Below are positions 1-64,000 of a stretch of DNA of 64,000 nucleotides, piece after piece (the first letter of the stretch is position 1; every line of letters begins with the position of its first letter). The notes beneath the pieces are model-generated. The model was given only the letters and a program-made list of their open reading frames with translations. It ran no database searches and was not told the origin of the DNA. This stretch comes from Tetrapyrgos nigripes (lineage: Eukaryota > Basidiomycota > Agaricomycetes > Agaricales > Campanellaceae): NCBI GenBank assembly GCA_013368315.1, contig JAACJM010000137.1, positions 124,001 to 188,000 on the forward strand. The letters run 5' to 3'. Made by a program: the position numbers and the translations under genes.

Positions 1-1
1 G

Positions 2-89
2 TATTTGACTTCTTTACTATCCACTGTCAAGGGAATACAGGTACATGTGAATGATGGCGAAGTACAGGATCTTCAACGTATCCTCAAGG
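2..89 (+). CDS. 3' part of an exon of a gene entering from the left edge
   Basis: Frame 2 is open from the window edge for 29 codons (YLTSLLSTVKGIQVHV...) and ends in AAG directly before a strong donor GTGAGT at 90. Two possible acceptors follow (ending near 109 and 150) and both lead to short terminal exons. Nothing in the fragment identifies a family. It is reported because an open edge frame ending exactly at a consensus donor is unlikely to be chance, but 29 codons is weak support. Confidence 0.35.
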
Positions 90-2865
90 TGAGTCTCCTA
101 TAACTAGAAGGAAACTCAGACCATGCTCAGTAGTCATTCGCGTGATAGAAGGATTCAAAAGTAATGCGATGCTTTATCATACATATTCATTTCAATGACA
201 TTCGTTAGCCCGCTCGACGCTTCAGTTCACTTTCTCTCTATAAATATCTATGTACTACGTAAGTGTATATGGATATCCAGTACTACTAGTACTACTAGCA
301 GTACCAAAGCGGGCCACATGCATCACCACCGCCGCTGCCGCCGTCACGTCGTGGACTAGGGGATTGGTGGAGGTTCACTCTGGTTCAAGACCTTAGACCA
401 CTATCTTATCAATGGATGTGATTTTGGACCTTAGACCAGCTGATTTTAACTAGTCTGTTAGGATTCGACTTACCTACGATTGACATTGGGGATTATTGAT
501 CAATGACCAGTAAATATTTCAATTCTAACTCTGTTTACGGAACTTGCAATTCTGCCACTTCGATATCATCGAATCATCTTTGTCCTGCGCCACCTTCAAT
601 ACGTCATATCAAGAGACCCTACCCACTATGCAAAAATTGCCTTTCAATTCTGCACATCACTATTCCATTGATGCTTCCATCACCCCCCAATCAATTATCA
701 ACCTCGTGAAACGCGTTGATGCACATGCCAAGCGCTCACTACAGGAGGAAATCGATAAGTCTAGTCATCTCTGTTTACCACATGGTCAATTCAATTGTCT
801 GACGCCCTGCCTAGGTTTGTACATTCAGACGCACCATCTGTGTGCATTGAAGACCCTCCTCCTAGAGGCTAGAAGAGAATCTAGGTTCTACTTGATGCAC
901 TTCCAAGACTATCTCCGGGGACGTCATGACCTGCCGACGAATTGCTTGAGAAATGGTACGGTAGAACCAACCTTGCATGGGGAACCAAACCGGTTTATAT
1001 TGCCATTCTTGGAGGAACAGGCAAAACCTCTGTTGCCTTGCAAGAAATCCCTCGACTAAGGAGAGATTTGTTATGTACTCAGGTCGACCTCGAAAGATTT
1101 TCCACCAGTTCAAACACCCACCCCTGTTCGCTGGCGCTCGTCAAGCGCTCATCTGGAGTCATGAATAACGCGTAACCAAGGCAGCATCAGGGTGCACCTT
1201 GTCTTCTTTGCTTCCTCCCGTTCCTCACCTCCGCCTGTCAATACACTCAAGTACACGAGACTATGAAGCTACACCAGAGGCGGTTTGCACAGAGAAACAT
1301 AGTACCCGGTTGTCAATGTCAAGCATGTATGAGTATCGATCAGCAGGAAGCGCTGGCAAAGTCGCAACAAAGTCGAGGGTTCTTGTTCAATGTGCTCGTA
1401 CTGATTTTTTCCACAGCATTTACTTACATATGGACGCCGTTATCTAGAGATAGGTATATAGGCTGATGAAAAGAAATTAGCATGCGAATTCTGTGAGAAA
1501 ATGTGCCGAGGTATGAGTATTTGTGTGCTAGATTCCGGTGAGTGAAAAAGGGAAAAATCTAAACTTAAATGATGGATATGTTGTTCACCACTAGTCATCT
1601 TCACATTGATGATTGGAGCCTTATGAAGTAGACTTAGAGATCCCAGGCAGGTGTGAATACCCCCACCATTTACCTCTATTCACACCAATAATACTCGCCA
1701 CAGCCTCTGCCCACTAGCAGCTCCTTGCAAAGGTCCTGGCATCACACAAGTCCAAGCTAACTAGCCCGAACTTGTCTGATTATTATTGATACCTAACACC
1801 CTTTCTCTATGCCACCTTCCCAAACTCTCTCTTTCTGTCCACCAATTCCAGTTACTGCCAGTACTGGAATACCCATACTAAGACCCACAGAAACTTATCC
1901 TACAGTTGCTCCAATAAAATTGTTGTTGAAGCCTCAGGAATTCATCAATGAAGTTGTTTCTTGGCTGTTTCGCCGCTTATTAGTGGGTAGTTGGGTGGAT
2001 TTTTTTGGTTTTCATTCTTTATTTTCATATCACCCTTCTCTTGTTCTTGATTTTTTTTTCATTACATGTAAAATGGTGAGTCTTGTAGATATGCAGCAAG
2101 GAAGATATCTTACTGGACTCCACGCGAAGTGATGGCTCTTTAGCCCAGTCGGAATAAAAAATGGGAGAAAAAGTAGATTTTTGCAACTGGTTTTTCACAA
2201 TGTGTGTTCTATGTTCAAAAATTACTTCGCTTTACAGTGCATTTTACAAGCTCGCTGATAAATAGTATGCTTTTTCATTTGCTGAAAAACTAGTTTACTT
2301 TTCTGGACAAAAAAGAGATGAAAAGGTCGAGTTTTCCCTTGGTTGTTTCCACAGTACCACAGCACTGAAAAACAAAACAAAAAATGCACGAGGTTTTACA
2401 TCATTCGTTTTCCTCCTGAATGACATACCAGCCCCCGTAGTGGATAGTCCATGAGCTACCATTCTGAGAAGGGCAGGTCGCTTACAAATGCCTCAGAGTT
2501 TAAAGAAGCATTCAAGTTTATAACTGCGTCAACTTCTATGAAATTACTGTGCTACAACCTTTCACTCAGAAAAGGCAAATTTCATCAGGTCCCAACTTCA
2601 GACAACTAGTTAGACATAGCGCAGAACAAAAAATCAGTCGATTACACGTTGGCATGGGAGAACGAGACTCACATAGAATTCTCGGCAGAACCCTCTGAGT
2701 TACAGCAGGTGAAACCTTCGGGGCCTAGAGATCAAGATATATATTGTATACACATCCTCGTCAATCGCATTACATAGTTAAAAGACATGAACGAACGTAC
2801 AAGGGAAAATCTGCACAGGAAAACAAATGAAATGTCATTGAAAGCCCGGGGTCAGTTTTGAGGCT
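90..2865. other. Gene-poor stretch
   Basis: No convincing gene. Forward frames at 544-1059 and 942-1175 look like decayed coding DNA (see the P-loop remnant). Around 1980-2060 there are T-rich runs. The remainder has stops in all frames, no repeats that I noticed and no recognisable protein. Confidence 0.4.
940..1110 (+). pseudogene. Remnant of an NTPase P-loop region (NACHT/NB-ARC-like)
   Basis: One frame reads KPVYIAILGGTGKTSVALQ, which resembles the Walker A strand-loop-helix of fungal NLR-type NTPases. Compared with the usual IxGxGGxGKTSVA pattern the loop is about two residues short, so the glycine normally five residues before GK is missing. The frame closes soon after and no NACHT domain follows. 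I read it as a relic of an NLR-like gene; a chance match cannot be excluded. Confidence 0.22.
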
Positions 2866-3093
2866 TCACAAGATGGATTTATTACATACAGGTTCGGCAA
2901 AAGCTCCACCTGGATTATCATTAATTCATTGAAGAACATTTGAGAATCAGTTAGCCCGATCCAAACGATGTTTTCAAGACAGAGACTCACATCCCCTGAT
3001 AGGGTCTGGGGAATCAGATTGAGCAACAGGGTTCGCAAGAACGAGAGTCTGAGCGAAGAAGAGGATGATAGTGGCAGTGAGGAAGTTGCGCAT
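2866..3093 (-). CDS. Small secreted protein, 48 aa, two exons
   Basis: On the minus strand an ATG at 3093 opens MRNFLTATIILFFAQTLVLA, a typical signal peptide (short basic start, hydrophobic core, small residues before the cut) followed by NPVAQSDSPDPIRG. The exon (2991-3093) ends at a good donor GTGAGT. Splicing to an acceptor CAG ending at 2910 joins exon 2866-2909 in frame and adds CGAFAEPVCNKSIL and a TGA stop. The predicted mature peptide is about 28 residues with two cysteines. It resembles other very small secreted proteins of mushrooms; no function is assigned. The clean in-frame junction is the main support. Confidence 0.5.
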
Positions 3094-6000
3094 CGTTTGA
3101 AGATGTGAATTCTCTGGGTGCTTATTAGTTATGGAACTGGGTATGCAACGTTGTACTGTGTCATTCTTATAAAAATCGCAACTAAATTACCCGGATTGGG
3201 TAGTCCATTTTACGGTCGCTAGTAGCACAGCTGTCAGCTAGATGCTGTGGGATCCTGTGCCAAGCTGATTGAACTAGGGTACCTGAACTCCGCGTCGGTA
3301 TTGGACTCATTTAAAGGCGGACGATAGCGAATCCCACTTGGTAGTTCCTGCACTGATTATTGGGATGAATATTAGGGAAAATCTGTTCAAAGCGAGGTCT
3401 TAACTACTCAAAGAATTGCTAAACGAGCTCAGCCACGGAATCATCCAGCTAGATATGAACAAAGAGTATGATACGTGCCAGGTATCATGCAGTTCAATAC
3501 AGTAATTCAGCGCGCAGCATTTTGAGCACAGTACCGGTCAAAACTCCCTCCCGACAGGTACGGGTATTTGGTGGCGCAGCGCTTGGCAAATAGAACTGCT
3601 TTCACAATACTATACCTTGGCCCTTGGCAAAAACTATATTCATTGAGCTCTAGGAGGCCCTAGACATTTAAATGTGGTGAAAAGCACGGATCAAACAGGT
3701 CGGGCAAGGGTCTACAACTTGAACGGGTTTAGTGCTCCTACCAGTGTACAAATAGTGTACTATGTAGATGACGGACGGAGGTTGCATGATTGGGTGGATG
3801 GAAAATCAGAGTAAATGATTGATGGTTGGTGTCCCAATGAAGATGGAAGGAGTGGGGAAGGATTAAGGATCTGCCATATAAAATAAACGTGGGGCAGGAG
3901 GAATTTGGAAAAGCAAAGGAGAATAATGAGAACGGAAACTGCTTCAAACCGTCACTCTGATGGCTCCCCACTCATCAGGAAGACCGTCTACATCCCAACC
4001 TCCCACTATCCGGTTGACCCTACCGCAATTGCTATATCCTCGTGTCATCTACTCATCCTTCCTGTGCAAAGCTCGTTCTCCTCGTATTCGAATCTCATCT
4101 ACGCCCATCATAAAGATGCGGAGAAGTCCTAGAGGAAGGTTTTGATTGACGATTGATGATTGATGAAATGGAGGCAAGTGGAATATCGCTTCTGGTGACC
4201 CAGATGGAAATAGGAACGAGGGACCAGGACCGACACTGTAAACGGAGGGGAAGAGCCGTTGAAGACCTCCCCAACCTAAACCGGGAGAGAATACTGAGGA
4301 TCGTTAAGGTGAAAGCCGGCTTGGAGGAAGAAGAGCAGAGGGTTGTGCGATGGATTGAGAGCGGAATAGGAGATGTAGGGACATCATGACCCTTCGTGGT
4401 ACTAATCATACGTTAGTATGCAAACACATGTCATGATGGATGAACTCACCGGGAATCCTGTACAATCCAGCCATCCTTCTTTTCAATTGCACCATTCCCC
4501 ACTTGCCCCCTCTTACGCATCTAACACATACACATATCCCTCGCTTCTCGGCTTAGCCTTTCCAGGGCCCACTGATCGCATTTCACTGAGCTCGCCTTCC
4601 CATCTTCCCGCCAGTGGTAGTCCACCACTAAATCCCGTAATCTCCCCTTCAAAGAGACTCAGAGGCAAAAGGCATCATTGGAGGCTGAGTGGTTCATATC
4701 TTGTGCAGGTAGGATGAGGTAGGGCTAAATGTACGAGGGTGTTGACGTGGTTGGGAACGGTGGAGAAGAAATTGGACATGGAAATGAAGGGGAAGTGCAA
4801 AAGATGACTTGACATAGATGTGGAGTATAGCGCAAGAGATTGAGCCTGAAACAACTGGAGAAGACATATTAGCTTCGAAGTACAAAACCTTCCAAACTTA
4901 CCTAGTACTCGCAACGTCGGCTCCACGTTTCTGTCATCTCCTCAGCCTGTCTTCTTCATTTCTTGATCTTCGTCATTGTCTCCCGATCTCAAGCCCATCC
5001 TATCCCCATCGTGAGACGAGCACGCGTCTGGCTGAGAATTAGACGGCTATGGCCTCAACCGACACTAATTCTAGCCCTCCTGCGTTCGGCCTACTTTCTC
5101 ATTTCTGGTTTCGCATTTCGCATCCGCACTAGTCGAGATGAGGGAGGGAGATCAGCGTCACAACGAACAATTTGGGAATGGTGAGGTGAGTGTGGGCGGC
5201 GGACAGCGTGTACGTATGTCTGACTGTGACCGAAGTCGGAGAGAATGAAAGAATGGGCGGTGCGGGGAATAGTTATAGGTATATATTCCAAGTGAGCTGG
5301 ATGGAGGCGGAGTCGGATGTCGTCATCTTGGGGCTGGGGTAACTTGGTTTACTGCAGTGCCTTGTAGCAACGAAGAGTCATAAGAGACTGGAGTCTGGGG
5401 AAGGGAAGGGATGTCGATGAGGATGAGGATGAGGGCGTGTTGTAGGAGAATGGCGTGGAAGGAAGGGAACAGAATATATAGGTGAGGGGCGGATGACAAC
5501 GTAGCGTCCTGTCGCATTAGAGGGTGAGGACATTGGTTTCGGCAAGGGAACGGTACGCACTGTAACCATATCATCACCCACACATCCCAGTCCCATCCTA
5601 TCAACCCAACGGCTCTTCTCAGTTCTAAGAGCATCTACCCCCATCTTTTCAAAGCGGTATAGTGAAGTGACGGCCATGGGAACGAGTGGGAATTGAAGTT
5701 GGAGGTTGTACAGTATTGTAAAGGGCAGAGCTGGATGAAATATATAGGGAAGAAAGGTTCTTCCAAGCGAAAACGTCAAAAGAGCAGGTTAAGTGAAAGT
5801 AAGGAAGTGAGACATACGATGACGAGCTCGTTACAGACTGTGAAACCCCTCTACACCTGTCTAGACTTAGTCTCAGCGCTGATGGCCACCGTCTTGAACA
5901 GTTCTTCGCGGCATTCTAGAGTCAGAAATCCGCCAACTCGTCCCATCCTAGCTTTTACTCCAGTCAAGTTATGACAACTTGAAGCGCATTGACGTTGACG

Positions 6001-7236
6001 ATGGTGGTAGCAAAAAGAGTTACAAACCGTGTGAAATTACAATGTTACGCTCTTCACTTCCATCACATCATCCAATCCCATAAACATCTCCCAATTTCCT
6101 CCCATCACACCAGGTGGTAAAACTCAACCACCTCGAGACTGTCCTGGGATTGGTGCTGGAAAGGTATATTCCAATGGGACCTTTCCCAACTCTACTCAAC
6201 TTGAAGGACACCTCAAGGAGAAAGATGCGATTGTTGGAGAAAGGGCAGACACACCTACGAGCCGCATTGAGCTCTCGGCGAATGGTATATTACCTTGGCT
6301 AATGTGGTGATTCCAAGGTGAGTAATTTATTCGTTCGTCCTCTATGCCAAGCTCTTGGGTCTCACTCCTGTATTCTTGGCCGTGACGGTCTATTCTCCCT
6401 CTTGAACGCAGTCTGGCCCATCTTTTCATGGAGCTGCATCCGGATGCAGCAATAATATACATCTCATTACATTACGCACCTCAACACAGCCAATCAAGCG
6501 GAACCTGCTTTGCCATAAATGCAGTTTGCATCATTTGATTCATTTCTTACATAGTCACTTCATACTGATGTCAGACATTACATCGTAATAGTATCCACCT
6601 TGTCGTGTTTACAGACTTGCAACCACAGTTGCTAAACTGTATAAATACTAAGTAGATTACTGTCTATACCTCCAGAGCCCTGTAATACTTGTCACCTCAC
6701 TTGTAAAGACAAGTGCCTTTATATTTAGTTTATTCTCGTAGAAAAAATCATTTTCCCGTATGCTTAGTGATACCATGTGGAAATTCAGTCACTGTTCTTG
6801 TAACACTATATCAATGCATTCTCCATAACGTCAAGTATCCTTGCCATTGGATTCTCGTCGAGTAAATGAACCATCTGATGCGATTTCAACATCTTGGCTG
6901 ACGTTGATATGGAACTGATGATGATATTTCACTGTTCAGTAATGCAGTTCTTGCAAAAAAATAGGCATATGTATCTCACCTGCCTTCCCAGTGTTGTGTC
7001 TATTGCAATGCTACCTAAGGAAACTGCATTCTCCATCATCTTCCGCAAAGTGGTTCTGGCATTCAATCTGCTGAAACACATGAGCTTGCATCCAATGAAC
7101 TCTAATAAAGAATACAGACGATGCGAGGCAGGAATTTGTATACACTACATGCTCTATCAGCTTTTAAAATATTGAAAAAGAGGGAGAATGAACATACATT
7201 TTGCAGTGACGAAAAGGAAAAACATCCAGACTACTG
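3094..7236. other. Gene-poor stretch
   Basis: No supported gene. Several 60-130 codon frames overlap on both strands (around 3740-4400, 5090-5780, 6110-6460), but none has signal, domain or splice features I trust and their composition is polypyrimidine/polypurine-like. The part from about 6470 onward is AT-rich. A minus-strand frame at 5378-5779 is the longest open piece and is unrecognised. Confidence 0.35.
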
Positions 7237-8050
7237 TTACTCAATTTGTAAGATTGTGGCGAGCACAGGAAATGCCAAGTTGTTATTCACAGTTATCGGC
7301 TGTGGCCACCTGTTTAAGTTCAAATATGAGCAAGCATGCTCACAAGGATATTGATTCAACCTAATCAAAATGACTTCTATAACACCACAAACACTATTAT
7401 GAAGCACATCAGTGGAGCCTTGATGACACTGCAAAGCCAAGTTGGTTGAAATACCTTGTCAGCATTCCAGTTTCTAAATTGAGATTCAGTTCTAGCTTGA
7501 ATCTGAATAAAAAGTAGCAATTACCAATGGTCCACCAAACAAGTTTATCGACCAATCGTTGTGTTCTTTGAAGAAAACAAACTTTGGACAAGACAGATCA
7601 TTTTGGGTCTGAAGAAAAAATACCTTTTGACGGGTGTCCGACTCTTTCGGAGCCAGTAGCACAGTGCAGCACTATTACAGACATCAACAGCAGCCCCAAC
7701 TGTTACTCCAGTTACGATCATCCACTTGAAGTGTGCAATAGATGCTGGAATTGTCGTTGAGTGAAAAATAATGGCAAATGCGACACCAAGTCCAAGGCGC
7801 AGAATACATAGAACGAAGCAGAGCACAGGATAACACCGATTTTTTGAGATGGCATAGACTCTGTAGGCAAAAAAAACCTGTCAAACGCTCTATAGGTAAA
7901 ATAATGAGAACATTTAACACAACACATCCAGAAACCAAACTATTGAGTGGCACAGTAGCAGATATATGCCAAGGTGTTTTGCCCGCGAAGCATAAGTCTT
8001 CCATGAAAGAAAGAAGACTCCTTATATTTGCCAAGATCGATATCAACTCA
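7237..8050 (-). pseudogene. DUF6534-type seven-helix membrane protein, decayed
   Basis: Minus strand. Around 7920-7990 it reads WHISATVPLNSLVSG. After an intron ending in CTACAG it continues as RVYAISKNRCYPVLCFVLCILRLGLG..., then KWMIVTGVTVGAAVDVCNSAALCYWLRKSRTPVKR; after another intron comes TQRLVDKLVWWTIG. This order (amphipathic YxISKNR segment, RLGLG helix, AVDVCxxAxLCYxLRKSRT, R(T)xxLVxKL) is the DUF6534 pattern. The usual final exon (TGLLTS..., NARE) is not recognisable: the only downstream frame (7237-7440) aligns poorly. The 5' exons with helices 1-3 are also not found. The core is well kept, so the loss may be recent or the ends may simply be divergent. Confidence 0.5.
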
Positions 8051-8647
8051 GATAGAAGGTCGGCAGATGATTTACGGCTGCAATGTCTGTTTGTGAGTCA
8101 CCAAAATAAGTTGCGATCATAGTTAAGCAGCCCTATTACTGGAAGCTCTCAGCAATATTCTAAATGGGACTATCGCTCTGTCTCCGTTCATGCTCACGAG
8201 CTGGCTCAACGCCGACTGGGTTATACCCTACTTTTCACTCCTCCTAACATGCAAAATCGACCATGCGAATGGCTAATGGCCCTTAATTTTCTGCGCCTTC
8301 TTCAACGTTTCTAACTTTATCCCTCGTTCTACAAGCCTACCAATTGTGCGATAGGCAGTCTCACAAGAATGTTGCTTACCTCTGAAAAGCATTTGTGTAT
8401 GCCGTTCAATCTACACAAAAAATACACGCGTCAATATCATCTATCTGACCCCACCCGTCAAAGATATATATGACTGGTCCCGTTCAAGATGGTATCACTA
8501 TCACTGCGGGCAGCAATGGGTTTGCAACCCATTTTTTCGCAGGCTTAAATCTTAAATTTGTTGTACAGTTCATTCCCGTAACAAATTTGGCATACTTGCC
8601 ATTAAAATAACAAAACTTTTATCATAAGTATTTTCTAGATTACGCTA
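8051..8647. other. No gene seen
   Basis: Only short frames. A 19-nt perfect hairpin (AATGGGTT-TGC-AACCCATT) lies at about 8513-8531, with no features that would make it a tRNA or a riboswitch. Confidence 0.4.
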
Positions 8648-8835
8648 CAATCAAACATTGTGTGGCTTTGTAAACATATGTTCAAACAAGTGAAGTATTC
8701 TGTGCCTGATTTGTTGTGAAAATTCCAAGTATTTTTCATGCCAAATCAGGTTTGAACACATTTTGACAAAGCCATGCAAATCTCATCCTATTTAGCAAAT
8801 TTCTGTCCCACAAAATCAATTACAATGTTTGATTG
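8648..8835. repeat. Imperfect fold-back repeat, MITE-like
   Basis: CAATCAAACATTGT at 8648-8661 has its exact reverse complement at 8822-8835. Further inside, GGCTTTGT...GTTCAAAC and CTGATTTG on the left arm are mirrored on the right arm (CAAATCAG, GTTTGAAC, ACAAAGCC), with the right arm carrying about 35 extra bases. The whole unit folds on itself over about 190 bp. No coding capacity. It could be a small non-autonomous transposon or a fortuitous palindrome in AT-rich DNA; target duplication is unclear. Confidence 0.5.
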
Positions 8836-9998
8836 CTACATGACTTGGGGGAAAGAGGCCAGGCTATGCTAGCAGAATCAGTTACTATTTATTTCTTTAT
8901 TTTCAAAACTACAAGTTGATATATATATATAAGAGCACGAATGAAGGCCTTCACTAGTTCTTTGAGTAAAAGCACCTTTTTTTTTTGGCTAAAATGAAGC
9001 AATTAATGTACCGCAGCTCACATCACAAGTCTAGACTAGTATACTTACTTACTTTCTGACAGATATGAGTGAAATCATGCCATATCTGGTTATTGTCGAG
9101 ATTCTAACCACTGGGAGCAAGGGCCGAAGCTCTGAGCAGATTATAACCTGAGTTGGAACAAGAAAATCATCAATGTATATAAGATGCAATTAAATACGTA
9201 GTAGAAACAAAAAGTATAAAAAATCGAAGTACATTAAAGATAATAAACCTCGAATACAAAGCGCAAGTTGAGTATAAGCGGGGGTTTGGGGGCGCAGCCC
9301 CTCACGAGCTGTGAGCCCGGACGTAGGCACGGGTTCTAAAGTTCGTCAATTTCAAGTCAATAACAAGTTGATTCAATAGTCAAGCATTACAGTCAACAAG
9401 CACGAGGTCCATCGAGCTCAGAATTAGTGCGATTGATGATAACAGAAAGCAGAGATGAACTTGAAGTACATGGCGATACAACTCTAAAAGGACGTGGGAG
9501 TCAGAATATTGACATTCGCTTGAACCTTGCTATGACAGACACTACTTGATAGTAATAATTTTTCTTCGAACATGGTATTAAATACTACTTATCATCAATA
9601 ACACAACTGACGCTGAACTGCCAACGCATGGAAGCAACAGCGCCGAAGCCTCAGACAGCAGTTGTTACAACCTGTCTGTCACTGAGGATACCAATTTCTG
9701 TCATCTACACCTAGTATGCACATTAGCATTCTGACTTTATGCTGTAAATGGGGGTGATCCACATAAACCTAATAGGTTTTTAAGTTTCTCATGGCTCCAA
9801 ATCAGGAAAATATCAGAGTTCCAAGTTGTGTTTGTCCTAACCATCTTTCGGGAAGTTCATCCAGGTATTGATGGAATGAGTACTAGATACACAACAAAAT
9901 GAGATGCACAACTAACTGACAGATACTTAAGGTGTGGGCCAAGCGAGATCTTGATTGATTGACTCTCATCCTGCGCCCCTACGGTCGTCAACCCTACT
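8836..9998. other. Intergenic, AT-rich with a short GC-rich motif
   Basis: No gene. A conspicuous GC-rich patch at about 9279-9325 reads GGGGGTTTGGGGGCGCAGCC and then continues with a run of C; phrases of this kind recur in fungal repeats, so this may be the edge of an old element. The rest is AT-rich with stops in every frame. Confidence 0.35.
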
Positions 9999-11386
9999 AT
10001 GGATTCCTCCGTTCTTACATATTTATGCGTTCAACGGTTTGTAGTGGCAGCTGCAGCTGAAGGACTTTGCTTTGGTAAGTACATACCCTAAGAGACACCT
10101 TTGATGTATTTCCCTGTTCACTGCCCTCCTATCCAGGCATTGAGCTATTGATCGCCATTTCTACCATCTTGCTGCTATGGTAGGCCCGTCTCAAACTTCC
10201 CTGACACAAATTCAAACATGGAGCCAGCCAGCAAGGACTTCGACAGTCACCAATGCGTTTTTTTCTTGTAGTTGCATGTGCAATCATGCTCCTAAGCTCA
10301 GCATGCATCATAGTGGGACATCGGATATTTAATATACTTCAGATCCAAGGGCTGGCATATCAGGCATCCAATCCTGTTCCAACCAAGATTAAGACTTCAT
10401 TGATGATGGTAGTACTGTCAAGAATTAGTGTGAGCTCCTCTGCTGTTCTAATTCCTTATCTAAATACTGATATATATCTGAATAGTATTTCCTTGGAAAT
10501 ATAGTTGTGGTCTGGAGGGCCTGGATCATTTTTCAAAGGGAAACTATTCCCAGAGGAATTCTTCTTTTCTGCATTGTTCAATCATTGGGTACGAATCCAT
10601 ATTTGATTCCTATGATTATCTTGCGATCACTGTTCTGGGTTTAGAATGCAGTATTTACAATGCATTTGGTGTCGTTAAAAGCTTCCTTGAGGCAGATTTT
10701 GTATGTGTATAATATAACTCGCTGATTTATTGTGACCTGACCTTTAATTATACAGGTAACATTTCAGGCTATCCATGTTATATTGCCAATATCACTTGTC
10801 TTCACTAACTTCACTGCAGCTCTTTTGATTGCAATAAAGGCTTGGTAAGCAGACAGCTACCTGTTAACTTCTTTTTTTCTAGCTTTAACTTGAGTTCTAA
10901 ACAGGCAATACAGACAATCTGTTAAAGCTCACCTTGGCAAATTAAATACACAAACTCGAGTTGAGCAGATACTTGTACTCTTGGTACAATCTGGTATAAG
11001 CTACTGTATTCCCTGGGTAGATAATCATTTATCCATTCTAAAGACTTGAATGCTACTAACGTTTTGCCACACAGATTCTAACCATGCCTGGTATATTTAA
11101 TCCAGGGTATCATGCTTCTGTAGAACCTTATCTGCACATAATGCTCCCCCACCTGGAAACAATCCATCCCACCGCAATCATCCTCCTTTCCCATCTCTAC
11201 AAGAACCCCCAAGTGTCCATTCTCGAGAGTCTTTCCCAACCTCTGGAATTTGCAGCTCCTGCTCCATCATCCCAATCTGATCCATCAGTATCCACATCAG
11301 AATATGGCACTCAAGAGGATGGAGACAGCGATATTCAGGAAGTTATTAGAGATTTTGTGGTGGCTTATTCTGGAAATTTTGATTGA
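9999..11386 (+). CDS. Seven-helix membrane protein (Agaricomycete GPCR-like family)
   Basis: Proposed exons: 9999-10074, 10137-10179, 10228-10429, 10486-about 10588, then further short exons to the stop at 11384-11386; all junctions that I checked keep frame. Intron 2 is only 48 nt (10180-10227) and removes two in-frame stops. Landmarks in order: a hydrophobic N-terminal helix, VVACAIMLLSSACIIVGHRI, FLGNIVVVWRAWIIF, FQAIHVILPISLVFTNF then AALLIAIKAW, QYRQSVKAHLGK, VEQILVLLVQSGISYC, and HPTAIILLSHLYK before an acidic Ser/Pro-rich tail. These are the hallmarks of a large mushroom family of 7TM proteins of unknown ligand. It sits at the plasma membrane by inference. Unlike the other 7TM loci here it looks intact. 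Confidence 0.75.
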
Positions 11387-12075
11387 AGGATATAAGCTAC
11401 AGCAGGAATAGTAGGACATGTTTATTTTCTTCATGAAATAATTCTGCTACTGGTATCTCTCATTTGTGTTCATTTATTTAAGCTGAATCAGAAACTTGTA
11501 CCACAATTTGACTGTACTGTGAGTAAGAAGATAAACAGAAACAAAAACAGAAATATCCCCACCAGTTCTCACCCTTATCAGAATCGTTCCAACCAACTTA
11601 GATTGCCCCATGATTGTCTTGGTCCGACCTATGTTAAAGGTAGGAATAAGGAGCAGTGATCGGACCACATCACATGGGACCCATGGGTTAATAAAACCAA
11701 ATGCTGAGTCCTCTGAGATATCCACAAACCAACTTTGGGAAGTCTCTTCTTCACATCAAAGGCATTCTCATCATCAAGTAACCCATAGAACATCAATCTG
11801 CTTATAAGAGAATCCAGCCAACTTGGCATCAACATGGAAGATATCAATAACCATGCATACCAATAAGAGTTGTCAAATAATAGGTTGTGGTTTACCAAAA
11901 TATAAGAAAGTTAGACTGTATGCATATATACTTGATACAACACATCGCTGGTTTTGAGAATCAACCGAGGAGGACAAGGTATTTATTCTCCAGCAGGAAT
12001 GTAATAAGCCGACCCGTCCCCGTACTACCCGCCATACTTCATATCCGCCACACGTCACTTACTCGCCAACCCGTG
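11387..12075. other. Intergenic
   Basis: Between the 7TM gene and the minus-strand fragment at 12.1 kb only small overlapping frames exist on both strands (for example 11474-11898 and 11887-12150). None has a recognisable domain or signal. Confidence 0.4.
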
Positions 12076-12273
12076 TTATTCCCTGGTCCACGGGAACCTC
12101 GGAGCAAGCCTCCGTTCAACAATCAACAACGAAATCAAAATCTGGTCTAGGAAATCGTGAGCCTCGGGAGTCACCTCTAGTTCCCGTCTGGAAGATGAAT
12201 AACTCGCATAGAGTTTTGCTTGAACCTGCAGATTTGGAGAAGTTTCCGCTGTGGCGCAGCAACGCCATTTCAT
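12076..12273 (-). CDS. Terminal exon of a small DUF6593-like protein
   Basis: Minus-strand frame of 65 codons reading MKWRCCATAETSPNLQVQAK, then LYASYSSSRRELEVTPEAHD, then FLDQILISLLIVERRL. The segment LEVTPEA..FLDQI..S.L.VERR matches my memory of the C-terminal half of DUF6593, a small mushroom protein family of unknown role. Upstream exons carrying the N-terminal half probably lie between about 12300 and 12700 on the minus strand, but I could not resolve them in frame. The true start is therefore unknown. Confidence 0.38.
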   Translation of the reverse strand: MKWRCCATAETSPNLQVQAKLYASYSSSRRELEVTPEAHDFLDQILISLLIVERRLAPRFPWTRE

Positions 12274-12807
12274 CTTTATATCGTGATCAAGAGGTTATTG
12301 AGAAACGACGTTTCGGAAACGGAATTCAGTACTAATACTTACAATTGACTCTGAAAACCACCAATAGAACTTCTAACCGGTCAGTTAGCTAAAGAATTTC
12401 CAGAACCTTGAAATGATGACGGTGACGTACCTGTTTATTATACACCCACCGATGTGGTTTCTGCTTGGTCGCAATCAGATTAGTTCGTCTTCTCAAAAAA
12501 TACTATAGGAGATTCGTACTCCGGAGTATGTAAGCTTTACACGAGGATATGTGCTGTATTGCTCCTTATTCAGTACATCTGTGATTGGTCTTCGCCGTAA
12601 ATCGCCAAAAGTAATGCAGTCGGGGGTTTTGGAAGTGAGCTGAGGATGGCCTGTTCTGGTACCATGTCAGCATGATTTAAGTGGTAAATTCAATGCAAAA
12701 TTCCTTACTCGAATTCACCTACAAACCGTCCGTTCTCTGTTCCCCCTTGCCGAATGGCTAGATTTCATTGCGTTGAGTATCCCGGCCCTTTGACAAAGAG
12801 GAACGAC
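12274..12807. other. Probable 5' exon or promoter region of the DUF6593-like gene
   Basis: No frame can be joined with confidence. Minus-strand pieces such as TPDCITFGDLRRRPITDVLN (about 12575-12645) may be exon fragments. No repeats seen. Confidence 0.25.
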
Positions 12808-13426
12808 TTAGATTGAGAACGTACTAGTGACGGACGAGAAATGATTCATCAAATCCATTCCTAAATTCATGTTTGGTTTCAAATATCAAGATGGATAGTG
12901 CAAATGGAACCTACCAACAGTTATATGAAACTTTGGTCTCGTATTTGGAGAATCAGCAGATGGAACCAACAGATACGTGCTCGGAGATCCTGCTGCACAT
13001 AAGCTGTAGGTGACATTACTCTCTGGCCTTTCCGCTCTAGTATACCTATATTGTGGCACACCACCAATTAGTACGTGGCCCTGTCCAAATGCAATGTGAC
13101 GTTGGAAAGCATCTAGACTTACCTCGGCGGTGCTCCAAACGGGACGTGATGATCGTCGCGGCCATGAGGCTGCCCTTCTCCGGCAGTGGAAGAATTTGGA
13201 GGATGCCATTCCAATCTGAGTGGGTCTTGTGAGTCTACAGAGGTAGTCGCCTCTGACGTTCTATCGACTACTTCAGGTATTGGTTCCATGGCGTCTCCCA
13301 AAGGCATTTGTGAGGCTTGCGAAGTTTCGGAGTCGGGAAGGCTAACATAGCTGCTTAATGCGTGAAGCAATAACATATAGCCATGAAAATTGTGGAATGC
13401 ACTTGCCTAGGGGGTCGCGTCGACAT
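12808..13426 (-). CDS. Hypothetical protein, four exons
   Basis: Minus strand. Exon 1 begins at 13426 (MSTRPP) and ends at GCAAGT, a GC-AG donor; splicing to the acceptor before CTATGTTAGC gives SYVSLPDSETSQASQMPLGD and on. A long exon with proline- and histidine-rich sequence ends AG|GTAAGTC. The next exon reads GHVLIGGVPQYRYTRAERPE, followed by SNVTYSLCAAGSPSTYLLVP. A last exon (GMDLMNHFSSVTSTFSI) reaches TAA at 12808-12810, although another donor (GTACGT) lies inside it, so the 3' end is uncertain. No domain recognised. Kept because several consensus splice sites chain into one frame. Confidence 0.42.
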
Positions 13427-14623
13427 TGTTCGAGTTACAGAGGTGCAAGCAACTGTAGAAACAATGAGCCTTAATATTTCAAGATGACTATCACATCTGT
13501 TAACGTTGAAGAGGCTATGTCAAAGGTATGTACTTCATGATCCCATCAATATAGATTCTTGGCGAACCACTACCATTTCGTGTTTTTCCGACGGTCTCGA
13601 TCAGTGAGTAAGTTTCAGGAAAACGACCCTCAGTAGTTTAAGTAGTTCTGTCTCACTCCTTTTTAACTTTCTTGGCTCTCTGTGCGGTCTCGTTAAGCAT
13701 ACACCAAGTTTTTCGCAGTTTGGCACGTCCTTCGCTACCACAGTGCTGTCAATGTCATCCACGCCTGAGAGGAATATGTGGGCCATCATTAGTGCTGCAG
13801 CCTTGCTGCAGCCGCGAGGCAAGGGAGAGGCTAGAGCTGAGGCGAGCTGAGTCCTGACTGATTTGGACAACTCATTGTACAGCCCCGTATTCCACCTACG
13901 TCAAAGCACACAATGGCAATGTACGCAATGAATCTACATTACCTTCCATGTTGCTTCCATGCTCCCTTCATTTTTTGGCCCTTGCACAGCCCAAGATCTC
14001 TACCAATCTATGTACCTGAACAGCCGCCGAGCAGGAGAAACCTGGAGAAACTCGTTGCAAAGAAGATTGAACCGAAATCTTACCTACGCTCTGACGGAGA
14101 AGGAGGAACCATTGACAGCCTTGTTGCTGCGGTCCGGGCCTGGCTGGCCCTCGTCAAATTTTCTGACCCTCAGAGGCCGGGCCCGGGTCGGCCCAGGTCC
14201 GCACCAATTGAGCTGATACGCCGGGGGTCCGGGAGGCAGCCCAATGTAGCTTCTGTATGAAGGAGCTGTGGGCCACCGCTTCGCGTGGCAGTAACGAGGC
14301 CCAAGTAATCAGTTCATGGATGGTGAGCAGCGATGAGTAAGGGTGAAAGATGATGAGCGTTGCAGATCACGCGTCTTTGCGGCAACGGCCGATGACCGGT
14401 TACGGTGATCAAATGGCACTGGAGACCGGTGGAGTTATCGAGCATAGCCACACGCGGAAACGTCAGGTTATAAGAACGAGACCCTAAAGGGCCTCGTAAT
14501 GTACAAGTGTCGTATCGTAGGTATAGGTACAGGATCCAAACCAGAACCTCGACTGGCTAGATTGTGCGCGCGCCGCGGAGGAGGGAAAATTTTTTTAAAA
14601 ACAATGATCGACCTAGAAAGCAG
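13427..14623. other. Intergenic, GC-rich in places
   Basis: No gene supported. The stretch 14130-14250 is GC-rich with repeated GGGCC/GGCCC phrases, and ORFs there are probably composition artefacts. An A-rich tract at 14588-14603 precedes the inverted-repeat element. Confidence 0.35.
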
Positions 14624-15443
14624 CGGATAATTCTATTCACCAACCCCCTTGGCGGGGTTGCTGTATAGCCAACCCTAAATCCGGCCTGTCGGTACCAACA
14701 GAAGCCTGGAAGGCCTCGCTCATTAATGCATTAAGCTCGAGATATTCCCTCTGTACTGAGTGGCAGTCGCTGGCTGTCCGTTCTTCCATGACTAGCAACA
14801 TAAAATCTACCGTAGTTCTAGAATACACTAATACAGTAATCTCAAATGCCTAAACCAATTGGCGTGCTGGTGGCAGCAGCTGGCCGACGGTGACCTATCT
14901 TTCTGCGTAACCCGCATTTTGGAGTTAAAGGGGCATGTCGACTACGACCTCGCCCTCTACCAGTTCTACCTGCTTAGGCCCTTCCCTCAATGGCTCATGA
15001 CAACTGCTGCATCCTCGGTCCACCTTTATGATTAGGTAATGCCAAAGAGGCTTCAAGCGTCCTCCAGAGGTGAAGGACAGTATGAATCACATACCTATGT
15101 AGGTGGCTACTGAGTACTGAGTACTGATCAGAGGAGACTGGTGAAACAAAACGAACTGGTCGACACAATGGCGCGTAAGCGATTTCCGAGTCGTGTAACC
15201 GGCTGGTCAGCGGATCTATTGGAGTCCGGTCTTATACAGTAAAACCTGTAAAAACGAACAATGGAAAGAGAGTGCAGGTCCTTGACATGGACCTGGTAGT
15301 TGACTGGCATTCTGGGCTTGTGGGCTATGCAGAAGACGCTCAACCTCTTTTGAAACGAGCAAAATGCTGAGATTACGTTAGGGTTGGCTAATAGCCAACC
15401 CTACAGCAACCCCGCCAAGGGGGTTGGCGAATAGAATTATCCG
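14624..15443. mobile_element. Non-autonomous inverted-repeat element, 820 bp
   Basis: The left end CGGATAATTCTATTC (14624-14638) is mirrored at the right end (15429-15443). The homology continues inward for about 55-60 bp through CCAACCCCCTTGGCGGGGTT and GTTAGGGTTGGC-type sequence, with a few differences. Each arm contains its own smaller hairpins (AACCCC...GGGGTT and AGGGTTGGCTAxTAGCCAACCCT). The interior carries no plausible transposase. This is the architecture of a MITE or a deleted DNA transposon. No perfect adjacent target duplication is visible; AAAGC occurs close to both ends but not symmetrically. Confidence 0.6.
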
Positions 15444-17783
15444 AAAGCCGCGTCATCAATTACGTCATGTCTTAACAACAGTCTACTACACGCAACGTAG
15501 AACCATCATTTTCATTCGGCCTCGTAACGATACACGACCTCAAATCTTCGTCATACCTGTATCTTTCCCGACAATTTTGCTCCTTCCATCCCTTCAATCC
15601 ACCTTCCTCTCACTCCGACGCGTTACCTCGTTTCCAGGGCGACGTCATCATCATCACTGTCTCACTTCAGCTATCATATAGAACCCATTCCCTTCAGCAC
15701 TTCCACCATATATCTTCTTTAAAATGCGAGATGTCGTATAAAGATAGCTCTACGTCGATGCCTTCATTAACATTCCTAGCACGTCCAGAGTCTCAAAGCT
15801 GGTTCTTGAAAATGTGCACATTACAGCTCATCAAGAATCGCCCAGCTGAGACATTTTCATCGTTGGCATTTCTGGAGAATTTGGATGGGCATTGGGTGAG
15901 ACGTCTACGGCCTTTTGTTATGCTGGTTTGCCTGGTAGTGTGTCGCGCGAATGGATGCCATGTCAATATTCAATCCTCGTGAAGCTTTTTGGCTTAATGG
16001 TACGTCACAGAGACTGTTTCTTCGTTTCTTCTCTACTAATGGCGGCTGGTCGGCCTCTTCACTCTATCTCATTCTTATCCCTCCCCTCACCCAGGTATCC
16101 ACCCTTCCACCCCAGCGTGTCAACTACTACTTCATGAAAACCTTCTCAAGTGCGACCTCCACTTTCGAGTTCTGTCAGGATGGTCAGGATGGTTTCCTGT
16201 CCATCGCCGGCATCCGATGCGACGAGACTCGCTGCTCATCAACATCCATGATCCGAACGCCGAGGCCTACGATCTGACCCTGGAGCTGGACGCCTTCGCA
16301 CCCCTCTCATACTGTTGTTTATCCCGAAAATTAGTGTCTGGGTCGTTGTAAATTGGCGATGGTCGTAGAAGCGTAAGTGTGGCATAGACTTTGACATGGT
16401 ATAAGGCTTTCCTCGGTCTCTCAATCGCTGGTATGTGTATACTGTCTCCACAGTGGCTTTGTACCCTTCCATATCCTCCCTTCATTCAGTTCTCCCGTTG
16501 GCTCCGCCGCAAGAGCAGACACCAATTCTGGCACTCTGTAGTCTTTCAAGTGCTGCCATTGCTTGCTAGTTGGTGTTGTTGGGGCGGGTGGCTCTAGGTG
16601 CGATTGGGTTTGCGTAAATGCGGAAACTGTGTGTACTAAATATCAATATTCAAGTTCTGCAAATTATATCAGTATCTTGTCTGTCCCCGTCCTTACTTCG
16701 AACTTCCTTCTTCGTTTCTCCATTTCTGAATCCAGATACAGACACCACTTTTGCCAACTTCGTTACTACTGCGGCCGAAATGCGCCTCATTGCCACCGAC
16801 GACGGCGTGGGTGCACAGTAGTTAGGAAGAGCTGCATGGTCTCAGTTGAGCCTTGAGCGCTTGAGTTCTGTCGTCACCAGCTGCTCATATGATGTGCCCT
16901 GAGCTAAGATCTACTCTACAATCGACGTGCTTGTAACTTACTAACTCCCAAGCTCTCTACATAAAATTGAATATCAATACGACGAACTCGAACTCGAACA
17001 CTTCGACACCAAGCTCTTCGGCTCATCCGGGCAAGCGGTATACGTCTCTCGAGTTTCAGATCATACGGGACTTGAATACGGAACATAAGGACATCACTGG
17101 AAGATAAGACCGCGTCAGGAAACGTTCAAGGAGTGCATAGAGAGAGTTTTGGACGATGATGGGAAAAGAATGGCAATGGCAGTGGCCCGGAAAAAAAAAG
17201 AACACCGGATTCTTTCCCTCCCACCTCTTCGGCCTCTATTCTTTGTTGTTCCGCAGACCACGACTAACCCTGTACCGGTTGCAGGAATTCTGCGTGTCGC
17301 TCCTGCGTGCCGCGTGCCGTCTCCGATCATCTCGACTGAGTCCGAAGGTCCGATACTCGTACCTCATTTCGCTCACATTTCCTCGGCGAATCATGAGAGA
17401 GACATTAGTAGACAAAGCGATCCTTGTAAATATAGGGTTCCGCGGGAGAAGTCCTATTATGTTGCTGACAGTTTGATGTGGAAGAAATTGAAGGTGATGG
17501 TTGGTATGCTACTGCGTAAGTGTTGTTTGCTATTTCATCAGGTGTACCCTTTTTTTTGATCATCAGCAGCGTTCTAGTGATGATATCCAACTTTCGGGAT
17601 GTATACCAGACAGATCTAGAGGGCTGTTCACATCAAGTGAGCTAAGTTGACCAAAGGCGGATGTTGAATCGTCTGGACGCCCTGACTCGCGATCATATCA
17701 GCCCACATTGCTACTTAAAAGCTAGAACGCCTAGTACAGAGTCCCTGTATGCTCACAAGGTCCCAACCATCCCCGAGTCCACC
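15444..17783. other. Possible gene debris, nothing recognised
   Basis: Plus-strand frames around 15730-16280 include an open piece ending MDAMSIFNPREAFWLNG directly before a GTACGT donor, so there may be a real or decayed multi-exon gene here. I could not chain exons or recognise a family. 16980-17100 reads like coding DNA (YQYDELELEHFDTKLFGSSG). The rest shows frequent stops. Confidence 0.25.
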
Positions 17784-19422
17784 ATGTCTTCAGCGCCTAC
17801 AGAAATTGTGCTCATGTACGTTCACTGCTTATCCCTTCATTAAAGCGTCAAAATAACCATTTCCAAACTTCCTAGAGTTGGTCCTGTGGTAGGTGCCGTT
17901 TCCCCCAGCGTTGACCCCTGACCGCTTCTGAAAGCATTCACAGCTTATAGGGACATGTATCACGTACTTCCTGATGGGCATAGTTTGCGTACAAGTCTGT
18001 AAGTGTCACTGTTGAAAACGGCACTTAAAGACCTTATAGACTCATTCTTCTGCAGACATCTACTACATGTCGTTCCCGAATGACAAACTTTGGATCAAGT
18101 CGACTGGTAAGTGTGTTATCATAACCCTGTTCATACCCAAACTGATATGATCTGGAAAACATAGTCTACCTGCTCCTCATGTTGGACATTATGCACGTCG
18201 TTTTCATGAGCGACAATGCATGGAGGTTCTTGTGCACAGGATGGGGAATTCCGGACCATCTTCATCTTTTTAGCTGGGGTTTTGCGTTCCTTCCTTTCTA
18301 CACTGGAGTTTGTAAGTCGCTGAGTTTTTTCTGTCGGTAATCCCGTTCCTAATATTCATCTTGCGCCTATGATCCAGGTTCTGCTATAGTTCAGTTCTTT
18401 TTCGCGTATCGAATCTACGTCCTGGGCATGCAACTGGCCAACAAGATAGTAACATGGGCTGTCATTGCGTTTGTTACGTGCATCGCACTTGCTCAATTCA
18501 TTGCAGCTCTCGTGTCTACCGCTCAGGTACTTGCTGGTTCAATTCCTGCCTCTTAATCTATAGTGACAGCAAACTTAGTTGTGGAGGATCGGCGACATGG
18601 ACAGATTCGACGAGGTCTACACTGAAGTCTCTGTAAGTATAGTTCGGACTGCTAAGTTGTCTGCGCTGAAAATTGGCTATAGATCTGGGTTGCAGGAGAT
18701 ATCGCTTGTGATGTCGTGATTACAATCTCTATGATTTATCTGGTATGCAACTACTTATCATGGGGCATTCACAACTCGCTAACTGATATATACCTCAAGC
18801 TCAACACTGCTCGAGGAGGAACATCTCAGCGAACTGAACTTCTTCTCACTCGTCTCATTCGGAACACTGTGGAAACCGGTGCAGTCACATCTGTTACAGG
18901 AACCTTCCATCTCGCCTTTTTCCTCGGCTCCAAAAACACTGCCTTGCATTTGGCGTTGTAAGCCTTCGCATCCATGAGTCCGAGTGAGATGTTCACTGAT
19001 TGGCTTGTCAATAGCTCGCTTTACCTGTCAAAGATTTACACGAACACGTTGTTCGCATCTTTGAATGCTCGTGTTCAATTTAATCGTGAAAATCCAGAGC
19101 CCTTGACAAATACATTATTGGCTACCAATAGCACTAATACAGGTCTTGGCCCGAGAGAGACAGCCACCACGACCAGCTTCAAGTTGAAGACAATGGCTAG
19201 TAGCACAGGTATTGCGAGTTCACCAGATCCGAATGTTATTGTCTTGAGCAGGGACAGCCACGCTGAAAGAGGAGAAGCATATATTAGATCGGACGTGGTA
19301 AGTGGATGGCTTCTAAATTTCTGTCTACTTCTACTAACTGACGAGTATAACAGCGAGGAAATATGAGGCCTATGGTGCATATACAGAGAGAAGTATATAG
19401 CGATGGGAAGGACGAACTTTAG
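17784..19422 (+). CDS. DUF6534-type seven-helix membrane protein
   Basis: Multi-exon gene. Start ATG at 17784 (MSSAPTEIVL), exon 1 17784-17815, exon 2 17876-17888, exon 3 from 17944; then LIGTCITYFLMGIVCVQVYI, YYMSFPNDKLWIKSTVYLLL, MLDIMHVVFM, the helix CSAIVQFFFAYRIYVLG, WAVIAFVTCIALAQFIAALV, VAGDIACDVVITISMIYL. After a further intron comes the family signature ARGGTSQRTELLLTRLIRNT with VETGAVTSVTG, then SKIYTNTLFASLNARVQF. This matches DUF6534 from end to end, and the C-terminal cytoplasmic tail is Ser/Thr-rich. Stop TAG at 19420-19422 after a last small exon. Ligand and role of the family are unknown; it is presumably a plasma-membrane receptor-like protein. Whether its closeness to the terpene synthase matters is unknown. 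Confidence 0.75.
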
Positions 19423-19576
19423 TAGAGGCATTATAGTCAGTTAATTTAGCTATTATCAATATGCGTTTCTCCTCCATCTCGACTGAGTACATACTCATAG
19501 CCTTGTTGTACACTATGTATTACCTTCCTTCCTGTACTACATTCGTTGTTCTTTTACCATTACCACCTATCTACGT

Positions 19577-19718
19577 GGTTCTAGGAGGAAAAGGCGGGAG
19601 ACAACGTTAACTTTATCTCTTTCCTTGCAGAGTCCCAGCAAATTTCAAAGGTTCGGACAATGCAATTGAAGCGCATAAGAACATCATGCAGATTCTTATC
19701 CCCAGCAAAGAGGCTTGT
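19577..19718 (+). pseudogene. Truncated duplicate of the TRI5-like synthase 3' end
   Basis: About 140 bp closely match 21457-21620 of the synthase: the stretches for KAGDNANFISFLAESQQISK and for AIAAHENIMRILKPSKEA are recognisable, with an internal deletion of about 25 bp (the VEALQVAADR region), a frame-breaking change near the start and divergence at the end. No other exon is present. It is a partial duplication lying roughly 1 kb upstream of the intact gene in the same orientation, so it may derive from unequal exchange between tandem synthase genes. Confidence 0.7.
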
Positions 19719-20596
19719 TTTAGAGTCTGTCTATCCCACCCGACTCACTTGTTGAAATCGACGCCAACATCGCGAGTGGATATTTTCTGCCCGGAAAGGC
19801 GCAAAGGGAATCATGCCGGAGGAGTTACGCAATACGGTTAAGAGAACGTTGAGTTGATTACTCCCATTACACGGCCGTTTCTAAGTATATCATAAAGTCA
19901 GTGTCAATATATGAAGCCAATACTGTACGGAGAATTCTAGCAATCTCGGTGATTGGTCGGGTTGTTCCTAGTCCTAGTCATCGAAATTGAGAGGTGTACA
20001 AACCAGACTTACCAATATTCGCGATGTATCCACGGATGCCATGTATATTCAAGGAACCGGGTAGCGCACCGATCGGGCATCCGGAGGATGCGAAAATGCC
20101 AAATACGCCGATTACATATTTGTGGAAATCCTGATGGAAACTGGGATGACTCGGGCGATCTGACCGTGCTATGTAGATGCTTTCGTTTTGCTACGACGAG
20201 TCCTGTCTTATCCAATTTCGACTGGAAGTTTGGATTCTCAGTTGAGCTTCCTACTTGTCCGAAGTACACGGTCCGAACAGCAGCAATGATGTCAGACAAC
20301 ATAGACGTGCGAAGACCTTGGACTTGAAACTCCCGTCCGGAAACCAAAAAAAGACAGGGATTCCGCGACAGAATGGCTTGGAGTACTGTTTGTCACGGCC
20401 CGTTGCACTAAAACCTATGAAAAGACACCAAGCGCGAAAGATAGATTCCTTCATACATTGTAATCCTCAAGGAAAACAAAAGGGACGGGAGAAAGAGCCC
20501 GAAATAAACTCTTCATGTAGCTCACTTCAAAGCCTCAGGATATAAAGAGACGCCCACTCTAATATCTTCCCCATTCTTCTCGCGGACAGCCCATAA

Positions 20597-21695
20597 ATGG
20601 ATCCTCATACGACCACTCAGGCAAGTGAATTTTCATTGATCGCCGGCATTTTATTGAACTAGTTGCATGCAGACCAGCTTCACTCAAGTTGAAGCTCTTC
20701 TCCGCTCATTCCTCACTCGTGCTGAGTTCATCTACCCAGGTCCTTTTCAAGAAGCAGACGAAAAACTCTACAAACTCGCTATCGAAGAGTCTATCCGTCG
20801 TGGTATCAACAAGAACCATGAAAATACAAAACCCTACTTTGGACCCATTCTTTTCAACGCCGCCCAATATACCAACACTTCATATGGACATCTCAGCCCT
20901 GATTTGCAGATGATCATGTGTATCCTCACTGCTTGTCTGACATATATCGACGATGCACCTAATCACGGCTACATTTGGGATGATGTAGCCAAGTTCCAAC
21001 ATCGCTTCATTCGTAATGAAGCTCATCCTAACACCGTCCTTATGGCGTGCGATGGTCTTTTGAAAGAGATGTACGAATATTTTGGAGAAACGGAAGCCAA
21101 TCTCATCGTCACATCAGCTGTCAACGTCAGTACAGCCGTCATGTTCGAGAAACTCGGAATGAAAGTGTGTATGCCTTTAATATGTCAAGACGCTTACGCT
21201 GACACTAAATTTTTACACAGGCCACTGAATCCAGCTATGCTGATTTTTATAGGGATATATCCGGGGCTCCAGACCTTTACTCAGTATTCATATTCCCGAC
21301 AAACTTGCCTATTTCTACCTACATCCAGGCTATTCCAGATTTGAGAATAATTATCAATCAAGTCAAGTAAGTATTCGTCCAACACCTGAGTGATAAGTAG
21401 TCAAACATAATGCTCATGGAATCTTCCGAACCCTAGCGATGTCTTATCATTCTACAAGGAGGAGAAAGCAGGGGACAACGCCAATTTTATTTCTTTCCTT
21501 GCCGAGTCCCAGCAGATTTCAAAGGTTGAGGCTCTTCAAGTTGCAGCAGACAGGGCAATTGCGGCGCATGAGAACATCATGCGGATTCTTAAGCCCAGCA
21601 AAGAGGCTGTTGAGTGCTATCAGAAATTTAATCACGGGTACATGGCATACCACATATACGAGAAGAGATATAAGTTGGAGGAGTTGGGGTTCTGA
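20597..21695 (+). CDS. TRI5-like (trichodiene synthase family) sesquiterpene synthase
   Basis: Class I terpene synthase of the trichodiene synthase family, expected to cyclise farnesyl diphosphate in the cytosol with Mg2+. Exons: 20597-20620 (MDPHTTTQ), 20673-21164, 21221-21366, 21437-21695; total 306 aa, somewhat short for the family. Intron 1 appears to be GC-AG (CAG|GCAAGT). The metal-binding NSE motif is clear in exon 4: NDVLSFYKE, with N, S and E in register. The aspartate-rich motif is likely YIDDAPNH, a shortened DDxx(x)D variant without the third acidic residue. The C-terminus HGYMAYHIYEKRYKLEELGF also fits. Product unknown; such enzymes in mushrooms make varied sesquiterpenes. No P450 or transporter gene is recognisable next to it. 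An alternative start at 20667 would avoid the micro-exon. Confidence 0.72.
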
Positions 21696-23356
21696 ACATG
21701 TAGCGTATGAGGATTAGAACTGGAAAGATATTCTGATTCTGGATTCAAATTGAGTACTATATGTCATTGAAAATGATCTATACTATATCTATAATATAAT
21801 ATGCTCAATGTCGCTTTGCATTTGTAAAAACGAAGACAACGACAATAGAATCGGACTTGTTGTAAAAAGCGTAATGCGAATCGCTGCGCCGTGGGAAGAT
21901 GTGCCTAAATTTAGGCCGATAACCACGTGATAGATTTACGCTCTCAACATGGACAACAGCCGCTTTTTCCTCAAATTAAGAGGAGACTAGTTCCCCATAT
22001 TTTCGTCAAATGAATACTCATCATTTGACGAATTCAAGGAGATGAGAAGGTGGGAATCAGGCATGGTACAGCGAGTACGAGTCTACGAGATGCGCACTAC
22101 ATCTGGCATCCGAGTCTAGACGGTATCTCCATTTCCTTCTCCACTCCTTTTTCACCTCTTCAGTCTCCGTCAAGCCCAAGCCCAAGCCCTCAAACCAATC
22201 TCCATCATCCCCTCCTCCACCTCTCCACCCACACTACCCACATCCTTCCTTCAACCTTGGCAGTCTTCTTTTCCACTAAATTTCTCTACTCAGGTGCATC
22301 TACTCACCTACAGACATATCCTCACTAACATATCCGTGTCCAGAGCTGCTACAACTTTTTGTTTAAGATGACCAACTCGAACACTTTCCGCTCGTGTCTT
22401 TCGTTTAGGATGCTACAAGCTTTTTCAGACTCGTTCATTGATGCGCAGAACGATCTTACGCTGTCGAACGAGGTGTTTTAATCGGCCTGATGGGGCGGAT
22501 ACCTGTACGGGTAGTTTGGGGGTTGGGTAGATGATGAGAAGCTGTGGACAAGCTGGGAGGAGCATAATACGGACGAGGGTTGACGTTGGTGAGTAGCGGG
22601 CTTTTTTTATTCCCTTTGTTCCTCCTCTTTCTCATTTTACCGTTCCTCTTCCTGCTTCCCTTTTTTCTCATCTTTTAGAGTAGCTAACTCGCTGCCCTTC
22701 CAGCCCTCCTCGCCTCGACGCCTACCCCCTCCTGCTTTCAACCTCCTGTCTTCCGCCTCCTAATACAGACACACTATCGTTCCTCCATTACTCAAGGGGC
22801 TTCCGCTGTTTCCGACCTATATCTCTATTCGTTACCGCTGGAGGCGGGATTCCCCGATACTGCTATATATACCTAGATGTGGTGCGCGCGAGAGAAATTT
22901 GTGGGTTGCTTATGTGGGGTAGTTAGGTGAGTAACAATCATTCATCTACTCGTGTTTCGTAGATTTATACGGGTTTTCATTTATTTTCTCTCTAGATTCC
23001 ACGTTGTTTTCCTCGACACAAAACAAAACCGATCCAAACACTGACAGCGACCCAAACGACCCAACCCTCAACCCCTCCGATACCTCGTCCTCCATCGATC
23101 TCAAGAAAACGTATTACGGTACGATTGGAGTTATAGAGGTGGTCCGTGGGCAGGTTTTGTTGCTAGTAATTTGATGGGAGAGGGGACGGGTTCGACGTCT
23201 CCGCCCTGTTATCAGCCTCCCAGTCGGGGCAAAGTGGCCATGGAAATGGTTATTAGGTCACTTTCAATTCAGACGAAGTTCGTAAATATATGGTTTGGGT
23301 GAATGTGAGTGTGTTTGTGCTCCTGCTGCTGTACGAGACTGATTGTTTTCTGCTAG
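21696..23356. other. Intergenic, low-complexity
   Basis: CT-rich and GA-rich runs (22130-22260, 22590-22780) give spurious frames. No gene recognised. The interval 22940-23350 probably contains the 5' exons of the following gene: open pieces end at GTGAGTAAC (about 22928) and GTGAGTGTG (about 23304). Confidence 0.3.
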
Positions 23357-24106
23357 ATTGCGATGCCACTAGACTTAGTGAAGGATTGGATGTGAAGGAT
23401 TATGTTTTGGTTGGTGATATCGTTGAGGTAAGTCTTCTGATGGACTCGATGTCTAATTCTCATCACTGACACTGGTGCAGATGTTCCCAGCAGATGAAGT
23501 GGACCCAAAGCGTCGTCCCTATCTTTCAGTCTGCGGTGTTGTTGCATCTTATGACCGGACTGCTGAGGACAAAAAGATTGAGGTGTCGCCTACAGTGTTT
23601 ACATATGCATTGCTTCCAAAACCAACTAAGGACGAGAACAGCAAAGATAAAGCTAAGGCTTCCAACCCGCTTCCTCTTCTTCCCGCTGCCTATGTCGTTC
23701 CAAAGACCGCCAGATGGGCAGGAGAACGCGCGCCTAAAGTCAACATCGGGACATATGTATGCTGTGAAGGTTTTCTTCACATGGTCCATAGAAAGCCATC
23801 GGACGGAATGGTGGATCACTTCGACGCAGAACTAGATAAGGTCACCTTCCTCGGTCGCCCTTATGCTCCACCAACTAGCCGCAAATCTTTGCCACCTCCT
23901 CCTTCAACTCCTGGTAAGCCATGCAGTCATCTTAATTGTCCAGCTTCTGTGTTTACTGACTGATTTTGTTGATAATAGGTCCATCCACTCCTGCCAGCAA
24001 ACGACTGAAGTTCAATTACAATGATTTTACTCCGACTCCTGCTCCCAAGAGGAAGTTCAACGCAGACCAGGACCAGGACCCAAACTCACCAGCCCCCTTG
24101 GCCTGA
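23357..24106 (+). CDS. Conserved Agaricomycete protein of unknown function, 3' exons
   Basis: Three exons chain in frame: about 23357-23427 (DATRLSEGLDVKDYVLVGDI), 23481-23913, and 23979-24106 ending in TGA. Recognisable phrases are FPADEVDPKRRPYLSVCGVV, RWAGERAPKVNIGTYVCCEG and FDAELDKVTFLGRP, followed by a proline/serine linker and basic patches (SKRLKF, APKRKF) that could serve as a nuclear signal. I recall a repetitive mushroom family with the same order (…RPxWLEVxG…, RWxxxKPxPxxGxxVxxxGFL, FxVExDxxTFLGRP) that looks OB-fold-like; this is from memory and no function is known. The 5' end is unresolved: the preceding open exon (TFNSDEVRKYMVWVN) does not join in the right phase, so there may be a missed exon or a frameshift. 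Confidence 0.5.
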
Positions 24107-27100
24107 TTCGCCTATTCAACCTCAATCTATCTTATTTTCAAAAGTTTCTTGGCCTTTGATTAGTCTACTTTACTGTCTCTTGCTGTATATTCTACTTGCT
24201 TTTGTTTCACAGAAACTCTCTACTTGAATTTACTTTAGAAGCAGTCTTCTTCAACGGTTGGCATTTTATCTATAGTTAACGGGGGCTCTAGTAAAATAGA
24301 ACCATTTTTTGACAACCTCATCTTAACTTCATTCTGCATCTGGAAATGACAGCCGTTCAACACCAAAGTGAACGAGGAGACTGCTGTTGACGTCGTCTGG
24401 CCCGCACAACTATAATCATGTCCGTGTGAAAAGACTGCAATGAGTGCGTAGCACGGGTCACTGCTAGTCGTCTGATAAAGATCGACATACATGTATTTGC
24501 GTTAACTTTATCCAAAAGTTCCTATCCCAAACTCTGCCCCAAAACCTCCCAAAGAACACCCGGCATTACCACCTGATATTCTCCAACGACGCGCAAGATT
24601 GCTTGAAAAAAATGAGGGTACACAGGGGGATGAGGTTCTGAATCTTGATCATGCATGTCGGTGAAGAGGCGTAAAAGCAAATGCGTTGGTGTGGTCCTCA
24701 TAGTAGGCGTGTTGGTTGCGTTAGCATAATAGGCATCGGCATCATCTCTTGCTTCTTCTGCCTCTTCGTTGCGGATTTCGTCGACACCGTCATACTCATA
24801 GCCTGGACGCATGTGACTGCTGAATCAGGATGACGATGAGAATGAGAGGAAGATTGAAGAGACTTTGAAGACCTAGCAAAGGAAGTAGAAGGCAGGGAAT
24901 TAGACTATATATTGTATCGTACTTCGGCAGGTCGCGTGTGCAATACACGAGAATAAACAAGGATTCAAAGAACGATGAAGAGCGGGAACGCCGTTGAGGA
25001 GAAAGAACAAAAAAAGAACAGAAGAGTACACGTACATTCTCCATACTGAGACCAGTATCCCCCTCAGCTCTCTGAGTCCCGAGTTCGAGTCCCATGCTCT
25101 AGCTATGGCTTGCACCCGTATCCCCACTAATCTAATCCAAGCAAAGTCCCCGTCTCCTTCCTATCTCTCCTCATCTCAAATCTTATTCACCGTCCCTTCA
25201 CTCACTACGTTCTCTACCCGAATAAAGCTCCTCATCCAATCAACTAAAAACCACTCATCCAAGTGGGTATTGTCTTGGTGGTTTGGTTTGAGGGGATGTG
25301 TAGAACGTGGGGATTTATCGTTGCCGGAAGACCTAATGATACGAGAGAAAGAGATGAGCTGGCGTGTTTCGTACAGGCAGAGCCAGCCCCCCTCGAGGAC
25401 GGGACGTAGACCGAGAATGAGAGTCCAAGTACGATGGGAATATCGAGAACCAGTCCGAGACAAACAACGAATGGATAGCGGTGAGGGAATGAAGACTCGT
25501 CGTCGAAAATCCTCGCAATGCAGGTTTGGTAGCTTTCTGATAGTAGATGCCGAGAGAAGGAATGGTCCCTGAATGGAATTATCAATATACAACGAGCTTG
25601 AAGTTGAGGTTGAGGATGAGGCTGCAAGAAAGAAAGAAAGGATACACGTACCAACCTGACGCTCCTCCTCCGAAACCTAACCCCTCCGATCGTCTCATCT
25701 ATACTCGCACTCATACTGGTATTCGTCTACCCATCCAAGCAGAAATCCCGCCCCTTCCTATCTCCCTCTATTGCGTCTTCTACAGCGGTAACCTTCCCCC
25801 TTGACCAAGTTCCTCGGACCTCTCTCTGAACCGAAACATCAGAACCTTCTCAGAGTCGACCCTCCTTCGCGAGCGAGACGATGTTTTCGTTCGGCTTTGA
25901 GAGAAGAGGGTAATATAAGACGGGCGGGAAGGATGAAGAGTGCGTTGAGGACATTTGTTGAGGCTGTGAGCATAGATTTGTAGTCGTTTGGAGGCAACAT
26001 CAGACAACAGCTACTGTTGAGAAATCGACGTGGTGGTAGTAGTTAGACTGTTGCTCAGCTGTTTAAAGCGCTAGATGCTCATCGCCTCCTGTCCAACATC
26101 GACAGTGCCCCCTGTTATCGTCTTTGAGTGGCTTCAAGAGCTCAGAACGTGTCCATGGAGAAAGATACGAGTCGAGCTACTCGGAAATCGTCGAGATGGA
26201 TGCGGTGCGGGAAAACAGACTCGGAGAGCTCATGGATTGTGTAGAGGCAGTGGAGAGTGAAGCGAAAGGCTTGGTTCAGCGTTCAGGGTGTTGGACTCAG
26301 GGTTAGGGTTCCAATGTGTTCCTCACGTCGCATGCATTCCTCTCTGGAGCTACTACGTCCTACCTCCGAGTGTTTCGATGAAATGGCAGCAAGCTCGCAT
26401 GCAGGAATGATCGGTGTTGAAATAGTGCCGGTGTCAGGAACTGATACTGTATCGGATGTTGTTCGTCCGAGGGTTCTCGAAAAACGTGTCATGCCTATTT
26501 CAAGCCATGAAAGCATCGGATGTTAGTTCGTCCGAGGGTTCTTGAACAAAGGCGTCTTTTATTGATCATGAGAGCCGACACAGAGGGACTCGGGCGAAGC
26601 AGAAGGAAAGCCGTGCAGGATCCAAGATGGTACATGTGAATGTCATATAAAAAGACGACTAGCTCGCTCTCTGATTGGATACATATCTAAAAAGATCAGT
26701 GTACAGCCAATTAAATAGAAGCGTTCGCATGAATACAACTCGCTACACCGGTAGTAGAGGGATATATCGGAAATGAAGCGTCCGGGGGTTTGGTTCATCG
26801 TTGGCGCCCTTGTCAAAGCTAGACAGATGCGCCACAAATGAGAGAACATGCAGATAACACGAGGAGAACATTCTTGGGCCATGCGTTTTCCAGGCCGTTT
26901 GCTTCCACTTCTTAACACCTCTGATCGGATTTGGTTCAACTCCGGGTGCGTTCACGCGTCATCCTTCAACACCTTTCACCGTATACAAGTACTTATTGTG
27001 GCAGCCATACCTCCGCCCTCCTCTATCATTTTACTCGCCCTCTTGAATCCTTTCCTCATTGAGGTTTGCTACGCGCTCTGGTCATACTCTGATATCAAAT

Positions 27101-27636
27101 TTCCCTGGTACGTTAACATGTATCGGCGTTGTTTAGATATGTACTCACTCCCAGGCACTTTGATTTATCCTCTGCGAAACCCATCCTCTGTCGTATCTAG
27201 AAGTTCTTGAAGCACGATTTCTACACCCTCAGTTCACCTATATCGACTTCATCTATTCGTACGCCGTCTACCCGCTAACGTTTAATCGAATCACTGATTC
27301 CCTTTTTGCTCGACATTTCCCTTGATCCCTCGCTATATTCTGAAACCAATTACTCGGTGCGTCAGTATCCCGTATGAGATTATGGACATACACTAATTTC
27401 TTGAGATTTTCTAGTTAATCATTCCACGGTGGCTTTGCCTCGCTCCCAATTTGATCCTCCCTCCTCCCCCTCCTCCCCGTCTTGCGTTCAGAGGCAGATC
27501 ATCATCATCATCACCTTTCCTCTTCATCGTTGTTCAGAAGTATTGTATTTTGATAAATCCATTTGGGAGCCGTAAGTATTGGGTTTAGTGGTTCGCAGAC
27601 AGTATGCCTAATTTGGTCATAGAATACTAGGCCGAG
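24107..27636. other. Gene-poor stretch
   Basis: No gene supported. A minus-strand frame at 24522-24812 (MRPGYEYDGVDEIRNEEAEE, then an acidic and proline-rich sequence) is the best coding candidate but has no homologue that I recognise. Overlapping frames of similar length on both strands at 25000-25800 suggest composition, not genes. A CT-rich tract and a (TCA)n run lie at about 27450-27515, just upstream of the CHAT gene. Confidence 0.3.
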
Positions 27637-30600
27637 ATGTCAGAATCCAATATTCCATTGGTGGATCAAACAAGAGATCCAGCTACAGAGGTTGTATGTA
27701 CCCATTGCAATCACATACTTTACAAGTCTAATACAACTATGGTAGGGGGCAGACAGAACACTCGCTCAGCCTACACCTGACTATCATGAAGATGAGGCTG
27801 CAGAGCTTGAGATGGCCATTAGCATGTCTTTAGGACAATCTAACGCTGAGGTATGTAAATATCAGGTCAAGGAATTCCCAGCATACTTACAGTTATAGTA
27901 TAGACCACCGAGGACAGCTCTGATGACTACATGGCTATTGACATAGAGGAGCAGGCTGAGCTTGACCAAGCTTTGTTTCTGTCAAGTCTTCCATCAGAGT
28001 TGTTTGATGAGCAAGTAGCCCAGCTCTCCGAGACCAGGGCTGAGGTTGAGCTGTTATCTGGTTGGGAGATGAAGGTATGTTCCAGTTGTCTTGATATCAA
28101 CCATACACAAACTGACTTGATATGAACAGGTTAATGAGTTGAACGATTCTGCAGTGCAGCTGGCAGAGCATTTCCAACAGTCTGGAGACTGTGCCGAAAT
28201 TGATAGTGCAGTACAACTCATGGAGGCAGCAATTAAGCTGATTCCTGATGGCCATAATGCTGCCAAGTCATGCCAGCTCAGTAACCTCGGGAGTGCCTTT
28301 TCCTATCGATTTGAGCGTCTCGGGGAGCTGGGGGACATTGAAAACGCTATTTGCTTCATACGACAGGCCGTCGATCTGACCCCTGATGGCCATGCTGACA
28401 AAGCAGCCATGCTCAATAACCTTGGGAAGGCCTTTTCCTTCGATTTGAGCGTCTCGGGGAGCTGGGGGACATTGAAAACGCTATTCGCTTCATACGACAG
28501 GCCGTCGATCTGACCCCTGATGGCCATGCTGACAAAGCAGCCATGCTCAACAACCTTGGGAGTGCCTTTGAGAGTCGATTTGAGCGTCTTGGGGAGCTGG
28601 GGGACATTGAAAATGCTATTCGCTTCAAGCGTCAGGCCGTCGATCTGACCCCTGATGGCCATGCTGACAAAGCAGCCAGGCTCAACAACCTTGGGAGTGC
28701 CTTTGAGAGTCGATTTGAGCGTCTTGGGGAGCTGGGGGACATTGAAAATGCTATTCACTTCATGCATCAGGGCGTCGATCTGACCCCTGATGGCCATGCT
28801 GACAAAGCAGCCATGCTCAACAACCTTGGGATTGCCTTTTCCTGTCGATTTGAGCGTCTCGGGGAGCTGGGGGACATTGAAAACACTATTCGCTTCAAGC
28901 GTCAGGCCGTCGATCTGACCCCTGATGGCCATGCTGACAAAGCAGCCTGGCTCAACAACCTTGGGAATGCCTTTTCCCATCGATTTGAGCGTCTCGGGGA
29001 GCTGGGGGACATTGAAAACGCTATTCGCTTCATGCATCAGGCCGTCGATCTGACCCCTGATGACCATGCTGACAAAGCAGCCATGCTCAACAACCTTGGG
29101 AATGCCTTTGAGAGTTGATTTGAGCGTCTCGGGGAGCTGGGGGACATTGAAAACGCTATTCGCTTTAAGCGTCAGGCCGTCGATCTGACCCCTGATGGCC
29201 ATGCTGACAAAGCAGCCAGGCTCACCAACCTTGGGAATGCCTTTTCCTGTCGATTTAAGCGTCTCGGGGAGCTGGGGGACATTGAAAACGCTATTCACTT
29301 CAAGCGTCAGGCCGTCGATCTGACCCCTGATGGCCATGCTGACAAAGCATACAAGCTCAACAACCTCGGGAGTGCCTTTTCCCATCGATTTGAGCGTCTC
29401 GGGGAGCTGGCGGACATTGAAAACGCTATTCGCTTCAACTGTCAGGCCGTCGATCTGACCCCTGATGGCCATGCTGACAAAGCAGCCCAGCTCAACAACC
29501 TTGGGAATGCCTTTGAGAGTCGATTTGAGTGTCTCGGGGAGCTGGGGGACATCAAGAATGCCATTTCAACTTTCCAGCAATCTACAAAAAATTCATCCAG
29601 CCCTCCTTCAGTACGATACAAAGCTGCTTGTAGATGGGCAACCCTATCTTCAGCTTACCAAGATTCCTCTCTAGCACTTGATGCATACAAAGTGGTTTTT
29701 GAAATCATCCCGCAGTTCATTTGGCTTGGGCAGACTGTTCACCAACGTTATGAGGAATTGCCCAAAATTGGTCGGACCATCAATGCTGCTGTTGCAACTG
29801 CTATTTCTGCTGGGAATCTCACCCAAGCAGTTGAGTGGTTGGAGGAAGGTCGTGGCATAGTCTGGGGCCAGCTACTCCAGTTGCGATCACCACTGGATGA
29901 TCTTCATGATCAGCACCCTCAGCTTGCTAAGGATCTGGAGAGGGTTTCTAGGGTGCTAGAAAATGCTGGGACATCCACCCGCTCCAATGTCATTGATATT
30001 ACAAATGTCCATGGATCTGTGACTGGGGAACAAGAAGCCCAGCAGCATACTAGATTGGCAGCTGAGTATGAAGAGCTCATTGTCAAAATCCGAGATTTGG
30101 ATGGCTTTGATAGCTTTTTGAAGCCTAAGAAACTCTCAGCTCTTACACCCGCTTCTGCAAATGGACCCGTCATCATGTTAAATATTGATCAGTTGAGATG
30201 TGATGCAATCATTCTTTCCTCTTCCCATGGAATCAACCATTTTCCCCTTCCCAAACTCTCATTCAAGCAAGTGGAGGAGCTGCGCCTGAAACTACTTTCA
30301 TCGCTAGAAGCCAGTAATGTTAGGGTGGATCGCAATGGAGAACGCAAAAGTATCCAGCTCGCAAGAGGAAAACAATGCGGGGATCAGTTCAAATCAGTCT
30401 TGGCTGAGTTATGGTCCAAGGTAGTCCAACCTATTCTGTCTGAGATTGAGGATGTGGTAAGCTCTCATGCTGGTGTAATTGACGAGATACTTACTCAATA
30501 CTTGCTTCAATAGCTACATGACTCTGCAGAACATCATCTTCCTCATATTACATGGTGTGCAACAGGGGCACTGGCTTTTCTTCCCATTCATGCTGCTGGG

Positions 30601-31338
30601 ATCTATGGTTCCAAAGATCCTTCAGACAATATTAAACTCTCTGACTTTACTGTCTCTTCATATACAACAACACTCAGTGCTATGCTCAACTCTGGTTGTC
30701 AAACAAAGCAGGAGCCAAGGGAAAAACCAAAAGTCCTTATTGTCTCACAACCTGCTACACCAGGCTTGAACCTTCTCCCTGGCACTGAGAAGGAGGCAAT
30801 GGCTATCCAGGCCTACACAACACCAGAGGGTAGCCTCCATCTCACTCATCACAATGCCATTGTTGACACTGTCAAGAATGAAATGAACAAGTATGAGATC
30901 GTCCATCTTGCTTGTCATGGAATTCAAGATACGAAAAACCCTCTCAATAGTGCATTCGCTCTCTACGACGGAAGACTCAAGCTCCACGATTTGATGAAGT
31001 TATCCCTTGAGAATGCGGAACTCGCATTCCTCTCCGCATGTCAGACAGCAGCAGGCGATGAGAACCTCCCTGAAGAATCTGTCCATCTTGCGGCTGGTAT
31101 GCTTGCCATAGGTTATCCGAGTGTCATTGCTACCATGTGGTCGATTGGGGACAAGGACGCACCTATAGTCGCTGATAAAGTCTATGAAAGTCTCTTGGAG
31201 CGTCACGACGAACCAGTGACAAGGAACCCGAGACAGATTGCAGCATATGCACTTCATGGAGCTGTCGAACATTTGCGAGATAAGGTTGGTGAGATGGAAT
31301 TTGTGAGGTGGGTTCCATTTGTCCATTACGGAGTTTAG
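27637..31338 (+). CDS. UIM-TPR-CHAT protein (frame broken in the TPR array)
   Basis: Exons: 27637-27693, 27746-27850, 27904-28074, 28130-30456, 30514-31338. Exon 2 encodes a ubiquitin-interacting-motif-like helix, DEAAELEMAISMSLGQ; exon 3 a second, weaker one, EEQAELDQALFLSS. Exon 4 holds ten 45-residue TPR-type repeats, then the family linker (ALDAYKVVFEIIPQFIWLGQ, VEWLEEGRGIVWGQLLQLRS). Exon 5 is the CHAT domain, a caspase/separase-type cysteine protease fold: ITWCATGALAFLPIHAAG, IVHLACHG (catalytic His) and LAFLSACQTA (catalytic Cys), ending FVHYGV. Damage: one base missing near 28438-28441 shifts frame 2 to frame 1, and CGA to TGA at 29116-29118 adds a stop. Everything else is open, including the catalytic dyad. 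Roles are inferred: CHAT proteins cleave partners after activation through their sensor part; here the sensor may bind ubiquitin. It could be a young pseudogene, a variable allele or an assembly error in repeats. Confidence 0.75.
28259..29607 (+). repeat. Ten tandem 135-bp units encoding 45-residue TPR repeats
   Basis: Units begin at 28259, 28394, 28528, 28663, 28798, 28933, 29068, 29203, 29338 and 29473 (using GCTGACAAAG as the marker; the first is diverged). Spacing is 135 bp except one 134-bp step that is the frameshift. Units 2 to 10 are nearly identical, and variation is concentrated in one short block (SYR / ESR / SCR / SHR before FERL) and in the IRF(K/M/N) position. The first and last units differ more, as expected of an array that expands and converts internally. 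The antisense strand is also open for 389 codons as a by-product of this regular structure. Confidence 0.9.
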
Positions 31339-34300
31339 TGATTCTTCCAGTACGTTCCTCTGTTATCTTTTGAAAACTACTCTGATTTAAAACTTGAATC
31401 TAGGTTTATATTGAACTGCTGGGGCCAACGATTATGAAATGGAAGAAATTTTAGAAAGGAAAAAAAAATCTATGTATGTAACAGTTTGAGAATGGTTGAT
31501 TAACGGGCCTGGTCATCCTTAGGTGTACTATCTATCTATCTTCTGCCTACTGGTCATGAATACATTGTTTGTCTGTCCGTAGAACTTTCATGAAGTCTCA
31601 GAAGCGGTGGTAAGTATTGAGCAACAAATGAGTCATTGGCGTTGAGAACAGAAGGCATATCGTATATCACCATGGCAGGTAGAATAACTAATGAATACAT
31701 TATTCCTGACTCGCAGCTAGGAATGTATAAATGGTTCAACGTCAAACTGAATGGGTACGTACCTTATAATGTTGAAACGCTATAGGTCTGAAAAAAGCAG
31801 AGGGACTCAGATTCATAATTAGGGCGTACTCACCGTATAGCAAGATGCAAAACTATTGAGACGTATTTTTGGTGGCGAGTTTGAGAGAGTCAACAGACTC
31901 GGAGTTCTCATAGGATGAGAGTGATTCACTAATGACGAGATATACACGCAAAAATAATCGGAGTAGAAATGCGTCATTGCTATGATACCAGTGCAGACAG
32001 TTCGAGTTGAAAGGGGCATTAGTAGTTGGTCGGAATTACTAGTAGTGTGAGACTCAATCCAGATATGAATCGTTATGCCCTGTTTGAGCGTCCATCTGAG
32101 AAGCTACATAAGTTGGAGTACCATTTGCAAGTGGGAAAGGTTGAAATGAAGGATTGATGAATGAAAGGAGACTCGAGAGTCACTTGGTAACTCTCTTTGC
32201 TACCACCACCATCGTTGACGTATGCTCTCAACGTCTTGAGTGGAGTAGAATGACATGATTTGGCGGATTTTTGGGGCTAAAACACCGCCAAAAGGTGTAG
32301 CCTGCAGTACCAAGGACATTGGTACTACACATCTTCAAGTTCGTGTCTAGGCGGTTGTAGAGTGCCCATTCTGTAATTCCACCACCTTGCAGACTGTAAC
32401 GAGCACATTATTGTCCGTGGTTCTCTGGGAAGCGTCGTCCCTAGGTATGTCTCACTTCTGTATGTTCACTAACCGTGCCATACTGTTAGTTAGAGCCTAT
32501 TTATCTCGTCGGGACTTGACTTGAGCCAAAGGAACACCCCGACGGAAACCGGCCCTCAAGCACTTTGCGTCGATGTCACACGTTGTGCTCTGGCTTTATC
32601 ACACTCTTTCACGGATGGTCCGCAGCTCGGTGAGCTATTCTCTTTCTTCTCTTCATGTAGCAATGTGTCAGTCCAAGTTCCATCAAGTATCCTGAAAACT
32701 GAAGAGGGTACGGGACCCATGCGACAAGATATCGCTGTTATTTTGTTTGAGGTAGGTTTTCTCGGCATATATAGCGTAGAACGCACTCGTTTACTGATGT
32801 CTGTCCTTGTTTTTCTTCTTTTCTCCTCTTGTCCTCTTCTCGACTTTCCTCATCCCTATTCTTGTCTATGTCTGACTCCTCGCCTCAAAATGACTATAGC
32901 GTTATACTCTGACCGATACCTATTTCACGTCTCTTCAAAATGCAGAATCCAGGATGAGAGTAGACATAGAAAAGGCGAGGGGTTAGCAGTGGGTCATAGT
33001 GTGATTTCCTACTATTGGGTCCTTGTGGTTGGCTTTTCAGCCAGGTGAGTTTTTGCTTCACTCCCCTCATTGCCTTGCTTTGTCGTTGTCGAGACTGACG
33101 ATGACTCGACATCATTCTCAACTTACAGATATATCATTTCGTCCTTCGTCTTCAGCATCTACGTGTACAAAAATGCGACGCTTCAAGTAGCTCAAATCTC
33201 ACTGATATCCCCCCTTTTACTATCCATGACACAAGAGTTATCACCGTCTGAGACACCAACCCTTTCCCCATCCCCTCTATATGCCTCTCCCCTCCCCTCC
33301 TCCCCCGCTATAACATCAAGACTGAGACTGTACGCCTTGCAAAGCCTGAGCATATGCGGGTTTCCGTATGTGTATGGGCTCCTGTCAAGGTTGTGGTCAC
33401 AGTTTCTGGGGAGTTGGGTGACGGTTCTCAAGAAACTGGAACTTCAAAACGAGGTGACATCTGAAGGCATGGGAGAGAAACAAGGGGTGAGAGGCGCAGT
33501 TATGTGCTGGACAGACCCTAGATCCTGTGGGGGCGTATGCGGTCTCGCTTTCGCTTTCATTTCATCAATGTCAGTGTTGGGTGGGGTGTAGTCTGATACC
33601 TTGACTGCTGTATGGAGGTGAGGTTGACGTCGATGGGCCGTGGGTAGTCGGTCTCTACTGGGAGTTATGGGCCCTCGCATACTCTACAATCAACGAGGAA
33701 GCCTATCCCAACCATGGCACTCAAGTCTCGTCCTCTCACCACCCACGCTCAGCACTCATGACTCTCCCTCCCCACTTTCCCAATGTCCCAACCGAGCAAC
33801 TCTAATCCCAAACTCTAATCCCAAACTCTAACTGTCAACGAATTATTTCGTCCACCTCTTTCCCCTCACTCCTCCTCCTCGGCGACCTCTTCCCTCTCCT
33901 CCACCAACTTATGCAACAAAGAAGCATCGCCAAAGTCAACGACCATGCCAGTTCCAATACCAGTCGGGTTTATTGGCCCCCGTCTTTCGAAACTCCATGG
34001 AAGTCGGAGGATGCGACTGGGACACCACTATTCGCTTTTTCTCGCCTCAAAGTAGACGATGATGACAAGCCTTTCCGCAACCAGACGAATACCCATCCCA
34101 CTCAAGCCGATTCTGCCCCCAGCCTACCTCCCATCCACTGACCTGCGTATGGCCATGCGAGGGTGGTCCTCTTTGAGCCATCAACATTTGCTCCATCCTG
34201 ACCGTTCCTCCTTATTCTGGTCATGCATCAACTCATCAGCTTATTTTACTGTGTCCCCCCACGTCGCGGTCGGGGATACGCTCTGCCACCTTTCTCTTAC

Positions 34301-35001
34301 CCCTCATCTCGCTCTCTTCATTGTCGTATCTTCGTCCAGCTCAGTAGACGCCCTTGGCTCTGGATTGACGAGTTGGGTACTCGCGTGCTCTGCTGCTACG
34401 CATCAGGAGTCGGATGACGGGGATGAATGATCAGCGAGTATGGGAAAAGTGGGGAAGGCGGGTTGGGAAATGGGAAGGGAATGCCACCAGGGGGGTACAG
34501 GTGAAGAACAGCACAAGTCCAACGACAAGTAGCACCGACTTCTCTATACGACGACACCAAGGGATATCACCGGAACAGTCTCCCCCGCATCACCTGGAGA
34601 AATGACTTCCCCTTTGTCTACCTCCAACTGCGTACCTTCTCGATGTTTCTTTCTTTTCCCGTTCCTCACCTTCACCTCAAACTCATCGCTACCACAAGCG
34701 CCCACTGTGTACCCTCTATCTCCAACGGCGGCATCTGGTATGGTGCACTGATGATGTGCTCTAGGCGTTGGGTCGGAAGTTTTTGGAAAGGGGATATAGA
34801 GGAAACTTGGGATAAGGCGTAGGGGGGGAGGTTAGGCGAAGTTATCTTTGGGCTCGGACTGGTACTATACAAGCTGTGATATGATGGTGAGTTTTCCACT
34901 CTTTGTCAAACACCAAACTGAGTCGACATTTTCTAGATGTTTTACCTATCCTTCTCTACCTATCTCTGTGATTCTATGCTACCCTGGACTGAGTCAATAT
35001 A
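31339..35001. other. Gene-poor stretch
   Basis: After the CHAT gene no further gene is supported. Frames at 32521-33048, 33070-33591 and 33911-34430 are unremarkable and mirrored by opposite-strand frames. 33760-33830 has a triple repeat of CCAACTCTAATC-like phrases. CT-rich runs are common from 33230 to 34100. Confidence 0.3.
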
Positions 35002-35010
35002 CAGATATAT
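35002..35010. repeat. 9-bp target-site duplication, left copy
   Basis: CAGATATAT, identical to 36420-36428 and immediately adjacent to the inverted repeat. The neighbourhood of the right copy is (AT)-rich, so part of the match could be chance. Confidence 0.55.
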
Positions 35011-36419
35011 CGGGTATCAGAAATCTGCGGGTACCCCATGCGGGTACACAGCGGGTACATGCGGGTGATGCGGGTGATGCGGGTACCCATTACCCTTTGC
35101 TTATCATGTAGAATCTTAGTTGATTAAGCCTTCTAATTGCTCTTTTTATTGTGTAGATAGTCCTTTCAAAATGCAGAGTCTGTTGTGTAGCAATTTCACA
35201 AAGAACAGAAAGCGCTGTCGGTATTGAGGTAAAATCATTCATACAAAAATGATGGGATTTATGTGGTATATGCAAGACTCAGCATCACCTATCATTGACA
35301 CTTTCTGACCCACTCTGCACTTACTTTTGCCCTTCTCTGCAAATGGGACTGCTTGTAAGTATGAGTATCCAACGTTACATAGCCTTAGTTGCATAGAATA
35401 TTCTTTTTGTAGAAATGGCTTGGTAAAAGCATCATACGGCCCGCTGTTGATGCTACTTTAGCAGGCAGGTTAGTGTACCAGCATGAAAGGCAGTTCAGTC
35501 ACAAATTACAGCCAAAAAATCTAACACCAGATTTGACATTTTCTATTTATTTTTTTTTTGGATTTCTTCTGGATTTTTTTTGGTCAGAGAGACTGAGCTT
35601 TCATTCATGCCAGGACAGTAGTATGTATGTGCAAATAGCCGTTCATTCTCTTCAACGGACTCTCATACAACATCAAGGCAAGAAACATAGTACCCGCATA
35701 GGTACCCGCATGGTACCCGCATGGGTACCCGCATGTACACAGCCACTGCGGGTACCATGCGGGTACCATTCGTGAGCATTACTAACATCCACACAACATC
35801 TAACAGTTTGAAAACAAGGAATGTTGTAGCTTCTGTACTAATAGCCAGTACCTTGACATGCTCAATGTGTAGAAGTAAATTTCTATCATAAATTCTAGTA
35901 AACCTTGGGCTGAATTCACATTGATCTTGACTTTTCTAGAATTGGATGAACAAATTACTTTATTGAACACTTGAAACATTGACTCAGTGATGTATTAGAA
36001 TGAGTATGTTGCATTTACACTGCGAACCACGAAGAGTTTTATTGATGCAGGCTTCATTTCAAGTCTAAGGGTAATTTGGGTACATAATTCATAGAATATT
36101 GGCATGCAGAGAATGGAAATAGTCTCTAGTGCATGCAATAAGCTTTTGGCAAAAATATCTAGGCTGCTTTGTAGAGAAATACTCGAGTTAGGAATGAGAC
36201 TACTGCAGATGGGAGTGAGTGGCTGTGCTTATCCATGTACATTTGAGTTTCACTACACTTCGTTGAAGTCTATCTACAAGCTCTATATTCACTTTTATGT
36301 CTCTCTACTATGTTACAAATGCTCGTATGTATGTCATATAATGCTGAACTCAAATATTTAATGGTACCCGCAGCCCACCCGCAGACCCGCATGGGGTACC
36401 CGCAGATTTCCCTATACCG
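35011..36419. mobile_element. Non-autonomous inverted-repeat element with GGGTACCCGC clusters, 1409 bp
   Basis: The ends are related inverted repeats: left CGGGTATCAGAAATCTGCGG then GTACCCCATGCGGGT; right, reverse-complemented, CGGTATAGGGAAATCTGCGG then GTACCCCATGCGGGT. CAGATATAT occurs directly outside both ends (35002-35010 and 36420-36428), a perfect 9-bp target duplication. Many copies of (T)GCGGGTACC lie behind both ends and in a third cluster at about 35690-35770, there in both orientations. No transposase is encoded. A 9-bp duplication would fit Mutator-like elements, while the clustered subterminal motifs recall hAT elements; the superfamily is left open. Confidence 0.65.
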
Positions 36420-36428
36420 CAGATATAT

Positions 36429-37320
36429 ATATATATATTTTACTCTCATTTCTCTGTCGGTGTTTTGAGAACTACCGTGCGGCACGGAATTGTCCCTTGC
36501 TCCTCGTCTCACCTCCCGTAAATGACCCACCCTGAGCTAATTCATGAGACTCGGAGTCCTAGCTCTTTGGTTGATGCAAGGCCCCACTCCTTTTCCAGCC
36601 TCGAATGCGGTTGGAACGCATGCAATTAATGGCTCATAATTTTCACAAGGAACCCGCAAGATAAGAGACTGTGGAAGAGGGTATGAGGTTAGGTTGCCGG
36701 TATTGAGCTACTGTTGCATCAGTCTTTTTCCGATTTCCTCTCACCATGCTGCTTTTATGAGCGAAGTTTCTTTTTAAGCACCGTAAGTAATCTGGTCTTA
36801 GCTTAGACATGGTGGAGCAGTTATTGACTCCGAGCAGAAGCCAGCGACCGAAACGAAAATAGGGTGCGGAAGATTGACTCATGGGACAGAATATGTTATG
36901 AGAGTAAGTAATTGCGACATTGTTAGACACTCGGAGGCTTGGCAAGGTTTCTCAGGAGCCACTGGCTCCACTGCGTTCATCATGCTGCATTGAGACCCGT
37001 CGGTCGAACATGATTATGACTCGCTGACTCCCATGTCAAAGCCTCTTTTCCTGGACAGCACCGCACTTCATTGGGAACATGCTCCGTAGTATCTAAGTTT
37101 GGGACTGAAAAGGGAAAGCTACTTTAAAAGCAGCCAAACCTTCGCAAAATTTCACTACGATTCCAAGTGTCAAAGCCACCAGGTATGCATACATCTTGTT
37201 AGTGACTATTTGCGCTCATTCTTTGCTTTCAGAACTTCTCCCGTACGTTTGACTGCTTCTTCATCGCTCATAGACGGTTTATCGTTCTCATTAGGACGAT
37301 AGCAGAGATCATTATCGAAA
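36429..37320. other. Intergenic
   Basis: An (AT)n microsatellite follows the element at 36421-36440. Beyond it no gene is supported; the 36643-36945 minus-strand frame is unrecognised. Confidence 0.35.
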
Positions 37321-38188
37321 ATGAAGCTTACAGCCTTTGACAACGTCTCCTTGCTCCTCGTAATGACGATCGCAATCTTGGCGATCCAAGTCAATGCCAG
37401 TCCAAAGCCCCAGTTTACTCCCCCTCCTGGTGAGTATAGTTGATATGCTATGCCCATGTTTCATTTTATCAATCAGTTGTTAGGGGGAGCCGGCGTTGTA
37501 GCTCGATGGGATTTCTGGGCACTAGTCCTCCTTTTTGTGATTGCAACTGTCGTAACGGTGATGGATCTCATTGCCAACGCGTCAATCCTCTACAATACGT
37601 TTGGCCTGGGTGGTCTTCATCCCGGTCTTTCTAAGCTCCAGATTCATAGGTTCAACATATCTATGCAGTACGTTTTTTTGTTTATATCTGTGGTTGCAAT
37701 GAATGAACTCTTGTAGGATGCTGGCTAGAAAGAATGGATCCCGATGCCAAAGGATTGGATGACACCAGGAGGCGATACCGGACAGTTATTGCCTTGATGT
37801 AAGTATTAGTGAGATATTGGCAAAATTCCTGGTAACTAATTGTCATATCGTCAGTGTTGAATCAGGACTACTATATCCAGTTTCTGTCATTGTCTTTGAG
37901 ATCATCCTTCACGTTGTAACATTATTCCCCAGCCTCTACCCTCTGATGACTACCCTGGCCGTGAGTGCTTAGCTATCTTCACATTCATAAAATTAACTCT
38001 TATTATTCTAGGGGATGGCTCCCACTCCTATCATTGTCCGAGTTCACCTAGGCATCAGCGTTAATACGCTGGGTGAAGGCGTCAACAGCTTGAATCTTAC
38101 CGCCCAAAACGGTGGTCTCCGGGGGCCAGGTAGCTCAGGATCTGATGGCAACAGCATCGCGAAAAGAGACGAAGAGCATGCTGTTTGA
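37321..38188 (+). pseudogene. Signal-peptide exon followed by the last helices of a 7TM protein (chimeric or decayed)
   Basis: Exon 1 at 37321 encodes a secretory signal, MKLTAFDNVSLLLVMTIAIL then AIQVNASPKPQFTPPPG. Splicing to the acceptor GTTAG gives GAGVVARWDFWALVLLFVIA and TVVTVMDLIANASILYNTF, a membrane segment. The following exons carry the family block DTRRRYRTVIALIVESGLLY with PVSVIVFEII, then AGMAPTPIIVRVHLGISVN and a tail to TGA at 38186-38188. That block is the end of a mushroom 7TM family related to the gene at 10 kb. The junction between the membrane exon and the RMDPDAKGLD exon does not keep frame with any donor I tried, and helices 1-4 are missing, so I read it as a 5'-truncated 7TM gene joined to a small-secreted-protein exon. 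Confidence 0.45.
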
Positions 38189-38939
38189 AAAATCGGTAAA
38201 GCAGTTATAATTTAAAATATTAGCCCTAACAGAAACAGGATCTATCAGACTGGGTAATAAACCAACGTGCAGAATGAACAATATATTAGCTGTGTGGTGA
38301 CCATCCATCTACCACTCATTCTTCTCCTACTGCTCGCACACAGACTTGTCATATGCCAGGTTCCACTCCCGCGCACTTCCTCTATTTGCCCAGCGCTCCC
38401 ATCTTAAAATATCCCTCAATATCTTTTACTTGTTTTACGTCTCTTCTTAGAGATCTCTTTGTACCTGTCCCGCACCCTTCTTACATTCCAGAACCAATGC
38501 TACAAGTTCTCCCTGAGATCACGTTGCATCCATTTCGCTCCAGTTTTTATCAATTCGAGCAGCAGTCAGGTTAATCAGATGATAGTCCAAGACTTCGAGT
38601 TGGAGATAACGACGAGAAGAATAATTCAAGTTCCCTTGAAAACGAGTGAGCCTCAAGATAGGTTTCGAGGAGAAGACGAAGGACCTCAGGACTCGGCAGA
38701 TCGCACACAGAGGATTGCATTACTGGAAATTGTAAACTGAAGTCCCGACAGGTCATATACGAGCTAAAGGAATGGTGTCCGGAGTTTTCAGCAGCGCCGT
38801 TCGATGTACAGTATTTGTTATACAAAGCTGCTATAAGGACAGAGAGGTCTGAGGGAGGTTTGCGGTTGATAAATTTAAAAAATGAAAAAATAAGCAAGTC
38901 TATGCTGGCTCGTGGTTAATGCGTAAAAGGTTCTGTCCT

Positions 38940-39198
38940 TCAACAGTTCCAGGGACCGCACGAAGGATCACCCCTACTACATACGCAGGCATCTTCAAGG
39001 TTCAAAATCAGCCAAATGGTCCAAGAGGTCATCCATAAAATGTATGAAATAAAACTCACGTTGCCGAGGTACAACTGGCATAGCACTTGCTTGAGGCATA
39101 TGCAGGGATAAAATGGTGACCACCCCGAAGACGAGAAAGGCGATGACTACGCTTGGGAGACGTAGAGCCTGTGCGGAGGATGGGTTTGTAATCTGCAT
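38940..39198 (-). CDS. Cysteine-rich small secreted protein, 63 aa
   Basis: Minus strand, two exons: 39060-39198 and 38940-38992, with a GTGAGT donor and TTGAAG acceptor. Exon 1 gives a hydrophobic leader (RLPSVVIAFLVFGVVTILSL) followed by HMPQASAMPVVPRQ, where ASA-MP is a plausible signal cleavage site. Exon 2 adds HACVCSRGDPSCGPWNC and a stop. The predicted mature end carries four cysteines in 17 residues (CxC...C...C), so it could be disulphide-bonded. Effector-like small secreted proteins of this kind are common in mushrooms and rarely conserved. A KR/QR-type processing site is not evident. The gene rests on signal peptide plus in-frame junction. Confidence 0.5.
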
Positions 39199-40404
39199 GA
39201 TGGCGGAGTTCTGGGATGCGTAAAAAATTCCTGAATTTATTGTCAGTTGATATCAGCTTAGAAAGTGCTCACCTCGATGACCTCGATGAGAGACTGAGAG
39301 TAGTCCATGGTCTTATGTACGCCTGGGCTGGCAGAAGTCTAATTCACTGTTAGGCTATGCGACACCAAGTCCGAGTTCTTCAAGTTCGGTACTGTCAAAT
39401 GAACATTGCCTCAGCAGATCACATACCTCATCCCGTCTTAATGTATCATTCGCCAGAGTGCAAGCTCGATATTGTTAAAAAAACCATTGCCTCAGGCACC
39501 TTCATAGTACATACCTCTTCTCGTCTCGATGTATCATTTAACTGTACGGCACAAAATAAGGGGAAATTAGTCCTAAGGAGTTGATTATATTATTCAATTT
39601 TGATAGTCCAGAGAACTGATCCTGATGATGCGCTATGGCATTGATCATAAAGGAACTTGAAGAGAACCGGAGTGGGAAATGTTGATAAGTATATTGGCAG
39701 TACCAAGCCAGCGTAAATGTAGTCTGTAGAGATTTAGACGGAGTTGATGATCACTTTCGGTCATGAACGCGGAAGGATAACAAGCAGCCTTGCATTTGTA
39801 GATGATTGATCCCTCTACTCCTTATCAGTACTAGTAGAGGCTGTTCATCAATAGGCACTTATCGTTTAACCCCAGATGCATACCTAGGAATAAGTATGAT
39901 GGCTCGAACATCACGCAGCACTCGACAAGGTGGCTATTGCATCAGCTAAGACATTAGTTACAGTATGTGATCCCGCTGTGCGGACCTGAATATTCTTGGG
40001 ATCGACGTACGCGTATTATGGACGGAGTACCTTCCCGAAGCAAAGCGACTCCGAGAAAGACGACACAACTGCATCATCCACTTGTGAGCTTTCTCCCTTC
40101 CCAAGTTAGTTATGATGCACTGGGAGCTGTTAGTTCAACTTGCACCCTATAGGGTACCAATATCCGTATACCAGTGGAGTGACCCCAGAACCCATATAGG
40201 GACATTCACGGGTTGCGTCCGGCCTGGCTAGCTTGCGGCCATGTAGGTATATCGGTGGGGATTAGGACGGTGTGCTACCCATCAAGCGGCACCACTCGGC
40301 AAGCCGGAGTTAGCCCCAAAATGGGATACCGATTGCTTGACCATCGGCCCATCGTTTGATGCGATCTCTGACGCGGACATAGGGCTCATAAGACCGTTCG
40401 CTTA
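39199..40404. other. Intergenic with a short direct repeat
   Basis: No gene. At about 39409-39535 a phrase of roughly 60 bp occurs twice in direct orientation (CATTGCCTCAG ... ACATACCTC, then CGTCT, then ATGTATCATT). 40130-40400 contains TATCC/TATAC phrases vaguely like the satellite on the other side of the transposon. Confidence 0.35.
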
Positions 40405-40530
40405 CAGCGGTTTCAGTATATAATGAGAAACGCCGCGGAATTTTTTTTTTTCACCATGTAATGCGTAGCGCGTACACATGCCTGTTATAGTAATCATCCC
40501 TTGAAACGTTACTGTCATATCCTCATCGAC
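40405..40530. repeat. Left terminal inverted repeat, 126 bp
   Basis: Matches the right repeat over its whole length with only a handful of changes (CACATGCC/CACATACC, CTGTCAT/CTGTTAT, TCATCGAC/TCGTCAAC). It contains a T11-type homopolymer run, and the divergently oriented promoters of both encoded genes presumably lie at its inner edge. Confidence 0.85.
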
Positions 40531-40571
40531 ATTTTGGCTTGCGCGTTGCTACATCTGCTGATCAGTCTGCA

Positions 40572-41695
40572 ATGGGGAACCGGCGTATTAGTGAAGACAT
40601 CAAAGAGTGTGCCCTGAGGTTGTCGGAGTGTGGTTGGGATGTGTCCGACATCTGTTTTGCGCTGGGTATCTCACAGGCAAGTATCTACCGCTGGAAAAGA
40701 GTCTTCGAAACATTTGGCCAGGTCACCAAGCCACCTTCCGGCATACGAGGACGCCCACGAATCATAGGCATTGCTGCGTTCAAGCTTGCAGAAGAAATCT
40801 TCGCGCGGAATAACGACACATATCTAGATGAAGTGCAGTGGTGTCTTGCAGTAGAACTTGACATCGTCGTCTCTATCCCTGCTATACACAACGCCTTACA
40901 GCGAGCTGGCCTTACCAGGAAGCTTCTCGGAAGATAGCCCAGGAACGAGACAAAGAGCGTCACCTGTGGTTACCAAGAGACAGTCCGAACTCAATTTTCG
41001 GGAGAAGGCTACGAGTTTGTTGCTGTCGATGAATCAAGCAAGGACGAACGCACCCTTGTACGACGCTATGGATATTCACCGCGCGGTCAACGAGCCACTG
41101 TTTCTGGTCCATTTGTTCGGGGTACTCGCTATACGCTTGTAGCAGCAATGAGTGTCAAAGGGTATATTGCAGCAAGAGTTGTGGAGGGTTCGTTGGACTC
41201 TGAAGGGTTTTTTGATTTCATAATTGAGGATGTGGTATGTCTACAATGCCTCTATTGTCTGGATTGACCTGATATAAAGCTAGGTGCCGCAAATGAAACC
41301 TTTTCCTGACGTGCAGAGTGTTCTTATCATGGATAATTGTCGCATCCATCATACTGATACGCTCCTTGATATTCTAAACTCGGAAGGTGAGTAAACGAGT
41401 GCTTATCGTCACTCGTTTTTACATGATGATATGTAGGCATCATGCTGCTCTACCTACCACCTTACTCTCCTGATCTGAACCCAATCGAAGAGTCGTTTAG
41501 CACATGTATGTCTTCTCTTTATCATAACCTACTGTTTCTCAACATCAGTTCCCAGGGAAAGCATATTTACGACGCAATGCACACATTATTCAGTATGCAG
41601 ACGATCCGAAGCTTGTATTATTAGAGTCAACAGTTTGTATTACAGGGGATATGGCAACAGCATGGTTTCGTCATGCAGGGTACATCATTGAGTAG
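40572..41695 (+). pseudogene. DDE transposase (IS630/Tc1 type), frame shifted internally
   Basis: Starts MGNRRISEDIKECALRLSEC; the N-terminal part is a helix-turn-helix (CFALGISQASIYRWKRVFET). Then comes LTRKLLG and the frame closes at TAG (40935-40937). The expected continuation RKIAQERDKERH is present one frame away, and the catalytic core resumes in the first frame: FVAVDESSKDERTLVRRYGY (first D), after an intron LIMDNCRIHH (second D), after another intron YLPPYSPDLNPIEESFS (E). A final splice to acceptor TCCCAG gives WKAYLRRNAHIIQYADDPKL to the stop. All three DDE residues are present. Two compensating frame changes between about 40930 and 41010 suggest this copy no longer makes a full transposase, unless an unusual intron lies there. 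Confidence 0.75.
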
Positions 41696-41807
41696 AGTAT
41701 ACAGCTATGAATGTGTAGAAACGGTTTGATCAGGTTATCATACAGAAAGTTGCAGTTACGAAGTGCAATGGTTGAACAAAAAGAAAGTGGTAAGGTACAT
41801 AGAAGCG

Positions 41808-43646
41808 TCACTTGGATGAAACATATTCATCCCAAACACCAGCCTTCACATCACGCAAAAAACGTCTTGTGGATCTCCAGGACTGCAGCCCAAGAGAGCG
41901 CTTGAACCCAACTTCAACCCAGTCATCACGCCCAAGACTAGTGATGGCCGTATTCCCAGGAGTGTAATGGAGGCTCTGCAATCGCACCTGATGCTCGCTT
42001 ATGTCGTAATACTCGCAGAACTTGTCCAGGGACACACGGACCTTCTTGACCGGAGAATTAGGAACGAACGGAGGGGCAGAGGTGTGGACAAATGGAATCA
42101 TAGGAGGTTGGGAAGTAAACATGAAGGGATTGCGAGTTTGTTGCTGGAGCATATTCACAAGGAGGAGATCATAGAGTTGCTCACGAGAATTGTTCGAACT
42201 AGTGGCTTGAGTGTCAGCAAAAGTTGTGGCAGATGGTCCAGGAACAGGGTCAGTCGTCTTGGGTTTCTTCAAGCAGAACTTGACATCAAATGATGGGGCA
42301 GTGATAGGAGGATTGTCGTAGTCAACTCCCAGTGTACCACGAGTCTGTTTCAGACATTAGAGTTATAGAGTGAGAAATAGAAGAAACGGAAAACATACAA
42401 TGTGTGATGCCCAGCTGCTCAGGCGTGCCGCGTAGGTCATTCAGCTCCCATACTGATCCTGCTGAGTTTGTGTATGTGAGCTGATCTGGATAGAGATGGT
42501 TTTTCTTTTGGGAATAGATTTCGCGAAGCTTGTCAACGACTGGTTTGTTCTTGGCATCAAACGATAGCTGCAGTCATTTATGAGCCGATGAGTACAGTGC
42601 GATAATAGAAACTGACCTTCTGGGTTGCAACACTTGTAGCTGCTTCAGGCACCTCCACTGATGCATAGTCAAAGACAGGTGCATCGTCAATATCAGGATT
42701 GCCTGTCTCCCAGAACTATGCAGAAAATAAGATAAATGTCAAACACAGAAAAAGAGTAAAACATGTACAATATCCTGCTTTTGAGCATCCTTGGCTGGAG
42801 GATCCATGGTAAGGATAACCGAATATCCCTGCTTCTCGGTCCTGTAGGTGAAATCCTTCAAAAAAGCCTGATACCCAATCTCGTTACCAATAACTGCATC
42901 TCGGCTGGGCTGGCCCTTTGCTGCACGATACATGATGCTGGACTCTGGAAGCTGGGATACACGACAAGGCAAGGTCTTTGCGACAGCAACCAAGAAGACG
43001 GCATAAGAGTCCGTTGTCTTGATGGTGAACGGTGGGCATACGACAAAATTGGGGGGTGGTGCTTTGCTTTTACCAGCTGCAGGTGGAGGTGTATTCTTGC
43101 GAACGTTGATAGTGATGGTGAGAGTTCGGATGGGAATTGAGGGCTCAGATTCCTCAGCGCTGGGTGTAATGCTCTTTTTGAGTGTCTTGCGTCGCTTTGG
43201 AGGAGGCTTGGACTCCATGTCACTGTCAGTGTCGCCTGTCTCTTGGGTTTGCTTCTTCTGAGCAGCTGCAGCTCCTTCCTTCTCTGCCTTCAGACGTGCA
43301 CGGCACTCTCGTGCTCGCTGTGCAGCTTTCCTATTCTTCTCGGCCTTTTTATCAGCCTCAGCATCTGTTGGGACCATGGAACTACTAAACGTCGTCACTA
43401 AAACAACACTATTCTCAAAAAAGAGTTATTGAAAAAGCATATAATAGCGCACTGAGGTGTCCTTGCTCTGCCGCTTTGACTACTAACGGGACCACTTCTT
43501 CGGAGCTCTCTTGCAGCTTGAGGATCCGCCATTATCTCATCGATCTCTTCGGGAGTCAAATCGTAGTGTTCTGGGTCGGGAGGGCCAAGTTCCATCTCTT
43601 CGGAAGTCAAATCATAGTGTTCTGAGTCAAGAGGGCCAAGTTCCAT
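41808..43646 (-). CDS. Transposon-borne accessory protein (bZIP-like basic region, SAM-like C-terminus)
   Basis: Minus strand, about five exons (first 43488-43646 or a few bases longer, second about 43396-42763, then exons around 42714-42616, 42569-42402 and 42342-41808). The N-terminus has two copies of a 19-residue acidic repeat (MELGPLDSEHYDLTSEE). Exon 2 opens with DAEADKKAEKNRKAAQRARE and CRARLKAEK; NxxAAxxxR fits a bZIP basic region, though no clear leucine zipper follows. A Lys-rich nuclear-signal-like patch (PPPKRRKTLKK) comes next. The middle is unknown. The C-terminal 70 residues (VSLDKFCEYYDISEHQVRLQ ... GRDDWVEVGFKRSLGLQSW) look like a SAM-type helical domain. Every exon is open, unlike the transposase. 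Role unknown: DNA binding, transposition control or a captured host regulator. The exon 1-2 junction is the least certain. Confidence 0.7.
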
Positions 43647-43654
43647 GTTGCAGA

Positions 43655-43780
43655 GTTGACGAGGATATAACAGTAACGTTTCAAGGGATGATTACTATAA
43701 CAGGTATGTGTACGCGCTACGCATTACATGGTGAAAAAAAAAAATTCCGCGGCGTTTCTCATTATATACTGAAACCGCTG
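43655..43780. repeat. Right terminal inverted repeat, 126 bp
   Basis: Reverse complement of the left repeat, ending CCGCTG before TA. The start codon of the accessory gene (43646) lies only 9 bp inside it, so the promoter of that gene must be within the repeat or outside the element. Confidence 0.85.
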
Positions 43781-43782
43781 TA

Positions 43783-45900
43783 ATACAGACATACCGTCGG
43801 CTGAATGACGGCGATCTGCAGGGGATTGGCGCCATTTGGCATATATGTATATGATGGGGCATGATATATGTATATCATATTGGCAGTGTTTTTGGCCTTG
43901 ACGGAGGGGTATGCACTAAGAGGGAGTATACTGTAGGCATAGCGCAATCCATAGAACTGTTTGCTTAGTCCAGATATACCGCCGGATGGAGGACGACATG
44001 ACATTGCAGCCCGTTGGCATATATGTATATGGTGTGCAATGACGTATATGTCATTGCTCACGATTAAGAGCGCCGGAAGCGCAAACAGTTCATGCGCGAT
44101 CGAGGCCTTTGTGGCATATATGTATATAATACAGGCAGCCCAGTGACTACCCAAGGTTAAACCTGTAATCTTTAGTACCAATGACGAAATGCAAAGGGTT
44201 AGAATATATCTATATGCGAGATAGATTTTGGTTGATGCTGGAGTGTGGATAGCCGGTATCCCTATATCGGCCCATGGGCCTATGTCGTCCGAGTAGTTTA
44301 CAATACAGGCAGCCCAGTAGCCACCCAGGCGTGAGCATGTATTTTTTAGTAAGGAATACATGTATATAGTGGATTGATGTATATATGAGATGGATACTGG
44401 TGGATGGGCGATGTGACAAGGCCAGTATCCCTATATCGGGCCATGAACGTATGTCTTCAAAGTGTATGTTATACAGGCAGCCCAGTGACCACCCAGGCCT
44501 GAGCCAGCTATTTTTTCCGTGAAAATGTCCAAAGCTATAAGCTAGGGATGATACATACATCGGATAGATATTTTTTGATGGTGCAATGTCCAATCGCCGG
44601 TATCCCTATACCGGCCCGGAGATCTATGTAGTCCGAGTAGTGTGTTATACAGGCAGCCAGTGACTAGTGAAGCCCGAAGCCTGAGCCTGCAATGTTCAGC
44701 AATATGTATACAGTTAAAGTTTAGTGACTGGATTTATATAGTTTGGATTGATATATTTATGGTGCAATGCAAATACCCGGTATCCCTATACCGGCCTATG
44801 GAAGTATGTCGTCCAAGTGTGTGGTATACAGGAATCCGAGTGACCACCCAAGCCTGAGCCTTAGCCTGTGACTCTTCCTGATAATGACCAGATGTATATA
44901 GCTATGGGTGATCTATCCGTTAGATAGATATTCGTTGATGGTGCAGTGTGTAATGGCCGGTATCCCTATACCGGCCAATGAACGTATGTCGCTCAAGTGT
45001 GTGTTATACATGTGGCCCAGTGACCACCCAAGTCTGAGCATGAACCTTTAACTCTCCTGACAATGATGAGATTATATAACTATGGGGTTATATCCGTTGA
45101 ATAGATATTTGATGGTGCAATGTGCAATGGCGGTATCCCTATACCGGGCGACAGATGTATGTCGTCCAAGTGTGTGTTATACATGCGGCCCAGTGACCAC
45201 CCAAGCCTGAGCATGAACTGTGACTCTCCCTGATAATGACGAGATGTATATAGCTATGAGTGATATATCCGTTAGATAGATATTCGTTGATGGTGCAATG
45301 TGTAATGACCGGTATCCCCATACCGGGCCATGAACGTATGTCGCGCAAGTGTGTGTCATACATGCCGCCCAGTGACCACCCAAGCCTGAGCATGACCCTT
45401 TAACTCTTCCTGACAATGATGAGATTTCTCTAACTACGGGGGATCTATCTGTTGAATAGATATTTTGATGGTGCAATGTGCAATGGCCGGTATCCCTATA
45501 CCGGGCGACAGATGTATGTCGCCCAAGTGTGAGTTGTACAGGTGGCCCAATGACCACCCAAGCCTGAGCCTGAGTGTTTAGCTCTCCCTGATAATGACGA
45601 GATGTATATAGCCATGGGTGTTATATCCGTTAGATAGATATTCGTTGATGGTGCAATGTCCATTGGCCGGTGTCCTTATACCGGACTATGGGTGTATGTC
45701 GCGCAAGTGTGTGTTATGCAGGCAGCCCAGTGACAACCCAAGACTGAGCCTTACCTTTCGTGATAGTGACGAGATGTATATAGCTAGGGTTAATATGTAC
45801 CTCGGATACATATCTGTTGATGGTGCAATGTCAAATGGCCGGTATCCCTACTCCGGACCAAGGATCTACGTCGTCCGAGTAGTGTGTGATGTGAAATGGT
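43783..45900. repeat. Satellite array with ~177-bp units
   Basis: CCGGTATCCCTATACCGG or a close variant occurs at about 44252, 44421, 44599, 44779, 44955, 45130, 45308, 45487, 45667 and 45838, i.e. at steps of 169-180 bp. Between these hairpins, each unit repeats GTATGTCG(T/C)CCAAGTGTGT, GTTATACAGGCAGCCCAGTG followed by ACCACCCAAGCCTGAGCC, then TAGATAGATATT and GATGGTGCAATGTGCAATGG. The first ~400 bp (43.8-44.15 kb) hold a more diverged relative with GGCATATATGTATATG spaced 177 bp. Open frames in this region are by-products of the periodicity. Function unknown. Confidence 0.88.
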
Positions 45901-46558
45901 CTAAGTAGTATACATAGTAACATTGTGCTTCCACCTTAAGAACAGTAGCGATCCAGTCACATCTGCAATTGCCCATAGTCACTGCCAGTTATACTAGTCT
46001 AAACCTACCGATGTTCCATTTCAGATATCCTGGTAATGTACATAACCAAGTTAGACTGGCGACTCGGACATACGTGTCTCAACCGCAAGTCTAACTTGTG
46101 CCGTGCCCGTTGGGTCAATATCATGGGCGATTAACGTTGTATTTGATCAATCCTTCCATGCCGACCTAAGCTGGCCTAAGCGGTTTGTAGTTGCACGCAT
46201 GGAGCAATCTCGGATCTGTATACATATGTGCGGTTGATAGCACTCTCTTACTCCAGGTCCTGCAGTGATGGTCCGACTCCACTCAGCCACGTGTCTCGTA
46301 TGTCATTTACGTCGACCATTAGGCCATGCCAAGTCCGCGTGAGGACTGAGGACCCGACCGGGCTAGGAAGAGCACGGTTTTGCGTCTGATCGTCTCACCC
46401 AATTTTCCTTGAAATTAGCCATCACCTCTAGATCACGCTTTGGCTCTTGCCTCCCACCCACATCGACGCTATCGCCAGATGACTCCCGAGGTGGTCTCCT
46501 CTCTTGATTGACTTTTCCCCCCACACTTACCTCGTTTTAGGATTCCCTTCAAGACTCT
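45901..46558. other. Intergenic
   Basis: Between the satellite and the gene at 46.56 kb. No repeats or frames of note. A pyrimidine-rich stretch with GTTTTAG (46530-46540) precedes the next ATG. Confidence 0.35.
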
Positions 46559-47492
46559 ATGTCAGGCACAGAACCAGGATCTGCCCCCTCACCTTGCCAC
46601 CGCGTGGGCCGGGACAGCTGGTCCAAAGATGAAAGCCAAGATGAAAGCAAAACCCAGGAATATCGTCTCCTCGTTGAACAGGCCTTTGTGCTACCACAGG
46701 ATCCAGATGGGTGCAGCGGTGATTGGAGCTGGGTCTACAAAGCAGAAGAGCCACCGTACTATTGGTGATCGTCGTCACACATATATGCTTACCACTACTT
46801 ACCGTTTCTCAGGCAGGACCAAATCGAACCTCGTGGAGGTCTTCCCCTTCTCATACTGCCAACGGACCGTCAAGCCTGTAAGGATGTCATGTTCAGCAAA
46901 CGATGGATCCTCTCAGGATGGGGTTCTTCGTATGCCCGAGAAGACGAGATTGAATTGAACCATCACTTGGAGGCATTTCGAGTGTCTATAACCGGGCGAG
47001 TAGGCTTGTCCTGTGGCTCTTTGACCTGGGAAGATCCTCCCTTTGGTTTTGCAAGGAGGATGAGTACATGCTGGCTGAGCTTACCGACGAAGCCTGGGTG
47101 GCAGAACAAGGTATGTGTATGCTTCTCGCTGACACCGCTCTGATAAAAACCAGCAATACATAGTTCGCCGATGTCACGACAGGGATCCCACCAACATTAT
47201 GTTCCCAATCATATCGGGAGTCGATATGATACGACGCCGTACGGCTGCAGCTGATGAGATCCGGTCGGTCCATGGCCAGCTCACCCGTAGCCGTCGTCGA
47301 GTATACGAGATGAGCAAGGCATGGTGGTATCTACAAGATCTTCAATTGGACACCATTCGCAATAACTTACACTATGAGGTTATGGAAGAGAATGACCGTC
47401 GTCTCTTACTTCAAAAGCGGTATCAGGCTCTGGACCGGAAGTACACACACCTATGCTACCTCTCAGGTATTACCGCCTTGTATAGCGATTAG
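46559..47492 (+). CDS. Hypothetical helical protein beside the KDZ gene
   Basis: Starts MSGTEPGSAPSPCHRVGRDS. Splicing TG|GTGATC...TTTCTCAG|G, then ATTTCGA|GTGTCT...TTGCAAG|GAG and CAAG|GTATGTG...ACATAG|TT yields one frame: DQIEPRGGLPLLILPTDRQA, then RWILSGWGSSYAREDEIELN, EDEYMLAELTDEAWVAEQ, RRCHDRDPTNIMFPIISGVD and a basic, coiled-coil-like C-terminus (HGQLTRSRRRVYEMSKAWWY ... LLLQKRYQALDRKYTHLCYL) to the stop at 47490-47492. No domain known to me. It is convergent with the KDZ transposase gene. Genes of this general look (short, helical, no function) often lie in or next to KDZ neighbourhoods in mushrooms, but whether this one belongs to the element is not shown. Confidence 0.5.
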
Positions 47493-47786
47493 GTTAAATC
47501 TTGTAATCCGTAACTATCTGAACATGGCTGTCCCGCATAGATATATTGTGCTCATAGGCATACGTCCCTCTGCTAGGTACGAACACAGGACAAAGACGTC
47601 GAATCTTTGTCAATTGAATTTGTGTCCGGTATAGGTATATAACTCGCTTACAGGTTTAGTGCTAGAACAGGGGATCTATACAGACATACACGTGCATACA
47701 CTCTATCAATGCCATTCAGTAGTATGTCACCTATATATTGGTAGCAACTATATAGCAGATCACTATGTATAGAAAACCCTGATCAA
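47493..47786. other. Short gap between convergent genes
   Basis: AT-rich, many TATATAG-like phrases, no frame. It is the shared 3' side of the two convergent genes. Confidence 0.4.
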
Positions 47787-50700
47787 TTACATCTCTACAC
47801 CCGTCGTCAATACTGCATCATCTTCGGTATCTATGTCATCTATGTTGAGAGTCAATGTTGGGAGATTCTCTACTCGCTCCAACACCTTCACTGCGTGATG
47901 TCTTAGTTCAGACCAGTGATCTTCTATGTGTTGTGCCCGCCTCAGGCAGAATGAGCTTTGCTGATGGGCATATGCGTTGAGCCCTTCTTCCAGGGCCCCG
48001 TCTCTAGTTACCATTCCAGGCCTGCTGACCTTCCTGTCCATCCACCACCCTGCCTTCCATCTCATGTAAGCCGACATACGTCTCAACTCTTCACTGAGAA
48101 GCATCACTTCCTCCTTTCAGCGAAGCATTCGCGCACGTGCTTTGCACCACTCAATACAAATCACTGGGAAGGTCAAAATCAAAGATCAGAATCAAAATAT
48201 CGAGGTCCAAAGCCGAATTTGTCCCCCACCAGTTATGAACTCCGGATCATCTTCTGAAGGAGTAGTACCATACCAAATCCATGACAGGGTCCGACTCCCC
48301 TCCCCTCGCACCTGGGATACTATGCCCTGGTCTACTAGATATTCTTCGTTGTCATCCTCTGGAGTGAAGACACCTTGTCTTCGCAATCTGTCCAACCTTG
48401 CATTTCGTTGAGCTTGCTCTTCCCTATTCAGAGCCCTTTCGTTTATTCCTCAGCAATCTTCATCTCGTAGCTCTGCCAACTGAAGCTCCCATTCACCCAG
48501 CCCCCGAAGTCGCCAGAGAGCCGCTCTAGCATGTCGGTACCAGATCTTTTGGCTATGAATTCGAATATCAATTTGCCGAAGCACACCACCAGCCCGTGTG
48601 CTTTCCACCTGCCCTGAAAGATTCCTCAGTTTGAAGCGTGTTGCCGTAGTTCGAGCTCGCAGCCCATCCCGAATCGCCTCCAGTGCAATCCAATGCCTCC
48701 CCCTGCCGCATTCTCGCTTCCACCTCAGGTAATTCACCCAGGCAAGCTCTGGCTCGAGAACTGGACTTCGCTGTCTGATGGAAGGAACAGTGGAAATTTC
48801 TCTGGATGGGTCAGATCTGGATCATTGATCCGATCCATGTCACCTGGACTCAGAATGTCAGCCAGACCGGGCATCAGCAATCGTTGGAGCGCATGAAACT
48901 GGAAAATACGTTTGAAAAGCGATGAGCGTCTCTGGTGTAATTCCAATTGTTGAGTTGGGGTGAGTATAGTATTCACAGTAGTGAACAGGGCAAGGTTTCG
49001 TCTGAAGAACGAGTTAGTATCAATAGTTACGGAGCTTGAAGAGATATATGTAATACACACTGAGCCTCCTGTAATTCAATACCCATAACAATAAACCTCT
49101 GGGGACTCGAGGGATATCTCAACGCCCCCCCACTATTGAAATGGGCTGCTTCTTCCTCTGCCATCTCAAGCTGAATCAACTTGAGCTGGTCCTTGTTATT
49201 GGCTACGTTGTGTCATTGAGACCATTTTGCCTGCCACAAAACCACACTGACCTGCATTCTCATCCTCATATGGACATGGCAATTCGTTGTTGTCCTCCCA
49301 ATCAATCATGCTTTGTTTCCAACGATCCAAATGCGATCTACCGAGATTCTGTTCCAATCCAATATCAAAACGTCGAAAATCCTTGTAGAATTGATCAAAT
49401 TCTTTGCATGCCGAAATCAAACGCTTGGCGAGCACTTTGTCTGTACACCCATGCATGAGCAAGTGAACAAAACCGGCGTTATGACTTACCGAGACTTTCC
49501 ACATTCAAGTAATTATGAAATCCAAAGATATCATCAAGCGTCTGAGCCCTGGCTCCTGGTCCCATCTCTTTTGTCTGTGCTGCTGCCTTGTTTGTAAGTG
49601 CCCAACCTTCCTCGATTACCTCTCCATGAGTTTCACCGCATCCCAGAGTATATTCAAAGTTAAATTTGGTGTGACACTTTGGCTGATGCGCCCGGAGATG
49701 AAACTTTGGTATCAAGAACTTTACACCAGTGTCCTTGAACCTGACTTTGATGTCAGGGTCTAGGCCTTCCATTCGTGACCAGAAATTTCGACTCCACTGG
49801 CATGAAATATCGTAAGACACCACTATACAAAGATACTCCGTGTCCTTGATAGTGCACCAGAACACGAAATCGACATTGCAATATCTGAGCTCCCATCAGC
49901 CACTGAATCACAAGACATGTATTGCCAAAAATGCGTACCTCTCTCCTTTTTGTAAATCTCCAAGACCTGACACCCGCCACATCCGATGTCGGCCGCAACA
50001 AACCCCAGCTATGCCACTGACCCGGAGGCCGACAACGATCTTGATATTTGACAAGGTCATCGCTTGGAACCCGGAGCAATTGCTCATCTGATCACAACCA
50101 TTGACATGAGGGTGAGAAACTATTGATATCAGGTTGACTCACATCCTCCTGGTCAACATGCTTAAGCACATGTTCCTTATACGGTGAGCTTGGACAAAGA
50201 TATGCGAAGCCATCACCCAATAAAGGACTTTTGTTCTCGTCTGATACAATACGATTACGCAATCGGAAATTTGCATCCAGAGCTAAGAAAAGCGTATAGA
50301 GATATCTGTGGCCATAACTGAATACAGGTATTTCGAGAAGGATTTTACCAGACTCACTGCAGCTCAGGTCCTTTAAGTTTCCAATCCACTGGCAAATTCT
50401 TTTCAGGAAGAGAACATGCTGGACACTCAATGGCCAGTTCTCCGAACGAAGTACCTGCAATGCCAGACTCTGCATGCCCTCAGCCACCTCTTTTACACAT
50501 TTTTAAGTTGCGCCACTGGACCGTTGCCCGAAGAAATGTGTTATAACGATCCTGCACAAACCACACTCAGCCCACGCCGCATAGGAGGAAAAGCACACAC
50601 CTTTGGTTCCGTATGCTGACGTTCTTTGGTCATTAGAGCCAGCCCACGGTAATAGTCGTAGGCAGGAAGCTTGCCGAGACAGTTCAGATGCTGAAAGAGA

Positions 50701-51030
50701 CACAAACAAGAGAAAGTGATTGCGGTCTGGGGATCTTTTGGTGTCGCTGGATACCACAATGTTCTGATGAGTTGAGTACGATGCTCTAGGGTCCCTCGAC
50801 AGTGAGAGAAGTTGATGTGAACGTGATGGATACCATTAGTGTGGAGCACAGTAAAATTGTGATGAGCTGAACAGGGATTAAAGCATCTGGACTGTGGCTG
50901 ATGACCCAATTGAACTCGTAGACCCAAGTCATATAGATTGGCACCCTCAAAAAAGTGGCCACATGAGAAGTTGTTCTAACGCTTCTGGCTCCTCCAAAAA
51001 GCTGAGCAGCTAGTACACCAGGCATGATGC
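47787..51030 (-). CDS. KDZ-type transposase with CxC2-like N-terminal segment
   Basis: Minus strand, many short exons. In order: a zinc-binding-type segment now only partly legible (WCTSCSAF, HFFEGANLYDLGLRVQLGHQ, CFNPC, FTVLHTNGIHHVHINFSHC); LIRTLWYPATPKDPQTAITF and YDYYRGL; WRNLKMCKRGGRGH with ECPACPLPEKNLP; LYTLFLALDANFRLRNR, HVDQEDV; the catalytic core CIVVSYDISCQWSRNFWSRM, KFLIPKFHLRAHQPKCHTKF, CGETHGEVIEEGWA, TKEMGPGARAQTLDD; then the helical C-terminal part (IQLEMAEEEAAHFNSGGALR, HALQRLLMPGL, FPLFLPSD, RRQGVFTPEDD, RGEGSRTLSWIWYG, YMRWKAGWW). This is the KDZ layout from start to end. Most exons are open, but one frame break appears inside the Cys segment. It would act in the nucleus on its own element; the termini of that element were not identified. 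Confidence 0.75.
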
Positions 51031-51074
51031 CATGTTCACTGTAGTAAGCCAGTCAACAGAATATTTCGCGACAA

Positions 51075-51930
51075 TCAATGTACTACATACATGGTTCGGA
51101 ATCGTGGTAGTGCTGTCACCTCAGCCGAACCGGCAGGATAAGCACGAACAACATCACTTGGATCTACAGCAAACTCGATATCTCCCTGAAAATCTGCGGC
51201 TTTGTACAAAAAAAACATGTTTGAAATGACCGGATCAGGACAATTGCGGGGCCCTTGCAACACGGATTGGCCCTCAAGGACCTGGGCATATTCCTCCAGA
51301 GCGGCTTCAAAAGATGGGTAGGCCTTGCGAAAGGTGTCTTTCACTCCGACGACCAACGAATCAGCAATGGACCTACAAGTGGAAAAGATCAATTAGCATA
51401 GATAACCACATACGGGTCCCTGCATAGATTTATGGGTGTACTCACGGATGGGCAAAAAAGCCTACACGGGCTCCCACAATGCATTTTGCCAGTGATCATA
51501 CACTTGTTCACATGATGGAGGCTCTTTCCAGGCGTAGTATACACTGTAGAGGGTTGGGACCTGTATGGCTGGGGGTAGACTGGATCTGGGGAGTTGGTAA
51601 CCGATTTTCGAGCATGGAGAGAGCGCGCGATGCTAAGAGTTGAGTTCAGATGAAAAGATGTCGAGTTTGCCATGGGAGCCACGCTGACATTTGCATTACC
51701 AGAGACGAGATGGGGAGGCTGGTCCCTAGTTGGAGTCAGTTGCTCTGAGGAGCCCAACGAGATCCCAGCTGTGGTAGCATTCTCGATCACCACAGTGTTC
51801 TGCAGATTAGCAATGTAAATGGTCAGTGCTGCAAGTGAGATCAGAACTAAAACACAGTGACCCAAACGTAAAAGTACTTGCAAGCACCAGGGGTCAAAGT
51901 GATATAGTGATGAGGAGGCGTACTGGTCAT
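51075..51930 (-). CDS. Viroplasmin/RNase H1 N-terminal-domain-like protein
   Basis: Minus strand. A start at 51930 gives MTSTPPHHYITLTPGACK before an intron; the next open exon contains ALTIYIANLQNTVVIENATT and a Ser/Thr/Pro-rich linker. The 3' part, after splicing GCCCATCC|GTGAGT to TTGTAG|G, reads KCIVGARVGFFAHPSIADSL, VVGVKDTFRKAYPSFEAALE, EYAQVLEG. The pattern (small start, VGxF, xxxxxLVxGVxxxFRKxYPSFExAxxxY) is that of the small viroplasmin-type domain that binds RNA-DNA hybrids in RNase H1. The reading frame between the linker and this domain is not settled (a donor inside GTGTATGAT is possible). The aromatic residue usually before the VG motif is not obvious. No RNase H catalytic domain follows. 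Role unknown; it lies directly upstream of the KDZ gene in the same orientation. Confidence 0.45.
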
Positions 51931-52770
51931 CGTTGTAGGGAATGAAATCAGACTAAGTTCAGAATTCGACAGTCAACGAAGTCACATGTAGCAAACAGAT
52001 GCAAACAAAAGTTTTATGATACCGATATTCAAATACAGGCCTACACATATCCAAGTGCCAGGGTCTGAGGCTACGCTATTACTTTGGGGACGACCACATG
52101 TGCACAAACGTCTTTGGTGCATTGATACCGATATTGAAATACAGGCCTCTATCTAAGCTATTCCTTTGGGGATGACTACATGTGGGTTTTGGTCGGCACA
52201 GTGGCACTGGTGCAGAAACTTCTGACAAGAAAGATCATAAGAGATGCAAATGGGATTATGTACTGCTGTGATCAGAAATGGTTTCCATGACCTGGAGATC
52301 TCGATATCACTGCAGAGCGTTTAGGGAACGGTCGAAAGCACTTTGAGGAAAAACTTACCATTCCCCCTTCTGCAATACCGGAAAAGCTTGCTTGGCGCAT
52401 GTGCAGCGGTCTATCTGTCTAGGGCAGCCACTCTGAAATGACAATTAATGGCAGTGTACTACTAGAACAAGAATTGGATAGGCATACCTTTCTCTCTGAC
52501 TCACCTGTTAGTGCCATTAAGTTTTGACCAGATGACATGATGGGGTTTGATAGACGTTGCGACAAAATACGGTTAGATTTATATAGTGGAACTATGCAAG
52601 CCCCTATTTGTTCATGTCACTAGCTAGTAGGGCCTGCTATCCCTCTGATACTGCAACTTTCTGCGATCATGCAGACGAGCAAGCTCTTCAACGCTAACCA
52701 TAGTAGCACACTGCATATCCTCTACCCAGCCAACATACATCCGCGCCTCACCAGTCCAATGTTCGATTTG
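51931..52770. other. Intergenic with a tandem duplication
   Basis: At about 52019-52180 a unit of roughly 100 bp occurs twice in direct orientation (GATACCGATATT(C/G)AAATACAG then GCCT..., TTTGGGGA(C/T)GAC, ACATGTG). The remainder has no frame worth reporting. Confidence 0.45.
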
Positions 52771-53393
52771 TCAGCATGCCTTTGAGACCCCTTCTCGCTG
52801 ATAAACCGTTGCTCCCATCTTTGAGAAGTCCTCCACAATTTTGGTGAGAACTCTTGAAGTCTCCTCGAGAACATTCAGAGAAGCATGGATGTTGCCCGTG
52901 TATTTATTGAACAGCATTTCAAACCACTTGAACGGTGTCGGCTGCAGCTGTCCCATCATATTGTCGTATCGAGTCTTGGCTTGCTTGAGGATCCTTGCGC
53001 TATAGGTATATCCGTATAATTGACGTACATCCATATACATATGTATGTAGACAAACCTAGGCCAATCAGAATGGTGCATAAGTACATTTAGGATGCAACA
53101 ATACCGGAAAGCAGACACACCTAGACTCTGGTGGCATAGTTTCCGATGCCTTTCTGCTACGCCTTGAGTGCTCCGCCTCCTTCAGTCGCTGCTCAGTCTG
53201 CTTTCTTTGTGTTTTCCTGTATGTCTTACGGCAAGCTTTATTGATGTGCGTGGCATTGCTGGAAAGAGTGTATTAATTTGCGAGGAACACCTGAAGAACG
53301 AGCGAGACCATACCTGGCATAGTGTTTAGTGCTTTTACAGCGATTTGCCAGCAGTCGTTCTTCCTTGGTGCGATAGAGTTTGGGTCGAGGCAT
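52771..53393 (-). CDS. Hypothetical basic protein (MPRPKLY type)
   Basis: Minus strand. The probable start is the methionine at 53393 (MPRPKLYRTKEERLLANRCK). Splicing CCAG|GTATGG to TTTCCAG gives NATHINKACRKTYRKTQRKQ, then TEQRLKEAEHSRRSRKASET, a strongly basic helical region. A further exon encodes ARILKQAKTRYDNMMGQLQP, FKWFEMLFNKYTGNIHASLN and VLEETSRVLTKIVEDFSKM, again helical, ending GVSKAC before the stop. I have seen many mushroom proteins starting MPRPK(L/I)(Y/H)xTxEEKxxANRxKSxRHY next to transposons; their function is unknown. The basic N-terminus suggests nucleic-acid binding. The number of exons between the two parts is uncertain. Confidence 0.5.
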
Positions 53394-53733
53394 GAGCGTC
53401 CAAATAGAAAAGCACATAACAAGCCCTGCAAATAGTGATTTCATCTGACTTTTTCATTTCTTCAAATTTGTTCCTCAAAAAACTCTTACTACAGCTTTGA
53501 GATGAGCTGAGATGGAATATAGCATTTTCTAAGGCTTGCTCTCATCGAGTGAGCCCCCACTGACAAAGTTCAACCCTCAAGCTGGTGAGGACTGTGTGTC
53601 AACATGCTCTAATGATGCTTAATGCTTATGGCTACTTGCTCTGGACTATACTCGATCTTAGTATCAAATCGCCCATTATGGTAAGTGGGCCAAACATATG
53701 TATATGTACTTCAGCAGATAAACGAGTGTCAAT
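53394..53733. other. Divergent intergenic region
   Basis: Separates the minus-strand basic protein from the plus-strand split gene, so both promoters probably lie here. No clear TATA element or repeat. Confidence 0.3.
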
Positions 53734-54187
53734 ATGGCCCCCGTGCTTCGTGAAAAATCCTCTCGTCATACCAAACTATCTCACCCATCACCTTACAGCC
53801 CACGTCTCCCTCTGGTCTCTGGCTGTGCTTCTTCTGCGAGAATGGATCTTGCTGAGCCTCACAACGACACACTTGATGGTATTTTTTGTGGAGAGCAGGT
53901 TGAGAAGCAGTGGCATGGTGTCGGCAGTGCGTGTCCCCGCTTCTGGGACTTCGCAGTGGCAGGAGTAGGTGAGATACCATTGTACGTCGATGTTTCGTTT
54001 CTATTTTTTCAGTCTAGCTCTTGACCATTGCAACCGTGGTGCGTAGGGATATTCGAGTGCCTCGGGAATTCTGGTTTCCCAGAATTCCCCATGGCTTGTG
54101 CGAGGGTAGACAGTGGTTGCAGCAGTACTTAACCACCATGCTTAGTGCACCAACGACTGAGGACGACTATGGCCAAGACCGAGATTA

Positions 54188-54397
54188 CAGTGGGTCAAAA
54201 AATTGTCCACATGTTTCGCATTTTTGGAAAGATTGCCAATTTAAGCAATACTGAGTAGAGATATTAAAATGTGGTCAGTGATGGGCAGAAAGCCCTTGAT
54301 AAACGCTACAATATTCTGTCTGTTTTGTCTTATTTGGCTTAAAACTCATGGAGATATGACTGATTTAAAATGGTATGTCATTTGGACAATTTTTTGA
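54188..54397. repeat. Left terminal inverted repeat of the Tc1 element
   Basis: Starts CAGTGGGTCAAAAAATTGTC. The core GTCAAAAAATTGTCC(A) appears at the outer end and again, inverted, at the inner end (about 54377-54397), so each terminal repeat is itself a large palindrome with two candidate transposase sites. Confidence 0.85.
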
Positions 54398-54427
54398 CAT
54401 GCAAGTGAAAATACAGAAAGTGCTAGC

Positions 54428-55444
54428 TCAGTACTTGGTATGCCCTCCTTTGGCCTTCAACACAGCCTCAATCCTTCTAGGCATGCTCCTGATCAATTTC
54501 TGACAATCTTCTTCTGTGATTTCATCCCACTTTTCAGCTGCTCTGTCCCATATTTCCCAAACTCCAGAGGGTGCTGTGTCATATCCATTGAGCTTGTGTT
54601 TGAGGGTTGTCCAGAGGTGTTCAATGGGGTTCAGGTCAGGAGATTGAGCAGGCCAGCTCATGCAATGGATGTTGTTGTCTTCAAACCACTTGGTGGCCAG
54701 TTTTGACTTGTGTTTAGGATCATTGTCTTGCTGAAAAATGGCCACCTCTGGATCAACACCCAAAATATCCATGCTCTCCAGAAGGTTGTTCTCCAAAATG
54801 TCCACATACTGCTCTGCATTCATCCTGCCCTCCACCTCTGCCATGTTTCCAACTCCTTCCCACCCCATACATCCCCACACCATGATATTTCCTCCTCCAA
54901 ATTTGACTGTTTCCACCACATTTCTCTCTCCCAAGGATTCACCCTTCCTCCCCCACACATACTGCTGTCCATCTGACCCATATCGATTGATTTTAGTCTC
55001 ATCTGACCAAATAACCCTTTTCCAGTCATCCACAGTCCAGTTTCTGTACTTCTGTGCAAGTTTTAAACGAGCCTTCCTGTGAGCTGCAGTGAGTTTGGGC
55101 TTCTTCTTCGTTTTAGATGTGTCCACATCATGCCTGAGAAGGGAATTTCGAATGGTTTGGGTGGAGACAGGTTGGTCAAGGAGGGGATTGATGTTTCTGG
55201 CCACTTCTGTAGCATTTTCAGCTTTGCCAGTGTTGATTTGTTGGATAGCAGCACGTTCATCAGTGGTAGACAGCTTTCTAGGACGCCCTGCTTGATGGTT
55301 CTCCTTGTCAGGATACATCTCTTTGGCCAGAGAAGCAATCTTTGACTTGGATACCCCAGTTTTAGCAGAGATTTCCCTGGATGAAGCAGAAGTTTGGAGG
55401 AGAGAGAGGATATTGTCTTTCTGGGTGGATGTGATGGGTCTCAT
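54428..55444 (-). CDS. Tc1/mariner transposase, intact, 338 aa
   Basis: Cut-and-paste transposase acting at TA sites in the nucleus. The start is placed at 55444 (MRPITSTQKDNILSLLQTSA) because the 30 codons upstream lie in what is otherwise untranslated leader and the related element at 61.4 kb aligns from here. Domains: first helix-turn-helix (REISAKTGVSKSKIASLAKE), GRPRKLS hinge, second helix-turn-helix region (NPLLDQPVSTQTIRNSLLRH), and catalytic core with all three acidic residues: KRVIWSDETKINRYGSDG (D), VAIFQQDNDPKHKSKLATKW (D) and SPDLNPIEHLWTTLKHKL (E). The D-E spacing is of the DD34E kind by estimate. Length is normal for the family. No intron is needed. Likely functional. Confidence 0.92.
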   Translation of the reverse strand: MRPITSTQKDNILSLLQTSASSREISAKTGVSKSKIASLAKEMYPDKENHQAGRPRKLSTTDERAAIQQINTGKAENATEVARNINPLLDQPVSTQTIRNSLLRHDVDTSKTKKKPKLTAAHRKARLKLAQKYRNWTVDDWKRVIWSDETKINRYGSDGQQYVWGRKGESLGERNVVETVKFGGGNIMVWGCMGWEGVGNMAEVEGRMNAEQYVDILENNLLESMDILGVDPEVAIFQQDNDPKHKSKLATKWFEDNNIHCMSWPAQSPDLNPIEHLWTTLKHKLNGYDTAPSGVWEIWDRAAEKWDEITEEDCQKLIRSMPRRIEAVLKAKGGHTKY

Positions 55445-55604
55445 GATTTGATGAGGGCTATAGAACAACTGGATGCCCTTATATATGGTCCAGCTGGCAG
55501 CTATGATATCATTATGATGTAGCCATTGCATCATTGTACAACTCCACTTATGATGTCATCTATGAGACATCACATAGTTACAATACTGATTTTGAAGTGG
55601 CAAC

Positions 55605-55814
55605 TCAAAAAATTGTCCAAATGACATACCATTTTAAATCAATCATATCTCCATGAGTTTTGAGCCAAATAGGACAAATAAACCAGATTATTGTAGCTCT
55701 TATCACGGGCGTTCTGCCCATCACTGACCACATTTCAATATCTCTACTCAGTATTGCTTAAATTGGCAATCTTTCCAAAAATGCGAAACATGTGGACAAT
55801 TTTTTGACCCACTG
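55605..55814. repeat. Right terminal inverted repeat of the Tc1 element
   Basis: Reverse complement of the left repeat; ends GACCCACTG before TA. It carries the same inner inverted copy of the GTCAAAAAATTGTCC core. Confidence 0.85.
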
Positions 55815-56337
55815 TACATGGACGCTGAGTTTGCTGAAATGTTTGCAAAGGGTCTCCAATGCCGTGCTGACATCTGGAATGCCACTTACTCTTGGTGGGA
55901 CCCCCCCACAGACTGTAAACTGCTCCCAGGAGAGCCACTCGAGCCTAAGGAATGGTTTCGTATGAATGGTGAGCATCTCACATCACACCATTGATTTTAA
56001 TTTGTCTGAACATGCGATTTTTGTGGCAGCCCAGCGGTGCCACGAGTACGGACCAACCCCCTACTTCTCAGGCTTCCAGATAGAATGTCGCCGGAAATTA
56101 TACTTCCCCATCGCCGAAGACATGCATGAGCTTGTGCACATCGAATCTTTCATCCTCAAACTCGCCAGAGCACACAGTGCTGAAGTAGAGGGAAAATTTT
56201 GTGAGGACTTGCGTTCTCGGTTACAGGCTGCTAATCAGCGCTGCCATGAGGTTTGTCTAGAGCTAGCAGCATTGAAGGACATTTCGAAAGATCTCTTTTA
56301 TCTTACAGTGGTCGCTTTGATTATTTGTAAGAAATAG

Positions 56338-57262
56338 CTATACGTTTTATAAACATGTCTACGATACGATGGTTCATTTCTGTAGGTTGGCAATTGTGGC
56401 GTCGAGGGCAGGGCCACAATACGAGGCGTTAGAAAACTTTTCAATCACAGTTTTCAATCACCTCTATGCAATTATCAAATGCTAAACCGTTCATGTGTCA
56501 CCCTCGTTAAACATCAATCTTAGATTTCGCAGCACATAGATGTACACACCCATATCTCAAAGGGTATACGTAGGGAACTCCGATCTCCTGCCTGAGACTT
56601 CCCCTGCGTCTGATCTCCAATTAGTGATGTGGGAAGTGGATTGCGCTATCAATCATGGAAGGCTTGGTACTTCCTGGGACTTCGTCCCAATGCAAGAGAA
56701 AGAGATTGAATTCTTGGTGTGTGTAATGTGTAGTGACATGGAAACCATATCCATATGCTGCAGGTCAGTCTGATATCGGAATGGCAGAACTGGAAAACAT
56801 ACGCCTGGAAGAACTGCTTTACTCCAGTTGGCTGCTCCACAAAACACAATGTCTTGGTAGAAAGATAGGGCCAATCACTTCCACACGCTGCGTTTCAGCC
56901 TGGTATCCGAATGTCAGACCATCAAGTATATTGATGGTACGTGTGCCTGGCTCGAGAATCATATGGTGCGAAATCAGCCTCATATCCGGACGGCGGAGCC
57001 GGGACCTATGCATATGAAAATCTGTGAATTTACTTCAGTCCAGTTGGGTGCTCCACAATTTTGCGCGGCTATTGGGAGCCATATAGAGATATCAGCCTAT
57101 ATCTGAATGTCAGTAACTATACCTGCTTTAATTGCACTATCCCAGATATTGTTTAACCCACCTATGACGTGCTAGTACGGAAAGTCAATTCGTTCTTGAA
57201 ATTTCTCGAACTTTCTATCCATCACGTGACTGACACGGTACCGTTTCCAATTTGCATCTAAG
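56338..57262. other. Degenerate tandem repeats, no gene
   Basis: CAGYCTGRTATCCGAATGTCAG-like phrases recur at about 56764, 56898, 56973 and 57091, and CAGTTGGSTGCTCCACAA at about 56825 and 57038, suggesting an old tandem repeat with units near 75-130 bp. Small frames here follow the repeat and are not taken as genes. Confidence 0.4.
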
Positions 57263-57267
57263 TCTTT

Positions 57268-57502
57268 TGTTGGAATTTAATGATAACAATCAAATTACTA
57301 AGCTATTATGCATACGGCATCAATCAGGTACTGCAGACATACGGTCAAATGATCATACAGATATACTTAGACTATTTATATTATTATACTACTCTGATTA
57401 ATGATATATACTTGAGAGTCAAGCGAGATACGTTTGCACACTCTTACTCCCCACTTTGTGACTCTCGCTAAGACTATTCGCTAAGATAACCTAAGTCTAA
57501 TA
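57268..57502 (+). repeat. 5' LTR, 235 bp
   Basis: TGTTGG...CTAATA; the canonical end CA is TA in both LTRs. AT-rich with a TATATA-type stretch around 57403-57410, where the Tc1 relative inserted in the other LTR. Confidence 0.85.
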
Positions 57503-57514
57503 GGTTATGGGCCC
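57503..57514 (+). promoter_or_regulatory. Primer-binding site of the half-tRNA (initiator Met) type
   Basis: GGTTATGGGCCC starts directly after the LTR. It is the sequence complementary to the internal (anticodon-side) part of initiator tRNA-Met used by Drosophila copia and many copia relatives, recalled from the literature. Confidence 0.75.
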
Positions 57515-57595
57515 CGCCTAGCTTGCTATAACTTCGATAAACACTTGTTCTACTCTGCTTTACTCTCTACTCGTACTCTGTTCCTGGACTAGTAT

Positions 57596-58930
57596 ATGAC
57601 TAGTCGACAAACTCGATCTCAAGGATCAGCCCCAGATATCCCACTTCCTACTACCAGTCGCCACTCTAGTGCACACCCCTCTGGTACCCAAACTCCTACT
57701 CCGCCTGTATCATCTACTTCGCAAGCACAACCACCTGATCCTCTCTTCCAAAACCCTCTTCCATTCCCACTTGATCCCATTATGTCTGATGCTGGCGAAA
57801 ATACTAGGACTGATGTCCGGGATACTGCCCCTACTCCATCATCATCTCCTCCATCTACCCCTACTTCGTCGGTCGCATTATCTATGCCCGAAAATACAAA
57901 CCCCAACTACGTGATGCCGCTCAGCGACATCAACAAAGCTTTTGATTCCCTGACAGTTCTTACTGGCAGTGAGAATTGGAAGATGTGGTACTTCCGCGTT
58001 AATAACGCTTTACGGGTGATTCGTCACCAACACTTTAAAAGTTCCGGGTTACATCCTGGTAATACTGTCAAACTAGCCTGTTTTAACGCTATTACAGGCA
58101 AGATTGATGATAAAATCATGATCCACTACATCGAAGAGTCGGATGCGATAGAGCTTATCAAGAAGCTCAAGCAACGTTTCGACCCTTCATCCACAGTTCA
58201 AGAGTCTAACGAGCTGTGGAAACTCTTCAACTTACGTAAACCAGTCTGGGAGTTTGATAAGCTCCTCGACGAAGCTCAGGATCTGTGGGCTTCTATCAAG
58301 AAGAGAGACATAGATGTCTCAGATCAAGTTTTTTACTCAGCTCTAGTGGGGATTATTCCTCCACACTATCACTTTGTTCGCAGTTCTTACGAAGCAACTG
58401 TGGATACAGCTGCAGCTACATGGGATGCCACTACTGCAGCTGAAGGGGAGAAACCCGTATAAAGAGCTGTTGACCTCATTGCGCGACTAAAGAAGGAATT
58501 CACCAACTATCGTTTGAGCAATGCTCGAACGTACCCTTCGAAGAAGTCCGACAAGAAGTCCAGTAGCACTAGTCAAGGTGGTGCTCAACGATCGGACAAG
58601 TCAAAAGGGGAATGTGCTAACGCCACAGCGCCGTACCAGAAGCCTTCTGATGGCAAAAAGGATCGGAAGTGCTTCAACTGCAACAAGATGGGTCATACGA
58701 CCCAGACGTGCCCAGAACCGTGGACTGAAAAGTCCAAAGAAGCTATGAAGAAGAAAGGGATTACTAAACAATCCAACAAAGGCAAGACCAAGGAGAATGC
58801 ATCAGTTGCCATCTCCATGCCTGCGTCTTCTTCTTCTCAAATTGCGACTACGTCAACTTCGCAATCGGACTGGGTACAGTCGATTTCTTCGGGCGACGTT
58901 GAGATGGAAGACTCAGAGACTCCAGTGAGT
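57596..58930 (+). pseudogene. copia Gag with zinc knuckle
   Basis: Starts MTSRQTRSQGSAPDIPLPTT. Proline/serine-rich N-terminus, then the Gag core (LSDINKAFDSLTVLTGSENW, KMWYFRVNNALRVI, KLKQRFDPSSTVQESNELWK). A TAA at 58460-58462 interrupts the frame, which otherwise continues unchanged (RAVDLIARLKKEFTNYRLSN) to a CCHC knuckle, CFNCNKMGHTTQTC, and a lysine-rich tail. The frame then shifts before the protease. With a single TAA in an otherwise clean frame, this copy was disabled recently. Confidence 0.8.
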
Positions 58931-58949
58931 CATCATATTCCCTACCTGC

Positions 58950-61440
58950 TTTTACCGCGATCTCTGACCAAGATCATACGCATATCATTGATTCTGGTGC
59001 TACTATACACTGTACACCATATCTTAACTTACTTTTTAACGTTCATACTATGCCTGCCATAACTTTAACTGTTGCCAATTCAGAGCATCTAGATCTTCGA
59101 TTAGCAGGCGATATGCGGGTAGAAATTAGGAAGGACAATGGTGAGTCTTCGTCGATCACTCTTAAAAATGTATACTATAACTCAAAACTTCCGTTTACTT
59201 TAATCAGTATTTCACAAAAAGCGGACTATACTTTTACTTTTCATGATCATTTATGTATAATACGGAATGACAAGGACAATTTCATTGGCGTTATACACGA
59301 GAGCGCCAAACTTTACTCCATCACAACTAAAAAATTGAGTGATAACGTTGCTACTTTAAGTTTATATGAACTTCACAAACAGATTGGTCATATGAGTTAT
59401 ACAAATCTAAAAACATTACTAAAAACAGATAAATCTATTATTACAATCATTATTGATGATTGGACAGAAACTCAATGCGAAGACTGCATCATCAATAATA
59501 TACATAGACTTTCTGTTCCGAAACAACGTACTTCAGAATTAGCAGAAAACTTCGGAGACCATTTTCATATTGATATATTTGGTCCATTACGAACTGCCTC
59601 TATTGAAGGCTACAAATACTGGTTAACCATCGTCGACGACTGTACGCGTTGGTTAATATTATCTCCACTTAAAACAAAAGACGAAGCTTATACCCAATGG
59701 GTTACATTTACTACTGAACTATTTATGCAATATGGTATCAAAGTTAAAATTCTACAATCAGACAACGATGCTGTATTTACTTCGGGTGCATTCAAAAACT
59801 ACCTGAAAGCACAAGGTACAATTGCACATTATACAGTTCATGACACGCCTCAGCAAAATGGAGTTGCTGAAAACATACATCAACATATCATGAATGGTAT
59901 TCGTGTTAATCTGCATACTGGAAAACTACCTAATCGTTTGTGGTGGCATGCAGGACTTTATACTATGTACATACTTAATAGATCTCCGAAAACTGCATTA
60001 AAAATGCAAACTCCCTATTTTAAACGTTACGGTGTTAACGCGAACTTAGATAATCTACATAGCTTTGGTACACCTTGCATTGTATATGATGAAGCAAGAA
60101 CTAGTAAACTAACTCCTAAAGGAAAACGTGGAGTTTGGTTAGGCTTTGACGATCATTCAAAAGGCCATTATGTCTACTTTGGTACTAAAGTGAATGTAGA
60201 ACGCAACTTGCAATTCTTAACGTCCAAATCGCAAGTTGAAGGGGAGTTACAAAACAAAAATCAAGAACCATTAGAAACTACAGAAGAAAATACAATTGAA
60301 ATTCCAACTTCTCAGGAACACGAACCTGAACCAATGGATGTCGACGAAGACGAAACTAAACAACCTGATGGCCCAAGACGATCAAAAAGGATCCAAGAAG
60401 CCAGAGGTTTACTTTACGATGAAGTTGAACAAAACATTGCTTTCTTCTTAACAGAATTCAATGTTTACTACGCTGATAACGTTGGCGATCCAATTTCATT
60501 CAAGGATGTACTCAATCATCCACAACGTGATGCATGGTTTAATTCCATGAAAGCTGAGATAGAATCTCTAGAAAGTCTAGGAACCTGGGAATACGTCAAA
60601 CCTCCTGCTGATGCGAATATCATTGGTTCCAGATTTGTCTACAAAACTAAGTACGAACTTGGCAAACAGACCAAATTGAAATCTAGACTAGTAGCACAAG
60701 GCTTTAGTCAACAAGAAGGCATTGATTACTACACAAATGATATCTTTGCCCCTGTAGCATGCATGAGCAGTACACATTTTATACTTGCTCTTGCAGCTTC
60801 ATTAGACTATGAAACTACTCAGATTGATATTAAATCTGCCTATCTTTACGGAAATGTTACTGACAAGGAAACATTATACCTTCGTCCACCTCCGGGTAAT
60901 TTACTACCTAACTTACCTGAAGGCTACATACTTAAACTCAGAAAAACTCTATATGGGCTGAAACAAGCTGGTCGTCAATGGTATGAAAAATGATGCAATA
61001 TTCTCATAAAGTTACTAGGACTTAAGAAGTCTACTTACGATAATGCAGTATTCTACCGATATCATGAGAATAAACTCATTTTAATACTATCTTGTCACAT
61101 CGATGACATTACTTTATGTACTATCAACAAAGCTACTGCACAAGCTTTTGTTACTGCACTTAGTGCACACGTCAAAGTCACTGACGGTGGAGAAATCCAT
61201 TGGATTCTCGGTATGGAAATTCAACGAGATAGGAATAATCATACTATTAAACTCCATCAGAAACATTACATTGAGAATATTCTCAAACGATACAATTTTG
61301 ACCAATTACATTCACGCCGTACACCTATGCTACCCGGGCAAAATCTTAGCCCTAGACCTGGGAGTGAACCGCAACGGGACGCCGCTGCTATTAAACACTA
61401 TATGTCACTAGTCGGTGGTTTACAATATGTCGCTGACGCC
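58950..61440 (+). pseudogene. copia Pol: protease, integrase, reverse transcriptase (truncated)
   Basis: Protease motif IIDSGATIHC at about 58990, in the frame that continues into the long open piece from 59050. Integrase: zinc-binding HHCC (HKQIGHMSYTN ... CEDCI), then D-D-E (FHIDIFGPL with WLTIVDDCTRW, ILQSDNDAVFTS, PQQNGVAENIHQHIM). Reverse transcriptase: DAWFNSMKAEIESLESLGTW, RLVAQGFSQQEGIDYYTNDI, TQIDIKSAYLYGNV, YGLKQAGRQWYEK, and the catalytic box HIDDI in place of the usual YVDDL. A TGA at 60991-60993 interrupts the frame just before that box, after which it continues in phase to YMSLVGGLQYVADAS. The RNase H catalytic part is missing beyond about 61445. Confidence 0.85.
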
Positions 61441-61444
61441 TCTA

Positions 61445-62718
61445 TGAAAATCATGGGGTCCCTCATATCAGCCCAGAAAGACAATCTCTACTCTCTCCTC
61501 TTAACTGCTTCTCCATCTGCAAAAATTGCAGCTCAGACTGGAGTATGGAAGCCAAGAGTTGCTTTTGTGGCTTAAAAGACAAATACAGACAATGAGAACA
61601 ATACAGCAGGGTGTCCTAGGAGGCTCTCTACTACTTGTGAAGAGGTTAGATTGGAAAAAAATCCATTCTGGTAAAGCCAGATTGCTACACAAGTGGCCTG
61701 AAACATCAAGGCTCTTCTTGGACAACCTGTCCCAACCTATAACAGCCAAAACATCCCTGAAAACGTCTTGTGGCGATCTCCAAAACACAGAACAAGTGCA
61801 AACTTACAGCGACTTGCAGCAAGGCTCACTTGAAGTTTGCACAGATGTAAAAAGACCGGGCTGTAGAAGGCTAGAAGTGGGTTATTTTCTCAGATAAGAC
61901 CAAAACCAATTATTTTGGGGCAAATATGCCCCAGCATGTGTGAGAAAAGAGAGATAAATTCATGGTACAGCAAGATGTGACAGAAATGATGACATTTGAG
62001 AGAGAAAATGACATGACGGGTCAGGGTATGGGGCAACAGTAAGCAGTAAAAATGGTCCAGATGAAGGGGAAGATAGATTGCAAACACTATATGACCATCT
62101 TAAGTAACAAAATCCTGGAAAGCATTAATAATATGGGAGTTGATCCAGAGGTGGCCATTTTTCAGCTGGGTATTAACTTTCTAAAGTGCTATATCCAATG
62201 GTTTCCTTTATCAGAACATGTCTCTCTACCTATAAAAGCAACACTCTGCTTTCATACTTCAGTCTGAGCTGAAATTTTGATAGAGGGAGGGGCAGTTTGG
62301 AGGAGAGAGTAGAGATTGTCTTTCTGGGCTGATATGAGGGACCCCATGATTTTCATAGAAGCTGTAGAGCATCTGTATGTTACTATGTATGCTCCAGCTG
62401 GCAGCTATGACATCATTGTGGTGTATACATCACATTACTGTACAGCTCCACCCATGACATCATGTATAACACATCAGGTTATTGCAATAATGATTTTGAA
62501 GTGGCAACTCAAAAAATTGTCCAAATGACATACAATTTTAAATCAATCATAACTCCACAGATATGTGGCCAAATAAGACAAAACAGACAAATTATTGTAG
62601 CTCTAATCAAAGGCTTTCTTGCTACCACCAGCCATGTTTTGAGATTTCTGCTCAATAGCTCTTAAATCAGCAATCTTTCCAAAAGTGCCAAACATGTGGA
62701 CAATTTTTTTGGCCACTG
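61445..62718 (+). mobile_element. Rearranged, fold-back Tc1-family remnant inside the copia element
   Basis: Reading rightward, 61445-61575 encodes MGSLISAQKDNLYSLLLTAS and on, the start of a transposase related to the one at 54.4-55.4 kb. Decayed pieces of its middle follow (VIFSDKTKTNYFGANM near 61876-61925; KHYMTILSNKILESINNMGV then DPEVAIFQ near 62080-62166). There the sequence breaks, and from about 62241 the same 5' coding start returns in inverted orientation, followed by the 5' leader and a full terminal repeat ending GGCCACTG at 62718 next to TA. The left terminal repeat is missing. About 120 bp of transposase 5' end thus face each other as inverted repeats. The unit is dead. Confidence 0.8.
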
Positions 62719-62812
62719 TACTTGAGAGTCAAGCGAGATACGTTCGCACACTCTTACTCCCCACTTTGTGACTCTCACTAAGACTATTCGCTAAGATAAC
62801 CTAAGTCTAATA
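62719..62812 (+). repeat. 3' LTR remnant, last 94 bp
   Basis: Corresponds to 57409-57502 with two substitutions (TTTGC/TTCGC and TCGCT/TCACT). Its left edge is the TA target used by the Tc1 relative. Confidence 0.88.
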
Positions 62813-62859
62813 TCTTTCTGCTTTACCTTGAGATCCTATCCTCACATCTTATACTCACT

Positions 62860-64000
62860 GTCGACAAGCTGGCACCTGGACGAGCTGGCTGGTGGGTAGA
62901 CGAAGACGGTCAAATGAAGGGGTTTTTGGATGCATATTGGGAACACTGGCGCAAGTGTGACAAGGCTGCGACGAAGGGCTATTTTTACGATTGGATGGCG
63001 AGCAAGCTCTTCCTAAAATTTGGCGATCCCCCATGTGCGTTTCTTTTTTGTTTTGTTTTTGATTTTGACTGCTGACTGACCATTTGAGCAGATGTACCAG
63101 TGGAACAGCGTCGAAAGACGACCAAAGGGAGCCAACCAGCCACATCGATGACATCAGCACCTGCAGCGTCTATGTCGACAGCTGCTTCCCAGTCTGGATC
63201 CCAATCACAGTCGACTTCCAAGGACGTGGAGACTCAGTCCTCTGCGCAGGTCACCTTCGTTTCGTCTATTCCGGAATCTCTGAAGCCAGTACCCGCAGAG
63301 GAATTGGAGGCCACCTCTGTATGAAGCTGTGGCGGAGTTGAAGGAGGAGTTGGAGAAGCTGGGGCAAACATACAACAGTGACTATGCTGCTAACCTTGTC
63401 ATTGTTGCTGCGGAGTTTTGGGCGTGGTCGTTGATCCAAAATTTCCTCGACGATTCGATGGGAGTCACACTACCAGATTTGGAGCGGGATATGGAGGCGC
63501 TTTGGGGCCAGTATTGGGCTGCAACCAAGCAGAAATGGACAGGACAGTGGGAGGGTGTTGCCTTCAGCGAGCCTGACTCGGACGAGTTCACGAATGCATG
63601 CGCAATGACGATCGAACAGCGGGAAGTCTGTGAGGCTCGTTTCCAGGCCATATTGGACGGCGTTGAGATTCCAGCGATGGGCGAAGAAAAGGTAGATGAA
63701 GATTTGGTCAAAGAGAAGGAAGAGAAGGAACCACCAAAGGGGAAGGGGAAGGGGAAGGCACCAGTGCATGGGAAGCACTCTGCAGCCATGAAGGATTTCT
63801 TGACGCTGGAGTTCGATAAGGTGACGCTGGATGACGTGGAGGAGAAATACGGATGGAACCAACTCACCGAGGAGCAAAAAGAGCAGAATGTAGCATTGTT
63901 CAGAAAAGTCAGATTAGTGAGTACTTCGTGCGATCTTTCTCATCATGGGCTATATTAACTACTTGAAAAATACAGGATATTGGGTACTACTACCGAAAAC
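62860..64000 (+). CDS. Hypothetical protein, 5' part, continues beyond the window
   Basis: Frame VDKLAPGRAGWWVDEDGQMK, GFLDAYWEHWRKCDKAATKG, YFYDWMASKLFLKFGDPP ends at a GTGCGT donor (about 63034). Splicing to TTGAGCAG gives YVPVEQRRKTTKGSQPATSM and a Ser/Thr-rich linker up to EELEATS. From there the next frame carries YEAVAELKEELEKLGQTYNS, then a long acidic/charged segment (MAELKEELEK... KEKEEKEPPKGKGKGKAPVH, FLTLEFDKVTLDDVEEKYGW) to a donor GTGAGT at about 63916, and DIGYYYRK at the edge. The frame change at about 63318 needs one base removed or a tiny intron. The 5' end is not visible: a TAA lies just before the copia target site. Family not recognised; the KGKGKGK tract suggests nucleic-acid or nuclear contact. 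Confidence 0.5.

Follow-up and report, generated by a model that had tools for sequence, protein, structure and literature searches.

Transposons of the Tc1/mariner type are the textbook case of elements that need a transposase alone. Among the elements of this type, accessory genes have been described in ciliates, in TBE of Oxytricha and Tec of Euplotes, in the portions of these papers available to us (PMC4724952, PMC7325037, PMC12242761), and the accessible part of a 2025 paper calls these exceptions surprising (PMC12242761). For Harbinger elements, the available portion of one paper describes a Myb-like protein that interacts with the transposase; it makes joint import into the nucleus possible and also binds the terminal inverted repeats (TIRs) (PMC9179366).

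The locus described here lies in a 64,000-nt stretch of the Tetrapyrgos nigripes assembly (contig JAACJM010000137.1, positions 124,001 to 188,000; the window). Inverted-repeat comparison of the window delimits a 3382-bp element at 40402-43783 which is flanked, as is characteristic of Tc1/mariner-IS630 elements, by terminal inverted repeats, in this case two 129-nt arms that are 97% complementary, with TTACAGCGG read at both ends. The element contains two convergent genes, a transposase gene on the + strand and an intron-containing accessory gene on the - strand (43646-41808), which starts 9 bp inside the right repeat and whose exons can be joined to 540 aa:

40402..40530, + strand: left terminal inverted repeat, starting TTACAGCGG; 129 nt, 97% complementary to 43655-43783
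40572..41695, + strand: transposase gene, interrupted (Pfam HTH_Tnp_1, HTH_23, DDE_3; stop at 40937, then frame changes)
40572-40937, + strand: HTH part of the transposase
about 41001-41240 and 41430-41528, + strand: DDE_3 parts of the transposase, the final part reaching 41695
43655..43783, - strand: right terminal inverted repeat, pairing with 40402-40530
43453..43646, - strand: accessory exon 1, coding for the acidic N-terminus; towards its end the frame is disturbed by comparison with relatives
43540..43641, - strand: 51-bp tandem duplication within exon 1, 88% identical (family D10)
42769..43381, - strand: accessory exon 2 as modelled in an earlier note on this DNA; predicted basic helix, NLS-like motif, ubiquitin/PB1-like region
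42617..42715, - strand: accessory exon 3
42388..42567, - strand: accessory exon 4, with a Y..SAG..WEL module; frame disturbed near the exon end when compared with relatives
41808..42344, - strand: accessory exon 5, with a putative SAM-like C-terminal domain (about 41811-42040) and the stop

Pfam matches above cut-off in the window transposase pieces were HTH_Tnp_1, HTH_23, HTH_28 and DDE_3, as in IS630-type transposases. As for the catalytic DD34E/D spacing, a manual count over the translated pieces, made after one presumed intron had been taken out, puts 34 residues between the second D and the E. Eleven of the 12 printed copies have TTACAG...CTGTAA ends, which would fit a TA duplication inside TTAA; the twelfth is C425, whose repeat continues outwards beyond TTACAG. 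Members of the two-gene family are 3.2-3.8 kb long, and a copy of 6.2 kb (C104) appears to hold an insertion. Directly beside the window element lies a diverged array of ~178-bp repeats (43825-45900) containing CCGGTATCCCTATACCGG-like palindromes.

Exon order and the main intron positions of the accessory gene agree among the copies whose exons were printed, and the acidic start lies just inside the repeat in five printed copies, as it does in the window; in C24 the start region is damaged. In C24 and C279 (L049, L050), many Arg codons of the relatives are seen by eye to have become Cys, His or Gln, as expected from CpG decay. Judged by the relatives, exon 2 would start about 19 bases earlier than in the earlier model. 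The copies C153, C168 and C24 agree in where intron 1 is joined and where exon 4 ends; on our reading, these boundaries, if applied to the window, shift its gene out of frame close to where exons 1 and 4 end. The earlier note had described all exons as open; this holds for exons 2, 3 and 5, whereas for exons 1 and 4 it requires splice sites that are not common to the relatives, and the window accessory copy therefore looks decayed. To judge from the sequence, the window copy looks inactive in both genes, and we read it as a rather young (97% TIRs) yet defective member of its family.

The exon-2 product contains a basic stretch, predicted to form a single helix, followed by KRRK-type NLS-like motifs and by a region resembling a ubiquitin/PB1 fold. 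The basic region had been taken to be bZIP-like, an identity that finds no support: the Pfam search of exon 2 returned no bZIP family at E<=1, and leucine heptads were not seen by eye. Myb/SANT was likewise unmatched at E<=1 in the accessory pieces, and the element had no YqaJ match. The proposal of a SAM-like end fared better, with modest support for a SAM-like C-terminus, but no SAM family was present among the Pfam matches of the window protein, of seven A3 members or of the C8, C359 and C309 pieces described below. Sequence search of the PDB returned only T4 lysozymes for exon 5 (E 0.49 or worse), and nothing for exon 2 or for the C309 and C8 ends.

To ask whether the gene belongs to the element, the same 98.5-Mb assembly was searched with window exons 5 and 2, with the C2, C5 and metagenome versions of the accessory gene, and with two pieces of the transposase. 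Accessory homologues were found at 10 further places, with E values down to 1e-43 (exon 2) and 1e-39 (exon 5). All 13 window-type accessory loci, counting the window itself and the more distant C359, are convergent with a related transposase, with 0.16-0.81 kb between the matched stretches. TIR pairs were recovered at nine of the 13; none was found at C107, C2 or C5:667k, nor within 3.2 kb of C359. Conversely, every one of the 12 transposase loci at 48-100% identity over at least 95 residues carries the accessory gene. At C2 only a transposase fragment adjoins it, the main transposase part lying about 7 kb away, and two short C24 transposase fragments (81% and 73% over about 41 residues) are without it; the remaining matches of the transposase search are at most 37% identical, apart from one extra C24 row that is part of the C24 element. 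When the matches of both transposase searches were clustered by position, 18 of 51 clusters had no accessory match within 3 kb. These include the split C2 element (536753), the two C24 fragments, C230, where the accessory match is 6.4 kb away, and C415, where no accessory match was present in the 2.8 kb read, which is mostly satellite. Dense short-period satellite lies downstream of the IS630 transposase at C415 (L063 1-1600). The accessory gene is thus real and no chance passenger. The core of the earlier observation, a second convergent gene within shared TIRs that belongs to the element, is borne out in this one genome, while its bZIP and unaided open exons are not; lone host homologues without shared TIRs, named in the earlier note as the contrary outcome, are not the pattern of the window type.

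FastTree gave one and the same topology for the accessory blocks and the transposase blocks of 11 elements, with node support of 0.65-1.0; C2 and C359 are omitted, and the two C5 copies are represented by one block in the accessory tree. Accessory dN/dS was 0.13-0.22 in seven of eight tested pairs, each with at least 46 counted differences, and none of 200 neutral simulations, in which changes of the same kinds were placed neutrally, was as low; the youngest pair, C153/C168, gave 0.24, with 9 of 200 neutral placements as low. Transposase dN/dS was 0.15-0.28 in six pairs (0/200 neutral placements as low) and indistinguishable from neutral in C153/C168 (55/200) and C24/C279 (61/200), all these values being read in the light of tested pairs that share branches and deep pairs that are saturated at synonymous sites. 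For C107/C228 and for the two C5 copies, accessory values of 0.48 and 0.53 were calculated without simulation. As judged from these substitution patterns and tree shapes, the accessory gene is shown to be under purifying selection and inherited jointly with the transposase within this genome. It also diverges faster than its partner: relative to C153, the accessory protein is 43-47% identical and the transposase about 75%. That the second gene is conserved and passed on together with the transposase suggests that a helper protein is required by these elements.

A second gene is not a general feature of Tc1-type elements in this genome. At window positions 54186-55816, ends of 231 bp (91% complementary) enclose 1169 bp with an uninterrupted 368-aa transposase ORF on the - strand, an interior too small for a second gene of the accessory kind. 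The 375-aa open frame of this family turns up in many of the 150 DDE_3 matches that were scored (from 368 candidates), so that the family looks young and high-copy; Tc1-type elements here do not, in general, need a second gene.

Three further repeat-bounded stretches were seen. In C75 (L059 1569-9329), inverted repeats of 87 bp (93%), similar in kind to those of the window element, bound 7.8 kb with other open frames, one of them Cys-rich; this is perhaps other gene cargo or a nested insertion. At C425 (L058 3813-5891) and C7 (L060 3748-4596), related inverted repeats enclose 2.1 and 0.85 kb, respectively, which contain no transposase or accessory match and look like non-autonomous derivatives.

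Outside the assembly, the joined accessory protein had no match at E<=0.001 among 5.8 billion proteins, the exon-2 alignment had none at E<=0.01 in the protein collections, and no relative was found in the viral contigs searched. The homologues elsewhere that the earlier note proposed to seek, looked for as proteins, come down to one, the metagenome ORF P0001 (188 aa; 31% identity, E 6.9e-32), matched by the exon-5 alignment. Used as a query, P0001 led to the C359 gene (E 0.0036), which is convergent with a transposase of 30% identity and whose SAM-like part is 40% identical to C178 over 62 aa and matches the family profile (0/100 shuffles). A convergent gene at C8 has a related C-terminal SAM-like domain (hhalign probability 80; 0/100 shuffles as high) and is not matched by the exon-2 profile. 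With the C8 end domain as query, C318 and C377 (the latter at E 0.0023) were found, both convergent with their transposases, as was C100, the one of the four C8-type loci without an IS630 neighbour within 3 kb. At C309 the second gene is instead tandem, downstream of the transposase, and on our reading has similar modules in the same order with a SAM-like end. Of the 23 places matched by genes of this type, 17 have the gene 1.2-1.5 kb downstream of, and in the same orientation as, an IS630 transposase, and the other six have no IS630 match within 3 kb. The exon-5 profile did not match the C309-type gene; in comparison with the whole window protein the best stretch is the exon-4 module, with a score that one in 100 shuffles also attained, so that homology of the two genes is at most suggestive. 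More distant IS630 lineages thus carry predicted second genes that are related or similar, convergent in C8, C318 and C377 and tandem in the C309 type. These might belong to a broad, old class of fungal two-component Tc1/IS630 elements, in which a PB1/UBL-SAM adaptor would be the obligate partner of the transposase and its gene would have been inverted at least once (convergent in window, C359 and C8, tandem in C309) yet kept; we propose this tentatively, at rather less than even odds.

For the role of the accessory protein, the reading that we favour, at a probability of roughly 0.55, is that the window element is a copy of a two-gene Tc1/IS630-type family whose accessory protein partners the transposase in the nucleus, in the manner of the Harbinger Myb-like protein. 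A partner role is inferred because fixed pairing, congruent trees and a faster-evolving second protein are also reported for Harbinger (PMC9179366). The protein, with its acidic N-terminal end, basic helix with NLS-like motif, ubiquitin/PB1-like region and SAM-like C-terminal domain, would act in the nucleus, may oligomerise via the SAM-like and perhaps also the PB1-like part, and would help to recruit the transposase to the long terminal repeats or to keep it there. A role in regulating transposition, as the earlier note suggested, is possible. The main rival, to which we assign a minority share, is that the protein opposes host chromatin silencing or switches on the element's own genes. VANC of VANDAL elements, MURB and TNPA are the models for such an activity. 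The NLS-like basic stretches and SAM-like domain would suit a chromatin or transcription protein, and purifying selection and co-inheritance suit it as well as they suit a transposition partner, but Pfam recognises neither a DNA-binding nor a chromatin domain in the accessory protein.

The small size of the clade, with about 12 transposase loci where a single-gene family of many near-identical copies dominates the scored DDE_3 matches, could also point to a self-limiting regulator that represses transposition and holds copy number low. Many causes can yield low copy number, however, and no truncated, inhibitory transposase or comparable feature came to light, leaving this explanation improbable. 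Still less credit is due to a captured host regulator, a passenger gene with no role for the element, which the earlier note had also considered: the protein is regulator-like, the gene contains introns, and some C309- and C8-type loci could be host genes or decayed elements because they lack an IS630 match nearby, but the window-type loci are linked to a transposase without exception, recent capture is unlikely because the accessory and transposase trees agree, and purifying selection opposes a neutral passenger. That the window copy stays open only with unusual splice sites might suggest an artefact of chance open frames beside a transposase; the homologues at ten further places in the assembly and in the metagenome refute this, and its probability is negligible.

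Compared with known systems, the window family shares with ordinary Tc1/mariner elements, such as that at 54186-55816, a DDE_3 transposase flanked by TIRs, and differs from them in having two genes in 3.2-3.8 kb, the usual element being 1.3-2.4 kb with a single ORF according to the accessible text of PMC4188875. No Tc1/mariner element of a fungus carrying a second gene of this kind was seen among the literature entries listed, in two listings the first 15 of 31 and of 21, a coverage short of Repbase and most subscription papers, so that an earlier description may exist. In the available portions of the ciliate papers (PMC4724952, PMC7325037, PMC12242761), TBE and Tec likewise combine a Tc1/mariner-type DDE transposase with extra element-encoded genes, and in TBE one extra gene is reversed and the extras are under purifying selection. 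These elements differ in having three ORFs; in TBE the extras are a zinc-finger/kinase protein of 57 kD and one of 22 kD that has no known domain, and Tec has a site-specific recombinase. With a second gene that is conserved and passed on together with the transposase, a fungal branch would offer a second, more easily tested helper system in which to ask why some of these elements have a helper at all, and whether it acts in nuclear import, end pairing or silencing escape. PIF/Harbinger and other PHIS elements, in the parts of two papers available (PMC9179366, PMC4482050), resemble the window family in their two genes, faster-diverging second protein and congruent trees; they belong to another transposase superfamily, with a Myb/SANT or YqaJ second protein, whereas the window element has a DDE_3 transposase.
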